Source of the DNA: Sinohyriopsis cumingii
Taxonomy: Eukaryota > Mollusca > Bivalvia > Unionida > Unionidae
Assembly: GCA_028554795.2 (NCBI GenBank)
Contig: CM068826.1
Location: 105,872,602-105,936,601, forward strand
Reading direction: 5' to 3'
DNA: 64,000 nt
Positions 1-64,000 of the stretch are shown piece after piece. The notes beneath the pieces were generated by a model. That model ran no database searches and was not told the origin of the DNA. It was given only the letters and a program-made list of their open reading frames with translations. Both the position numbers and the translations under genes were made by a program. Each line of letters opens with the position of its first letter. Within the stretch, counting starts at the first letter, position 1.

Positions 1-9
1 ATCTGTTGT

Positions 10-222
10 CTAGGTTATCGTCTGCATTCTATCTTCTGTTTCACATAAAACTGAGTAGCGCTTAATTAGGAGTTGTAAGAGCGTAGATCGGGTTCTACTT
101 TTGCTCTCCATGATCTCAGCCTTTTTTAAAATGCTTGTTCCTGCTTCAGCTGTTCCATCCAACATGGCGTTTCTGCCAATGTAATGAAATGCAAATTCCA
201 GTGTATCCCTGTCTTGAATGAT
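10..222 (-). CDS. Unassigned short open frame at window edge
   Basis: A 70-codon frame lies between two stops on the minus strand. Its composition looks protein-like (it contains DTLEFAFHYIGRNAMLDG and later STLLQLLIKRYSVLCE), with no obvious repeats. No clear splice acceptor was found in frame, and I do not recognise the family. It could be the end of a neighbouring gene, a decayed retrocopy, or chance. It does not look like the missing membrane exon of the cadherin-like gene to its right, because it has no hydrophobic segment long enough to span a membrane. Confidence 0.2.
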   Translation of the reverse strand: MIQDRDTLEFAFHYIGRNAMLDGTAEAGTSILKKAEIMESKSRTRSTLLQLLIKRYSVLCETEDRMQTIT

Positions 223-2583
223 TCATCTGTGTGTTCATCTGAAGGTATTTAAAAGTCTGTAATAGACGTGGTATGCATTCCAAATAATTTTGGGTTTAAA
301 GACAGAACAGTTTGCACTGGTAAAGTAATATCCCATTGTCATTAGTCTAACAAAATTAAGCATTTTCCATTGCAGAGGTTTGTGTAAAAGTATGCTCTGA
401 CAAGCAGCACATACACTTTCTTTATCTGGTGCAGCTGGGACATGTCCAGTTATTTAGTTTTCAAAGACAATGTGTTCTTCAGTCTTTCTTGGCATAATGT
501 AATCTTGGACATAAAATGTACTAAAAGTTGTTCCATGTTTGTATTTATCAAGATTACCAGCACAAAAGAATACAATATTTGGACAGAATAAATACACCAA
601 TGTTCACTAAACAAAACATGCATGATTAGGCCTGCAACGTTGGTAATATTATCAAAAGCCCTACAAACTTCAACAAAGACATTAATCCTACTTTAACATA
701 TGTAGTTATGACACCCCTAGCTAAACAATCATAATTCAATCTTGTACTCAGTTTAGATAATCAAATACTCAGTACAGATGGTCTATGCATGCATTAAATA
801 CTACTATTTCATTGACCTGCTGATTTCAAAATGAAGTATTGAGACATGTTTCCAAATGCTGCCCAGTTAACTATGCACATTTGCTTGTGCAAATAGTAAA
901 GATAGATTATAATATAAGGTTAAGCTACCAGATGCAAAATTGTTCTGTTCACTTTGATAGAAATGTAAATATTCTTTTCAGGAACATTTTAGTCCATGAT
1001 GACATCATGAAATTACAAAGTTATGATAATCTATAAATATGAATTTATGAAATTATGAACTATGAATTTTTGAAATTGTAATATTAGGATAATATATCAA
1101 TACATGGGAATATACCATCCATCAATGGACATAATGCAGTTTTGTTTACAATACATGAATTTATCAGATTGTACAAGCATGAAATTACCTTCCACCAGCA
1201 GCTAAGATGTTACCCATTTTCACTATGACATGGCACACATGATGAATGATCCCATCTATCACATTCCTTTAACATCTGTCAAGGGACCTGCTGGGAACCT
1301 TCCATGCAGATGCACACTGGAGCAGGAATTCTTGACATCTCATCGCCTAGGCTGGGCCAACATCAATGGTTCCATGAACATTACCAACATCAGCTAAAAC
1401 TTCACAACTGAACCATGTAATACATGAGCCATATAAAGGAAGATCTGGTTAAACGTTAAAACCTTTCTACAGTAAGAACAAATTACATCAATTATATATA
1501 TATATAAAAGACAGGTTTATGTAAGAACAATAACAAGAATAATTACACAGGATTATAAAATGCTAGAATGCTAGAATATCATTATATATATCTGGACCCA
1601 ACTTGTCAATTCAGATAAAAATGCAATCGTGAGGTGTAACAGACTTTATTAAATCTGATCGCATTTTGTCAAATATGAAATTTGTCTTACCTAATGGAAA
1701 CATACGATATAATCCGAAGCACAATGTGGCAAAGTGACTATTCTACCAAGCACAAATTAGAGAATGAAAATGAGAACAGATATTACAAACCTTTACAGCA
1801 ATGTCAACTTCTTAAAAAGCATCTATTCAGTGTAAATACGAAGGAAAAGTGAGCATCATATACACTTGTACGTGGAAATACGTGAAAAACGCGATTTCCT
1901 ACCACTTGCACTTTGCTGACCAAGTGAGTACAACTATATCACAATCACCTGACACAACCTAAACATACACTATGGATAATGCTGTACAGTGTAGTGAAAT
2001 CCATTAGTATATTTGCATTAAAATCGAATGGCAACTTTGTGCATATAATTCCATAACAATGATCTTATCAATAATTTAGTATACATATGTATACTTACCA
2101 CCATTATACTTACCACCAACATCCTTACCACCAACATACTTACCTTTTGCCCGATTATTACTGTAGACAAGGACAAAAATACCGAACTACAAATGAACTT
2201 CTACACTACTAATCATTTTTAAAGTAAAATTTAAACCGTCATATTAATCTAACCTTCATATTATATACTAAAATGTTTTATGTTCCGACCACATTTTTTT
2301 AATCCTATACAATATAATCCTAAATATAATATAAATAAATACATTGTCTGAAATAGAATGAATAATTAATTTCGGATTGCCATTGTACTTTCCCTGAAAT
2401 CTGAAATGAAAATAAAGGAATTAATTAATCTTATGTCTATAATTAGCTGATATCCAATGAAATTGTTGCAAAATGTTTGCTATTCAAATAAAACATTATA
2501 GGATGTAGTTTGGCTCATTTGAAAAGGGAAATAGGCACTAGAGAGTACATTTAATAGGTACTGTGCAATAATGTACATGCCAG

Positions 2584-2667
<84 letters not shown>

Positions 2668-2889
2668 CATCTATACATTATTCATGTCTATCTTTCAGTC
2701 TCACTTGATGGAGATATGTAGGAGAAACAATTGAATTGTACCCACTGCACCTCCGTTGGCTATCCACATTTGTTTTAATGTCTAACATTTGTGAATTTTA
2801 TATTGTAACTCTTACTTTCCTGATGTGTGGCCATTGTTATGAAAGTTTTATGCAAATTACTGTATAGATCAAATAATTTTAAAACTTAC
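223..2889. other. Intron or 3' flank of gene 1, no gene seen
   Basis: This AT-rich stretch lies downstream of the last visible exon of cadherin-like gene 1. It holds a long (TA)n tract at 2586-2663 and no exon, RNA gene or mobile element that I can support. A transmembrane exon for gene 1 was looked for here and not found. Confidence 0.5.
2586..2663. repeat. (TA)n microsatellite
   Basis: An uninterrupted TA dinucleotide tract of about 78 bp in intronic or flanking DNA. Confidence 0.95.
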
Positions 2890-2974
2890 CAGGAGTTGTC
2901 ATTCGATCTGTAAAATATACCCTCACCCCTGCCATACTTGTGTGATTAGGATTTGTTGCTTCAGCTACTTCAAC
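2890..2974 (-). CDS. Gene 1 exon 11, end of cadherin repeat 3
   Basis: This 85-bp exon starts in phase 0 and ends after one base of a codon, with a CAG acceptor and GTAAGT donor. It encodes VEVAEATNPNHTSM and GVRVYFTDR, aligning with the start of the last exon of gene 2 (AAEVQSNQPEALAV and MVRVRERD). In gene 2 this part is fused to the membrane exon; here an extra intron follows. Confidence 0.75.
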
Positions 2975-5900
2975 CTGGAATGAGACATTTCCATGAGTCA
3001 CTACAATGAGATTATTGATGTGTCATTTTTCAGGTTGTCTATCTATCTATCAGTGTGCATGTTATCTTTTTTATATTTTTTTGTGCAAAATTATTTCAAC
3101 TACGTCAGAAGAATCATTACATATGAGTTTATTTAAATTTTACTCAAATTCAATAAAGTAACTCTTGTGCAGACTGGCCACAATACTGAGTTGCTTATTT
3201 TTTGTACAAGATTTCCTTGAAGTTGACAGTTTTGCACAATTTGATTTTGAGGTTTCATTTTCATATTCAGGTGTATTTGTGTAATGTTACAATGTTTGTG
3301 AAAGGGTAAGGAGTTCACTTTCATTTGTATTTTTGTGTGCATTTGTGTAATGTGTATGCAACAGTGTTTGTATATGGGTAAGGAGTAGAGCTGTGTATGT
3401 CACATTGCTTGTGTAAGCATAAGGTTTGTGTGTAACAGAATGTGTAGGGGTAAGCAACTGAGCTGCAGATTATTGGGTGTTGGAAGAGGAGAGGCTTTGC
3501 TGTATGCATCCGCTAACAACCATTAAATTTTCTAAAATTTTGACCAGGCCTATAAAAGCCACATTGAAAACCATAGGCGGCTTTAGGAGTACGCGGGGCC
3601 TAGGGCCGACCATGACCGCGCGGGGCCGGAGTATCGATATCTCAATTGGTATGCTACTGCAAACACTGATTATGTCTAGACTAGATCAACTTTAGCGATT
3701 TGCGTGCATTACGTGCGGCCTGTATCATCGCTTCCAATTTACCGGAGAATATAGCTTGACAAACTCATAAGGACGACCTTAGACCTGAAGCGCGAGGCCC
3801 CCTCAAGAGCGGTGCATGGGGCGGTCGCCCTACTTGCCACCCTCAAATGCTGGTCCTGTTGAAACCGTTGTCATATACACTGGTATGCAATGTGCTTCAT
3901 TTGGTCTACATAGATTCGAAGAGTCACTGCTTTGAAGTTCAGCAAATTTTACATTTGGCTCCGCTAGATATAACAATGTATAAACGGGAATAATACTCAC
4001 TTTATACGGGACTTTATAAGCATATATTACACTTTAGGACTGGCCATTCTGAATTATCTCGTGTACATCCAGTTGACAATGAATGTATTTTATTTTGGGA
4101 AATTTTCTTCAAGTTTAATGGAAAAAGACAATCACACCATATTTTTGCACATTAATTATAGATCACAACATCTATCCGTCAATTACTGGCACACCCTAGT
4201 ATGTCAAGCAGTACACTGACTGGTCAATTATGCCTCTCATGGGTGCGAGGCAACCCCCCACCCACCACCACCATGCATGGTAGCGACATGTACCTACCAT
4301 TTTTTTTTAAACCACTGGATGTCTCATTAACTTGCAAACATTTTGACTCTCCCTGTACAGGGAAGGGGGCGGGGACGACATTTAACGTAACATCTCAAGG
4401 GCAAAACACAGTCTGGATTCATATCCACCAGTAATATTGATGAAGGTGCTCCGAAATGTAACTTGTTGCCCGCATCTGAATTCGAACCTTTGACCTCTGC
4501 TGCTGTTCTAACTACTACACCACCACCTCATGTAAATCGATTGGACACAAATTGCCGTTTATTTTGGCAATTTTTCATGATGTGTCTACACCAATACACA
4601 AAATAGATTATTTTACTTGTTCTAAAATAGATTATTTTACTTGTTCTGAGTGTAGCAGTCTCATAGGCCTGTCAGTGGATCGTCGGAAAGCTTTACACAT
4701 CGCATAGGATATGACTGGATGAAAAAATTCGTGAGGGGCGATTCCATGTAATAAGACAACAAGGAAATCATAAAATCATATTGCAATATAACCACGCCCC
4801 CTCCCTCCAAACCCCCCGCCCCCCCCCCTTTAAGCAGTAAAAGTAAAGGAAAGATGTATAAGCGCCATTAGAAATTAAATCCAATTCCACTATTTTCTCT
4901 TGTTTTACTTAAAATATTCTACCCAGTGTGTTTCAACGGATCTGTAGAGACCTATAGTTTATAACACAAACCTGGAGGAAGATTTCTGAGCCAATGAACG
5001 AACTGTTGTCCATGTATGCATTCTTCGTGAGTACGCCCGTGTTTTCATCAATGCTGAAGTACTCTTCGCTTCCGTCTAAAATAAAAATGAAATATAATAA
5101 ACTTGGTTGAAGCAATGCAGATTTTCAAATTAATTTATGTTGCTATTAAAGAATCTTTGGCAAAATAAAACGTTTCTGCCGTCGTCTTAGTAATTCACAA
5201 ATGTTACCCCACACCCATCTCGGGTGCACTTTCCCCTCTGCATTCTATAAATTATAGAAGTGGATTATTTCAGGATCACATTTAACATTATTTAAATGAC
5301 TTTTTCTTTCGAATTGTTTTATTTTATTTTCAAAATGTAGCTGGTATATGAGAGAAAAAACTGCAAGCTGTCGGGTTGAATTACAGAAATACAATAAAAA
5401 TGATAGAGACCTCGGCTATTTGCGCTGCTTGAGCCAATTTCTTTGATGATTTTCTTTAAATACAGATTGTACTTGTAGATAAATGCATGGATATTTTGTG
5501 CGCAAAATATATGGCCATCCTTCATCCAAGCGCATCTACCCTTTTGACACAGACTGGACCGGTTTATACAACCGTATTTGACATTCACCATTAATACTGC
5601 AACATATGAAAATATCTGTCAAACGATGTATATTAACGTGATCAGGTATAAGGCATTACAATAAGCACGCACGCGCGGGACTGTCCGTGTCATAAAATTG
5701 CCACGTTTTCTTTTGACAGTGGGAAGACAGTAAAAATAGGCTAAATGCACCTGCTGATTACAATAACTATTTCAGACTGCATATCGGATGTCTTCTTTCT
5801 TGGTGACAACACAGATTTTAAAATAAAGTATTCACCTTTATTCGCAGTTGAGGAATAAAATCCGCGTTCAAGCAGAAACACAAGACATTTAGTAGAGGTA

Positions 5901-7993
5901 GCGCAGAAAGTCGACGTATCTACTGCGTGTGATTTTGCTGTAATTAATTCCTCCATACTGCATTGTTTTCAGATACTAGAAACAGTTGTTTTAAAACTAA
6001 AATTTAGCCGTAGGTACAGGAATCCAAAACAAATTCAGTTGTACACTAGAATTTGTACCATAAAAAGTATTTATTTTGGTATTTTATGTCGATGTACACC
6101 CAGCTATGATGAAAGTCCGTATAATATGGAAAAATCCATATATGTGGTCAGCTCGCTTCATTACCAGCCCTTTGCAGAAATCAGCACAAATATACGGACA
6201 AGATAACATCTCTCCAAACGGATAGTTCAAACATTATTAATAGTAATCACAGTTGTTGAATAACTGGAAAATAATTTATATATTTTTCAAAATGAGTACG
6301 ATCAAATATTCTTTCTAACCCGTTGATGATATTATGTGGTCGATAGTGTCAATTTAATTTGGCACCAAATCAATCAAGATGAATGTTATGGTTATTATGT
6401 TCTTGCATGTTGTGTCCCCTTTTGTTTATCGGTGCATTTAATATCGGCATACTTATCAGCTGTAGTGTCTGTCTTTCAAACTGTTACGACTGATTAAATC
6501 ACATTTTTAAAAAATTGCAATTTCCGTAAAAGAAACAGTGCTCTGCCTTTTGCTTATTTATTAAGTTTATGTAGATACGATGTGTATTTAAAAAATCTGA
6601 ATATTGTTTTTCTTTTTTTATTTAGTCTTTCTTTGTTTTTATTATTTTTTTATTTATGTTTTTGTTTCGTTGAACCTGTCAATACATGTTTTACGAATCG
6701 ATAGACAAAATAACGTTAAGAAATGATCTGCAACCGTGTAGCACGCCAGACACTTGAAGTTATATGAGTGTGAAGTAACATTGATACATTACAGTGACAT
6801 AAATTTATCTGTGAAGGAGAATAAGTTTTTACTGAGGAAAAAGCATTCTGTAAAATCCAGATGATCTTACTATACTCTCCAACTGGCATTAGGCACAGTT
6901 AGAAAAGTCTACTGATGTAATTATTTGTACAGAGGTGGTTCGGTCGTTTATAAGATGTCGCGAATCCATGGAAGCTGACCTACGTTTTGGAAGATCGTTG
7001 TCTGCGACTGGTGAGCAAGAAGTGGATGCTGCAAAGTGGACAACTGATGGAGATGCTCAATGCACAGTGGAAAATATGTGTATTATCACGGGCATTAATT
7101 CGTTAGCTGTCTATGGAAAATATATGGAAGAATCATTTGAAAAGGTCGTAGAAAATGGGTCACACACTTTTTGATCGCTGATCAAAGGCAGATTCGGAAT
7201 GAAATCGGGAAACAGATACTCGCCAAATCTGAAAAGTGTCCGGAAGAATGTTGTTTCAGCAAGTAAGACGTTTGAGTAGTCGTGGATACTTTAACTAGGA
7301 CGCAACGCCCTGCATCGTATACAATATGATGGAGTCAAGGCTGTATCAATTACCTGCCACTAGTAAGTAGATGACAGACTCATTCAGGGTATCCATATCT
7401 CTTGCAAGGATTGGTACAGGTTTCAGGTCAAGGACACCCTAAATGGAGTATATAAATAGAGTATTATGCCAACGTTATTCGTGTAAGAATGTTCTTTCTT
7501 CCAGCTAATTTTATATTATATCTGAGTATTCTAGTATTGTGAGCAATCTGATTAATATCAGATCTCCACAGTCCTACCTGGAGATCTGACGGACACAATA
7601 AGCTACAACTTTGAAATCAGGAAGAGACACATCATTCGGAACATGTCGTGACCAACCATAATTCATCCTAACAAGAATTAGCAATGCTTTATCTGATAGG
7701 ATGCTAAAATGAAGTGGACTGGAGATTCCAAAGGTCACCAAAACATGAAATGTTTTTTTTTTTATTTTTATGTCTGTCAGATCTCCACATACGAGATCTG
7801 ATATTGATCAGATTGGTATTGCGAGATGAAGTGAAATGTCTTAAGAAACTATGTAGCTTAACGTACAATACACAGCGGCGAAGGTATTACCTTTAGTCTT
7901 CGGTACAGATCAGCTGTTGTACTGAACTATTTCTTTAGTAATAATAGTGTTGATTTGGTGGACTTTATAGAAGAACGCTAGCAGTCAACTTAC

Positions 7994-8043
<50 letters not shown>

Positions 8044-11000
8044 CAGAGAGAGACAGAGACAGAGAGAGATGACCGTGAGTTTATTGTTGAATACAACACT
8101 GAATTCAAAGTTTGAAAATTACTCATTGTCCTATTCTGATAACGTATCTAAATTACCAAATATAATGTGCCCCCCAAAAACCTACCTGATACGATTCATT
8201 AGTGTAAGTGACGTAGATTGGACCAACGCATGGCGTGGGGCAGTTCGGGAAGACGAATTCGGGTCCTAGGTCGTTTACATCGAATATAGTGATGTTTAAT
8301 GTAGTGTATGATCCCAGTCCTCCTTCATCCTTAAAAAGTCATCAATACTTTGGAATGTTACACTGTGTAAAATGACACCGTATAGCCATTTTAATTACCT
8401 ATAACACAATATTAAATTACATGAATATCCATCTTAATTAACTATAACACAGTATAAAATTACAGGAATATACATCTTAATTATCTATAACACTATTAAA
8501 TTACATGAATAGCCATCTTAATTAACTATAACACAGTATTAAATTACACGAATATCAATCTTAATTACCTATAACACATTAAATTACATGAATATCAATC
8601 CTTATTAACTATAACACAGTATTAAATTACATGAATAGCCATCTTAATTACCTATAACACAGTATCAATTTACATTAAATAGACATCTTACCCACGCCAA
8701 CTTATCAGAAGATTTTTGTTCTGCAAACTAAGTTTTCTTTTGAAATTGACACACGTCTTTAAGTGAATTTTCAAACATAGCACAACCATGTTAGTTAAAC
8801 TGTGGACACAAAATAATAATGTTACATCAGCGCGTGTAAGCCGTAGCCTTAACTGAAAGCTACCATTTTTGTGTTTGGGCTTCGTCGTTGAAATGTCCGA
8901 CAAATTGCAGTGCATATGTGATTATCCGATGATTCATACAGAGCCCATATTTAGCTGGCACTTTGTCAGAAGTCTATTCAGATTTTTGGTGAGATGTAGG
9001 TAAGTAACATATAAATATGAATTGGTGACACGAAAAAAAAGGATTCGTGTCCTTAATCCAGGATGGCTTAATATAATGGAATGTTTAAAAAAAGCAGATC
9101 GGCATTTTCCGCATATTAACTTCGAACCTATGCTGACTATGGAGTTAGTAAAGGTCAATGGCTGAAGACGTCAATGTATAGGAAAGTTTCAAAGTATATC
9201 AGACATATTTGGAGATATGATTTATACGAAACTCAGCACCAACAATATTTTCACTTTTGTGAGTTATGAACATATTCATTACTTGAGCTTTCTTGCCTTT
9301 GTTTGTATGCATTATTGATAATCACATGCACATAAAATACAGGTCGATATTCCTTATAACATAACTCATCGTAACAGTCTCTATTTCATGCGTACAAGTG
9401 AATTACAACTCAGTATTGACGCTAGTGTCGAGATTTAGCGATGGAAATGCCATTTCAAAATGAATTTTTATATGGGTGTAAAAGAAACATGACTTACCAT
9501 TACCGTGACATTTAAAAAGAAATAGGGTCTATTTACAACATCTTCAAAGTTTATCTGGTGTTTTAGTGCTATTGTGCCAATGTCGTCATTCAACACTAGA
9601 AATTTGTCTCGTCCATCAAACTGAAAGGAAAATATTAATCTCAAATCCCCTGACAAATGTCTCTTTAAAAATAAACATACAATGAAAACAGCTAAATATC
9701 CAACATATTTCAATGCAACGAGATAATATGCAGGTGCATCTGTACTGTTTCAGCGTTATCTTTCTTCTTTAACTTGTTGTCACCAATAATTAAGGTATTC
9801 AGCTTGTAGCTTCCGTGGGTTGTTTTGCTTATCACTCGTATTCCGGGAGTAAGTTCTACAAATGTCGCTTATTTGTGCTATTTTAACTTTAACAAATACA
9901 TATATTTGTTTCCAACATTTTGTTGCATTTGTTGCACATCTTGATACTTAAAGAAGATATCTACGTTTGTCGAGTAGATGTGAGGAAATAATTCGTGACC
10001 GACTGGAAACGTAGGATTGTCAATAGTGGCAAGTCACGAGTGACACGGCAACATGTTTCGACTTCACATACAAAACATTTCATTGTATCTATTCAATAGT
10101 TTTTCTCTTTATTATAATATAAAGGCAAACCCCGTCGATATGCGTGGAATTTCTTCTCCATTCTGTGCCAATGCGGTAACAGCTGCATTGTTACATCGAT
10201 AAAAAAAAAAGTTACGAAAGTTTACAATAATTTTCGGAGAACGAATTTCTACAAATTTGGATTGTAATATAATGCTTCAAATCGTGTATTTGGTCAAATG
10301 AATGACTGTTTTTATGTAAAACAAATATGGAGATTTTGGTTCTCGTTAACACATTTCTTGCGCCGATTGATATAGTGAATAATTGTTTTGTGTGTGGAGG
10401 GTTAATGTAGAAATTTCTGAGCGTTTGTATCCGCAGACTATACAATGTAACATCTATAAACAATAGATTTTAATGGTTGTGACTTTACTTGTAAGGGGTT
10501 TTGTTTCTTTATTTTGTTCATGTATGCATACAAATGGGAATTCTTTGTGGCCTTTGCAAACTTGCAGTCCAGCTTGGCAACAGATGCTGCAACCCAATTT
10601 CGATTGTCACTTAAAAGCTGTCAAGCCACAGTGGCGATATAATTTTTCTCTCATTGATATATACACAGATAGTTTTGTATAGTCATACATGTTTTGTTCT
10701 GAGTCTGCGTAAAGACCTGTTTTGATATAGCGGAGGGATACATCGTGACCGTCACGCCGAGACGTATTCATATATCATATCCAACGAGTTCTTACACTCC
10801 ACCCCCTCCATTTTTAAAATAATATATCACCTTTTTAAGCTTTTTATGCCATGAATGTGATTAAAAACGATTTGAGATTTATAAAAATTTGATTAACTGC
10901 GTCTAAAATTACCTACGCGCGGACGTCAAAGAAGACAACTAAGTAGTTCTAATCTAAGTGTTACAGAAATATGGACTGAATATCTGTACCGAACACCGGA

Positions 11001-14000
11001 TCAAGCATGTAAGATTAAATGGATATGTAATGTTTGAATATCTCATTATGAAATATGTTGTACTATTGATATACCGTAATAACCAATGACAATTTCCAGG
11101 TTGATCTATTGATAATTTAAGCGAAGTGTGGAACAAATATTATCAAAACGTCCATGTGTGAATGCATCCCACCATAAGCATATACAATATGCAAAAGGTT
11201 TTCCTGAACAAAAGCATTCTTGATATTCGATGTTAGATATTATCCAGAATATTGGTCAACAGCTAGCATCATGCGAATTTTGAAGAAAGAGGATGCAAAT
11301 GAACTCTCCAATTACAGAGGCATTAGACTACTTCCTGTATTAGGCAAAGTGTTTACATCGATTTTAAATAGCAAAATAAATGAATGAGTGGAGGAAAACG
11401 AATTACTGGGCAAAGAGCAAGCAGGATTTAGAGCGGGTTATTCCATAGCAGATAATATATTTATATTATATACATTAATTTGTAAATAGTTAAGTAAACG
11501 TAGGAGTAGATTTTATGCAGCATTTGTTGACTATGAAAATGCATTTGATAGGATAGAGAGACGTTTACCCTACCAAAAGCTAGTTAGTGAAAATATTAAT
11601 GGAAAAATGTTAAGAATCATTAAGGCAATTTATACTGATGTAAAAGCAAATGCTAGGTCCAACAGTCTTATTACCGATGGGTTTAATTGCCCTTTGGGTG
11701 TGCGCCAAGGTTGTGTTTTATCGCCTTTACTCTTTTCTTTGTTTTTGAACGATTTGAAACCCTTTTTAGCTGAAGGAAACGGAAGTTTATGTAGAAACCT
11801 TACAACTATTTCCACTGTTGTATACAGACGATTTAATTGTCTTTGCTGACACTGCTCACCAGTTGCAAAATATGCTCAACAGGCTGATTACATATTGCCT
11901 AAAGTGGAAATTAAAGGTGAATATGGAAAACAAAACAAGAGTGGTTGTATTTCGCAGAGGTGGCTATCTCAGAAGCTACGAAAAGTGGTACTATGACCAT
12001 ACAGAGGTAAAGATTGAATCAAATTATAAGTATTGAGGATGCATATTTTCTTCAAAAAATTCCTGGTATATGTGCCAGAAAACTTTATCTTTGCAGGCGG
12101 TGAAGGATGTGCAAATATTGAAACAAAGTCTTTCAAAATTTGTCACATTACCCTTAACTCGATTGCTTCGTCTGTTTGATGCGAAGATAGCTCCCATACT
12201 TAATTATGGAGCTGCGGTTTGGGAGGTTTTATAATGCAAATGATATTGTAAAAGCTCATTTGTCATTTTGTAACTATATCCTTGATACATATAAGTCTAC
12301 TCCAAATGCATTCGTATATAACGAATTAGGAAGAATTAGTATGCAGTGTATAAAACGTAAACGTATTTTGAGATATTGGCTAAGAATTCTAAAAATGCAA
12401 GAAGACAGATATCCAATAAAATGCTACAATTTAGAGTTAAGATGAAAGGGGGATTGTGATTGCTGGTCTATGGTTAAAAGCTTCTATTTACATTTGGATT
12501 TTGCAATGCTTGGTGTACTCAGGGCGTAAATGATGAAATATATTTCTTAGATTGTTTAGCCAGAGATGTGAAGATATTTTAGGCAAAAGTTGCAGGATGA
12601 GGTTAAGTCGATGGAAAGACTACACTTCTATAGGTCATTGGGAGTAGAATTTACTTGTCAAACATATCTAGAATTGTTGGAAGACAACGATCTTTATTAT
12701 ATAATCACCATGCTTAGAGTGGGGAACTTGCCAAAGGTGGATAATACTGTAAGATATGAAAGTATCTCCTATGAGGAAATACTGTGTCAAATTTGTAACG
12801 TTAACATCGAAAATTAATTCCATTTTATTACTTCTTGTCCGCTATATGGAGAAATACGAAGAAAATATTTACCCACCTTTGTACATAAACATCCAATTTT
12901 AGAAAAGATTAGGTCCTTTATACACAATGATACTAGTAAATTCTTATGACTAATTTAGCAATGTTTACTATAAAAGCCATACAGGTTAGAGAAACCGTTT
13001 TATCAACGAATCCTGCTAATAAGACTTTAGATCAATATCACAAATCTTGCTTCTCACAAGTTTTTTGGTTACCAGTTTGTTTGATTACTGTGCAGTATAT
13101 ACTTGTATCTCACCTATATCCGAAAAAAGCAATAATTATTACTTTCATGTATATTACTTCTTATAAATAAGATGTTCTTTTGTTACGCATTATAACATCT
13201 TGAACCACATGATGTATGGATATATTTTATGTGCCAGTGGCCTGTATTACAAATAAACACCATTATTATTTTTCTTTTCATAGATGATAGGTCTACAAAT
13301 TGTTTTTGTTGATTTCTTGCAATTTAAACACTTTGCACAACTTTACATAGTCTAATAAAAAAACAACAACATTGTTTTAGGAGGAAATAACCCAATATGA
13401 TATTGACAGTTTCTGGACATACTTCAGTGATCATGTACGGAGCGATGCGATAGATTTTCCTGTGAGACTGACTTATATCCATGTCCTGAACCAGCCCTTC
13501 AGGTTCAAATATTACATCTCCCACTTCAGCATCCTGTAAAATTAGAATATTATGGGAAGTTAAAGCGTCAGCACATATCCCATATAATCCTCTTTGGCTC
13601 TTAAAGAATTTCAGTATGTTATCTCTTTTGATTTTGGTAATTACATTATTTATATATTCAAATTTGCATGAAAAGCACGGTTTAAATTAATGAAATCATT
13701 TGTTTTAAATGTACTATCCTTTATCATTTCCTCCGAGAAAAAACGCCACCCTTTGAAGCGTCGAATAAGGAACTCTTTTCCTATGCCATCCGCAACCAAG
13801 GGTAAATAATATGATATATATAATCGGGTATGCACATACTGGTTTGAAGGGCACGTCAACACAATCACGGCTATATGATGCCCCCATCCATGACCAAAAA
13901 TAGTCACTCAAAAGAAAGATAAAACCGTATTCGGAAACTCCTTAAAACTGAATATGCAATTCATTCATATATCAAGCCAGACTTCATTAAAGTGTCTAAG

Positions 14001-15673
14001 ACATTTTCTACTCCGTCATAATTCATTTAATGCGCATTTGTACTGAAATATTGTAAAGAATATTCTGTACACTCTAAGAAGTATTGCAGCATATAGAATA
14101 GTTCATGCTGTAAGTTTCCAATTCCAGTTTGTGAACACAAATGTACCAATAAAAAATGTCCGGAAAACGTGCCTTTTTTTTCACTCACTACGTGAAAATA
14201 TTCGAATGACTATTTTTCGCGTGTTTAAAAGAGTGATTACCTCTGATACCCTCACATTATATGCTGCACTCATGAAGACTGGGGTAAATTCGTTTACCTC
14301 CGTCACCCCAACGGTAATATTAACTGACTGAAAATGAAAAATACTCATATTATTCATTTCGTTTATTTTTCTAAGGTTCTCGTCGAATACTTTAAACCAT
14401 TTGCAAATGGACTGAAATTAGTTCATAACGGTAAGAACATACATTGTCTGGTACCTGTTGGGCCTCGTTTAAGTTACCCCTGTTCGTGCTTATGAATAGC
14501 TAACGTGCCGAGAATGCAAATGGATTGAAATTTGTATCAAATGTGACAAATGAATTAATATATTATTATTAACATATTACATGTTTGCATGCTAGATTTT
14601 GACGAAAATGACGAACATCATCCTCCAATAAGCGTTACTGTTTGTGAATTCGAGAATATTTAATATATGTCATCGAGAAAAGGTTTTATAGTGTTTGATA
14701 ATATACTCACATAGTCCTCGTTCTCACCACGTCTGCATATCAGCGTTACAGATACATTAAAGATATCATCATCCTGTAAAGTTAAATGCAACCTAAGCAA
14801 AAGGCTGACTGTAATTAATAAATGTTGATATTATCTATATTTCAGAAGTTAAAGCGCCAAACAAATCAAAGACCAATAATTTTTTAAGATGAATATACCA
14901 AATTTATCAGGACGACTTTATAACATGGAAAATATGTAAGATATAATAAGATGACATTATACAAATAGCAAAGGTAATTGTGCTATATGCGACGCAAAAA
15001 CTGAATGCACGTTGAAGGGTTAGAGTGCGTGATATACCTGAAGATCATTGACTTTAAACCTCAAGGGTTAAAGAATAACTTACATCCGTGATATAAATTG
15101 TTCAAAATGTTCAATATTATCTGCGGCAATTTAGGGCGGGGAAAACGTTCAGTGCTAAACATTCTAAACAAGCGTGATTAACGGAAGGTCCATTTATAAA
15201 CGTGGCCTTATTACTAAGAGGGATTTCATACTAGTTTATCATTGTGTCTACCGTAATACTCCTTTGTATGCTACGGCCATTGAATGGACTTTATTCACTT
15301 AGCATGTAATTAATACTGAATTTATATACTCCTATATCTGTAATTATCGTCGAGAGTATTCTTTGAGTACAAAAATGACAAGCAATATTCAGCAGATGAA
15401 TAAAGCTTACGATATGCAAAAGTAATGCTTCCAAATCCAGAGGCATTGTTAATGATAGGACGTACGACTCGTTCTTATGGCTAATAGTAAACCACTGAGA
15501 TAGGTTCCGACCAACACGGTGTGTCCAGTCATTGGCAACCAATGACCATTTAAAATCCTCATCTTTGTCAATAAACCAACGTGCAATGTGTGTTCCTGAA
15601 AAGAAAAACAAACCCTTTCACGACATGGACAATTCAATAGTCTAAACATGATTATACGAATAAGCACACAAGA

Positions 15674-15724
<51 letters not shown>

Positions 15725-16215
15725 ACAACAAAGCAACATAGAAAAGCAGAAAATTTACTATTACATGCGCTTGCCACAGAAAATCGCAAGACAAATCAGT
15801 TTATATCAGACTGATTACATCATGAAAATATATGTGCCAGTTTTGTTTTTATTGAAATGTAATACGTTGTAAAAGATAACGATGTAGCTTATCTTGTTCG
15901 TTTAACTTAAGTAGTTGACAACGAATGATTTTAACCCTGTCTAAATACATTTTGTACATTCGGCGATAGCTTTTCAGCTTGTTATCTAATAGAAAACTGT
16001 CAGTCACCAACTTTGTACAGTTCGACTACCGCCATGCTTCTCAAAAAAGTGACATGTCAACAGAATGTAAACTATGGCAAGACAACTCAATATTTATTCC
16101 CAAAACAACATATTTCATAAACTATATATCTTACAAATCTTGTAAGATTTCTTAAATACAAATTTAATTTAAGATATATTTAATTATATCTTACAAATAG
16201 TACGAGAATCTGAAT

Positions 16216-16258
<43 letters not shown>

Positions 16259-19200
16259 GTATACAAATCTTATATCAAATAACAGTCCTTTCAAGTGCAT
16301 TGGATCCAGCAAGGGATCACGTGTGTCAGGGATTGATTAAGATGAATGCAGTAAACTGACACTTAAAATTGCTAAACTAGTATCTAACTAGCCAGAGCGC
16401 TTTCGACTCTTAATGAGTCTTTTTCAAAGGCAACTACAAAACATAGTCAAGACAAACAAATAAAACATAAAATCTCTGTGTTTGCAAAACTTTACAAGAC
16501 TTTTTCTACATGAAATAAACCTTTAAATTTATTATGTTCCGACTAGTTTATTTCAACTTGTTGCGGATGCTAGAAAAAATATCTTATATTTACATAGAAA
16601 TCGATGAGCCATAACGACATCTGTTATTTTATGTAAATGTATGCAAGCGCAAATTATATCCCGAATATTTCATTGGTATAATAATAATTATAGGCTATTA
16701 GGTGACTAATAAGCAAAGTTAGAGAATTATTTTTTAAAAAATGTGCCGGCTGCAAAAAGATAAGTTTATTTAAGCATGTCTGTCTTTTTCTAGTCTTCTT
16801 GGTTTAAACCGCTTGGTTTCAATGTTCTAGGGCGGGTATAAAGTAAGATTCCTTTTCTTTCCTGGTTTCGGAACTACAGTTGGGTTTGTGAGCAACTGCA
16901 GTAAGTTTTGTATCACTGAAAGAGTTGCCACAAAAGGATCAACCTTCACAGATCTGATTGGATGACAACGAAGCTGTACAGAAGCCCAGTCGCAGAACAT
17001 TTCTTCTCCCGTTATAGTTATGTAACGTTTTGCAAACACAGAGGTTTTTATATTTTATTTGTTTGTCTTGTTTATGTTTTGTATTTGCCTTTGAAAAAGA
17101 CTCATTAAGAGTCGAAAGCGCTCAGGCTAGTTAGGTCTAGGTTTACTATATTTAGTCTATGAACCATGACTTTTGAACATTTAACAACTTTAACTCCTTT
17201 AGTGTTGAAATATGCTAAAATTGTGAAATCTAGATGCCATAACCAATATTCCCTTCTATTCAGTTGCATTTTTCGTACCAAAAAGACATATCCAATGTTT
17301 CAAACTTAATAGACATATTTCATTTTCGCCTCATATTATGGTTTATGCTTATGTACATATGTTAAGGTCTCTCGTTTAGCTATCATTTCATCCCTGTGTT
17401 CCTCATGGAATATGGCAACGTAGGTACTAGTTAGAATTCTCTTCTGTAACTACATTTGTTTTCCTTTTCTTGCTGTTTCTGTCATATTCTTCTTTGTACG
17501 ATTATAAAACTTTTTTGTATATACCACCAAATATTAGACTTTTTCTATCCTATACCAAAACAGTGCTATCGCTTCATATGTAATGTGTTCCAAAATACCC
17601 TTCAAAACAAACCGTGCAACAAAAAATTGTATGCGGCAACAAATATAATAAATTCCCTCCTTTTCACACATTTCATGCATATTGACCTCAGTTGCAACTT
17701 AGTCGCATGCCATTACTTTTGTTTCCTCTCCTGGTGCTTTTCTAAAATACCAATCGTATTCTTGTTCAATCATGATTATTGCATTTGAAACCGACTATAT
17801 AATAAAGTTGTCCTTTAATTTATACTATGTTCACTGCATTAAACACTGGATACATAACTTTTCTGCGAAGAATTTTTGTGCTTTCAACACAGTGCTCAAA
17901 ATTGTCTAGTTAATTTCCAAACATTTCTTTCTATTTTTGAATTCAAAGATGTATTTTTTTTTCAGAAGGCCACACATACGGCATCTTAGTACTAATTGTA
18001 CAAAAATATTTCAGTTTCGAATATATATATGTGAAAAATTATGGTAAGGAAAGAGGATTGAAGATAAATATGATAAGAGCAATCAAGTAATATTAAAAAC
18101 AAAAAATAAAACATAACTGTTCAAGATTGGGAAAGCTTAGCAATGCATATGTCTCCCTGTGTGCGTGTGGGTTAGCTCGTTTGATATTCGTTAATAATAA
18201 GGCGATCGCGGGAACAAGGGAGACAACAAATGAATAACATTTGTGAAGGTTATAAACGATGCTTACCATTTCCATCCGTTTCTTTAACTTTCACAAACTT
18301 TGTAATATTCTGTAGTTGGTCCTGACAAGCGCCATCTTGTAAAATGAATGAAACATAGATAAATAAAGCTTTGTATGTTTTTGTATTCGACGAGAAAAAC
18401 AACGATGATGATGATAACAGCAGTAAGGACGGTAATGTTAATAAAAGAGGAAACAATAATAAGGAAATAATAAATAAGTAAACCAAAGCTTGCACATACA
18501 AAAATAATTATAATAATAATGTAACTCAAACCTTTTTTTGCAGCCGACATGCTACAAACTACTCAATAATAATAACACTGGACAACAAATTTTTACAAAA
18601 GTCATGTTACTGAAATAAAATTAGTCAATTCTTATCAATTTTTATGTGCTGAACACGAATATGACAGTCAAATTGCAAAATTGCCTCTAGTTTTTTTGTA
18701 ATCTGCAAGAAATTAATGTTTACATAACGAAATGCATTCCAATAGTAAAAGGTCAACTGTAATAGCCTACCTATAAAAAATCAAGTCATTGACTACATCT
18801 TAGATTTCTTCTCCTGTCTCTTGTACAGCTGTTCGGGAGCATCTCTGAGGAGTGTCCAGCAGTAGTCAGCCAGCATTGTAGTGGACCATTTTCCCTGGTA
18901 TCTTTGTTCCATTGTTGCGATATCTTGATGAAAACGTTCGCCGTGTTCATCACTAACAATACCACAGTTGCTAGGAAAGAAATCCAAATGGGAATGAAGG
19001 AAGTGAATCTTTAGAGACATATTGCAGCCAAGTTTCTTATACTTCATCAACATGTCTTCTACTAGTTCCTTATAGTTTTCTGCCCTAACATTTCCGAGGA
19101 AGTTTGTAGAAACTAGGCGAAAAGCATTCCATGCTTGTTTCGCGTCACCTTCCAGCAAGTTGTTGAACCGGTCATCTTTGAAAAGCTCTCGAATCTGAGG

Positions 19201-21161
19201 ACCCACAAAAACTCCCTCTTTAATCTTTGCTTCGCTGAGTCGAGGGAATTTTTCATGCAGGTATCGGAATGCTGGCAAAGTCCGGTCAATGGCTTTCACG
19301 AAGTTCTTCATCAAACCTAGTTTGATGTGAAGGGGTGGTAGCAAGATTTTCTGAGCCTCAACCAGAGCTGGGTGTTGGATATTCTTCTCTCCAATGGCTA
19401 CATTCTGCCTGTGAGTCCATTCCTTCCTCATGTAGTGCATTTCCCTTGCTCGGCTATCCCACTCGCATAAGAAACACATGTATTTTGTATATCCTTGCTG
19501 CAGTCCCATTAAAAGGGCAACTACCTTCAAATCACCACAGAGGTGCCAGCTGTACTTGTTATACTCAATGGAATTCAGTAGCTGCCTTAAGTTATCGTAT
19601 GTCTCTTTCATGTGGACAGCATACGCTACTGGAATAGATGGAAGAATGTTTCCATTGTGCAAAAGCACAGCCTTGAGACTCAGTTTCTAAGAGTCCACAA
19701 ATAGTCTCCATTCTTGTGGGTCATGAGTGATTTTTAAAGCATTCATGAGGCCCTCAATATCGGAACAGAATATCAGATTACTTTCCTTTCTGAAGAAAGG
19801 CTCCAATTGCTGGTGGCGCTTTCGATATGCAGTAATTGTGACATCTTCTTCTAGAAGATTCCATTGTTGGAGTCTTGATCCTAGCAATTCTGCCTTGTTC
19901 TTTGATAAGTCCAAATCACGAATCAGGTCATTTAGTTCTTCCTGTGTTATTCTGTGTGGGGTTGATGATGCACCACAGTGAAAATCTGGATCACTGCATG
20001 CTGATGGACCAGGAGAAGAACAGGTCGACTCACCTTTGTCTTCGTCAGATGAATCAAGAGAATATTCTGCTGGAGGTTCTGGAATAGGAAGTCCCTCACC
20101 ATGTGCAACTGGTCTCAATGCAGACGGAATGTTTGGGTAGACTATTCTCGACTTCTTTCGCTTCGTTATTCCGCCGGAAAGAGGAGGAACCAAGCAGAAG
20201 TAACAGTCATTTAGGTGGTTGCTTGGCTCTCTCCACACCATTGGGACTGCAAACGGCATTGATGACCTTTTGCAATTCAACCACTGTGAAAGCTGTGTTG
20301 TACATGTAGCACAGCATATATGCGGAGCCCAAGGCTTGTCTTGGTCACCAACCTTGCATCCGAAGTAAAGATGATATGCCTTCTTCACTTGAGAATTGAT
20401 ACTTTTCTTCTGGTTGGCAAATGTCACTTCCCCACAAATATGGCAAAAATTGTCCGCGGTATTAACACACTTTCGAGGCATTACTGTTCTTTATTGTACG
20501 TAAATGGATAAAATAATAAGTTTTATGTAACAGTAGCTTGAACTGTCTCGCACAACGTCTAAAATATTTTAAATGCTGAACCTATCTGATTGGGCTTTAT
20601 ATAGTACACTGCTTACGTCAGCTTCAGCAGCCGCCTGGCATTAGTATAATAGGCCTACACATGTATAGTACACTGCTGACGTCAACTTACTTCAGCAGCC
20701 GCATGGCATTAGTATTGCATTGCATCAGAAAATGATGCAATCAACTGTGGATGATGTGAGCATGATGGTATTATGCAATGTTACATCATTATTCCGGATG
20801 TTGCTGCAGTCCTACTGGAGAAATTTACACAGTGAAACATAGAAAATGAGGTATATGAATATCTTCAAAACGAGAGCCAATACAAATTTTTCACGGTTAT
20901 ATTCGTGTTCGGCACACCAAAATACTACAGATTAGGGCCTTTTCAAGTCAGTAATGATTTCACTGTTGACCAGTGTAATAATGATAATAATAATAATTAT
21001 CATAATACAACTACAGTTCGTAAAAATAAGAAAATATATGAAATCTTAAAATCAATATAAAAAAAACTGTATGTTTACTTACCTTTAGTGAAAACCATTG
21101 GCCACTGATAATGCAATAGGACAAGTTGAATTAAAATATAAATATATTTCAACTGATGCAT
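2890..21161 (-). CDS. Protocadherin-15/Cad99C-like membrane protein, gene 1 (11 exons, 3' end not seen)
   Basis: This is a calcium-dependent cell-adhesion type protein. Coding exons on the minus strand are 21161-21083 (signal peptide), 18335-18267, 15595-15411, 14773-14711, 14327-14241, 13533-13423, 9620-9498, 8329-8186, 7438-7354, 5075-4972 and 2974-2890. All have AG/GT borders and compatible phases, giving about 378 residues. The ectodomain reads as three cadherin repeats: the first ends in VTEVNEFTPVF and the second in IFDVNDLGPEFVF, the usual linker type. One Cys lies near the mature N-terminus (DGACQD) and one late in repeat 1 (LICRRG), matching the disulfide that anchors the N-terminal loop of protocadherin-15. 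After repeat 2 there is a Cys pair (PNCPTPC), also as in that family. The membrane exon was not found. It is a tandem paralogue of the gene at 26.3-59.8 kb. Family assignment is from remembered motifs, not a search. Confidence 0.8.
2975..4971. other. Intron 10 of gene 1
   Basis: The intron holds a GC-rich patch at about 3566-3860, listed separately. It also has a 24-bp direct duplication (AAAATAGATTATTTTACTTG with TTCT) near 4609-4656. No exon was seen. Confidence 0.6.
3566..3860. repeat. GC-rich interspersed repeat fragment
   Basis: A patch rich in CGCGGGGCC and GGGGCGGTCGCCC stands out in AT-rich DNA. It resembles the segment at 51200-51340 (GCGGGGCCCAAGGCGGTTGCC type). The pair probably derives from one non-autonomous DNA transposon family, but no clean inverted ends or target duplication could be set here. 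Confidence 0.4.
4972..5075 (-). CDS. Gene 1 exon 10, cadherin repeat 3
   Basis: This 104-bp exon encodes GSEEYFSIDENTGVLTKN, the classic cadherin strand pair (FSIDENTG), then SSFIGSEIFLQ. It completes a codon begun in exon 9 (G+AC, Asp). The gene 2 counterpart (50060-49957) has exactly the same length. Confidence 0.88.
5076..7353. other. Intron 9 of gene 1
   Basis: Apart from the mariner-like remnant near 6.9-7.25 kb, I see only AT-rich intronic sequence with no supported feature. Confidence 0.5.
6880..7250 (+). mobile_element. Mariner-like transposase remnant (N-terminal part)
   Basis: The plus strand encodes a decayed match to the N-terminal DNA-binding region of mariner-family transposases. 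A WFGR-like stretch is followed by RESMEADLRFGRSLSATGEQ, then a helix-turn-helix-like stretch containing CTVENMCIITGINSLAVYGK, which recalls the family pattern of a basic GRP.S.T box followed by TVE..A...GIS. Only this part is seen; the catalytic DDE/D region and terminal repeats are absent, so it is a truncated, inactive relic in an intron. Assignment rests on recalled family motifs. Confidence 0.5.
7354..7438 (-). CDS. Gene 1 exon 9, start of cadherin repeat 3
   Basis: This 85-bp exon in phase 0 to 1 encodes GVLDLKPVPILARDMDTLNE, with the ARDMD calcium-binding type motif, then SVIYLLVA. The gene 2 counterpart at 51615-51531 is also 85 bp and reads KARDLDTMNHPVVYSF. Confidence 0.88.
7534..7543. 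repeat. Left target-site duplication of MITE
   Basis: GTATTGTGAG here is matched by GTATTGCGAG at 7816-7825, one mismatch in 10, directly flanking the inverted-repeat element. Confidence 0.75.
7544..7815. mobile_element. Mutator-like MITE, 272 bp
   Basis: The element begins CAATCTGATTAATATCAGAT and ends in the reverse complement of CAATCTGATCAATATCAGAT, giving inverted repeats of at least 23 bp. A further GGAGATCTGAC motif follows inside each arm. It has no coding capacity. The 10-bp flanking duplication fits the 9-10 bp footprint typical of Mutator-like transposases. It lies in intron 8 of gene 1. Confidence 0.75.
7994..8069. repeat. (TA)n(GA)n compound microsatellite
   Basis: A TA run passes directly into a GA run with some GACAGA variants; it is intronic. 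Confidence 0.9.
8186..8329 (-). CDS. Gene 1 exon 8, repeat 2/3 junction with Cys pair
   Basis: This exon is 144 bp, phase 0 at both ends. It encodes TTLNITIFDVNDLGPEFVF, the calcium-binding linker ending repeat 2, followed by PNCPTPCVGPIYVTY. The gene 2 counterpart (153 bp) reads VNVIDVDDQGPEFVYPGCEK and PCLVPEY. The protocadherin-15 family also has Cys residues at this junction. Confidence 0.88.
8375..8690. repeat. Minisatellite, ~46-bp unit, about 6.5 copies
   Basis: Tandem copies of a unit like TTAATTAACTATAACACAGT followed by ATTAAATTACATGAATATCC fill most of the stretch just upstream of exon 8. Copies differ by point changes and short deletions. Confidence 0.85.
9498..9620 (-). CDS. Gene 1 exon 7, cadherin repeat 2
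   Basis: This exon is 123 bp, phase 0/0. It encodes FDGRDKFLVLNDDIGTIALK then FEDVVNRPYFFLNVTVM. The gene 2 counterpart (117 bp) reads FDGMGIFKLDDAIQGRIIL then LDYESKNINFYLNISVK. Confidence 0.88.
9621..13422. other. Intron 6 of gene 1, with LINE insertion
   Basis: This large intron is mostly explained by the LINE relic at 11.23-13.28 kb. The part from 9621 to 11230 shows nothing I can name. Confidence 0.55.
11230..13275 (+). mobile_element. Degenerate non-LTR retrotransposon (LINE), reverse transcriptase and 3' end
   Basis: The plus strand carries a decayed reverse transcriptase. Segments in order are NYRGIRLLPVLGKVFTSIL, ELLGKEQAGFRAGY, FYAAFVDYENAFDRIE, GVRQGCVLSPLLFSLFLNDL, the catalytic box LYTDDLIVFAD (YADD-type with T), LKWKLKVNMENK, then a thumb/C-terminal region (LFDAKIAPILNYGAAVWE, and a later frame with RILRYWLRILKMQE). 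There are several frameshifts and stops, including a stop after FILYTLICK and one after SNYKY. The 5' part (endonuclease) is missing. The 3' end has TGTGCCAGTGGCCTGTATTA, then AATAAA and a CATTATTATT tail near 13.27 kb. The clade (CR1, RTE or relative) is not settled. Confidence 0.85.
13423..13533 (-). CDS. Gene 1 exon 6, cadherin repeat 2
   Basis: This exon is 111 bp, phase 0/0, read as DAEVGDVIFEPEGLVQDMDI then SHRKIYRIAPYMITE. The donor GTATGT inside a longer open frame was chosen because it keeps phase and matches the gene 2 exon (114 bp). Confidence 0.8.
13534..14240. other. Intron 5 of gene 1
   Basis: I see nothing beyond ordinary AT-rich intronic sequence; open frames here have no exon-like borders. 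Confidence 0.5.
14241..14327 (-). CDS. Gene 1 exon 5, repeat 1/2 linker
   Basis: This 87-bp exon is the same length as its gene 2 counterpart. It encodes VNITVGVTEVNEFTPVF (the linker ending repeat 1) and SAAYNVRVSE (start of repeat 2). Confidence 0.88.
14711..14773 (-). CDS. Gene 1 exon 4, late repeat 1 with conserved Cys
   Basis: This exon is 63 bp, phase 0/0, encoding DDDIFNVSVTLICRRGENE. The Cys is placed like the repeat-1 Cys that pairs with the N-terminal Cys in protocadherin-15. The gene 2 exon (45 bp) reads VQTIYIDFICVP. Confidence 0.82.
14774..15410. other. Intron 3 of gene 1
   Basis: No repeat, exon or RNA gene was recognised in this 637-bp intron. Confidence 0.5.
15411..15595 (-). 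CDS. Gene 1 exon 3, cadherin repeat 1
   Basis: This exon is 185 bp, entering after one base of a codon. It encodes THIARWFIDKDEDFKWSLVA, then a stretch with FTISHKNESYVLSL and TMPLDLEALLLHI. The gene 2 counterpart is 191 bp. Confidence 0.82.
15672..15724. repeat. (AAAT)n microsatellite
   Basis: About 13 perfect AAAT/TAAA units just upstream of exon 3. Confidence 0.95.
16218..16256. repeat. (CA)n microsatellite
   Basis: A pure AC/CA tract of about 39 bp. Confidence 0.95.
16372..17146. mobile_element. Fold-back non-autonomous element with ~120-bp inverted repeats
   Basis: The arms at 16372-16494 and 17024-17146 are near-perfect inverted copies. Each arm has GAGCGCTTTCGACTCTTAAT, then GAGTCTTTTTCAAAGGCA, then ACAAGACAAACAAATAAAA and TCTGTGTTTGCAAAAC. 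The ~530-bp core has no open frame of note. No clear target duplication was found. The GCGCTTTCGA..GAGTC motif recalls the ends of Penelope-like retroelements, but the inverted layout fits a DNA-transposon fold-back just as well. Confidence 0.65.
18267..18335 (-). CDS. Gene 1 exon 2, mature N-terminus
   Basis: This exon is 69 bp, phase 1 to 1, with an AAG acceptor and GTAAGC donor. It encodes DGACQDQLQNITKFVKVKET, starting with the Asp split across the signal exon. It carries the N-terminal Cys typical of protocadherin-15 relatives. Confidence 0.75.
18576..20975 (-). mobile_element. DNA transposon with CACTGG termini, possibly EnSpm/CMC-like
   Basis: The left end CACTGGACAACA and the right end (complement CACTGGTCAACA) form short inverted repeats; an inner motif TGCTGAACACGAATAT recurs inverted as TGCCGAACACGAATAT. 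The element is 2,400 bp and is flanked on both sides by TAATAA (18570-18575 and 20976-20981), compatible with a 3-bp TAA or 6-bp duplication. CACTR ends with a 3-bp duplication are the EnSpm/CMC pattern, but the TAA-rich flank makes the true length unclear. It contains one transposase gene on the minus strand and sits in intron 1 of gene 1. Confidence 0.8.
18793..20481 (-). pseudogene. Transposase-like protein, one in-frame stop
   Basis: A single frame of about 560 codons runs from MPRKCVNTADNFCHICGEVT to the C-terminal QLYKRQEKKSKM, interrupted only by one TAG after LFVDS (19687-19689). The N-terminal part has paired-Cys motifs (CHICGE, CCATC, CYFC) that look zinc-binding. An acidic linker follows, then a core with LCGDLKVVALLMG, CFLCEWDSRAREMHY, PPLHIKLGLMKNFVKA, KIHFLHSHLDFFPSN and SDEHGERFHQDI. 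The Asp/Asp/Glu of FVDS, GDLK and DEHGERF are plausible catalytic positions. From memory, this protein is widespread in invertebrate genomes as an uncharacterised multi-copy gene. One stop in an otherwise open frame suggests recent activity. Confidence 0.75.
21083..21161 (-). CDS. Gene 1 exon 1, signal peptide
   Basis: The exon starts at an ATG and encodes MHQLKYIYILIQLVLLHYQW then PMVFTK, a hydrophobic signal peptide. It ends one base into a codon at a GTAAGT donor. Joining to exon 2 gives TK-DGACQD in frame, which decides this start. Promoter elements were not identified upstream. Confidence 0.82.
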
Positions 21162-21978
21162 TTTTTAAGCTGCTGCACAAGAAAATACAAGATCATTCAA
21201 AGAAGTGAACACATGGCCTATACTTTAATAGACTAAAAAAGTTCAGCCCATTTTACTGAGGCAAACTAGACGACTTATTACTAGAATGGCATGAAGAGAT
21301 AACATACACATATGCATAATAAATCAGCTGGAACTTGGTCAAAATAAATATCGGAGTACAATTACTCATGCTTATCAGTGACCACTATTTGTTGAGAAAG
21401 ATTTTTCGCTACAAAGGAAACAGGTCCCATGCGGTGTGCTTACCACACCAAACGAAAGGAAGATTTGAGAAATGTCCAGCTTTAAAAAACTAAACGAAAC
21501 CTCACTCTACATTGTTTGGTTGTTGGGTTGTTTGCTTTTGCCTTTTTGTCAGGCTTATATTTGTATGTATTCCGTGTTTTATCTGAACTTGTCACTCCGT
21601 GTTATATATATTTGAACAGCTATACACAAAATGTCCGCCTTTATTTTAAAGTACATCATAATCGTGCCATATTGTAGTTTCTGGAACATATTTTGGGCTG
21701 TATCACCTACAAGATGTCTTCTGTTACGGTATAATGTCATCTGTCGTTTCGATTTTTGTGATCTCCTTGCGTTTGAACCTTTACTTGAAAAGAATTTAAA
21801 GTAGATGCCTGATTATGTCAAAATGGTAGAATGGACCTTATTTAAGTTAGCCATTAAAATCTCAGAGACTTAGTTGTCAATTATATTATACTTTTCCATA
21901 GCTCCTTAACATTGGTAATATTAGTTGTTTAGGGTAATCAAAATATTTTGTCCAATATAACTGTGTTACACTACGGTC

Positions 21979-21979
<1 letters not shown>

Positions 21980-22052
<73 letters not shown>
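21980..22052. repeat. (GT)n(GA)n compound microsatellite
   Basis: About 16 GT units pass directly into about 20 GA units. Confidence 0.95.
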
Positions 22053-22055
<3 letters not shown>

Positions 22056-22879
22056 AAAGAGAGTCCTTTATGTCAGTGTGCCATCAGTGACATAGAATGA
22101 CGTGATACAAAAGAATTTGTAACGTCATGACATTGTTTCATGATGCATTCAAACCACTGTCTCTATATCTGCATTCGCAATATATTCTATGCCCGATGTA
22201 AGATTTTCTTGCATACTGGCCCTACTATCTAATCCATATTTGAATATGATAACTGATAGAATGATCCTATCATTAAAAGTCAACAATATTACAAACTTCT
22301 CTACAAAACTGATCCGAGACAAACCACATGTTCTTGCTGATAACGGTGCAGGGGTTATACTTTGTTTTCACGCAAAAGTGATTCCATTTCGCCTGCAGTA
22401 ATCTTGAAAATAGTTCAAGCAAATGTGATCTTAGCTGACAAATATTAGCTCTAAAATTTGTAACGTGTGCGTCACGAATGTCTGTAAATAGCTATGTCTT
22501 TGCCAGAAATGTGTATTTAACACGGATATAGATAATACGTACATATGGTTTGGGAGTTTGAATGTAAAAATGATCCTCTCGTGTATAATGCACACCATAA
22601 TAAAAAAGTATGTGGCTAACACATTATTGGCCGATAGAGATAGCTCGACTAAGAAAACTGGGCGAAATCTGGTGTAAAAATACAACACTGGCGTTTCATT
22701 TCATGATCCCCTGCTGCTTTGTTCCACTGGACATGCCTTTCTCAAACTTGGCATCCATCCTACATTGTGTAACACCTCACAATGAATTTATTAGAGCGCC
22801 ATGTGCACTCATTGCACATGGACGAAAAAATGTAAAGTAACGATAATCCAAACTTAGTCAGTTATAGAGTCTCGACCAA

Positions 22880-23260
22880 TATATATGGAAACCATGATAA
22901 ACGATACGCTAAAATATTTTCTGGAAGGTCAGGTGTTAACGTCAACTACACTAAAGGGACTCCGTAAAAAGCTTAGTACAATAGACCAACTAATTAGAGT
23001 GGGATTCGCAATTAAGCAAGCTTCCTCTAGCAGAAAACTCCCACCAATAATCATGGTATGTCAAAGCCATATTCCTAGAGTTGGAGAAAGCATACGACCT
23101 GATAGCAAAGGACCAGATGTAGACAAAAGGGCTAATCCACAAACTTAAAGGAAACGGGATATCCGGCCCTAGGTACAATTGTCTTCAGGGTTCCGCAGAA
23201 GATTAGTGCTGGATTGTCGATACGATGTTGTACTGCTGTTTCTCAGAAACTTCCTAAAGA
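22880..23260 (+). mobile_element. LINE reverse-transcriptase fragment (Jockey/CR1-like)
   Basis: The plus strand encodes LRKKLSTIDQLIRVGFAIKQ, close to the family pattern FRK.RST.DQL.RL...I..A. In a shifted frame it reads LELEKAYDLIAKDQM and KLKGNGISG, matching the LDLEKAYD motif A and its helix. The piece is frameshifted and truncated at both ends. Confidence 0.65.
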
Positions 23261-24237
23261 CTATGAAGGTTAGTTGGTAGAATTCCAGAACTGAATTATT
23301 GATGCCAGGATAAAAATTTAACTCAGTGTGAGGTGCCAAAGGTTCTGGACCAGCGGGTGGACGGAATATGGGCGTTCTCGGGGGATCATTTGGCAGGTTG
23401 AAAAGAGCGGACTACACTAGATAGTGCCTACACCATTGGACATATGATGTGGAGTTTGAAATCTCTCGTGCTCGTCGACTGGACGCCACGAGATGAATAA
23501 CATCGTAGTTCCTCGTTTGAATGAATTTAATTCAATGTCACTATATGTGTGAAAATTTAATTCTATCTCCCAATATGTGTGGATATCTAATTTAAAGTCA
23601 CCATACATGTATGTGTGAAAATTAATTTCATTATCACTATGTGTGAAATTCACTGATCATGCTCGTTGAAGAAACATACGTCTTGTTTATAATTCCATAT
23701 ATTAATCATATTCTGCGACAGTTCTAGGCGTTAATTATACCCGTTTATGAACGGATCATTTGTGATTATTCTTTGCAATTCCATACTTTGACCGGTTACA
23801 TCTAGGAATTATATAATTTTCTTTTATCCATTGTTGAACATTGTGCACATGAGTAAGGTGTCCGAATCGTTATTTATTATTCATCTATCTATGTTAAAGT
23901 AACATCTCATTCGCATAATTAAGTTTTGTCTTTTCGCTCGATCCAAGATTTGATCAGAGATTAGTATGTAATTAAATATTTGTGGACATGAATGAATCTT
24001 GGTAATGATTTTTGGACTTTATAGAGCTCAAGTTTTGTTGCATTGTATGTAGTCTTTGTGTTATAAGTTTTTATTCCTATATTATCTCTTTAGCAGGTAG
24101 CGAGATGTACGTACATCATTATTTATTTTGTAGCATCGGCATCAAATAAATTTAAAGCTTTTGTTTCAAAGTAGTTGAAAACACATGATATAATAACACT
24201 GCTACCAGGTGAGAAATACCCTTCCACAGGAACCTAT

Positions 24238-24310
24238 GAGAACTGCCTTGGCGGTTAGCATCACAGTCTCGACACCGAAAGGGTAAGGGGTCGAGTCCTA
24301 TTGTCAGGTC
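24238..24310 (+). repeat. tRNA-like sequence with A and B boxes
   Basis: An A-box-like TTGGCGGTTAGCATC and a B-box-like GGTCGAGTCC (24289-24298) are spaced as in a tRNA promoter. Acceptor stems do not pair convincingly, so it is more likely a SINE head or decayed tRNA than a working tRNA gene. Confidence 0.4.
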
Positions 24311-24599
24311 AGCCCAGGTCGGGTCTCGTGGTTTGCCAATATGCGATGCTCTTTATTCCAATTATATAGGCATTAGATAACCTTCATGTAGTGCAGTAAA
24401 ACAGCGAAAACTAACATTATTTAGTCAATCAATCCACATGAATCCTGCAAAACACATTAGGTTAATGTATAGGACCCAATAAGTTCCAATCTATATCGTT
24501 ATCTCAATGACAAAACTAAAATATATAGGAGAGAAAGTATGCAATACAGTAAAACCATTCCTTGTATTGTAACCTTTTATTTAGCGTTATATATTTAAA

Positions 24600-24602
<3 letters not shown>

Positions 24603-24665
<63 letters not shown>
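24603..24665. repeat. (TA)n microsatellite
   Basis: A pure TA tract of about 62 bp. Confidence 0.95.
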
Positions 24666-24671
<6 letters not shown>

Positions 24672-25174
24672 TACAACGATTGTAAATGAAGTCTAGCCAC
24701 AATACGAAGCCAGTAAGTAAACAATTTACAAGACTTGGACTACATCGGTATCATCAAATAGCTTGTTATTAAAATCTGAAAGAAACATTTAATTAATCAA
24801 AGGGTTTAGGGAACAGAAATGAAACGATACAAATTAAAAACCAGCGACACGTATAAGTTTCAATTCATTTTAATGAAATGACGTTTTCTGTACTTGACGA
24901 AAGAAATCGAAGTTTCTTAGTCATATGTCCAGCGTTTGACCATCTATGTATTGCCCTAAATCAAATGTATTAGAAAGGGGTCGCAAAAGGTTTTCATGGT
25001 ACAATTTTTAATTTAAATAAACTCTGTTGTGAGCTTTTCGTTATTCATGCAAAGAGCTGTTAGGGATGTTTAATATGTATAACAGTACTAACAATGGTAT
25101 GTAATGTTTTTGAACTGTTTATGACAAAAGATACCAAAAATTTCCCCCAAAAAATGTGCAAATACAAAACTGTT

Positions 25175-25477
25175 GGACCGCTCCGGTGGCCTAGTGGTTA
25201 GAGCGTACTTCTCGGATGCGGGAGGTCGCGGGTTCGATCCCCTACCGAGTCATACCAAAGACTTATAAAAAGGGTACTAACAGATGCCTCGCTTGGCGCT
25301 CAGCATTAAGAGTTAGGACTGGTCGGCCTGGTATCAAGATAATGTGACTGGGTGGGACATGATGCTACATGTCTGCGACATGATGCCCTAGTGCTAGGCA
25401 TCACTATAAACTGCCACACTGCAGACATCGTAGCAATATGACTGAAAAACTGTTCAAGCTACGTTAAAAATTAGAAT
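25175..25477 (+). mobile_element. tRNA-derived SINE, copy 1
   Basis: The head has an A box TGGCCTAGTGG (25187-25197) and a B box GGTTCGATCCC (25231-25241). A body with GGACTGGTCGGCCTGGTATC and CTGCCACACTGCAGACATCG follows. The 3' end ACGTTAAAAATTAGAATC runs straight into (CA)n. Two further copies occur on the minus strand at 61.0 and 63.85 kb. Confidence 0.85.
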
Positions 25478-25495
25478 CACACACACACACACATA

Positions 25496-25535
<40 letters not shown>
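25478..25535. repeat. (CA)n tract at SINE 3' end
   Basis: CA repeats with a few TACACA variants directly follow the SINE tail. Confidence 0.95.
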
Positions 25536-25536
<1 letters not shown>

Positions 25537-26296
25537 CAGTTGTTATTCTTTCTTCCCTTAAAAGTACCCGCTCCCATTTTGTACCCGGCAAAGAAGCATT
25601 ATCGATATATAAAAGGCAATAAGTGTAAAAGTACATGGCTATCTTTCTGTATAGATAACCACTTTGCCATCGTAATTAATTGACAACTTCCGTTTTGAGC
25701 TTGAAATAAAACTGGCCGAGAAGAATAGGTACTGCTACTCGAATTGCCTACAAATATCACACTTTAAAAATATATGACTGATAACATATGAGCAAAATTG
25801 CCAACAACTTTCCTGCTGTTTTCTTAATTATGATATTCAGAATAATGTTTTAGGACCTCGACCTTTTAACTACCTATTTATCATCAAGTCTGGCTGAGTA
25901 ACTGTATCACGGTTAATTAACTTTTGCTGACCTCATGTACGGGTATTTCGTCATAATTACCGATGTGCGGATGGATAATGCCAAAGTGTCTGTTTTATTA
26001 TTAAAATTTACATTGTTAAATTGACTACTTAATTTTAGTTCCTGAATGTGTTGGTGAATTTTCTTTTGAAAACGAATTTGGTATTTGAATGGATTGCAAT
26101 ATGAAGGGATGATTTAAAGAAAAATACAACCAACATTATATCAATATCGATTTTCTGTGCTACTGCTACCAATTTCCATAGTGATTTCCTTGAATGCATA
26201 CTTAATTTATTAAGACTTTTTCTTTTTGCTTTTTATACCATTCGGTAACTCGGTTAGTTTCATCTTCTAATGCCAAAATGATAACGTGAACTTAAC

Positions 26297-26302
26297 TTTA
26301 TT
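26297..26302 (-). terminator. Candidate polyadenylation signal AATAAA of gene 2
   Basis: AATAAA on the minus strand lies 208 bp past the stop codon of the last exon of gene 2. It is the first such signal seen downstream. Confidence 0.5.
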
Positions 26303-29300
26303 TAAAAGAATACTTAAAATTCCGTGTACATGAGAAGAATACAAGCTTGCTCCAACTCCTTAAACTAATTAATTGAGAAAAAGTTCTAAGTAGTTATACT
26401 TTAATGATTATTAAATCTGGGGGCAAATTTGCGTACCACCAAAGTTTCACATATTCATTGGCCATATGGCTCACACTTGAATTCTTATATGCTCACTTGA
26501 AGGAGATATTTATTCTCCTGCAATATCGTCGTCTCTGACTACGATGTGGTCGGTTCGGGTGTGAAAACTCCTTGTTGATCTCTTAATTTTCGACTTGTCA
26601 GTAGACCAGAAGAATTCCAGAGCGGCCTGCATTTCATATTCTCTTGTCCCGTCATAAATCTCCGGCTCTTTAATTATCGCTCTCTTCCTCGACCGCCTCT
26701 TCTCTCCAGTTTCAACGTCATCGGTTCCTGTGCCAGTATCTTTCATCGGTAGTGGCGGAAGAATACCATGTCTGCCTGTCGGAGTCAAAGTAAAGAGAGG
26801 ATCTCCATCAGGAGATGCTTCATCGCCTTTGTCAGATTGATTTTCCTCCTCCTCGGTGACTGGATAGACCATCTTCCGGTACCGGTAACACAGTAAGAAG
26901 ACAATGATTGCTGAGGCGACGAGAATTATACCAAGTACGACGCTGACAGCAATAATTACTGACATTAGGGTGCCAGTGTCGTCTGTTTGAATTTTTCCCT
27001 GAACAGTGTTCGTTCCATTTAAGGCAGGATCCCTTTCACGTACTCTGACCATAAGTACAGCAAGCGCTTCAGGCTGGTTGCTTTGCACCTCTGCTGCCTG
27101 AATAAGATAGAAAAGCTAAATGTTTTGCAAGAAGGATTCTTATATATTGGTATAACATATGTTATTTCAGAATATGCCTACATTATTATTAATTGCTAGG
27201 AATTTCTCAAGTGATTATTTACCTGCAGAAAATCATTCCAGTAATTAATTATGAACGTATTTGAAATTAAAACGGTGTGAGATAGAATCAAATGAAGATT
27301 CATGTACATATAAAATACATGCCGTAGAGAAACATCAGTTGTCATTTAATAAGATTTTAAAATAAGAAATGAAAGTATTCATTTTCTAGACTAACACATT
27401 AGCTGCGACTCAGTCAAAATAAAGTGTTTTTGTTATATAAAATGCTGACATCAGATGACTTTATAACATAGTAGTAGTATATGGGGTTAGATTAGCCTCA
27501 ATGGGAATTAGCATTAAAAAACACCCTGGGCTAGTATAGCCTCAATGGGAAATTTAACATTACGGAAACCCCTGGGCTATTATAGCCTCAAGGGAATTTA
27601 ACATGGGAAAAAATTGTGGGCAAGTTGAGCCTCAAGGGAATTTAACATAGGCAAAAAAAAAAAAAAAGTCTTGGGCCTGTTGAGCCTCAAGGGAAAATGG
27701 AACAGGGTCGGGACCCTATTTTAATAGGGTCCCGACCTGATGAGTCTATGAAAATGGAACAGGTGAAAATTGAAACAGGGAGGGGTCTCTATTTTTTTTT
27801 CAAAAAAAATAAAAATAAAAAAGGGGTAGGCAATGAAAGTCAAGGTCTTTTCGAGAGATAGGAGTGGCCCTGAAAAGGGCCTTTGGTTTTCCTCTTCTTC
27901 TATTTCCTCCACTTCTTCATCCACCCCCTTATCTTTCCTAATAATCCTTTCTTCTTCTTCTTTATTTCTGACTCTGGTAACCAGTCAGGATGGCCCAACT
28001 CTCTGAACTTGGTCTGTATCTTCATCCAATTCTGATTTAGCCTCTCAAACTCTGTCTGTTTCTTTTTGTTTTCCTTATCTTTTCTTTCTTTACTCCATGT
28101 CTCTTTAATCTTCTCTACTTCTTCCTCCATTACTTTTCTCATCAGATCTTCCCTTTTCTTCATCTTGTCCAACCCCCATTTTACATTCCTCCACTCTGTC
28201 CAATACAATATCTTTTCTAGGAAGCACCGGACTTGGATGACATGATCCAGTGCTTCCTTCAAACTTCCCACTCTAACATAAGGTGGGTCAATGAAGCTTT
28301 TTGACTTATTGACTTCTTCTTCTATCATCCCTGCTATGATATCTCTGGCTGCCTTTAGACCTTGAACTTGACTGGTTACCAAGTCTTTCATATCTCCATG
28401 CCTCCATTCCTTTTCTATTCTTTCTACAACATATTCTACATCCATTATCCAAAAATAGATGTCTCTCAATAGATTAAATAAAACTGATACTTGAGTCATT
28501 TTGTCTCGGTTATTCCGTAGAATGGTGTCAATGACGAAAACTGTGGGTTCTTATACGAAAAGCGCGGACGTGAAGGAAAACATCCCCCTAAAACCCAAAA
28601 TTACCTAGATCATCACTTAAAACGCGCGGACGTGATGGAAAACATCCCCTACTTTTCTCTTCTCATATTATCTACTATTCACATACGCGAAGCAGCAATA
28701 AACAAACCCAAAATCTACTATCCACACACGCAAAGCATTAAAATGAAACCCAAATCTACTATCCACACAAACTTACTTGATCACTTACAAAACCCAATAA
28801 TCTACTATCCACACAAACGTACGTGAGCGCTTACAAACACAAACACATACACTCACACCAGAAAAGAGTCAGTGTTTATATTCACACTACTCTACATACA
28901 CACATTGGCAAATCGATTACTATTTCTTTTCTAGAGATTGGAGTAGCCCTGAAAAGGGCTGTTTGTTTTGAACTCCAGGCACCTGGTTAATGGTTGCACC
29001 TCCCCGGCCTGGCACCGCAAACGCATCTTCTATCCAATCTCCTTTCACTCTTTTGACTGGGAGCGCAGAGGGAGGATGATTGGCTTCAGCACCCCAATCC
29101 TCTGTCTCTGGAATTTTATACAACATCCTCTCTCCTATTTTCTATTCCTCCTCTTCCCTCTGTCTTCTCTCCTCCTCTTCCTTCTTTATCCTTCCCTCTT
29201 CTACTATGGCCTCTGCAGCCAGCTCATTCACTATATGCCTGGCATATTCCAGGTGCACATGAAGTTCAAGCAGTTTTTCAAGTCTGCTGCTCATTCTACT

Positions 29301-29632
29301 CATTTTCTAGTGTTGATCAATCAACAAGGGTAGCTCGACTGCCGAGCGATTTTCAATTTATAGTTAAAACGCGGACGTGAAGGAAACATCCCCCTAAAAC
29401 AAAATTTATATTATCTAGATCATAACCAAACAATGCGCGACCTAAAAGAAACACTCACTGACTTTTATATACTACCTATCACTATTCTAAAAAATTTTCA
29501 TTAAACAAATAATATACTATCCACATACGTAAAGCAGTCAAATCAAACCCAAATCTACTATCCAACACTTCAAACAACAAAAAAACATTATCATGATCTA
29601 CTATCCACACAAACGTACTTGAGCTCTTACAA

Positions 29633-29665
<33 letters not shown>

Positions 29666-32600
29666 TTCTAAGCAAGATAAACAATTCATGTGCTTATACA
29701 CGCACTTCTATTTTTTAACTTATTATAGGCAATCGATTGTTATTTCTTTTCTAGAGATTGGGGTAGCCCTGAAGAGGGCTGTTTTTTGTGTGCGAAGTTG
29801 AAGCTAGGGCGAGCTTTTATATTCTAAGAATGCGACGTCCTCTGACGACAGGCTTTCTGACGATAGGTCTGCTTCTTCGGAAAGAGAAGAAGAACTCTTT
29901 GGTGTCGATACGACAGTCGACAAAGTCTCTGTCAGGTTCAGGTTGCTGCTGCTGCTGCTGCTGTTACTGTTGCTGCTCTCTCTGCTGTTTCTGAAGTCTG
30001 TACTTCTCTGTCCATTCTTCTTTCTCCCTGTTAATTTCTTCTCCGAAGAGCTCTTCTATCAGGTCTTCAGTGACTTTTAACATTCTCACATTCTCTATCT
30101 CTTCAGGATTCGGTATCAGACTGTGTCTGACCCTATGCAAATTCACGTAGGCTTCGTTTAGCTTAGCTAGTCTGGAGCACATCTTCGTAGGAGGATGAGT
30201 CGACAATGAATGGTTAGACTGTTCTTTTCTTCTTCAGTTGGATTTAAGTGGTGTTCGCTCGCAATGAGCATGTACCACTGGTTTATTTGCGCACGGCGCA
30301 ATTTTTGATTACTCCTGAGGGAAGGAATGGTGCCACATCCCTTAGGCTTTAATGTACTCAGAGAGTACTTTTTGATTGGGCCATTAGTATCTGGAACGGT
30401 AGTTGCATGTCCAAATACTAAATGTATGGCCTATTCATGAGTAGGAATAGCACAAACCTACACTCATGTATTACAGTTGCATTGAGCCGCCCCAGGTGTC
30501 AACCCAAGCAGTATGTAACGCCAGCTGCCATTGGTTGGCACCTATGACGTCACATTAGAACACCTGGACTTGTGGCAAGTGGAAATCGTTCCACATCTTG
30601 CCACGTTGTACGAAATCCGAGCGTGGTAAAGGAGGAAAGGTGCTCGACAAGCCAGCCATGGATGTTGTGTACTTCCTGAAACGCTAGCCCGTACTTATTT
30701 CAAATCGAGTCCAGTTATATTAATGGACATAAAAATACCAATAATGTGTAAGCCACCTTTGCAATTAATCAAATTTTTAGAGTTTTTATCAATTTTGAAT
30801 AAATTTGATCGAACAAGTTTAAAATTTTAGTGTACATAATGTACTTTCAATATTCTAAAAAATATACCAATCGGCTAAGTCAAAGTGACTTATAAAAGTT
30901 AGAATCACGCATAATGTGAACAATCAGTAAAAAAAATTTTGACGGCGGTACCCAATAAGGTCAAATTTGGTTTAAATAAAGTATTATCAAATACGGCTTT
31001 CTGCCAAATGAAAGCCGTGTACATTAAGGCAATGGTAGCAATCTTTTGTTTCTTCTTTCTTGTTCTTCATAGATTGCTATCGTTCTGGAGCTGCAGGTTA
31101 GCCGGTGTAGGTAGCTGATGCGGTCCGAAGTTTCTCGCATACTTTCTTTCTGGTATCTCAAAATTCCCAGTAAGATGATGCGAGTTCGTTCATTCTTCGC
31201 TCAGCTTTGTTGTATAGTTCCCCATAACACAGACAAAGCTTTCAGCGGTGTGCTTCTCACAGCTACCCTCTGTTGGTTTACAGGGTTTAGGTGGAGTGCT
31301 GTTTTTAGCACTTCCTCCCCGCACTCTCTGTCAGTTGGCCGCCAGTTAAGAGCTGCTACCATCTTAATCGTCTTTGCCGGTCATGTAGGTATCTCAAAAC
31401 AGCAACGTTGCTTTAGTGAAGGGCAGTTATTAAGCATTAGAGTATTTTACTCTACTATTTCCAGTGCTGTGGGTGCATTCTTTGTTCTGCACTCCCAACG
31501 CACGTGTTTCTTGCTTTTCCCGCTCATTCACCGCTGCTGGTTTGCCGGTCCTGCTCTGTCGCTGTCCACTGCCTGAATGATGATGATGATGACGATGGAG
31601 ATGATGATGGTTAGAATGGAAACTTCCCCGCTTTTTAAAGTCAAAGCGCGGACGTGAAGGAAAACATCCCTACACGGTTTTCGAGTCGGAACGTTTAATG
31701 AGTGTCATGGGAGGGATAGAGAGAAGTCAAAGAGCATGAATCAAGATTCCTATAGCCAAACAAACCACAAAGACATTTTTTTCAAAACACAACATTTTTT
31801 AAAATTCAAAATCACTTAACACTAACAAACAACTATAACATTTTTAACAATAATCTAGCAATATAACATCAAACATTTTTTTCAAATACCAAACATTTTT
31901 TTTCAATTAACACATTATTTTGGACAGGGCTGACAACGTTGTGAATGAAATTGTGATTTCCACTGTTGGAAGTCATTAGGCCATTGATGGACACTACGTT
32001 TCCTAGCTTGAGACAAAAGATAAGCATAATGGTCACAAAACCATCGATCTACTTTCATATCGTTTCTAGAAGAAGAACGAGGATCAAAATGAGTCACTAA
32101 ATGTTCTAAGGAATAGCCCAGGCTGCGATGATGCAGAAAATACACACAATATTGTCCACACACCAAGGAATCTGTGCCTTGTAATTTCACATTATTGAAT
32201 CGGGTGGTCTGAGCATTTCTTCTCATAAAGTCAATGATATCGTCTTCTAGAGGGGGCAATCCATAGGAATCGAAATATTCCACACATCCTTCTTGAGGAA
32301 AGTAGACGGCTACCCATTGGGTTCCTGGGAGATGACTGTCGTCCGTGTTGATCACATAAGCTTGATGGTCTTGAGGTTTGCGATGAGGGAGTTCATCTTT
32401 AGCACAGACGACAGGATTCCAAGAAGCAGTGTACGAACTATGGTTCAAAAGATAATAAAGTTCCCAGGTATCAATTTGTGTTTTTTTTTTCTTCTTCACA
32501 GGTAATGATAAGTGATCAATTCGATCCTGACTTTTTGCTTGAAAATGTCTGACAAGTAAAAGGCGTTTAGCTCCGACTTCTTATTCTGGTCAAAGAGAGA

Positions 32601-35600
32601 TTCGATGCGAAGGCACTCCAGAGACGTTAATGGAGGAGAAGAATGTTTATCCAAGCCTTTATACCACTCGTTCAACACGAATTCTATCTCGATGAGACCC
32701 CAAGCTTTGTCCAGATATTCGTCCAATTTTTCTTCTTGACTCAACATCAGACATTTGTCGTGTTGAATTTGACTGGGATGATCGTTGTGACATCCATAGC
32801 ACTCTTCCTTGATCAATTCTTTCATTATATCTGTCAGGAATGTAGCAAAACAGGAGACTAAATGGGCTTCTTGTTCTGGCCATCTTGACTTCATCATGAC
32901 AACTTCTTCGTCTTTGTCTTTGGATTCTTCTTCCAGGGTCTCCTCACATTCCATGTCCAAAGTTTCTCCACTAGGTAAAGAGGGATAAAAGTTTTCCATA
33001 GGTTCTAATAATCTAGAATGACTTCTCTTAAACTGTTGATTTCTAGGATACTGTCAAATTCTGCATACAGGAGGACGTTCACTGTGTCAGGTAGAGGATT
33101 AGTAAACTGAAGTTCCACACGAATCTGGCCGGATTTTATAGGGTGGAAATGTCCCTCGTCGCTGCCTTGGTCTGGAGTGAAATCAAACGCCCACAAACCG
33201 TAGCGTCCTGTATAATCCTCGTACGATATGTCGTGACTGGTGTTGGTTAATAACTGTCCGGTGGCTTCGTACAGGGACAAGTACGACCTCAAGTAATTCC
33301 TGTCACCAAACTTAGGCTCAAACGGTCGGGTACACAGTGTCTTGCCATCGCGACTGACTTCGATCTTGGCTACGTTTTAATGATGAAACAGGAAAGGATT
33401 TTCGTTGTGGACTCCGTTGAAGGCTGAATTCTTGACGATACCAAGGACCAAACGCTTGGGTAACTGGCCTTGGAACAGATGATCTTCGATCATGGATCGC
33501 TGTCCAGCAGGAATGGTGAACGTTTTTACTTCCACGCGTCGTATCGGGTACTTGGCGGTCGTTCTGCTCAACGTTTGACTGATGTCGTTTCCCACTTTGG
33601 GTAACACTTCCACGCGTCGAACGTAGAGCCTGGCTTCTTGGATGATGGTTTTGTACTCGTTAGCATGGGCCAACAAATGGAAAGCGGTACTGCTACGATT
33701 CAGTCTCAGGCGAATATCCACCCCGTTCATTAAATACTTTTCTTGTAACCACATGTCCAAATGCAAACGATCCATCAGTTCTAAACTACGTCCTTGCTGA
33801 ATTTTATTTCTACATGTGTTAAACCCCACATTGTGAGGATCGTCATCTGCTGTGAGGGCTATATCGTTAAACGTGTTATCACCCGCTGTGTCAGGTTTCC
33901 ATACCACGCAAGTATCCAGATGAGTATTCTTGGCTTCTTTTCCGTACGTCAAGAGATTTTCCAGGTAGGCACGATACGGGTAAGTATCCATGCTGCTACT
34001 GACCAGTTTGTTATTCAAGTACAAGTCCACTTCGCTGAACAAGGAATGCATGAAATTATTGACAGGAGCTACTCTAGCATCGCCTCCTGGATTGGTATTG
34101 TCCGTTTTGATTACTTTGACTTTCAAATACAGGTAACTGCTATTCAGATCGATGTAATCTTCGGGTTGACCTTTGATGTCAAACTCGATGGGAGCGGAAT
34201 CGGTCAAAGAGGAGACGGGGTGAAATTCCACCCATTGGGATTCTTGCATGGTCATCATGGTGGGTGGCATGGCAAACAGATCTAGTTCCGACTTGGAACA
34301 AGCGCAAAACTCTCGGTGCATCATTTTATTTTCTTTCTCAATAATCGAAAACGTCTAAGTCTCGAACGGTTTTTCTTTTCTTTGTCTTTCTAGCTTTAGA
34401 CGTGTGAAGTCTGGTAAAAGGGTGTTTTCTTCGTCGTCTTTTTTGCCTTGTCCTTGCTGTGGCTTCAATGAAGTAGGAATTCCTGACTCGGTAGCGTGTA
34501 GGGCATTTATATGTGTTTCTCGTCGGCCCAAAAGGTCTTTACCCGTTTGTAGCAAGACATTTTTGCCGGCCTTCAAGAAAGCTTCTTTGGGGTTTTGTTT
34601 GTCGATGATGACATTTTGGAGAAATTCTTTGCCGTGTGTCAATGCCGCATCTTTTAAGGCGTGCAATCCGCGTGTCACCATCGGTTTCAACACCGGAGCC
34701 ACCGAACGAAAAGCCGATTTTAACATATCTCCTAAACCGTGTCTTCGCTGTCGAGCAACCCCTCGGTACACTGGATACATGACTTACAACTCGTGAGAGA
34801 ACCGTTTTCAAAAATGGAGTTTCACCGTGACTTTTCCTTTGGTGAATGGAATATTTTGTCCCAGATCTCCTTTTATAGCAATGTTGACCGTGTCCAAATA
34901 CGACTTGCTGACAGGCAAATAGTGAGGATGTACAAATTCGCGGTGGACGTGGTAAGTGTTTCCACCTTCTTCGTCAGCGAGAGTGACAGAATCCACTTTG
35001 AAAGGAATGACACGCAGTAACGGTACGGAGGTGTGTCCCACCACGTTATACTCCACCACATCGGAGTACACAAAGATCAAATTCAGTCCTTGGTTTAGTT
35101 CTACCGGGAAACGAAATAACTTGCTAAAAGAATCGTTGTCTGAAATGACTGGTAATTCGTTTTTCTTGATCATGGCCATTCTCGTGTCCATGTCCCCGCC
35201 CAACATGTCAAACAATTCAGGACAAAATATAATAGAAATGATTTTACCTCCGTCAAATTTCATCAGGAAACGACGAGCTACTTTGTGGTACTCCAGGGTG
35301 ACACTTTTTCTGACACTTTCCAAAGCTTTCAGAAACACAACATTAAATCTGGAGGTAATGGTACTGACCAAATGTTGACCACTAAAATAATAGCCTGGGG
35401 GAATGAACAAGTGGTAGGACCACTTTTGAGTTTTGTCATCATAGTTTTTGTGATCATATTTGACATGGGTATTCAAGTACTTTTGCATTTGCTCGTCATG
35501 AACTTCCACCGTAAAAAAAATTTGATTGGGAAGGACATTGAGGACTTGGGTCGGGTGAATGATTTCCACTAAAGCCACTTCCCAATGGGCTTCGTGATCT

Positions 35601-38600
35601 AATTGGATGGTCTGAGGTAATTTGACCGTGTAACAGCACAACGTGTTCTTGGGAAACACCTCCATGGAACTGTCACTGGGTAAGGTTAAGTAAAATTGGT
35701 TGTTATTGCTCATAATTCCAGAGTTCTGTGACTGTCCGAGGGGTTACTGGACGTCAGAGACGTGTCTCCGCCCAAAATGGGGTTGTTGTTATTGGAGTGG
35801 TGAGTGGCACTGGCACTGGACACAAGGTTCCCGTTGTTCCCGTTCGAGGTGAATTTCAGGGAGGGATTAGGAAGCAGGTAACCGATGCAACTGCTCAATA
35901 AAATGGTCCACAATTGTTTGTCTCCTTGTTGCAAACTCAAATTGGCAATGGCTGCCCCGATGACACAATACACCACGAAGATTTGGCAGAAAAAGACGAT
36001 TTGCGTTTTAGGCACACGTTCTCCACACCACACCCACAAGGTTTTTTTTGTAAATCTTGCAGAGAAGAACTGGGTGAAGAAGTGGTCGACGTAGCTGCGT
36101 CTGTGTAAAAGGGCATGATGGTCACTTCTTTTTATAGTCGATGACTTGCGAAGCGTCGATCCAAGAATCAAAACTGGGTGGATATCCTTTCCAACGTACT
36201 TTGACTTCTTTGACACGTCGTTTGCCTACTTTGCGGGTTCTGCGTTCGAGAATGCTTTCGATGTCGTACACGTCGTCTTCTTTTTTGGTGACACGTTGTA
36301 ACTCGGGCAAATAAAACGTTCCTTTGAGCACTTCTCCGTTCATGTCTTCCAATTTATAGACGGCAGGATCACGACCATGCACTCGTACAGTGACACGAAA
36401 CCATTCGGTCGTCCAGTTAGGTAAATAACATTTGTCGAAAGTGCGTTTGGTTTTACCAATGCGTACCCAATCTCCTACGGCCAACACTCCACTTTTCTTG
36501 GGGACAGCTCTCGTCGGGGACGTACCAAACAGGCGATCAGACACCAGCACTTCGTTCTCGGGAGTCACCTCTTGTGGGGCACGTCCAATGCTTCGATGGC
36601 AAGATTGGTTGTACGCTTGCACCAGGTGCGGTAAGATGTCGATGTACTTCAGAGTGTGGTGATGCGTAAAATATTTCCACATGCGTTCTTTCAAAGTGCG
36701 TTGAAAACGTTCCACTATGCTGGCTTTGGTTTCAGGATTCTCGGTGGTAAAAAAATGAATGTCACGTTTCTTTAATTCTTTTTGGAAAGCTTGGTTCAGA
36801 AATTCGGTGCCTTTGTCCGTTTGCCATCGAAGAGGGTGACGACCGCTTTGTTTCAACACCCGTTGCAGGGCTCGCACTAACTCGCTGTTCGATTTGGAAG
36901 TCAAGGGCAAATTTGGAAAAGACGTCGATGACACAAAACAAATATTTGTAGCCGCGATTGTAGCTGGCCAAATGAGAGACGTCGGCTAATTTGGCTTGCC
37001 ATTGATGATCGATGCCTTCCACTCAGGTGCGACTTCTGGGAAAACTTGCGTCGAAGGGGTTTGTGTAAAGTGTAATTAGCTTGTTCTTGTAACCATCGTT
37101 GTACTTGAGGTAAACGGAGACTTTTCAGTCGAGTTTTGGCAGCACGATACAATTTTTGAACTCCTGCGTAACCTGCAGGATGGGAGGGATCGTAGTAAAT
37201 GCTGGCTAACACCTTCTCCATTTTTTATGTGTTAATAAGTCACCCACTCTTCGGTGATGTTAGTTTGGGTGGGACAAAAGGGTGGTTTGGAAACGGATTT
37301 ACGTGTGCGATGGGCTACGGGAGAAGAAGTCGAAGGTAGTGGTGGAGGTAGCAATGGAATGGCTTTGGTCTTCTTTTCTTTTTTCACTTCTGGTTTCCCT
37401 TCTTTCTTTTTCACTTCTGTCGAAGGAGGAGTTGACATCATCTTTTTAACCCAAGCTTTCATTTCTTCTCTTTGGGTGTGGGGGACGGGGTCAACAAGGA
37501 TGCTGCAATCTTACTTGACATGGGAGCTGCTGACGGTGTTTGAAACACTTCTCGTATATCTTCTTGCTCAGGCCTTCGTGGGGTAGCATCTCTGGTGACC
37601 CCTGGGGATGGTAGTAGTGGTGGTGGTGGTGGTGATGGTGTGGGGAATGGACTTTTCATCAAGGTTTTATAATCTTTTAGAGTGGGAAGAGCTGTTTCGT
37701 CTAAAGCTTTTTGATGAAAGAGTTGCAGTAGTTGCAAGAGTTGACCGTACTTTTGCGATTTTTCTGTTTCGGACAAATCTTGGCGATCCATCAAGGACTG
37801 CAATTCGTGTTGTAACTGGGACATCTCGCTAAAATTGGGATTGGGAGGTAAATGCGGGGTGCGTTGTTCTTGCCAACGATGCTATTCCATCCATCGTTTG
37901 TAAGGCACTAAAGCTAGTTTTCGTCATTCCATGGGATGTCAGGGGTCAATTCTGAGATCTTGGGACTTCAGAGGGCCTTTTTATCTTGCTCCCACCAGTC
38001 CTCCCAACACGGTTCCCAAGATTCCTTTCAGTACCGGACCTAACAAGAGGGGTAAAATTCCTCCACCTTGGACCAACATCTTCTTTTGTCCGATGGGGAT
38101 TTTCTTTTGAACCATTTGGCGCAGAACGTGACGATGTTTGCCTAAGCATTGTTTCTGGTGTTTGGACAAAGGGATCGTGCCTTTCAACACGTTCAAACAA
38201 CATTCGCACACGGTATCGATGACCTCTTTGGAGGCCGGTTGAATGAGCTTTTTTCCGCGGGTGTGGAGAAGCTTTGGACAGGACAGATAACATGTCCCCA
38301 TGTTTGACTAAACGTGGAGGCAGTCCTTTCCTTTTCTTTCCTTGGGGTTTAGAAGAGGAATGTTTTCTGGAGGGGGACATCTTTGCTTGTGGGTTCCGGG
38401 ACATTCACCAAACAGTCACTAACGGCGATAACTTAACACACGCCCTTTTATCTTTTTTTGGGGGGACAACCGCTTTGTCATAAAGGTGACAACGTTTTTA
38501 CCAAAATCGCCAAGGAATCCTCCCCTTTGTTGACGCCTCTTTTTCTTGGAACGACTATGTCTTTTCTTAGGGTAACGTCGATGCTTGGCTAAGCGCTTTG

Positions 38601-41600
38601 TCGGATGACGAGTCTGCCTTTGTCTCTTTCTTTTTTGACTTCTTGGAGGTGACATTTTTTGGAAGTTCACTAATACCCCTACTTGGTTGCAGGACTTTTT
38701 TTATACTGGAACGCGCCGCCGTCTTTACGTTGTATCAACTTCAGGACAGGCATGACACGTCGTGCAGGGGTACGTGACGGACTAAATCGAACCAGTTCTT
38801 GCTTGGACAAATCCAGTAAACTCTGTAACATGCCCGATCTTTCTTGGACTTTGATTTTGGGAGCAGGTACTTTGTGAGCCGCAGCCACTGCCGCTAAATG
38901 GGAGGGTCCTGCCACTGGGGAAGTTCTTGGTGTCATCAACGGAGAAGTTCTTGGTGTGATCAACGTCTCCAAGTACTCTTCAGTTCTTGGTGTCATCAAC
39001 GGAGAAGTGAATGAACTTGAGGCTACCGGAGACGCGGTCACCGCCGTGGCAGGTCGTGGTTTGCGAGTGTAAGGTTGCGTCCTGGCCGAAGTGCCTCTCT
39101 TGCGACTAGTTTTCTGTGGGCTTTTCTTTTTCTGGGGAATTTTTCTCTGTTTCTTTTTCTGGGGGCTTTTCTTTTTCCGGGGTGGTGACTGGTAAGAGGA
39201 GGGTCCCGCCACTGGAGAAGTTCTTGGAGACACGGGTCTCCTTGGGAACCTGGTCTTGCCACCGTGGCTCTTTTTCTTCTTCTTGGAGCTTCGTTTGACT
39301 TCTTTTTTCTTGGGGACAACTTTCGGAGCATTAGGATCCCATCTTAAGACAGAGCGAATGATGACCCCTCCTAGATTACCGCTCCCTCCAGGTTTCAAAA
39401 TGATTTGTTTTTTGGTTTGAGTGTCGATGCGGGGATCGGCCAGTTGGGTCAAAGCGACTTTGTTTCGATCGAAAAAACGTTTGGCTTGATGAGGAATCTG
39501 AATGATCCCTTGTAGTAATTGACGTGCTGTCACCGTGAACCATCGTAAGACTTCTTTGAGACTAGCTTCTAAGACACGAGCCCGTATTTGAGGATTTTTT
39601 TCTCGACTGATGCCATATAAGGCACGAATCAATTTGACGGGAAGATGCGACTGAAAGGACGTCATGTTCAAACTGTGTGAGACAGACGAAAAGTGTCTGA
39701 GGTATTTGCAGATTTTTTTGAGTGAAGTTAAGTCAAAGACGGAGACGTGTACTGGACAGGCCCTCCGTCTTGACACCAGTGGTGAAACAATTGGGTAAGA
39801 AATCGCAAATCATCGGGGGTCGTAGGTTTCAAATCGACGAGTAAATAGGCGTGTGGAGTTTGAGTGGCATCGTCGTACGCCTGAGTCAGCCAAGGCGTTC
39901 CTAACTGTTTGGCTAAGACTTGCACTTGCGATTTATCTCGAGGGCTTTTAAACAAGACCACGTAATGCGCATTGAGACTGATGGTGCGATGGGCTTTACT
40001 TTGTTGAAACAAATTTTGAGTGATGTAAACGACACTGGCATTACGATGATGCCCTTTGCGCGTGAACCAAAGTTTAATTTCTTCTTCGTCTTCTCCTAAC
40101 ATGTCGTCGAAAATGACCAAATGGGTTTGACGGGAGTCAGAGACGATGCCGTCGTCTTCTTTAGGAATGCCTTCCACAAACACGATGGAATCGCCTTGAC
40201 TTTCTCGCAAGAGGCTGTACGCCGATTGCCACTCTTTGTAACACCACACGATGCGTTGGGGTGGACGATCGATCAAATGATGTTTATGTTCGATCAAACG
40301 TTTGACAAATTCGGTTTTGCCTGAACCGAAAGGTCCAGCAATGAGCATGTTAAAGGGATGGCGAAGATACAAAGCCTCCCAACTGGCACGATCTAAGTGT
40401 TCGTCGATGACTTTGACAGTAGAGGAATAGGGAGCAGAGACAGCAGAAGTAGCCATAGTGTTAGGAATGTCACTTGTGACACGAAAATAGACAAGCCAAG
40501 AGTTTTTATGCTTTTTTCAGGACACGTTTATTGAATGTTTAAAACATGAATACGAAAGACAAAAATACATAAAAGCCAAAGGCTTAAGTACAACAATAAA
40601 AGGCACATCAAAATCATCAACGTAGAATAGAAACAAGTGTGTCTGTACAACATGTTTTGTGTAATGTTCTGACCAGTTCTATAGGGGGTAAGGTCACACA
40701 AGTGTCCTCCCGAAATGGTCTTTCAGGCATGTCCACGACAGTCCTGTCCTGGGTGACGGGTTCTTCTTCTTCTGGCATTGTCACTAACACAGGTTGAAAA
40801 GTGACTCTATTCCTTGAACAACTCTCGTGCATACTGGGCCACTTCTTGCATCCAAGCCTCAAATTCCCATTCTTTCCAGACACGGACATCTGTCCAGTGG
40901 GGGTGTAAGTCACAAGCTACACACACATCGTCATACACGTCTTCGGTAGCTAAAAGTTGACGAATCTTTTTTTCCCGTAGAGGTCGAGAAGTTTCCAGAT
41001 GAAAACGCAATACTTTGAGCAAAATGAGTCTTTCGTGACCATTTAAGCCCATTTGGGTGGTAAGTACTGATCGTAAAGAGTCCACAAGGAATCGGCTGGT
41101 AAACGAAATCCCAGAAAACAAGTCACTAATACACACATCACTTGTCGACCCAAATTGAATGGATACAGTTCTTGTAATAAGTGACGGTAATGATCCACGG
41201 TTTGAATAAGGTCATTGAGTTCCTTCCACGGAATCCGTTCAATCACTTGTGACATAAGCCGTGGCATGGATTCCTGATTTCATAGTCTCTTTATTTCGGA
41301 AGCAATAAAGGTACTTTCTAACTAGAGATCTTCGTTCTACAGTAGGGAATCTAAATATTGCATTCTGTAACCTACACTTCAGAGTTTGTTTAGATGTTTC
41401 CTCTTCCGCTAAGCAGATTCCACGTAAAATATGTTGGCAATCCTTTAACTCGTCTTCCTCAATGCGTTGCTGTAGGTGAATCTCGAAGTAACCAAAATCA
41501 CAAACATTTCGTTCATTCACTAACTCAAAGTGTTGAACAAGGTCTGACCACTGGAACAATTTCTGACGAATCAGTCCTGTTATATGATTCAGGTACCAGT

Positions 41601-44600
41601 GGTTAAACATCTGGTGACGTAACGGATGCAACTGTTCTTTACGTTTGACTTGTATTTTTTTGTCCAGTTCTCGATAAATGCGTTCTCTCAACTCCACAGG
41701 CAAAGCACGAATGTTCTCTTGTAAAGTATCCATGAATAGGTCAGTCAGTACAATTCACAATCTTCTCCTAGAGCAAAAGTAATCCACTTAGTAAGTAATT
41801 TCTGATCCACTGCCATTCAGGGTAACGTCCAAGAATCTCATTGAACTCTTTTGATGTAAACGGTCTAGAGTGATATAATAGGATGAATGCACACTTGACC
41901 CAGAGAAATCTAACACATTGATTAATTTTTTTCACTTTCCTCTTGTGAATTTCTCGACACAAAAGTTCTACAGTTACCCATTGAGATTTCACTCTGGCAA
42001 GTCCCTGCCAAACTTCCTTGTAAATCTTCTCTTGCAGTTCTTTAGGTAATGATTCAATATCGTTTTTGAATTGAAGTTTAAATACTGGTCTCGGTGATGT
42101 CCAACATTTGACTCCTAACCAATCTGGTTTCTTCTTCAACGACATGGTAAGTTACTTCAATGTCTCGGTCCCACTAAGGGTAAGTAATGACAATTCGGTG
42201 ACCAACGAGCATGTTCTAGGTAGGCCGAATCTTGTGGTTCCCAGTGGTGAAGTGACACACCGCAACTGAAGCACTTGACTTTATCCCCTTCGCCCAAGTA
42301 GAAAAATCCGGCTTTGGCTAATTCTTCGGGGGTCGGTCCTCCCAGATACTTAGGCCATTTTCCTTTGATCGATTGAAGACGATTTTCAAAGTCGCAGTAT
42401 TCCGACAAACGCACAGGAAACGAATATTCCTCTTTCACAGGTTCGTTTCGATGAGGGTTGGGTGACATGGACAAAAGTTTGCTCAGGGCTGGATGACATC
42501 CGTAAAGGGATAGACGTGAAGGTGGACATCCACATTTAAAATGAAACCCAGTGAAGTGTCCAAGAGGACGATCGGCATCGCTTTTGCATCCCTCAGGTTT
42601 GACACGCACAGCATCACTTTCCATGATAGGGGTAGTGACACTAAAGTTCCCGTGATGCTTTACGGCATCGCTAAGGCCACAGCGTACATCATCGTTTCCA
42701 TCGCAAGGCTCACAATCGCATTCCAATTCAGAGACCCCACACTTGAAGTGTGCCTGTCTGAACTTGTTTTGTGTTTCTCTGAAAGTATTCATCTTGTTCG
42801 CTTGGTCTTGGTAGTCACAATGAACTATCGATCTTGACCATAGCCCCTTTTTATGCTAGTCGCAATGCAGTCTCAAGCTTGTACATCGTTCCTTTTTCAT
42901 GTCTAGTTTTGGAAGGTACCGTCTCTAAGGTACCGTCATAATTGTACCGTAGTGTAATGGGTGGAAAGGCCATAGAAAGGTAAGGGCAGTGCGGAGACTA
43001 TCGAGTATGTTCCAGAATAGCTGAATCTTTATAGATACATAGATTCATTCGTAACTTCAGTCCACATGCGAAACACTGTACTTCGTATCCCAATCCAGAC
43101 TCAGGTCCCAAGTAGACAAATCCTATTCTAGCTAAAACATGCGAAGAAGGTAATCCTTCCCTATCCGTAGGCCATGCTTGAAATGTCCAACCGACAGGCA
43201 CAATCACAATAGTCAGGCAAGAAGACTGGAAAATGGTAGGGTTTGAACTTGGAGTTCTCATTGGATTTCTCACTGGATTCTTGCTGTGGCGAAGTCATCC
43301 TTCTGGTGGGTGGCTATCCACTTACAACCAATGTTTTATACCGACATGTCCATACGGCAAAGTAAAGTGGTTGGGAAGTCGCACTCGCTTCTGGTACACG
43401 ATTTTATAGACTTTTTCCAAGGGTCGACTGACGATGTGATGAGTGGGCAAACGTACAATCTTGTTGGGCTGATAGGTGGTCACTTTAAAGTGTTCATCTT
43501 TTCCAGACTGCAAGGCTTCTTTCAATACGCCAAAGTTCACCACTCGACTGGTACGATAATTCAGAGTCAATCCTTTCACTTTGCACTCCGTGTGCACTTC
43601 TCCTTGTTTGTCCCGGTATTGGTAGCCGTAATTTTTAGGACCGCCACTCGCGAAACTTAGCATCTTGTTGTCGGGGTGCTCGTCTGTCCAGGTTCCTAAA
43701 CGGTCTACTTCGATGTCAGGGTGCTGTTGACTCGGGTGATCGATGTAAATGCAACTGTCCGTGTCAAAATACAGGACGCGTTCCCCTAACAGTTCTAAAG
43801 CTTCGTACAATTTTAAGCGAGCATGAGCTGTCACGTAAGCCGCAATGATGACATTTCCAAAGGGGTCGTCTTGTACAAAGTCCAGATCTTCTTCGTAATT
43901 GACTAAGATCAAATTTTCGCGAACGACGTCCACGTGTTTCATGAATTTGGTTTTGTCGTGAATCATCTGGAAATAGCGGGAAGGTTCTGTCAAATATTCC
44001 GTCTTCGGTAAACACGGTCGTTGTGCCATTTTGCCCCACAAGCAATTTAACATCACTTTGGCAAACGATCGCCTGCCTTCGTTTTTCTCTATGTGATCTA
44101 AAGAGATGCCTTCTTGTGCCCAGTATTTCTCTTTGAATGTCTTTTGGTCTTCGGGAGTGTAACACCAGGACGGATAGCTACTGGCTTCTTGCTTTAGTTT
44201 CAGAAAGGCATCCACGTAGTCTGCGAAAATCCCTTTCTGAGTGGGGTCACCCTTGTGGTATTGTTGTGTCTTGGGAAAGTGACAAATTTCGTACACTTCT
44301 AACAGTTGGTATCCCGTGTCCAGAGCTTTGAACAATTCTACGCTGACCCACGTCCCCGTCAAGGTACGTTCTTCCTGGGTGTGCTGACATGGTTGATCTT
44401 GGTTACACGTTTCGGCACAAGTACGGCACAAAGGAAACATCAGTTTGCCTTGGCAATGGTGAGGTAACATGGCATGGTACAAGTCCGTGGGAGGCAAAAC
44501 TTTACATTTGATCAAACCTTCGTATTGTAGAATGTTTTTCAGGTCGATGTGATCCATTAACAATTGTGGATGCCCTGCAGGAAAGCGACAATATTTGCAC

Positions 44601-47600
44601 ACGTAGGGATACAGCGAACACACGTCCAAGTATTTGATTTTTTCTCCTTTCTCTTCGTCGGCTTGGTACAGCAAACAGGTGGCATTGGTCCTTCCTCCGT
44701 ACAAACTATCCCTCGGGTTCAGCGGGTCCATGAACTGGTAACTTTCCACGACACGTTTAAATTCGGGATCGGTTTTCAAACGGTGATCGTATTCGTGTTC
44801 CCACATTTCCACCACTTGGTATCCTTCCTGTTCTAACTTTAGGCGTCGCTGACAAGTGTCCTGGTACAAGTCTTCCATGGTTCGTTGTAAAAACTGATTT
44901 TTAGTGCCGCGATCAGGGTAACAGACGAGGCATCCGTGAAATAAGCAACCGTTAAACTCGCACACGATCTTGGGGTTTTCTAAGCCATCGACCGAATGCG
45001 TTCCGATGGTCTTTTCGCCTCCTCCGTTGCGAGCATGCTGAATCCATTTGCTTTCCTTGTCACACAAGTAATGTAGCCAGCGTAGGGCTTTGACCGAGTA
45101 TTGACGTTTGACATAGTTGGTCGTTTGAGGACTGATGACAGCCACGGTGTTTTCAGGCATGAATCGTTGTCGGTACACTAAGGAACACGCTTTGGCAATG
45201 GTGCAAGCTTCTTTCAAAGGATCGACCCCTCCGTGTTCCATGAACAGTTCTCGAAATTTTCCACAGCAACGTCGTAAAATGTCCACGTCGGAACGACACT
45301 ACTTTAACATTTCTTCCTGAAAGTCGAAAGGGTCGGAGGCATGGACCTGGTACCAAGCGTAGAAATCTTCTCGTTGTTCGGTACGCATGTTGTCGGGGTT
45401 GTAATAGTGAGCCTCAGGCAAATGGGGTAGAACGGCATGTTGAATGGCTTCCGTATTGAAAAAGTGTGGAAAGTACCCTTTAGCCATTTCTGTCATTCCA
45501 AACGTTTTAGGCATTCGACTCAAAGGCATGGCCAAATAGCTCATCGAGTCTTTAAACTGTACTTGTCCCACTTGCATGAAAATGATTTTGGTGGTTCCGT
45601 TCAAAGTGACTCTAGGATGCTCGGTACCATGTTCCGTATATTATCTGAGAAGAAACTGTCCATCGTATCCGGAGAAATTGTGAGCCATCACCGTGGCTTG
45701 ACGATGACAATCTCCGTAACGTTCGATGTCGTCTTGGCTCCACGACTTTTCGATGGGGTCTAAGACCCATCGAGCAAATTCGGCCAGCGTGTTCGGTCCT
45801 CGAAAGATTTTTTCACGTCCTCCAGGAATCTTGCTGCAGTGAGGGCAATAACTCAAGATAGGTTCTTGAATGCACTTCTCGCACGCTCGATGAGCCACGC
45901 AGAAATTAGGAATGTGAATACCGGTCTCTTGCATGCACTCGAAATCGAAAAAGATGAAATTGCCTTTCATCTTGTGACCATCGTCTTTCTCTGGTTGGGG
46001 TTGGTATTTTTGCATGTAGCATTGGTGTTCCAAATCCACGATTCGGTGACAAATGTGACATTTTTTCTTTCCTGAACATACGTGTGCCTTGGTACTATTG
46101 GTACGTATGCCTTGTCCACACGTAGGGCACAATCTCAGGAGTTGACAAGCACATTTCTGCTGTGAACCTTGCGTCTTCAATTGTTGTTGGTAACAGGTAG
46201 GGTTGACAAACGTGCGCAGACAAGCTGGACAATGCACTCGTTCTTGTCCTTCGTTCAGACAGGGTGGAGAGTCAAACATGCTGAGCATTTCGATCCACAA
46301 TGTTTGTGTTGCTCTCGATTGTTATAGCCATAGTCACATTTCTCACAGTAATAACTGTATCCCAGGAATCCATTGATAGTGCTAATGGTATCGAAATGGT
46401 CATCGTGATGATAAAGGTGAATGTATTTTCCGTCGTTAAAGTCTTTCCCTCGAAACAACAGAGACCCACGCACTTCTTGAGGGTGCACTTTCAAGGTGTA
46501 GCGTGGAGCTAGGATATCTTGCAATTTTTGCATTTCAGGAATGCCACAGGGTTCGTCTTTGGGTAAACCGGCTTGTTGTAACAGGAGTTCTGCTTCACTT
46601 CGTTGTTTGGCTCGGTCCGATTGTTAAATAGTTTTCCAGGCTCTTTTCCATTCTGCCGTGTCGTTTTTGTTGGCATAGGTTCGTCCCACCACGATAGCCC
46701 TGGCTAAACACATCTGGTCTTGAGAATTGTGAATTTGGACGAGGCTCTTTTTAGTGCTGCGAAGGTTGTTGACCAATAACACCTTATTGTGTTGTCCGGT
46801 CCTTTGAGAAGGAGAGACGTGGGTCATGTCCAGTGTGGCTTTTCCATCGGTGATGTCAAACTGGTCATTAGATTGTTGCACGTGTTGAATTTTGTCCATG
46901 ACTTTGGAAGCGGTCAATTCTGCAGGGCTGCTAAACTCGATCCAAACAAGGGATTTCAAACCGTCGTGTTGTATGGAAAGTCTCAAGCGATCGTCTTCTT
47001 TGGGTTGACATTGCCGCTTGAGTGTGGTGAGCAAAGAATCCCACATCACGGTGATGAACCCTTCTGCTTTCTCTAACGGTACGTCGGACTTGAAATCTTT
47101 AAACTTCACCGTGTATTTGTAAGCCGTGGTTCTAAATTTTCTAGAGGGACGCTTTACGGTCTCTTGAATGGAATAGTACTTTTCAGGGTTGATTAAGGGT
47201 AGTGAACTTTGTTTAGAGGGTTCGGATTCTGGTTCACTCGTGTCCTCTTCAAAATCACTGGCATGAATTTGTGCCAAGACTTCAGCCCTGGTACGAGGCG
47301 ATAGATCACGTTTCTGCCTCTTACTTTCTTCTTCTTTCTTCTCAAATGAATTGGATCGTTTCATCTTGAAAGCAAAAAGTCAAATGGCTAAAGTTTAAAC
47401 ACCATGGGCTACTTTATAGTCATGGCAGACCAGCGTATATGAAGGGTATGTGTCTTGTCCTTTCGCTATTCATTTCACTCTCAAACCGAGTAAAACGATG
47501 GAAGAGACTACCCAGATGGAACGTTTCATCAGAGCTTTGCGAGGGGTCATTAGAAAATTTTCCTCAGACCAGTCGTCGGACTATTCTCCTTCCTTGCGAG

Positions 47601-50600
47601 ATAAAAGTCAAGATACTTGCTATATCTGTCAGAAGAAAGGGTATTGGTCTTCAGAGTGTCCAGGCCGTCAAAAAAGCAAAACAGGGGTTAAAAAAGACAA
47701 AAGTCAAGATACCTGTTATGATTGTCAAGAAAAAAGACATTGGTCTCCAGATTGCCCTAAGAAACAAGAGGAGTCAGAAGAAGAGAGGGATTCTTCAGAG
47801 GAAGAAGAAGAGGAAGAAGAAGAGAAAGAAAGCAGACAGGTGAAGAAAAAGAAACAGAAGAAAAAAAGAAGAAGGGAAGAAAGTGAGGAGGAAGAGGAGG
47901 AAAAGAATGTGACTGTGAAGAAATTTAGAAAACAGAGAGAGTGAACAATGAGACAGAAGAAGTGTATGAAATTTTTAATGATGTTACGTTGTGAATTGTG
48001 AATTGAATTGTAAAATTTGTACCAGAATAGAAAGTCTATAAAACGTAAGTGTCTTTGGGTTTTGATTTTAAAATAAGAACCTACACTCACGCACACTCAT
48101 ATACAGACACGTACTACCGGGTAAAATGTTTTTTTTTTTTTTTTTTTGAGTTATTGGCAATTGAAAGTCTATCTCTTTTCGAGAGACGTGGGTGGCCCTG
48201 AAAAGGGCCTTTTTTGGTGCAGGGGTGAGTTTAAACAATCAACTTTAACTGTTTTAAGCCTTTGCCACGGCCAAGGCCTACTTCTGGACTGCGTACTGTT
48301 GATGATGATGATGATGATTTGGTTGAAATCACTAAGAGTGGTACCGTAGGCTTAGTCACAGGGTGGAGTGTTTAGCTCGGGAAGGTCGTATTCTCTTCGG
48401 TCGTAATAAAGAAGTCTGATACATTTGTTTCAGACTTCTTAACTCCACTAAAATGTCTAACAGTACCGTGACGGTTTGACTTTCACCCTCTTGTTTCTTT
48501 GCTGCTTCTTCTTCTTCTTCTTCTTTTTCTTACCTCTTCTTCTTGCTGCTGTTGCTGTAGGAGAAAAGCTTGTTCTGCTTCCTTTTGCTGCTGTATAAAT
48601 TTCTCCAATTCTTCTTTCTGTCTCTGTCTAAAATTCTCCACGTGTGGTAATGAAGGAGAAGGTGACGAAGGTTCTGGAACAAATTCTTGCGAGGTAAGAA
48701 AATCCACATAATCCCAATTCACCTCTTCTGAAAGTAAGTCCGGGTTCCTTTGGGTAGTCTCCACCGTCGGTGCACCCCAATTTATCGTTTTCTGAGTTTC
48801 CGTCATGTTGAAAAACTGTCGCGTAGATTGACTGCGCACAGGCGCTAGCGAATCTATATAGACCACATGACGTCACAGACTGGTCTCTTCGGATTGGACG
48901 TGGGCTGATTGAATTTTGTAACGCGTGTTTGGATTGGTCAACGAACTCAATCCGTTTCAATCCTTCCTCTCCCTATAAATAAGTGCAGTTCACTGCATTC
49001 CTTCACCTATTTTCGGCACCCCAACATGTGGACCGACGTACAATCTTCCACGCTTGTGTCTTCGATGATGTTCCGGACGGACATACCAATGTATACCCGA
49101 TCCAACTGGACAGTTATCCACAGGACAGACACCAGCCTGTGGATGCAAAGAATCTATGTGGAGCGTCAAGGATGCCTCAAAAGAGTGTTAATCTATGGTC
49201 CTACAGTTAGGCGCAGCCTAAGGACATGAAGAAGACCAATGCGGTGCCCTTTATGTTAATATACCTTAATATTAACATAAACCCAAAGGCCATTTTCAGG
49301 GCTACTCCAATATCTCGAAAAGATCTTGACTTTCATTGCCTACCCCCCCCCCTTTTTTTTAAAAACAAAAATAGAGACCCCTTCCTGTTTCAATTTTCAC
49401 CTGTTCCATTTTCATAGATTCATCAGGTCGGGACCCTATTAAAATAGGGTCCCGACCCTGTTCCATTTTCCCTTGAGGCTCAATAGGCCCAAGATTATTA
49501 TTTTTTTTTTTTTTTTGGCCTATGTTAAATTCCCTTGAGGCTCAACTTGCCCACGATTTTTTCCTATGTTAAATTCCCTTGAGGCTATAACAGCCCAGAG
49601 GTTTCCGTAATGTTAAATTTCCCATTGAGGCTATAATAGCCCAGTGTGTTTATTAATGCTAATTCCCACTGAGGCTAATCTAACCCCATATACTACTCAT
49701 AATATTCACATTGTTTTAAATCGTGTCTATACTTCTGCCGGATATAAGCGAGTTATTACGTAATGTCGATTGCAATGAAAGTAAGGGTGATTATATCATG
49801 CTTAAACCCGCAAAATTTTAAATAGTTATTATTTCCACATTTTTATTCACCTAAAATTTACATAAAAAATATAAAAAAATTATCTATAAATATTAAGGGG
49901 AATTGTTATGAGTATTCTTTGCTAATGAGTAGGCGGAACGGTCTCTGTTCAGTTACCTTGATAACTATTCTTTGTGATATCCAACTTGCTTGAGAAGCAG
50001 GTCTGACCTGATAGATGGTACCGTTGTTTATGTCTATGTCAAAGAAACCACCAGATGTGTCTAAAGAAAGTAATATAATCATGTCAGAAGTTATAACGAA
50101 TGTAAATCCATGCGAAGAATCTTAGTTTGGGTTGAATTTTCGTTCTCTCTAATACTTTTTGCGATTAATTGCTATGCTATTGGATAAAACATATATTTGG
50201 TGTGACCAACATTTTTAGCAGAAATAAATTGCAGACCTTCAGTGATTACACTATTGCTGGTACAAAGTAGTCCTGAAACGGTTAATAAATTTCTTATCTG
50301 TATTAAGTTAAATGAACCGTTACCTGTTAATCGTAGTCCTAAAGAGATAATGAACATAGTTAGAACTAGCAAGAATTACAGTGTGATCAAAATTTGCTAG
50401 CGTATAAAATTTGCATGTTACACTGGCAGACGCAAATATAGTTCCCTCTTCTTTCTGCAGGAGGTCAATGTATAAATTCTACATTTAATTGTCTTGTTTT
50501 ATTATCCGCCACTTCATACAGTTATCTGTATCAATCAGGCCGATTGTCCTTATCACATCAACGCTAAGTGTTCAGTCTTGTGTATTGCTGACGTTTAAAC

Positions 50601-53600
50601 GACTTTGACGCAAAACGACAGGACACCAGAACAATGTTGATCAGAATACGAATATATTACATTTTGGACTATGTGTTACAAGGTTATGGTTCACGTTTAA
50701 AGCTTGTTTTTTTTTTTTTTTAAAGAAAAGGCTTGTCATGAAGCTGATTCACATATTCAGTCTGTTTATCCAACTGTGTAATAAATATGCTTGGTATAAC
50801 ATGTTGAGAGGGGGATGTTAGGTTTACCAGTAACCTCATTTTGCAACCTGTTACCACTAATACTTATCAGGGCAAACATTACATCCCTAGCAAAAATAAC
50901 ACAGTATTCTCTTTAGTAGCACATGTCTAAGAAATATTTTTAAACATATCTTTCCATGAGTCCGGACAGACCAAAGTCGTAAATACAAAATCACGAAACG
51001 AAATGATAACAAGTTTAAACAAGATATGTATTCACGTTTCTACACAATGGTCAACTATAGCACAGTCTCAGTTAATAATAGATGCAGATATGCAAAGATC
51101 CAATAAGTAATTAAGTACTCTTCGTGCTGATTGTCAAAAGTTAGTTTCATATTACAAAAATTTCTTACTCTCCCCCCGCCCCATTTCAAGTATTCAAGAC
51201 AGGCCCTAGGATGTGAGGGGCCCAAGGTAGCAGGCGATGAGCGGGGCCCCAAGCAAAAAAATTGCACCGCGAAGTGTATTTCCTGAAAGCGCGGGGCCCA
51301 AGGCGGTTGCCTCGTTCGCCTTGCCCCAGGACCGGGCCTGCAAATATTTTTCATTGCTGAATAAAATGAAATCCTCCTTGTATGTGATATAGAAGGGATC
51401 CACTTTGTGAGCTCTACTGGAATGAATTATTCCATAAACCAATACTTGTTAGCAAATTAACGCGGTTGCTAAAATGGCAATGTCTGCTGTCAGTATACAG
51501 AGGAAAATGGGAGGTGTATTAGTATCCTACCTTGGTAGAAGCTGTAGACGACTGGATGATTCATAGTATCAAGGTCTCGAGCCTTGATCACTGCAGGTTG
51601 AATATTCAACGCACCCTGTCAATGAAAAAGGAATACTTTGAAATAGACTAATCTTCATTTTTCTTTCTGGGGTAAAAAATAAGTTTCAGAGTATTGTTAT
51701 CAAACAATATAAAAATTACCATGGGTATCCAGATGAAATAATTGAAGTCTCAGATTTAAGACTTTACATCTAGCTTGCAATAAGGTACTTGCATATTGTT
51801 GTCTTTTTTCAAAAATTGCATTATAAGAACATTGTTTAGCATATTCATATTCTTATTATGCATATCCATTTGGATGGTGTGTTACAGTTAAATAAAATAT
51901 TAAGTGAGTACCACGTATGAAAGGTCTGTTACGGCGGTGTATTCTGGTACCAGACATGGTTTTTCACAGCCGGGATAAACAAACTCAGGTCCTTGGTCGT
52001 CCACGTCAATGACATTCACTTTTAAGGTGGCATAGGAAGTTCTGGCTTTCGTGTCAAAGGTATCCTAAACATAGAGAAATTGAAATTTTGGAAGAAAGTG
52101 TATTTTATAAGCAGACATATCATTATTGTTCAAAAATGCATTTATTTATTTATTTATATACTAGTAAATGATTTCAGAATGTGAAATGATTCATATATGC
52201 ATATATTTCGATAAAAATGATTTGAAAGGCATGGAATGGCAAGTTGAATTAGAAACAGTTTAATATTTTCGTGCATCAGATATTCTCGTCTTTATGACCT
52301 TTTCAGAACGTGTTGCTCTCACCTTTAGTTCATGGGTATCTCTCATAGCTTTTATTACTTCTACATGAATTATAATTTGAGTCTGTCGGAAAATAATTTT
52401 ATATTTCCTCTTAGTTTCTTTTCACTAGCATAAATATTCTAATATACAGCTGGCATATGTATAAGCAGTTTTATCTATAAATAGCGTCTTAAGGAGTACA
52501 CAATCAAAGTTAGGCAAAGACGGCAGATGTATGTGGAACATTGTGGACATTTTTAAAAGGAAAATAATAGACGTTTGATTGTTTTACTCTGATTGCTATT
52601 TACATAGCCATTTGTATTGTGTTCAAATTCTTTCCTCATTTATAATGTTGGGTGTCTACGGGTAGCTTACAAATACTACGATGTCCATTAATGTGCTAGT
52701 TGCTGTGTTGTAATGTAGCTTAAGCGTCCTATATAGCGCCAGAATTATAGATATATCTAGGATAAATATATGATGTTTTGGAGATGGGTTATCACTAAAA
52801 TGCACATTCTTCACGTGGTGGCAAGATTAAGTTGGTGGTAATAATTCGAATAATTTGTGTATTCTTTTGACCAAACTAAATTCAAAACATATTATTCCTA
52901 CAAATGGAGTATTTAAAGCCGAGGTCTATACAGTTTCAGACGTTTCTTTGCCTAATTATTGAGCTAGCGGCACTTCATTACCGGTGTACAACTTTTAAAT
53001 GACAAAGTCTTACCTTGACTGAAATATTGAGGTAGAAGTTTATGTTCTTCGACTCATAATCAAGGGATGAATTAAGTATTATTCGTCCTTGTATGGCATC
53101 ATCCAACTTAAATATTCCCATACCGTCAAACTAAAACAATAAATGGTAAATGCAGAAGAACTATTACTTCGGGCCAATGCAAATGAAAATAAAACAATAG
53201 TACAAAAATTAAGTGGCGATGCCTTTTAGCATATTAAATCTGTATAAACATTTTCAATGCAGCATTTAATCTAGTCTCTTAGAAAGAAAATCAAACAATT
53301 ACCATTCTTACGGAATTAAACATTCTTGCATATGACATAGTGAACAGTTTTCATCGTTGAATATTTATCACTGAAATCATCATGCTCTCAAAGCATAGAG
53401 ACAAAAATACAAAAGGAAGCTGCACAGTCCCTTTTAAGTTTCCGTGTCCATATTTTGCATATAAGCCAAATATTCTAAATTTTTATTATTATTATTATTA
53501 TTATTATTCACAATTTGGATGTCTGGATATTATGCTAAAGCTTGGGAGAATATTATTATATTTTACCAGGCGGATACTATGTGGATGAATTCCGAAGTTG

Positions 53601-56600
53601 AAAGTGGTCGACGTCTTGGGTCTGTCTTCATCTGATGCTTTGTCAAGAAGACTGTACACAAATGTTCCCACCGTCGTGTTCTGTAACAACAAGTTTCTCT
53701 CTTACAATTGACAAAAAAAAAAAAGGATTCCGTCCACATGTCTGATAAACTATAACAAACATCAATTCACTGTTGAATAATAATGTCGATGGCCCATTTT
53801 GAGTCATCACATAAGAATGGCCAAGTAAAAGATTCCGGTGGATTTAAATAGCTTGATCTGATATGTATACAACTAGTGATCCTTCTCGTCGAAGGCCAGA
53901 GGAACTTATAAATGCGACGGTTCCGTATCCATCGTCGGTCCTGCGTCTGGCCTCCTTTAACAAGTGTTAGTGATCGCTATTTCTCCTAAACTGGGTTATA
54001 AACTGTTACACGTAGTTTAATCCTTAGGTCTAAGGAATCTTATATACAAATGGTACCACTTAAAGATACAATTAACTGCCAAGGTGGCCATCTTGAAAAT
54101 CTTGTTCTAGAAATTTTTTAAGAAGGGATGGCTGTATGGACAAGGCGCATTACTCAGACACTTTCATGATATATAGATGGATATAAATTAATCAGGCGCG
54201 ACCTCATTTTGTGAATTTTGCTATCACCGCTCCTTCTGAACTACGGGCAGTAATGCTTTGGTTGCAGTGAAAACACGTTCAGCTGGTTGTAAATATAAAT
54301 CGTGAAAATCGGATCTCCAGTATTTGGGAAATTTTGTTATCATTATTTCTCCATATTGATGGTCATTTCGACATGGGAAAATAGGAAAACGAATTTTGGA
54401 TGATATGCGGCTAGTCCAAAATGAAATTAGAGCTGATGTGATATCCATATGGCTGGCATATAGAATGTCTTGTTATTGCTACATCCTCTGAAGGGAGGGT
54501 TATATTGGCTTATGGTTTCAGTGAAAGGCTTCTTGAAAATGGTACTAATCTGCACTCTAATATTGCCGCTACATTGGTCATCATGGAATTGTTTTTAACG
54601 CTACATATTCTGAAGTTAGGGTCATAATGACTTAATGTTTCTCTGAACACTTTTTGCAATATAAATTTGTCCCAGATGAAAAAGATAAATATATAAACCC
54701 CAACCTGGCGGTCAAACCGCCCATCTTGAAAATATCGTTATTGCAACTCATTCTGAAAAGCTTATTATATCATCATGGAAGGACCACTGGACATGTCTCA
54801 GATACTGTCAGAATATACAATCATGCAAGGTTTGATTTAAGTCAGCACTGTCTAATTGTTTGCTTGGTTTCGTTCACAAACTATCGTAATTTAAGTCATT
54901 GACCACTGAACGTGCACTAATCCAAAGTATTCGTTAGATACATGTACATCCAAATCAGATAAAATGTATTCATGTTGGCCGGAAACTTTATGTAAAATAA
55001 ATGTGGAATAGTATATAGTGTTTTGCTTTAAAATTACTTTTGTGGGTGCAATACCATAGGCTTGATGGCTAAGAAAATATATGCTGTATTTTGTGCAACA
55101 GTTTGGTTGAAAAAGCATGACGTTCTGTTGTCACAAAAAATTTGCAAACTTTTTTGGGATGGTGCAGTATCCTATGGTCTTGCTTTTATAATAAAAAAAA
55201 GGATTACGGAGCAATAATATGAAGCCTTAGGCCTATGTGTTTTTCTTACAAATTAGGGAGCAATAGCATCGGACCTTGCTTTTCTTGAATATAAAGGGAA
55301 AAATAGCGTATGGTTCGTGGCATGTTGTAAGAATCTTTTATTAGTTATGTTAGAGATTGTAATAATATCAACTGCAACATATAGCCAAAATAATGATTCA
55401 AATGAATTACAATATGAATTCATAAAAAAAAAACTATAAGGTGTGATACTGTTGAGTATTGTTAGGGACTGAATGCATTATGAAATACCTGCCAGTGTAC
55501 TAATATAGTTATCAAGTTTATATAATATTCTGCACCAAGCTGATTTTACTGACACATCAAAAGGTTCATTTTTATTATTAAATGGCATGACCACCAAGGA
55601 AAGTTTCACGAGTCTTGTATCTGATTTATGGATTTTGTAGGGTTTATGAGATATAATATTAATCAGAACATATCTCAAAATACTCCATTGATGGGAGGGT
55701 TTCTTACCTCTGTTATAGTTAGTTGTATTGGTATTGGTAATAATAGATCACATTCAGTATACTCAAGGAAGTTTCCTTACCTCTGTTATATTTAGGGGTC
55801 CGAGGACTGATAACTTTGGATCAAATTCGTTAACATCATTGATAATGACTCGGATGTGTTTATTTATCTGAAAGAAAAAAATGAGATATTTGTAGTAAAA
55901 TAAGCCCATCTTTCAACATGTTTCAATGCATTTGAAATTCATTGCAAAATATACTATTGGAATAAAACTTTTGAAGTACCTCAGGTCTCTGCAGACATTT
56001 ATAATTTTGTCCAATCAATTATGAAATAAATAATATTAGTAATGCCTGAGTAAATATTGAATTGACGTTCAATGATTGAATTCATTAATTTATTTAAATA
56101 ATTAAAAACTCAGTTTATGAAAGTTAAATGTGTTATTATTTGATTTGGTGTTCTTGTTCCTGTTACAAAAAATAAATCCTGCAAAAAGAATTATTCTTAT
56201 CGCTAAAATAAATTATCGAATGCTTCTGTTGTTATTAAATAAAATTTCCAAAATAGGCATAAAGTAAAAATATGTAGGTTTTACTTTATGTTTCAATCAA
56301 TTGTTGCTGGCATCATGATTACATTTTGGAACAGGTCATTACTTTTATATTGTTTATGGCCACGCTGTTTGCCATTTATTTTCAAAAATGGCGAGGAACT
56401 TGAGCTAGAACCATCGTAAGTATGTATATGTGAGGCATATAATATACAACAATCACACACACACACACACAGAGGGACACACACACACAAACACACACAC
56501 GACTGAGTTAAAAATCGTGATGTCAGATAAATAAATAAAATAATAAATAAAAACTTACAGGTACGCAAATGAAATCTATATATATCGTCTGGACTGCCTC

Positions 56601-59006
56601 GCCCTGTAAAATAGCAGGACATTTATTTAACAATACGGTTCAATTATGTTGACGTGAAGAAACATTTTATCAACTTATGAAAGAAAAACATAAATGGCTT
56701 GATATGGGAATGCTTATTGTTGTCTTATAAATCTTGCTTAACGTTTCTTTGTTAGTTCTGACGTATGAGGCATGGCGATAATATAATTTTTAGTTCACTT
56801 ATGTCTACTTTTTAAAAAAAAGTCCCTCAAATTTAGGTCGTCACCGGACATATTGCTTATTAATCTAATAGGGCAGGCCTCTGTTGAAGACTGCCATTTT
56901 GTTACAAACAGGATAAATACTCTCTCATTCTGTATGATTTGTCACTTCAACTCCAGTGCCAATTTTAGTCTCAATTTTGATTTATGTTGCAAAACATTTG
57001 AATTACTGTGTGGGGTTTTAATTCTAGGTTTTTAATTCTTAACCTAATTAAACCAATCAGGGAAACAGGTTAGAGAAAAATTTGTTGACCAAATCAAGCA
57101 AACATGGCATGAGTGTGCCTATTTGTTCGAATATATTTTGTCTATAGAATCTAATACATTTTATAAGATTTAATGTATCACCCATACTGTCAAGAGGTCT
57201 CTCTTGGTAATTGAGATACCTAAACCACAAACTCTCCATTTCAATATGGCCGTTCCTAAGGGTTCAGTCGATATGATATAGTTGTTTATTTAATTGTAAA
57301 TTTTTAAAACATGATATAAACAAACTGACACCAAAACATTACGTTACCAAACCAAACATTACCTGGTTATGTGGCTTTATTTAACAGAGATGATGCAAGA
57401 GTTAGCAAACAGATGACCATAGATTTAAATTTCGTCTTACACTTGTCTTACCCCCAGTTTATATTCGCTTGCCTGATTATTAGTTTGCCTTATTACAACT
57501 TGTGTTGCTTGTCTCCGTACATATTTGTATTGTGTTTTGTATTTTAGTCACACACAACAGTTAGGCGCCTCGACTTGAATCAAGTTTCAAGTTGCAGTGG
57601 TCTGTTGGTTTGTACAAATTTTCTTTATATGCTTCTCTGCTCATGTAATTAGGGTCGTAAAGCCATAGATTCTTGACCACTTTACTTCTATATTGAAAAA
57701 AATCATTACATATATAACAGTTTTGTCTTAAAACCCTAATGATTTATTAATTATAGTGCTTGGTCTTGCTGCAAGCCAGGGGTGCGGGTGAGGGCTGGCG
57801 CTGCCATAAAATGACTGTAGAACTATGTGCCTTGGTTAAGACATCCTTTTATCTATGTTGCCTTTCCAGAAAGACCCCACTTAAATACTGCCTGTCCGAA
57901 AAACGATTTCAACCCTTACCGCTCAACAGGGCAAGTCTAGAGCAGTTTGTCACACACTTATTATTCATTACATGGTCTGTTCCGAAAGAATCGAATTTGA
58001 GCGTTTGCAGTTCGATAATAGTTTAGTTTTGAGACTTGATCAATCAACAAAAGAGTCGAATTTGAGCGTTTGCAGTTCGATAATAGTTTAGTTTTGAGAC
58101 TTGATCAATCAACAAAGTCTTGTTAAATTTTGAGCGGTGAGTTCTGAAAGACCAGTATTTCTAACCCGTCAGGGATATTTCACCAATTACTTGACATTGC
58201 GAAATTATAAGCGGCAGGGTTCTTTAACAAATAGACGGATGAAAATAGAGAAAATAACAGGTTACAGACAGCTATATGTAATCCTACTTAAGCGACGTCG
58301 TAAGATTATAATGGAATGTTCGTCTCAGTGATTCTAAGCGTATTCTAGTATTGAAAAATGTGAATACTTTAATAAGCGCGACTCAGAAGTGCATTTTAAC
58401 TATAATATTCTCACATTTTAATGATATACTAAAAGTGGCTTTTTTAGTAGTAGTTCAGTATATCAGCCCCAAAGTCATTGTTAGGTATTTCAGATGTTCC
58501 ATCAGTATCAATCAGTATCAAGGTACCAGTCATATGTGGCGCTGCTGAATCAAAACTCTTGTTCTGATCATTTAATTCTAGCGTCTATGGGCGCTCTACA
58601 GATAGTATGTTCTACTGCGAGAATGACAAATGTAAGGTGAATTTGTTTGCATTTGCAACATGCATAGTGAAGTGAATGTTGGCATAGCTCTATGTTACTT
58701 TCATGTACTGCGACTAAACTTTCTTTGGATATTGAACTTGTGGAAATTGTACATCATCTAGATAGAAAGCAAACCAATATAGCTGCTCCCTTGTGTTTGA
58801 GAAATCAGCCTGAATTAGTCTAAAGTACATTATCTTTAGCAGTTATTCAAATAGGGAAAACTAATTTTACCAGACTAAACAGTGCCATTTTTTTAAAGTA
58901 CAATGAACGAATTACAGCATATATAAGAAGTACCAAAAAAAGTTATTTACTCATTTTCACAATTTTTTTATATTTTTAATTCCAGAACGTGAAAATGACC
59001 AAGCGA

Positions 59007-59104
<98 letters not shown>

Positions 59105-59814
59105 ATCTGAAATAAGGCCAAGCTGTATATTCTATAACTCAAGTTATACCCATCACACCCAAAAAATGGAATTCAAAGTTATTTTAACAATATCTAAGAA
59201 TTACAAGCTCTTTTGAAAAAGCTAATATTACCAGTGAGGAAAACCTGAGAAATTCTTTTTCTGTTAAAATCTAACCGAATGCATAATATAAAACTGTAGC
59301 GTGCCACCTATAGCTTTGTCATCTGATTGTCACGTGATGAATATCACGTCATCTGACTACTATGATGGTACAACAACACGTAAAATTATAAAATTGACAG
59401 ATTAGTTTTATACTATAGACCTTTTTCAGGAAGTCGAATTTGGGTTATTCCACTACAGTATTTATGCATGCGCAATCAACGTAGGGCAACTTTTAAGCGA
59501 TTGTCATTAACATAGTGTATGTTCGTGAAGAAAGTTTGAAACAAATTTGTAAAGGTTTGACATCTGTACGCCACAAATTGATCGCAACACAGATAATTAA
59601 CCCCTAATACGAAGCCATCTTACCACTGTTTGTTCTAATGCCTGCAGATTCAAACTTTTGTTCAGAACTATGGAAAATGACGTGTCGTTCTGAATATCTC
59701 CAAAATATGTCCGTAACACCGGCATTTTATCGGGTTTGATGTTTGGGCCGGTTCCGGTGATAGTGTAGGTGATGTTGATGGAACGATTTTTATTGGTATT
59801 GATGATAATCGATC
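26297..59814 (-). CDS. Protocadherin-15/Cad99C-like membrane protein, gene 2 (9 exons seen, 5' end outside)
   Basis: Coding exons on the minus strand are 59814-59624, 56603-56559, 55867-55781, 53680-53567, 53130-53014, 52064-51912, 51615-51531, 50060-49957 and 27097-26510. All borders are AG/GT and phases join, giving about 495 residues. The protein has roughly three cadherin repeats: repeat 1 ends IINDVNEFDPKLSV and repeat 2 ends VNVIDVDDQGPEFVYP. A Cys pair (PGCEKPC) follows. Repeat 3 carries KARDLDTMNH and FFDIDINNGTIY, then one membrane helix and a cytoplasmic tail. It matches gene 1 exon by exon (85, 87 and 104-bp exons are identical in length), so the two arose by tandem duplication. 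The signal-peptide exon and the exon after it should lie beyond 64 kb. The last intron is 22.9 kb because it holds the Polinton. Confidence 0.82.
26510..27097 (-). CDS. Gene 2 last exon: ectodomain end, TM helix, tail
   Basis: The exon starts at a CAG acceptor in phase 0 with AAEVQSNQPEALAV and MVRVRERDPALNGTN. One transmembrane segment (about LMSVIIAVSVVLGIILVASA plus IIVFLL) and a basic stop-transfer CYRYRKM follow. The tail of about 130 residues is rich in acidic and basic patches (EEEENQSDKGDEA, GEKRRSRKRA, KSKIKRSTRSFH) and has the short stretch YEMQAALEFFW. No catenin-binding or PDZ motif of a known cadherin was recognised; the protein ends DDDIAGE. Confidence 0.88.
   Translation of the reverse strand, partial: AAEVQSNQPEALAVLMVRVRERDPALNGTNTVQGKIQTDDTGTLMSVIIAVSVVLGIILVASAIIVFLLCYRYRKMVYPVTEEEENQSDKGDEASPDGDPLFTLTPTGRHGILPPLPMKDTGTGTDDVETGEKRRSRKRAIIKEPEIYDGTREYEMQAALEFFWSTDKSKIKRSTRSFHTRTDHIVVRDDDIAGE
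27098..27466. other. Last intron of gene 2, part left of the Polinton
   Basis: Ordinary AT-rich intronic DNA with no recognised feature lies between the last-exon acceptor and the Polinton. Confidence 0.6.
27467..27472. repeat. Left target-site duplication of Polinton
   Basis: CATAGT here corresponds to CATAAT at 49698-49703, five of six bases equal. Six bases is the normal Polinton duplication size. Confidence 0.7.
27716..27748. repeat. Palindrome inside left terminal repeat
   Basis: GGTCGGGACCCTATT is followed two bases later by its reverse complement. The same palindrome occurs in the right terminal repeat at about 49424-49456. Possible roles are a protein-binding site or a cruciform in replication; this is inference. 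Confidence 0.85.
27866..27881 (-). terminator. Histone-type 3' stem-loop A
   Basis: On the minus strand the core is GGCCC-TTTTCA-GGGCC preceded by CCAAA and followed by ACTCC. After a short gap a purine-rich CGAAAAGA resembles the histone downstream element. It lies 18 bp past the stop of the coiled-coil gene ending at 27900. Confidence 0.85.
27900..28499 (-). CDS. Polinton accessory gene A, coiled-coil protein
   Basis: A 199-residue open frame of unknown function, rich in Lys and Glu. The first third is mixed helical (LFNLLRDIYFWIMDVEYVVE). From about residue 110 a long charged helix follows (MKKREDLMRKVMEEEVEKIK), and the end is strongly basic (KKKKKGLLGKIRGWMKKWRK), which could bind nucleic acid or membrane. 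Upstream are a TATA-like CGTATAAGAA (about 50 bp before the ATG) and a CGGACGTGAAGG box; downstream is a histone-type stem-loop. It is thus a complete single-gene unit next to the left end. Confidence 0.65.
   Translation of the reverse strand: MTQVSVLFNLLRDIYFWIMDVEYVVERIEKEWRHGDMKDLVTSQVQGLKAARDIIAGMIEEEVNKSKSFIDPPYVRVGSLKEALDHVIQVRCFLEKILYWTEWRNVKWGLDKMKKREDLMRKVMEEEVEKIKETWSKERKDKENKKKQTEFERLNQNWMKIQTKFRELGHPDWLPESEIKKKKKGLLGKIRGWMKKWRK
28562..28593 (-). promoter_or_regulatory. CGGACGTGAAGG box 1
   Basis: GCGCGGACGTGAAGGAAAAC on the plus strand, followed by ATCCCCCTAAAAC, lies just upstream of a TATA-like CGTATAA (28551-28560) serving gene A. It recurs at 28623, 29370 and 31645. Confidence 0.6.
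28623..28648 (-). promoter_or_regulatory. CGGACGTGATGG box 2
   Basis: A second copy of the box (CGCGCGGACGTGATGGAAAA) lies about 60 bp further upstream of gene A; its own TATA box is not evident. Confidence 0.5.
28671..28815. repeat. Spacer repeats, TCTACTATCCACAC, four copies
   Basis: Copies start near 28671, 28714, 28755 and 28801, about 42-46 bp apart. Related copies occur in the next spacer at 29514, 29554 and 29597. They lie between the end of one accessory gene and the promoter of the next. Confidence 0.75.
28945..28960 (-). terminator. Histone-type 3' stem-loop B
   Basis: The minus strand reads AGCCC-TTTTCA-GGGCT, then ACTCCAATCTCTAGAAAAGA. The stem-loop plus purine-rich downstream element is as in stem-loop A. 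It ends accessory gene B. Confidence 0.82.
28961..29303 (-). pseudogene. Polinton accessory gene B, paralogue of gene C, broken
   Basis: The coding signal starts at an ATG at 29303 with SSRLEKLLELHVHLEYARHI, then an alpha-helical acidic/basic stretch (KKEEEERRQREEEE); further coding-like sequence follows up to the stem-loop. The start matches accessory gene C (CSRLAKLNEAYVNLHRVRHS), so B and C are duplicates. Upstream are a TATA box (CTATAAATTG, about 29358-29366) and a CGGACGTGAAGG box; downstream is stem-loop B. Function unknown. Confidence 0.55.
29370..29400 (-). promoter_or_regulatory. CGGACGTGAAGG box 3 with TATA box
   Basis: The box (ACGCGGACGTGAAGGAAACA) is followed in the minus direction by CTATAAATTG and then the start of gene B about 55 bp later. 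Confidence 0.6.
29514..29612. repeat. Spacer repeats, TCTACTATCCACAC, three copies
   Basis: This is the second array of the same spacer motif, about 40-43 bp apart. It is followed by a (CA)n tract at 29633-29662. Confidence 0.7.
29633..29662. repeat. (CA)n microsatellite within Polinton
   Basis: A pure CA tract of about 30 bp. Confidence 0.95.
29765..29780 (-). terminator. Histone-type 3' stem-loop C
   Basis: The minus strand reads AGCCC-TCTTCA-GGGCT, then ACCCCAATCTCTAGAAAAGA. The loop differs by one base from the usual form. It ends accessory gene C. Confidence 0.75.
29811..30206 (-). pseudogene. Polinton accessory gene C, Gln-rich coiled-coil protein, broken
   Basis: The N-terminal region (CSRLAKLNEAYVNLHRVRHS) matches gene B. 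An acidic helix (TEDLIEELFGEEINREKEEW) and a Gln-rich tract follow, with a basic Arg-rich end further downstream. Like gene B it has its own histone-type stem-loop (C). The interrupted state is judged from the region as a whole. Function unknown. Confidence 0.55.
30545..30552. promoter_or_regulatory. CRE (TGACGTCA) beside a CCAAT motif, upstream of gene C
   Basis: ATTGGTTGGCACCTATGACG followed by TCAC puts a CCAAT box (inverted) about 12 bp from a perfect palindromic CRE. The same pairing occurs at the right end (48868-48937). Confidence 0.5.
31645..31672 (-). promoter_or_regulatory. CGGACGTGAAGG box 4
   Basis: GCGCGGACGTGAAGGAAAAC is followed in the minus direction by a TATA-like CTTTAAAAAG (31630-31640). 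The gene it serves is not identified. Confidence 0.5.
31915..32499 (-). CDS. Adenain-like cysteine protease of Polinton
   Basis: A 194-residue frame of the adenovirus-type maturation protease family, which cleaves capsid precursors in the virion. Family motifs are YVINTDDSHLPGTQWVAVYF, CVEYFDSYGLPPLE, and the nucleophile region LVCGQYCVYFLHH, in the order and spacing usual for Polinton proteases. It is the last gene of the core block and starts within the end of the upstream gene (4-bp overlap at 32496-32499). The frame is open over the usual length. Confidence 0.88.
   Translation of the reverse strand: MKKKKKTQIDTWELYYLLNHSSYTASWNPVVCAKDELPHRKPQDHQAYVINTDDSHLPGTQWVAVYFPQEGCVEYFDSYGLPPLEDDIIDFMRRNAQTTRFNNVKLQGTDSLVCGQYCVYFLHHRSLGYSLEHLVTHFDPRSSSRNDMKVDRWFCDHYAYLLSQARKRSVHQWPNDFQQWKSQFHSQRCQPCPK
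32496..32999 (-). CDS. Conserved Polinton protein with CYGC...HPSQ motif
   Basis: A 167-residue frame with an acidic N-terminus (EETLEEESKDKDEE) and a motif EECYGCHNDHPSQIQHDKCL. From memory this motif is found in an uncharacterised gene next to the protease or capsid gene of many Polintons; the Cys and His residues could bind a metal. It lies directly after the major capsid gene. Confidence 0.65.
   Translation of the reverse strand: MENFYPSLPSGETLDMECEETLEEESKDKDEEVVMMKSRWPEQEAHLVSCFATFLTDIMKELIKEECYGCHNDHPSQIQHDKCLMLSQEEKLDEYLDKAWGLIEIEFVLNEWYKGLDKHSSPPLTSLECLRIESLFDQNKKSELNAFYLSDIFKQKVRIELITYHYL
33005..34324 (-). pseudogene. Polinton major capsid protein, broken
   Basis: This gene encodes the double jelly-roll major capsid protein. 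The N-terminal part has SLTDSAPIEFDIKGQPEDYI and LNSSYLYLKVKV, conserved starts of Polinton capsid proteins, then NNFMHSLFSEVDLYLNNKLV. The middle has YPIRRVEVKTFTIPAGQRSM and the C-terminal part has GRYGLWAFDFTPDQ and VELQFTNPLPDTVNVLLYAE. The span is close to normal family length, with the reading frame interrupted about once. It lies between a small basic protein gene and the CYGC protein gene. Confidence 0.9.
34355..34780 (-). CDS. Small basic/amphipathic Polinton virion-like protein
   Basis: A 141-residue frame that begins MYPVYRGVARQRRHGLGDML, with an amphipathic helix region (SAFRSVAPVLKPMVTRGLHA) and a basic C-terminal part. Position between penton and major capsid genes, size, and a Gly/Arg-rich start recall adenovirus minor core or membrane-active proteins (pVI/pX type), but this is inference from context. 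Confidence 0.6.
   Translation of the reverse strand: MYPVYRGVARQRRHGLGDMLKSAFRSVAPVLKPMVTRGLHALKDAALTHGKEFLQNVIIDKQNPKEAFLKAGKNVLLQTGKDLLGRRETHINALHATESGIPTSLKPQQGQGKKDDEENTLLPDFTRLKLERQRKEKPFET
34808..35713 (-). CDS. Polinton penton (minor capsid) protein
   Basis: A 301-residue frame starting MSNNNQFYLTLPSDSSMEVF. The conserved sequence LPQTIQLDHEAHWEVALVEI near residues 33-52, the stretch GYYFSGQHLVSTITSRFN, and the LNLIFVYSDVVEYNVVGHTS segment near residue 210 are typical of Polinton minor capsid proteins. These form the pentameric vertices with a single jelly roll. The frame is open over normal length. Confidence 0.88.
   Translation of the reverse strand: MSNNNQFYLTLPSDSSMEVFPKNTLCCYTVKLPQTIQLDHEAHWEVALVEIIHPTQVLNVLPNQIFFTVEVHDEQMQKYLNTHVKYDHKNYDDKTQKWSYHLFIPPGYYFSGQHLVSTITSRFNVVFLKALESVRKSVTLEYHKVARRFLMKFDGGKIISIIFCPELFDMLGGDMDTRMAMIKKNELPVISDNDSFSKLFRFPVELNQGLNLIFVYSDVVEYNVVGHTSVPLLRVIPFKVDSVTLADEEGGNTYHVHREFVHPHYLPVSKSYLDTVNIAIKGDLGQNIPFTKGKVTVKLHF
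35710..36120 (-). pseudogene. Conserved Polinton membrane protein, probably broken
   Basis: The coding signal has VWCGERVPKTQIVFFCQIFV, the start of a transmembrane helix, then AIANLSLQQGDKQLWTILLS and SCIGYLLPNPSLK, a second hydrophobic segment with the ending LLPNP usual in this family. Polintons often carry such a protein with two membrane helices near the penton gene. The C-terminal tail is Asn/Ser-rich. Its start overlaps the end of the integrase gene; reading of the N-terminal part is uncertain. Confidence 0.6.
36122..37221 (-). pseudogene. Polinton integrase with chromodomain, broken
   Basis: This encodes a retroviral-type (rve) DDE integrase that joins element ends to host DNA. Seen are an N-terminal region (SIYYDPSHPAGYAGVQKLYR), a catalytic core with LFCVIDVFSKFAL (first Asp), WQTDKGTEFLNQAFQ (second Asp) and ETKASIVERFQRTLKERMWK (Glu), then an SH3-like region (VGDWVRIGKTKRTFDK). 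A C-terminal chromodomain follows (VKEVKVRWKGYPPSFDSWID), which in other elements targets integration to modified histones. It is interrupted about twice. Confidence 0.92.
37232..37824 (-). CDS. Pro/Ser/Lys-rich Polinton proteins, two overlapping frames
   Basis: The first frame (37824-37459, 121 residues) starts with a helical region (MSQLQHELQSLMDRQDLSET then QKYGQLLQLLQLFHQ) and then a Pro-rich stretch. The second (37462-37232, 76 residues) overlaps its end by 4 bp and is Lys/Pro-rich. The position before the integrase and the helical N-terminus recall an uncharacterised coiled-coil protein of other Polintons. Whether they are two genes or parts of one is not clear. Confidence 0.5.
37981..38404 (-). 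pseudogene. Polinton basic protein with Gly-rich hydrophobic end, probably broken
   Basis: The coding signal includes NVLKGTIPLSKHQKQCLGKH and KKMLVQGGGILPLLLGPVLK, ending ILGTVLGGLVGAR. A pattern of 'LKGN.PL....... L.K.K..L..L......KK.LVQ.GG' followed by a hydrophobic Gly-rich tail is, from memory, common in Polinton and adintovirus minor virion proteins. The N-terminal part is Lys/Ser/Pro-rich. Function unknown; membrane activity is possible. Confidence 0.6.
38419..38670 (-). CDS. Small highly basic protein, adenovirus pX/mu-like
   Basis: An 83-residue frame with a dense run of Arg and Lys (RSQKRKRQRQTRHPTKRLAK) followed by RGGFLGDFGKNV. Very basic core peptides of this kind condense DNA in adenovirus virions. 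The similarity is in composition and a Gly-Gly-Phe-Leu motif rather than a clear alignment. Confidence 0.6.
   Translation of the reverse strand: MNFQKMSPPRSQKRKRQRQTRHPTKRLAKHRRYPKKRHSRSKKKRRQQRGGFLGDFGKNVVTFMTKRLSPQKKIKGRVLSYRR
38679..39665 (-). CDS. Large basic Polinton protein, Lys/Ser/Pro-rich
   Basis: This frame can begin at 39776, but that would overlap the ATPase gene. The ATG at 39665 (MTSFQSHLPVKLIRALYGIS) is preferred, giving 328 residues. The N-terminal 120 residues look folded (LEASLKEVLRWFTVTARQLL; KQIILKPGGSGNLGGVIIRS) and resemble the small 'KK.L...GG' protein at 37981-38404. A long disordered basic region follows, with TSPLMTPRT repeated several times. Probably a DNA-binding virion protein, by inference. 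Confidence 0.6.
   Translation of the reverse strand: MTSFQSHLPVKLIRALYGISREKNPQIRARVLEASLKEVLRWFTVTARQLLQGIIQIPHQAKRFFDRNKVALTQLADPRIDTQTKKQIILKPGGSGNLGGVIIRSVLRWDPNAPKVVPKKKEVKRSSKKKKKSHGGKTRFPRRPVSPRTSPVAGPSSYQSPPRKKKSPQKKKQRKIPQKKKSPQKTSRKRGTSARTQPYTRKPRPATAVTASPVASSSFTSPLMTPRTEEYLETLITPRTSPLMTPRTSPVAGPSHLAAVAAAHKVPAPKIKVQERSGMLQSLLDLSKQELVRFSPSRTPARRVMPVLKLIQRKDGGAFQYKKSPATK
39728..40456 (-). CDS. Polinton DNA-packaging ATPase (FtsK-HerA type)
   Basis: A 242-residue frame of the genome-packaging ATPase that pumps DNA into the capsid. Walker A is FNMLIAGPFGSGKTEFVKRL (about residues 35-54) and Walker B is LVIFDDMLGEDEEE. The sensor region follows in GHHRNASVVYITQNLF. The frame is open over normal length and is flanked by the large basic protein gene and the small accessory genes. 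Confidence 0.93.
   Translation of the reverse strand: MATSAVSAPYSSTVKVIDEHLDRASWEALYLRHPFNMLIAGPFGSGKTEFVKRLIEHKHHLIDRPPQRIVWCYKEWQSAYSLLRESQGDSIVFVEGIPKEDDGIVSDSRQTHLVIFDDMLGEDEEEIKLWFTRKGHHRNASVVYITQNLFQQSKAHRTISLNAHYVVLFKSPRDKSQVQVLAKQLGTPWLTQAYDDATQTPHAYLLVDLKPTTPDDLRFLTQLFHHWCQDGGPVQYTSPSLT
40527..40532 (-). terminator. Candidate polyadenylation signal in Polinton core block
   Basis: AATAAA on the minus strand lies 85 bp past the stop of the small frame at 40617-40778. Core-block genes thus may use ordinary polyadenylation, unlike the end genes. Confidence 0.4.
40617..40778 (-). CDS. Small acidic frame after the accessory genes
   Basis: A 53-residue frame (MPEEEEPVTQDRTVVDMPER then CVTLPPIELVRTLHK) begins 28 bp past the stop of the upstream frame and ends before a candidate AATAAA. 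No family recognised. Confidence 0.35.
   Translation of the reverse strand: MPEEEEPVTQDRTVVDMPERPFREDTCVTLPPIELVRTLHKTCCTDTLVSILR
40807..41267 (-). pseudogene. Accessory Polinton gene of unknown function, broken
   Basis: The coding signal begins MPRLMSQVIERIPWKELNDL and later has VYDDVCVACDLHPHWTDVRV and FEAWMQEVAQYARELFKE. The start (VIERIPWKELNDLI) may be a weak relative of the F-box-like starts of the next two genes upstream. The reading frame is interrupted about once. Confidence 0.4.
41239..41733 (-). CDS. F-box-like accessory protein 1
   Basis: A 164-residue frame starting ENIRALPVELRERIYRELDK, an F-box-like 'LP.EL...I...L' helix. It is followed by a His/Gln-rich helical region without a known repeat. 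If real, it would link a target to the SCF ubiquitin ligase. The next gene upstream shares the start motif, so the pair may be paralogous. It overlaps the downstream gene's start by 29 bp. Confidence 0.45.
   Translation of the reverse strand: MDTLQENIRALPVELRERIYRELDKKIQVKRKEQLHPLRHQMFNHWYLNHITGLIRQKLFQWSDLVQHFELVNERNVCDFGYFEIHLQQRIEEDELKDCQHILRGICLAEEETSKQTLKCRLQNAIFRFPTVERRSLVRKYLYCFRNKETMKSGIHATAYVTSD
41768..42145 (-). CDS. F-box-like accessory protein 2
   Basis: A 125-residue frame; the segment FKNDIESLPKELQEKIYKEV matches the 'LP.EL.E.IY.E' start of the neighbouring gene. The rest is helical and basic (REIHKRKVKKINQCVRFLWV). No other domain was recognised. It lies just after the BIR gene. 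Confidence 0.45.
   Translation of the reverse strand: MSLKKKPDWLGVKCWTSPRPVFKLQFKNDIESLPKELQEKIYKEVWQGLARVKSQWVTVELLCREIHKRKVKKINQCVRFLWVKCAFILLYHSRPFTSKEFNEILGRYPEWQWIRNYLLSGLLLL
42157..42792 (-). CDS. BIR-domain (IAP-like) accessory protein
   Basis: A 211-residue frame with one baculoviral IAP repeat at about residues 130-205. YCDFENRLQSIKGKWP opens the domain, then AKAGFFYLGEGDKVKCFSCG and VSLHHWEPQDSAYLEHARWS, and PNCHYL closes it, giving the C-x2-C...H...C zinc ligands. BIR proteins block caspases or cell-death signalling. Upstream, several Cys-rich stretches (CDCEPC, CGCPP) are of unknown type. No RING domain is present. It probably helped keep the infected cell alive, by analogy with baculovirus IAPs. 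Confidence 0.85.
   Translation of the reverse strand: MNTFRETQNKFRQAHFKCGVSELECDCEPCDGNDDVRCGLSDAVKHHGNFSVTTPIMESDAVRVKPEGCKSDADRPLGHFTGFHFKCGCPPSRLSLYGCHPALSKLLSMSPNPHRNEPVKEEYSFPVRLSEYCDFENRLQSIKGKWPKYLGGPTPEELAKAGFFYLGEGDKVKCFSCGVSLHHWEPQDSAYLEHARWSPNCHYLPLVGPRH
42998..43273 (-). CDS. Second BIR-like frame
   Basis: A 91-residue frame whose second half is a BIR core: FQAWPTDREGLPSSHVLARI, GFVYLGPESG, EVQCFACGLKL and AILEHTR. It is a diverged partner of the BIR gene just downstream, so the element carries a BIR pair. Whether it is a separate gene or the remains of one cannot be told. Confidence 0.6.
   Translation of the reverse strand: MRNPMRTPSSNPTIFQSSCLTIVIVPVGWTFQAWPTDREGLPSSHVLARIGFVYLGPESGLGYEVQCFACGLKLRMNLCIYKDSAILEHTR
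43322..47364 (-). pseudogene. Protein-primed DNA polymerase B of Polinton, broken
   Basis: This gene for the element's replicative polymerase spans about 4 kb. Near the start is a conserved region (SLVQIHNSQDQMCLARAIVV, about 46.7 kb). Then come Cys/His-rich segments (CEKCDYGYNN; CPACLRTF; CPTCGQG; CHICHRIV). The exonuclease motifs are FIFFDFECMQ (about 45.95 kb) and MAHNFSGYDGQFLL (about 45.66 kb). Polymerase motif A is YLDVCSLYPYVC (about 44.6 kb), motif B KVMLNCLWGKMA (about 44.04 kb) and motif C LYFDTDSCIYI (about 43.76 kb). All regions are present in order, but the reading frame is interrupted about three times. A minus-strand TATA box (47413-47418) lies about 50 bp before the ATG. Confidence 0.93.
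47413..47440. promoter_or_regulatory. Divergent TATA boxes between polymerase and CCHC genes
   Basis: The 133-bp gap between the two ATGs holds TATAAA on the minus strand (47413-47418) and a TATA-like GTATATGA on the plus strand (47435-47442). Both are at plausible distance for transcription start. Confidence 0.5.
47498..47944 (+). CDS. CCHC zinc-knuckle accessory protein
   Basis: A 148-residue frame starting MEETTQMERFIRALRGVIRK; a longer frame opens at 47450, but this ATG sits after the TATA-like box. Two knuckle-like repeats follow (DTCYICQKKGYWSSECPGRQ and DTCYDCQEKRHWSPDCPKKQ), each preceded by KSQ. The C-terminal part is acidic (run of Glu) and then basic (KKKKQKKKRRR). Such knuckles bind single-stranded nucleic acid. 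It is the only long plus-strand gene in the core part and is divergent from the polymerase. Confidence 0.7.
   Translation: MEETTQMERFIRALRGVIRKFSSDQSSDYSPSLRDKSQDTCYICQKKGYWSSECPGRQKSKTGVKKDKSQDTCYDCQEKRHWSPDCPKKQEESEEERDSSEEEEEEEEEKESRQVKKKKQKKKRRREESEEEEEEKNVTVKKFRKQRE
48194..48209 (-). terminator. Histone-type 3' stem-loop D
   Basis: The minus strand reads GGCCC-TTTTCA-GGGCC preceded by CCAAAAAA and followed by ACCCACGTCTCTCGAAAAGA. It lies about 270 bp past the stop of accessory gene D. Confidence 0.85.
48483..48806 (-). CDS. Polinton accessory gene D, acidic then Gln/Arg-rich protein
   Basis: The ATG at 48806 (MTETQKTINWGAPTVETT) is preferred over one at 48866 because a TATATAGA box at 48853-48860 puts the likely transcript start after the latter. 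The 107-residue product has an acidic, aromatic region (LLSEEVNWDYVDFLTSQEFV) that looks like a transcription-activation or protein-docking segment. A Gln-rich coiled coil follows (EKFIQQQKEAEQAFLLQQQQ), ending in an Arg run (KRRRRRR) that could be a nuclear signal. It is divergent from gene E and ends with stem-loop D. Function unknown; an early regulator is a reasonable guess. Confidence 0.6.
   Translation of the reverse strand: MTETQKTINWGAPTVETTQRNPDLLSEEVNWDYVDFLTSQEFVPEPSSPSPSLPHVENFRQRQKEELEKFIQQQKEAEQAFLLQQQQQEEEVRKRRRRRRSSKETRG
48853..48860 (-). promoter_or_regulatory. TATA box of accessory gene D
   Basis: TATATAGA on the minus strand lies about 47 bp before the chosen ATG, with a CAGTCAATC start-like sequence between. 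Confidence 0.6.
48868..48937. promoter_or_regulatory. CRE and two CCAAT motifs in a bidirectional promoter
   Basis: A perfect CRE TGACGTCA (48868-48875) and two ATTGG motifs (48893-48897 and 48933-48937) lie between the TATA boxes of divergent genes D and E. Spacing is compact, as in cell-cycle and adenovirus early promoters. Confidence 0.6.
48974..48980 (+). promoter_or_regulatory. TATA box of accessory gene E
   Basis: CCCTATAAATAAG is followed about 12-16 bp later by TTCACTGCATTC, a start-like sequence, and the ATG of gene E at 49026. Confidence 0.65.
49026..49229 (+). CDS. Polinton accessory gene E, small basic protein
   Basis: A 67-residue frame (MWTDVQSSTLVSSMMFRTDI; end RVLIYGPTVRRSLRT) is the first ATG after the TATA box. 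It is followed 58 bp later by histone-type stem-loop E in the right terminal repeat. A second frame through the same region (HACVFDDVPDGHTNVYPIQL) is also open but has no ATG start. No family recognised. The compact layout (TATA, short leader, small gene, stem-loop) copies that of a histone gene. Confidence 0.5.
   Translation: MWTDVQSSTLVSSMMFRTDIPMYTRSNWTVIHRTDTSLWMQRIYVERQGCLKRVLIYGPTVRRSLRT
49283..49697. repeat. Polinton right terminal inverted repeat
   Basis: Inverted match of 27473-27888, about 95% alike by eye, with the same AGCCTCAA repeats, palindrome and inner histone-type stem-loop. Confidence 0.95.
49288..49303 (+). terminator. Histone-type 3' stem-loop E
   Basis: The plus strand reads GGCCA-TTTTCA-GGGCT preceded by ACCCAAA, then ACTCCAATATCTCGAAAAGA. 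One stem pair is altered. It is the partner of stem-loop A in the left repeat and lies just after gene E. Confidence 0.75.
49698..49703. repeat. Right target-site duplication of Polinton
   Basis: CATAAT, one base different from the left copy CATAGT. Confidence 0.7.
49704..49956. other. Last intron of gene 2, part right of the Polinton
   Basis: AT-rich DNA without a recognised feature. Confidence 0.6.
49957..50060 (-). CDS. Gene 2 exon, cadherin repeat 3
   Basis: This 104-bp exon encodes TSGGFFDIDINNGTIYQVRP and ends QRIVIK at a GTAACT donor, phase 0, joining AAEVQSN of the last exon. Confidence 0.88.
50061..51530. other. Intron of gene 2
   Basis: AT-rich, with the GC-rich repeat fragment at 51200-51340; nothing else supported. 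Confidence 0.55.
51200..51340. mobile_element. Short GC-rich non-autonomous element
   Basis: The patch starts CAGGCCCTAGG and ends CCGGGCCTG, so the tips are inverted copies of CAGGCCC. The core GCGGGGCCCAAGGCGGTTGC resembles the patch at 3566-3860. No convincing target duplication was seen. A hAT-type MITE is the best guess. Confidence 0.45.
51531..51615 (-). CDS. Gene 2 exon, start of cadherin repeat 3
   Basis: This exon is 85 bp, phase 0 to 1, encoding GALNIQPAVIKARDLDTMNH and PVVYSFYQ. Confidence 0.88.
51912..52064 (-). CDS. Gene 2 exon, repeat 2/3 junction with Cys pair
   Basis: This exon is 153 bp, phase 0/0, encoding YATLKVNVIDVDDQGPEFVY, then PGCEKPCLVPEYTAVTDLSY. It carries the linker motif and Cys pair shared with gene 1. 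Confidence 0.9.
52065..53013. other. Intron of gene 2, nothing recognised
   Basis: No repeat, RNA or exon stands out in this stretch beyond a short TTTA run near 52140. Confidence 0.5.
53014..53130 (-). CDS. Gene 2 exon, cadherin repeat 2
   Basis: This exon is 117 bp, phase 0/0, encoding FDGMGIFKLDDAIQGRIILN then SSLDYESKNINFYLNISVK; LDYE is the standard cadherin motif. Confidence 0.9.
53567..53680 (-). CDS. Gene 2 exon, cadherin repeat 2 start
   Basis: This exon is 114 bp, phase 0/0, encoding NTTVGTFVYSLLDKASDEDR then STTFNFGIHPHSIRL. Confidence 0.88.
53681..55780. other. Intron of gene 2
   Basis: No named feature. Near 55703-55722 the sequence TTTCTTACCTCTGTTATAGTT nearly repeats the 3' edge of the next exon (55773-55793), which looks like a small local duplication including the splice donor. 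Confidence 0.5.
55781..55867 (-). CDS. Gene 2 exon, repeat 1/2 linker
   Basis: This exon is 87 bp, phase 0/0, encoding INKHIRVIINDVNEFDPKLS then VLGPLNITE. Confidence 0.9.
55868..56558. other. Intron of gene 2
   Basis: Holds an interrupted (CA)n tract at about 56453-56500; nothing else recognised. Confidence 0.55.
56559..56603 (-). CDS. Gene 2 exon, late repeat 1 with conserved Cys
   Basis: This exon is 45 bp, phase 0/0, encoding GEAVQTIYIDFICVP. It is too short to find alone, but the borders and join to both neighbours are exact and it aligns with gene 1 exon 4. Confidence 0.8.
57986..58115. repeat. 65-bp tandem duplication
   Basis: Two nearly identical copies contain TCGAATTTGAGCGTTTGCAG and then TTTTGAGACTTGATCAATCA. 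The high identity suggests a recent event. Confidence 0.9.
59010..59101. repeat. (TA)n(TG)n compound microsatellite
   Basis: A TA tract of about 52 bp passes into a TG tract of about 40 bp. Confidence 0.95.
59624..59814 (-). CDS. Gene 2 exon, cadherin repeat 1 (first exon visible)
   Basis: This exon is 191 bp, entering two bases into the end of a codon. It encodes SIIINTNKNRSINITYTITG, then MPVLRTYFGDIQNDTSFSIV and LNKSLNLQALEQTV. The preceding exons should encode a Cys-bearing N-terminus and signal peptide and were not found before 64 kb. Confidence 0.82.
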
Positions 59815-59832
59815 CTGCAAATAATATATTGC

Positions 59833-59837
<5 letters not shown>

Positions 59838-59920
<83 letters not shown>
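59838..59920. repeat. (TA)n microsatellite
   Basis: A pure TA tract of about 83 bp close to the acceptor of the first visible gene 2 exon. Confidence 0.95.
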
Positions 59921-59922
<2 letters not shown>

Positions 59923-60371
59923 GGTATAATTTTTATTTGTACTTTCTTTCGAGCACATTCATTAATAACAATGATTTCCCCATTGATTAGTTATCCCCAA
60001 ATTCCATTCTGCATAAACTTTAATGAATATTATCCATCCTCTTAATTTGAATGTCCACATTTAAGGGAAGCAAACTTGTTGTCATTCAAAATTATTTATT
60101 TAATTGTCTCAGTGTAATGGCTCTAAAAACGTTTTTCTCTTTAAAGTCATGAAAGTATGAAAACTCACACAGCAGGTTGTTATTTACCCCCGCCCCCCCC
60201 CCCCCCAAACAACGTCAACGATTACATATATCAGCAACTCTACTTCAAACCAAAATCCAGTGTGTGAGAAAGTCCATAATTAAATAAATTTCAAGCAGTT
60301 CTAAACTAAATGATAAGACCTACTTCTATAAATGGAAAGACAAATATATATATGTATATATCGAGGATCTC

Positions 60372-60504
60372 AAATAGATAATGATTTAATATTGAATTTA
60401 TGAAACGAGTTGAACAATATTGAGTTTCGTAAGAGCCATGTCATGCAAAAGCTGAACGTTACTCAACGAGTATCATAAATTTAATATTAAATCATTATCC
60501 ATTT
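60372..60504. mobile_element. Short fold-back MITE, 133 bp
   Basis: AAATAGATAATGATTTAATA at the left is matched inverted at the right (AAATGGATAATGATTTAATA), arms of about 40 bp around a ~50-bp loop. No target duplication was determined. Confidence 0.6.
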
Positions 60505-60954
60505 TAAATTCTGCTTATCACATATTTTCTTTTTTTATTGGTAAAGGTTTAGAGAGAAAGAAGAATAAATAATTTCATTCATTCTGACTCCGGCGCTGCG
60601 CTTTGCACTTGTTGCGCATAAAATAGTCCTGACCCAATTCTATATCTATTAACATTTAAAGGTAGGTTTTCTTTACAAATTATGAATCAAAGAGCAATTG
60701 TATTTCTCAATAAATAGAACATTTGACACAAAAATCATCTTTCAACACAGAGTGTCCCATGAAAATTCCGTGTGATGTCACATAGTTTGATCAGGGTTAG
60801 ATTCGACTATCCAATAAAGTGTGCCAGCTTCACCTAAAAGTTAAGATGTTGGATATTCGTGCTAAGATTACTGGATACAGAAATTATATATCTACTGACA
60901 TTTATTTGTGACCGGATAAACATCCAAATCAATCCTCTATCAAAGCTCATTCCA

Positions 60955-60956
<2 letters not shown>

Positions 60957-61030
<74 letters not shown>
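60957..61030. repeat. (GT)n(GA)n compound microsatellite
   Basis: It abuts the 3' end of SINE copy 2, as (CA)n does at copy 1. Confidence 0.95.
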
Positions 61031-61035
<5 letters not shown>

Positions 61036-61336
61036 ATTTTTAACGTAGCTTTAATAACTGTTCAGTCACATCGCTACGATGTCTGCAGTGTGGCAGTTTC
61101 TAGTGATGTCCAGCACTAGGGCATCGTGCCGCATACATATAGCATGATGTCTCACCCAGTCACATTATCCTGACACCAGACAGACCAGTCCTAACAATAA
61201 CATCTTAATGCTGAGCACCAAGCGAGGCAACTGTTAAGTACAAGTTTTATAAGTCTTTGGCATGACTCGCCGAAGTTCGAACACGCGACCTCCCGCATCC
61301 GAGGCGGACACTCTAACTAATAGGCCACCGGAGGGG
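61031..61336 (-). mobile_element. tRNA-derived SINE, copy 2
   Basis: Inverted match of the SINE at 25175. The tail (ACGTAGCTTTAATAACTGTT on the plus strand) lies next to the microsatellite, the body has CTACGATGTCTGCAGTGTGG, and the head has a decayed B box and an A box (TAGGCCACCGGAG side). Confidence 0.85.
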
Positions 61337-63359
61337 TGGGTGAAAGAGATCCCACTCATGTTAACCCTTTTGGCCTAATAAGAAACATAGGTACCCAGAC
61401 CATGAGGAAAGAGATACTAATCATTTGGTAAAATGGGTGTACGCGGTTGTTTCAACCTTTAAATATTTGTATGGGGGTTGGGATAAAGAGAGGAAAGAAA
61501 AAGAAAAAACATTACTCTACTTGAACTCTACTCTGTTGTCACTGCTTTTCAGTTATGTGGACCTTTGCTTGGATAACAATTTTAGTGATATCCATTCTTA
61601 TAATATGGCCCTAGTTGACAATAAACAATCACGCAGGGACTCGTATTATTTGTTTACGTCGTGGCTTTGTCCTGCACTGTCTTCGCTTCAGTATTTTGCT
61701 CCGTGTTCATCACGTATCTGGCCTTCAAAATAACTGAGCTGAAACTCTTTCACGTTAACAGGTACAACAGCTATGCAGATGAAACTCCATAATAGGAACG
61801 GGAACAACTGGCATTATTAGACGGTGGGGGTGGGGTGATATTGTCCGTGTGAGTTAAAAGTGCTTTTTCCCCTTCTTCAGTGGAGGCTTTGGTAACACTA
61901 CGTCGATTTCTCAGCTGCTTTAAATCTCGACTTTAAACTTTTTGGTTTTCAAGTACCAATTTAACACTTTTCATTTCATACATATTTAACCAATTTTATG
62001 AATCATCTATATTTACATATGTCTCGGCTATTGGTTATGTGCACGTACGGCGCAACATTACTGACTCAGCCAATTCCTTTCTTATTCGAAAACGTCTGCA
62101 ATTGCTTCTTAAACATTCACCACAAAGACTAACAGTTTATAAATGTTTTCCACTAAAACTCGAAATAGTCCCTGTTCCTTCAACACAGCTATATTTAAAT
62201 CAATGTTTCTCCTAACGTTTCCTGCGTTTCTGTGGGTGGGGGAAATGGCGGTTCGACATCCAGATTGCAGAAACCCAAAGTTACTGCAGCTCTCTCAGGA
62301 CTGCATCAATGACGCTTGTTTAGCAGTAGAGTTCATGCATTATAGAACTCTAATGGTAGCCTACCCTCTTTCGCCTAAGTGTCATGCCGAAAAATGTGAA
62401 AGACCAGTGTCTTGTCCATGCACTGCGGCAGTATTTACAACTGCAACGGTATCATTCGTGATCACTCTTCCTTACCTCTTTTGGGTTGCCAATAACTAGG
62501 CAGTAATTCAACCAAATCTTGCCAGCATTAAACCTTAGTTCTTCAAGCGTCATAGTTGTAGGACAGACGCAACAGCAGAGGCTGTTAAGTAGGTTCTGTA
62601 ATAAAATTGGATTCGAGTCCTTGGTAGGTGGAACTCAGACGCCAATAAGAAATACATCCGCCTTAGCGATATAACTTCCAGTTTGTAATTCAGTGATGAC
62701 CACGTTTGTTTTGCACATCAGCAAAGGACTTTTAAATGCATGTTCGCCGTTCTAGTTTTTCAGGTCCACATACAGACACAGCGGTCTACGTAAACAGACG
62801 CTCACTTCATATTGATTCGTTGAAGATAGGACAGTCTTAGAATGCTTTAATATTCAAGTGGGATTTAGTGACCTTGCATATGAACATAACAGGACTCGTT
62901 GGTGTTCAGACGTTTCTGCATCATCTTCTGAGAAAAACAGTTCGAAACACAACATCCTTCATGGACTGTGACTTTGAGTTGTGCAAGACTAGTTATTTGA
63001 ATATTCCTTCTTTTGTTTCCCACAGGTCACCTTCAATTTGGTGCTACATAGAGAGTGTCGTGGGTATTTCATCCCTCTCTGTGTGATGGCGCTCTTTTAA
63101 AGCCTGTAAAGTAATGTTAAGCAACTTATGCTAAAGTGTTCATAGAGAAGCTATGCCATTATAGCGGTAACTTTACAAAGCCTTGTAGTAAGTCACTACA
63201 AGCAGCCTGCAGTGATAGTCAAAGAGTACGTTATTTTTGCATCCTTAATTCTGATTTCTAAAGACCTCAACTTGCAGTTTCATTCTTAAATTCAGTTAAA
63301 TGTCTCTCGCTGTCCTTTTTGCAATACACAGTCACCTAACCACGTTTATGTGGAGAAAC

Positions 63360-63416
63360 AATGGTGTCTGAAGCGGGCCTCACTCTACGGATCCGCCGTG
63401 AGACTAGGTTTAAGAA
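63360..63416 (+). pseudogene. Histone H4 3'-end remnant
   Basis: TCTGAAGCGGGCCTCACTCT followed by ACGGATCCGCCGTGAGAC recalls the end of an H4 gene (LKRQGRTLYGFGG then stop), with a small deletion and several changes. A histone stem-loop follows about 65 bp later at the expected distance. The rest of H4 is not recognisable. The match is short, so the call is moderate. Confidence 0.5.
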
Positions 63417-63481
63417 GCAGAAGAAGACCAAAGAAGCAGTCCCACTTTCGCTAACCCTCTCGGGATGACAAGAAATAAAAC

Positions 63482-63497
63482 GGCCCTTTTCAGGGCC
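63482..63497 (+). terminator. Histone 3' stem-loop, host locus
   Basis: AAAACGGCCCTTTTCAGGGC followed by CGCC is a perfect metazoan replication-dependent histone stem-loop. No clear GAAAGA-type downstream element was seen after it. Confidence 0.8.
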
Positions 63498-63847
63498 GCC
63501 TAGGGATATTAATCATTTACCAGAAATGTGTGTATATATGTCTTTATGTCTGTGTTTTGTGCAGCTAAGATTTTAAACCCCTTACCTTTCTTTCGTGTTC
63601 GTATGGCATATTTTTTTAATTATAAATAATTGATTATGTGTGAGAGTGTGTATCTATTTCATGTCCCCCTTTTTTACATCTTAACTCCCTCTTTTTGTGT
63701 GAGAGTATGTTTGTATGTATACGTGTCATGTTTGTGTATAAACATTTATAATCTTTTCGTCAGATAACAGGGGTGTATGTTAAATCGCAATCAAAATCGG
63801 TTGCTGGATAGTACGGTGTGTGTGGGGTGGGGGTGGGGGTATGTGTG

Positions 63848-64000
63848 ATTTGGACTTTTAACGTAGCTTATCAGTCATATCACTACGATGTCTGCAGTGT
63901 GGCAGTTTATAGTGATCTCTAGCACTGGGCCATCATGCCGCAGATATGTAACATGATGTCCCACCTAGTCACATTAACCTGACATCAGGCAGACCAGTCC
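63848..64000 (-). mobile_element. tRNA-derived SINE, copy 3, cut by window end
   Basis: The tail and body match copies 1 and 2 (CTACGATGTCTGCAGTGTGG; CAGGCAGACCAGTCC). The head lies outside the window. Confidence 0.8.

Follow-up and report, generated by a model that had tools for sequence, protein, structure and literature searches.

Histone-type 3' stem-loops behind the terminal genes of a Polinton in Sinohyriopsis cumingii

To our knowledge, histone-type 3' ends are considered almost private to replication-dependent histone genes. Why, then, should signals of this kind lie behind the outer genes of a mobile element, and what might they do there? The question is raised by the window, a 64,000-nt stretch of DNA from the bivalve Sinohyriopsis cumingii (assembly GCA_028554795.2, contig CM068826.1, positions 105,872,602 to 105,936,601), in which a first-pass annotation had described a Polinton with five histone-like 3' stem-loops. 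In the part of the open-access literature that was searched, nothing resembling histone-type 3' ends on Polintons was found, nor any paper that brings SLBP together with Polinton, or with both Maverick and transposon.

The element and the genes at its ends

The element is a Polinton, with a protein-primed DNA polymerase B (PolB), an integrase with chromodomain, a packaging ATPase and terminal inverted repeats (TIRs). PolB (43322..46404, minus strand) was recognized by PF03175 (4e-23) and by tblastn with L001, a distant Polinton described below; it has 861 homologues at E <= 0.001 and matches an annotated adintovirus PolB (P0056). On the same strand lie a gene with a BIR (inhibitor-of-apoptosis) domain (42157..42792; PF00653, 7e-22), an A32/FtsK-type packaging ATPase (39728..40456; PF04665, 9e-7) and the integrase with its chromodomain, the frame of which is broken (36122..37218; PF00385, 3.5e-8; tblastn with the L001 integrase, 4e-41). 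This retroviral-type integrase is homologous to the L001 ORF bearing rve (PF00665). We tentatively take 33020..34324 (minus) to be the major capsid protein region and 32065..32376 (minus) to be that of an adenain-type protease; the regions were found by tblastn with L001 ORFs of 428 aa (4e-65) and 147 aa (5e-10), respectively, which carry no family label. The capsid-region frame has an internal stop at 33377, and a 315-aa piece of the region gave no Pfam match. The left TIR (27473..27890) starts with AG and was identified from the inverted arms 27473-27667, 27653-27809 and 27823-27890, and the right TIR spans 49279..49697. Compared by eye, the 6-bp flanks (target-site duplication), CATAGT (27467-27472) and CATAAT (49698-49703), are equal at five of six positions.

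Five gene types, A to E, end in a histone-type stem-loop; A and C are divergent at the right end, and E, D and B stand in tandem at the left. Stem-loops had been reported at five places, and all five exist on the strands given. The Rfam Histone3 model RF00032, with which a scan had been proposed, matches every one, and one of the five exceeds its gathering score of 34. The sites first listed at 27866 and 49288 are, however, two TIR copies of one site, leaving four that are separate, and the stem, given earlier as 5 bp, is in fact 6 bp long with a 4-nt loop. The strongest match (48169..48214, minus; 37.1 bits, E 3.2e-7) ends gene C, and that of gene B, with its downstream element, lies at the inner edge of the left TIR (27841..27886, minus; 33.9 bits, E 1.9e-6). 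Genes D and E end in stem-loops with an A-U closing pair (28919..28965, minus, 29.3 bits; and 29740..29785, minus, 26.1 bits), the loop of E being CUUC here. The gene A stem-loop, contained in the right TIR (49283..49328, plus; 20.5 bits), has decayed in the window copy to 4 bp. A 20-nt pattern allowing up to 3 mismatches was found at 6 places in the window, compared with 0.00 expected from 100 shuffles; the sixth, at 63482 on the plus strand, lacks a downstream element and was set aside. Chance origin of the sites is ruled out by the shuffles, the covariance E-values and the genome copies.

That each signal follows directly on a small gene is plain in the window for gene B (27900..28499, minus; 199 aa, lysine/glutamate-rich), whose stop lies 18 nt before the stem, and for gene A (49026..49229, plus; TATA box at 48974), where the distance is 58 nt; the frames of C, D and E are broken in this copy, and in other copies the arrangement is seen for all five gene types. 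Gene A encodes 67 aa here and 76-77 aa in most copies listed. The open piece of gene C (48483..48806, minus) encodes 107 aa, and its full frame encodes 183-196 aa in the six copies listed with one. Gene D (first open piece 29142..29303, minus) and gene E (open piece 29964..30182, minus) have longer frames in other copies. Judged by eye, the B, D and E genes resemble tandem paralogues. Pfam searches with genes A, B and C returned nothing over the cut-off, and the best PDB sequence match of gene A reached only E 0.41; a predicted structure of its product (pLDDT 55, four strands) was set aside.

Copies in the host genome and in distant relatives

All 75 scored RF00032 matches in the 2.9-Gb host genome exceed the gathering score, and all 75 loci were copies of this Polinton family; absence of the stem-loop from related elements, named by the first-pass annotation as evidence against its reading, did not occur. 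Of 50 class labels assigned by simple text rules, 22 were A, 16 B, 10 C and 2 unclear. The orientation with the genes that had been described was borne out in 16 left-end segments, each 5 kb long: a pattern scan gave no antisense stem-loop, and all 35 RF00032 matches in 13 of these segments lie on the gene strand.

We collected 135 distinct sites by a stem-loop pattern that did not require a downstream element, but that demands a near-intact stem and is hence blind to the fraction of stems decayed. Seventy-one of them had been selected on their RF00032 score, to which the downstream element contributes, and 64 had not. Among these 64 unselected sites, AAAAGA follows exactly 14 nt after the stem in 57, after 15 nt in 3, and is absent in 4; nucleotides 4-5 after the stem are CA in 55. 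The corresponding numbers are 68 (AAAAGA after 14 nt) and 70 (CA) for the 71 score-selected sites, and 125 for each feature among all 135, which share ancestry within one genome and are not independent events. For 118 sites the upstream 700 nt could be inspected: 109 of them have an ORF, 60 aa or longer, that ends within -60 to 400 nt of the stem, and 9 have none. The ORF ends 10-40 nt before the stem in 81 of the 109 (median 24); among the other 28, 25 stop more than 40 nt short of it, 1 stops 7 nt short and 2 read through the stem. When this rule was applied to the other strand, only 1 ORF end fell at 10-40 nt among 81 testable sites.

A similar arrangement was seen outside the family. L001, contig CALIZB010000033.1, is a Polinton that was deposited within a Bacteroidia MAG as a contaminant, and its PolB is 38% identical to that of the window element. 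Behind its terminal 89-aa C2H2 zinc-finger ORF it carries a stem-loop (RF00032, 35.8 bits), with 28 nt between the stop and the match. L001 thus shares with the window element the stem-loop behind a small terminal gene and AAAAGA after 14 nt, but differs in the kind of gene, in its loop (UAUC) and in having CC at nucleotides 4-5 and CA at 5-6. It is the one of four PolB relatives with the signal; L002 and L003 stop short of the element end, and L004 has no match in the approximately 1 kb past its PolB frame, where small ORFs lie. If such ends are a strategy of these elements, L001 suggests that it is an ancient one, shared by several Polinton lineages. Searches of the IMG/VR viral contigs with PolB and MCP yielded no relative. 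Stem-loop pattern matches there (4, 1 and 6 contigs) were taken as chance; all 11 contigs, presumably from bacterial viruses, lack the downstream element by eye, and the first four, which were scanned with RF00032, had no match at E <= 0.1.

A predicted link to host DNA replication, and its rivals

A histone hairpin with its processing signal behind the outer genes suggests that the element borrows the replication-linked way of making mRNA. Judging from sequence, genes A to E very probably give rise to histone-like mRNAs processed by U7 and SLBP and tied to host DNA replication. The small terminal genes are organized as replication-dependent histone genes are, with a compact promoter, often a TATA-like box, an uninterrupted frame and a 3' UTR some 20-30 nt long, followed by the stem-loop, the CA site and the purine downstream element at host histone spacing. 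Their pre-mRNAs would most likely be recognized by SLBP and the U7 snRNP and cleaved after CA without polyadenylation, and mRNAs with such ends would most likely be made and kept mainly during cellular DNA replication. The terminal genes may be early regulators.

The rival that survives best, although we consider it unlikely, is that the stem-loop stabilizes or times the mRNAs, many or most of which are cleaved and polyadenylated further downstream. A human H2A gene, reported to be processed in both ways (PMC9756948), offers a precedent. In L001 an AATAAA is found some 70 nt past the stem, and in the window an ATTAAA at 27725 (minus) stands some 140 nt beyond that of gene B. The window copy, however, has neither AATAAA nor ATTAAA in the first 120 nt past the gene B stop.

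Much less probable is passive capture, by which a host histone 3' end was acquired once and spread, functionless, by duplication and TIR homogenization. The A and B sites are indeed TIR copies of each other, and the apparent paralogy of B, D and E would allow the module to be duplicated alongside the genes. Host H3 and H2B ends (35.9 and 38.2 bits, respectively) have the same type of stem, CA at nucleotides 4-5 and AAAAGA after 14 nt, but beyond the downstream element their similarity to the element modules is not significant, and hence descent of the modules from a histone gene could not be demonstrated. Functionless spread also accords poorly with the stems themselves: those of A, B and C read GGCCC..GGGCC and those of D and E AGCCC..GGGCU, an exchange of A-U for G-C on both sides that may represent one or two events. 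Perfect stem-loops were present at all 10 partner sites of gene A and at 14 of 19 of gene C. Identity in the gene A stem-loop was 1.00, compared with 0.58-0.88 in other bins except the 4 nt immediately before it, which likewise reached 1.00; the gene A downstream element (0.88) was not above its coding neighbour (0.84-0.88), and the gene C stem-loop (mean pairwise identity 0.962) was little above its own (0.92-0.96). The retention of CA and of the AAAAGA register in the unselected sites and the separate case in L001 argue in the same direction. A signal acting at the level of DNA, such as a replication origin or a hairpin for recombination or packaging, that resembles a histone stem-loop by chance would suit sites located toward the element's ends, two of them within TIRs, but is scarcely credible, since the C, D and E sites lie outside the TIRs, orientation tracks the genes, and a DNA hairpin needs no loop sequence, CA or purine element at histone spacing.

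If U7/SLBP processing does operate here, it would be, within the literature searched, a new strategy by which the expression of viral genes is coupled to replication of the host's DNA. We regard as evenly balanced the broader proposal, again drawn from sequence, that a lineage of virus-like animal elements makes its accessory and regulatory genes as non-polyadenylated, S-phase-restricted histone-type mRNAs, with core replication and capsid genes unmarked, so that the type of 3' end would act as a built-in cell-cycle sensor. Since a single genome holds more than 100 intact signals, SLBP and U7 may become an object of competition between the elements and the histone genes. Such transcripts would tend to be overlooked in poly(A)-selected RNA-seq, and the element would offer a natural test system for SLBP and U7 requirements.

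Comparison with known systems

Like metazoan replication-dependent histone genes, the terminal genes have a 6-bp stem with a 4-nt pyrimidine-rich loop, CA at nucleotides 4-5, GAAAAGA 13 nt past the stem (the position it has in host H3 and H2B), a short 3' UTR and a frame without intron. Unlike them, they belong to the terminal parts of a mobile element, the D and E stems have A-U closing pairs, and the products of A, B and C, which were scanned, are not histones by Pfam. With Polinton/Maverick elements and adintoviruses the element shares the protein-primed PolB, the A32-like ATPase, the chromodomain integrase, long TIRs and AG termini, together with the putative capsid and protease regions; what sets it apart from them is that its terminal genes carry histone-type 3' ends.

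Anatomy of the Polinton and its stem-loops

The Polinton measures about 22.2 kb and is bounded by inverted repeats, which an inverted-repeat search placed at 27473-27890 (left) and 49279-49697 (right); its termini read AG..., and its 6-bp flanks, CATAGT and CATAAT, differ by one base. PolB (PF03175), an A32-type ATPase (PF04665), a chromodomain integrase (PF00385) and a BIR (inhibitor-of-apoptosis) gene (42157-42792; PF00653) all lie on the minus strand, and tblastn with open reading frames (ORFs) of the distant Polinton L001 (CALIZB010000033.1) located two further regions, which we take to be capsid and protease. This copy is decayed, with capsid, integrase and genes C, D and E interrupted. 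A search with its PolB gave 861 homologues at E <= 0.001. The 120 listed include an annotated adintovirus PolB, and several of the closest named homologues come from oysters. For one Saccostrea PolB relative (P0035), PF00653 and PF13920 (RING) are listed in the same protein.

The first-pass annotation had proposed histone 3' stem-loops at five places in this element, and the Rfam model RF00032 matched every one: 48169-48214 (-) after gene C, 27841-27886 (-) after B, 28919-28965 (-) after D, 29740-29785 (-) after E and 49283-49328 (+) after A. The five scores were 37.1, 33.9, 29.3, 26.1 and 20.5 bits (gathering score 34). Because the sites at 27866 and 49288 are copies of each other in the terminal inverted repeats, the number of separate positions falls to four. 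The proposed stem of 5 bp was one pair short, since the four better-scoring sites each fold into a stem of 6 bp capped by a 4-nt loop; site 49283-49328 has lost two stem pairs. No RF00032 match was found at E <= 10 in the core-gene stretch (29.8-48.1 kb). Stem-loops with a histone-type signal are thus a real feature of this Polinton. A perfect GGCCCTTTTCAGGGCC hairpin at 63482-63501 (+), outside the element and without a downstream element, could be either the remnant of a histone end or a chance occurrence.

Genes ending in the signal across host-genome copies

The host assembly (2,904,868,851 bases, 1138 contigs) was searched with RF00032. Because only 75 of 589,472 first-look candidates were scored, all 75 above the cut-off, these matches give a minimum count and form a selected set. 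Every one of the 75 loci carried protein or nucleotide matches to the window Polinton family, and no histone gene was seen in this selected set; the selection is strong, because host histone stem-loops of 35.9 and 38.2 bits are missing from it. The element sites scored 42.6-45.6 bits in 69 of 75 cases.

Together with 16 left-end pieces of 5 kb, these loci gave 135 stem-loop sites that differ from one another in their 96-nt context. Among the 118 with >=700 nt upstream, 109 had an ORF (>=60 aa) whose end fell -60 to 400 nt from the stem. The end lay 10-40 nt before the stem in 81 of the 109 (median 24); 25 others ended more than 40 nt before it, one at 7 nt, and two ran into the downstream element. 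On the opposite strand, the same rule gave an ORF at 25 of 81 testable sites, one of them at 10-40 nt. Orientation was consistent with the first-pass annotation: all 35 RF00032 matches at E <= 0.05 in 13 left-end pieces were on the gene B strand, beside one weak mir-297 match, and a pattern scan of all 16 pieces found no antisense stem-loop.

Five gene types (A-E) end in the signal. Gene A encodes 76-77 aa in most copies printed, gene C 183-196 aa (six full frames printed) and gene B 129-204 aa in two versions. Genes A and C are divergent, their stem-loops being about 1.04-1.08 kb apart in 29 of the 32 that carry an A or C label within the first 50 loci; the partner is missing in L021, L035 and L057. 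Of the 16 left-end pieces, 14 have a D site, an E site or both, with a downstream element, and in L066 and L079 only the B site was seen. In L046 (1565-2563, minus strand), and at the same place in L079, an open frame joins the protease region to gene B, its end still 23 nt before the stem-loop.

Upstream motifs were read by eye, under names that we assume to apply. A TATA-like box is present at many of the B and D starts printed, gene E has TTTAA in its place, and a CACGTCCGCGC-type element precedes B, D and E alike (L066-L081). CCAAT-type and TATA boxes precede gene A, and TGACGTCA and TATATA precede gene C; the ORF start of L001 has CCAAT and TGACGTCA and lacks a plain TATA box. The CACGTCCGCGC-type element of B, D and E does not resemble the CCAAT/CRE type seen at A and C.

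Constraint on the stem and occurrence in relatives

Conservation was assessed by reading the partner gene in loci chosen via the other gene, which avoids choice by a site's own stem-loop. Gene A partner sites had a perfect 16-mer in 10/10, with a mean pairwise identity of 1.00 in the stem-loop and the preceding 4 nt, versus 0.58-0.88 in every other bin; its downstream element (0.88) did not exceed the coding part (0.84-0.88) in conservation. For gene C, the 16-mer was perfect in 14 of 19, and stem-loop identity was 0.962; other bins ranged from 0.70 to 0.96, with the coding part almost equally conserved. Constraint is therefore clear for the gene A stem and weak for that of gene C. Across the 135 sites, the closing pair was GGCCC..GGGCC in 98 and AGCCC..GGGCU in 24, with pair-breaking AGCCC..GGGCC in three, GGCCC..GGGCU in one and other changes in nine. 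Gene types thus differ on both sides of the pair, possibly through a single event.

Four PolB relatives (L001-L004) in bacterial genome records were also scanned, and one carried the signal. The single match in L001 (35.8 bits, E 4.3e-7) sits in the outer part of the contig, where an 89-aa ORF for a C2H2 zinc-finger protein has its stop codon 28 nt ahead of the match. L004 had no match in about 1 kb with small ORFs; L002 and L003 stop short of any element end. The count is one in four, and one of the remaining three may be informative against. The records that contain these Polinton-type PolB contigs are bacterial metagenome-assembled genomes, and the contigs hence look like contamination by eukaryotes or their viruses.

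Putative processing signals compared with host histones

Open-access literature searches for Polinton with SLBP, and for Maverick with SLBP and transposon, found nothing; Polinton with histone and stem-loop gave no open-access paper on such 3' ends, judged by title, and the titles and abstract openings of the matches listed revealed no histone 3' ends on virus or transposon genes. Because the search was open-access only, absence from print is not established. In passages of an adintovirus-related paper, histone mentions concern histone-like proteins (PMC11071296).

The pattern defining the 135 sites demanded a nearly intact stem and no downstream element; for 71 sites the basis of choice had been the site's own RF00032 score, to which that element contributes, and for 64 it had not. 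A purine-rich element some 12-15 bp further on had been noted, and AAAAGA indeed follows after exactly 14 nt in 57 of the 64 unselected sites (15 nt in three more, absent in four) and in 68 of the 71 selected ones (absent in three). CA occupies nt 4-5 after the stem in 55/64 and 70/71, respectively. L001 likewise has AAAAGA 14 nt after the stem, but its CA is at nt 5-6 rather than at nt 4-5 as in most host-genome element sites. Most A-E sites (L009-L081) also carry TTGCC about 32-40 nt after the stem.

Host histone genes form a tandem array with repeats of about 8.27-8.29 kb. Matches lie mostly on small contigs (C310, C531 and C561 among them); 105 of the 150 listed tie at the top score, and the two of these with ends read are H3. 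According to PMC9756948, histone pre-mRNA is cleaved after a CA between the stem-loop and the U7-pairing downstream element, and this yields non-polyadenylated mRNA. Anatomy gives good support to the prediction that mRNAs of these Polinton genes would end in the same way. Host histones show no significant similarity to the A-E sites in the TTGCC region. The host H3 and H2B ends (two contigs; 35.9 and 38.2 bits) carry CA at nt 4-5, as most element sites do, and their AAAAGA likewise begins after 14 nt.
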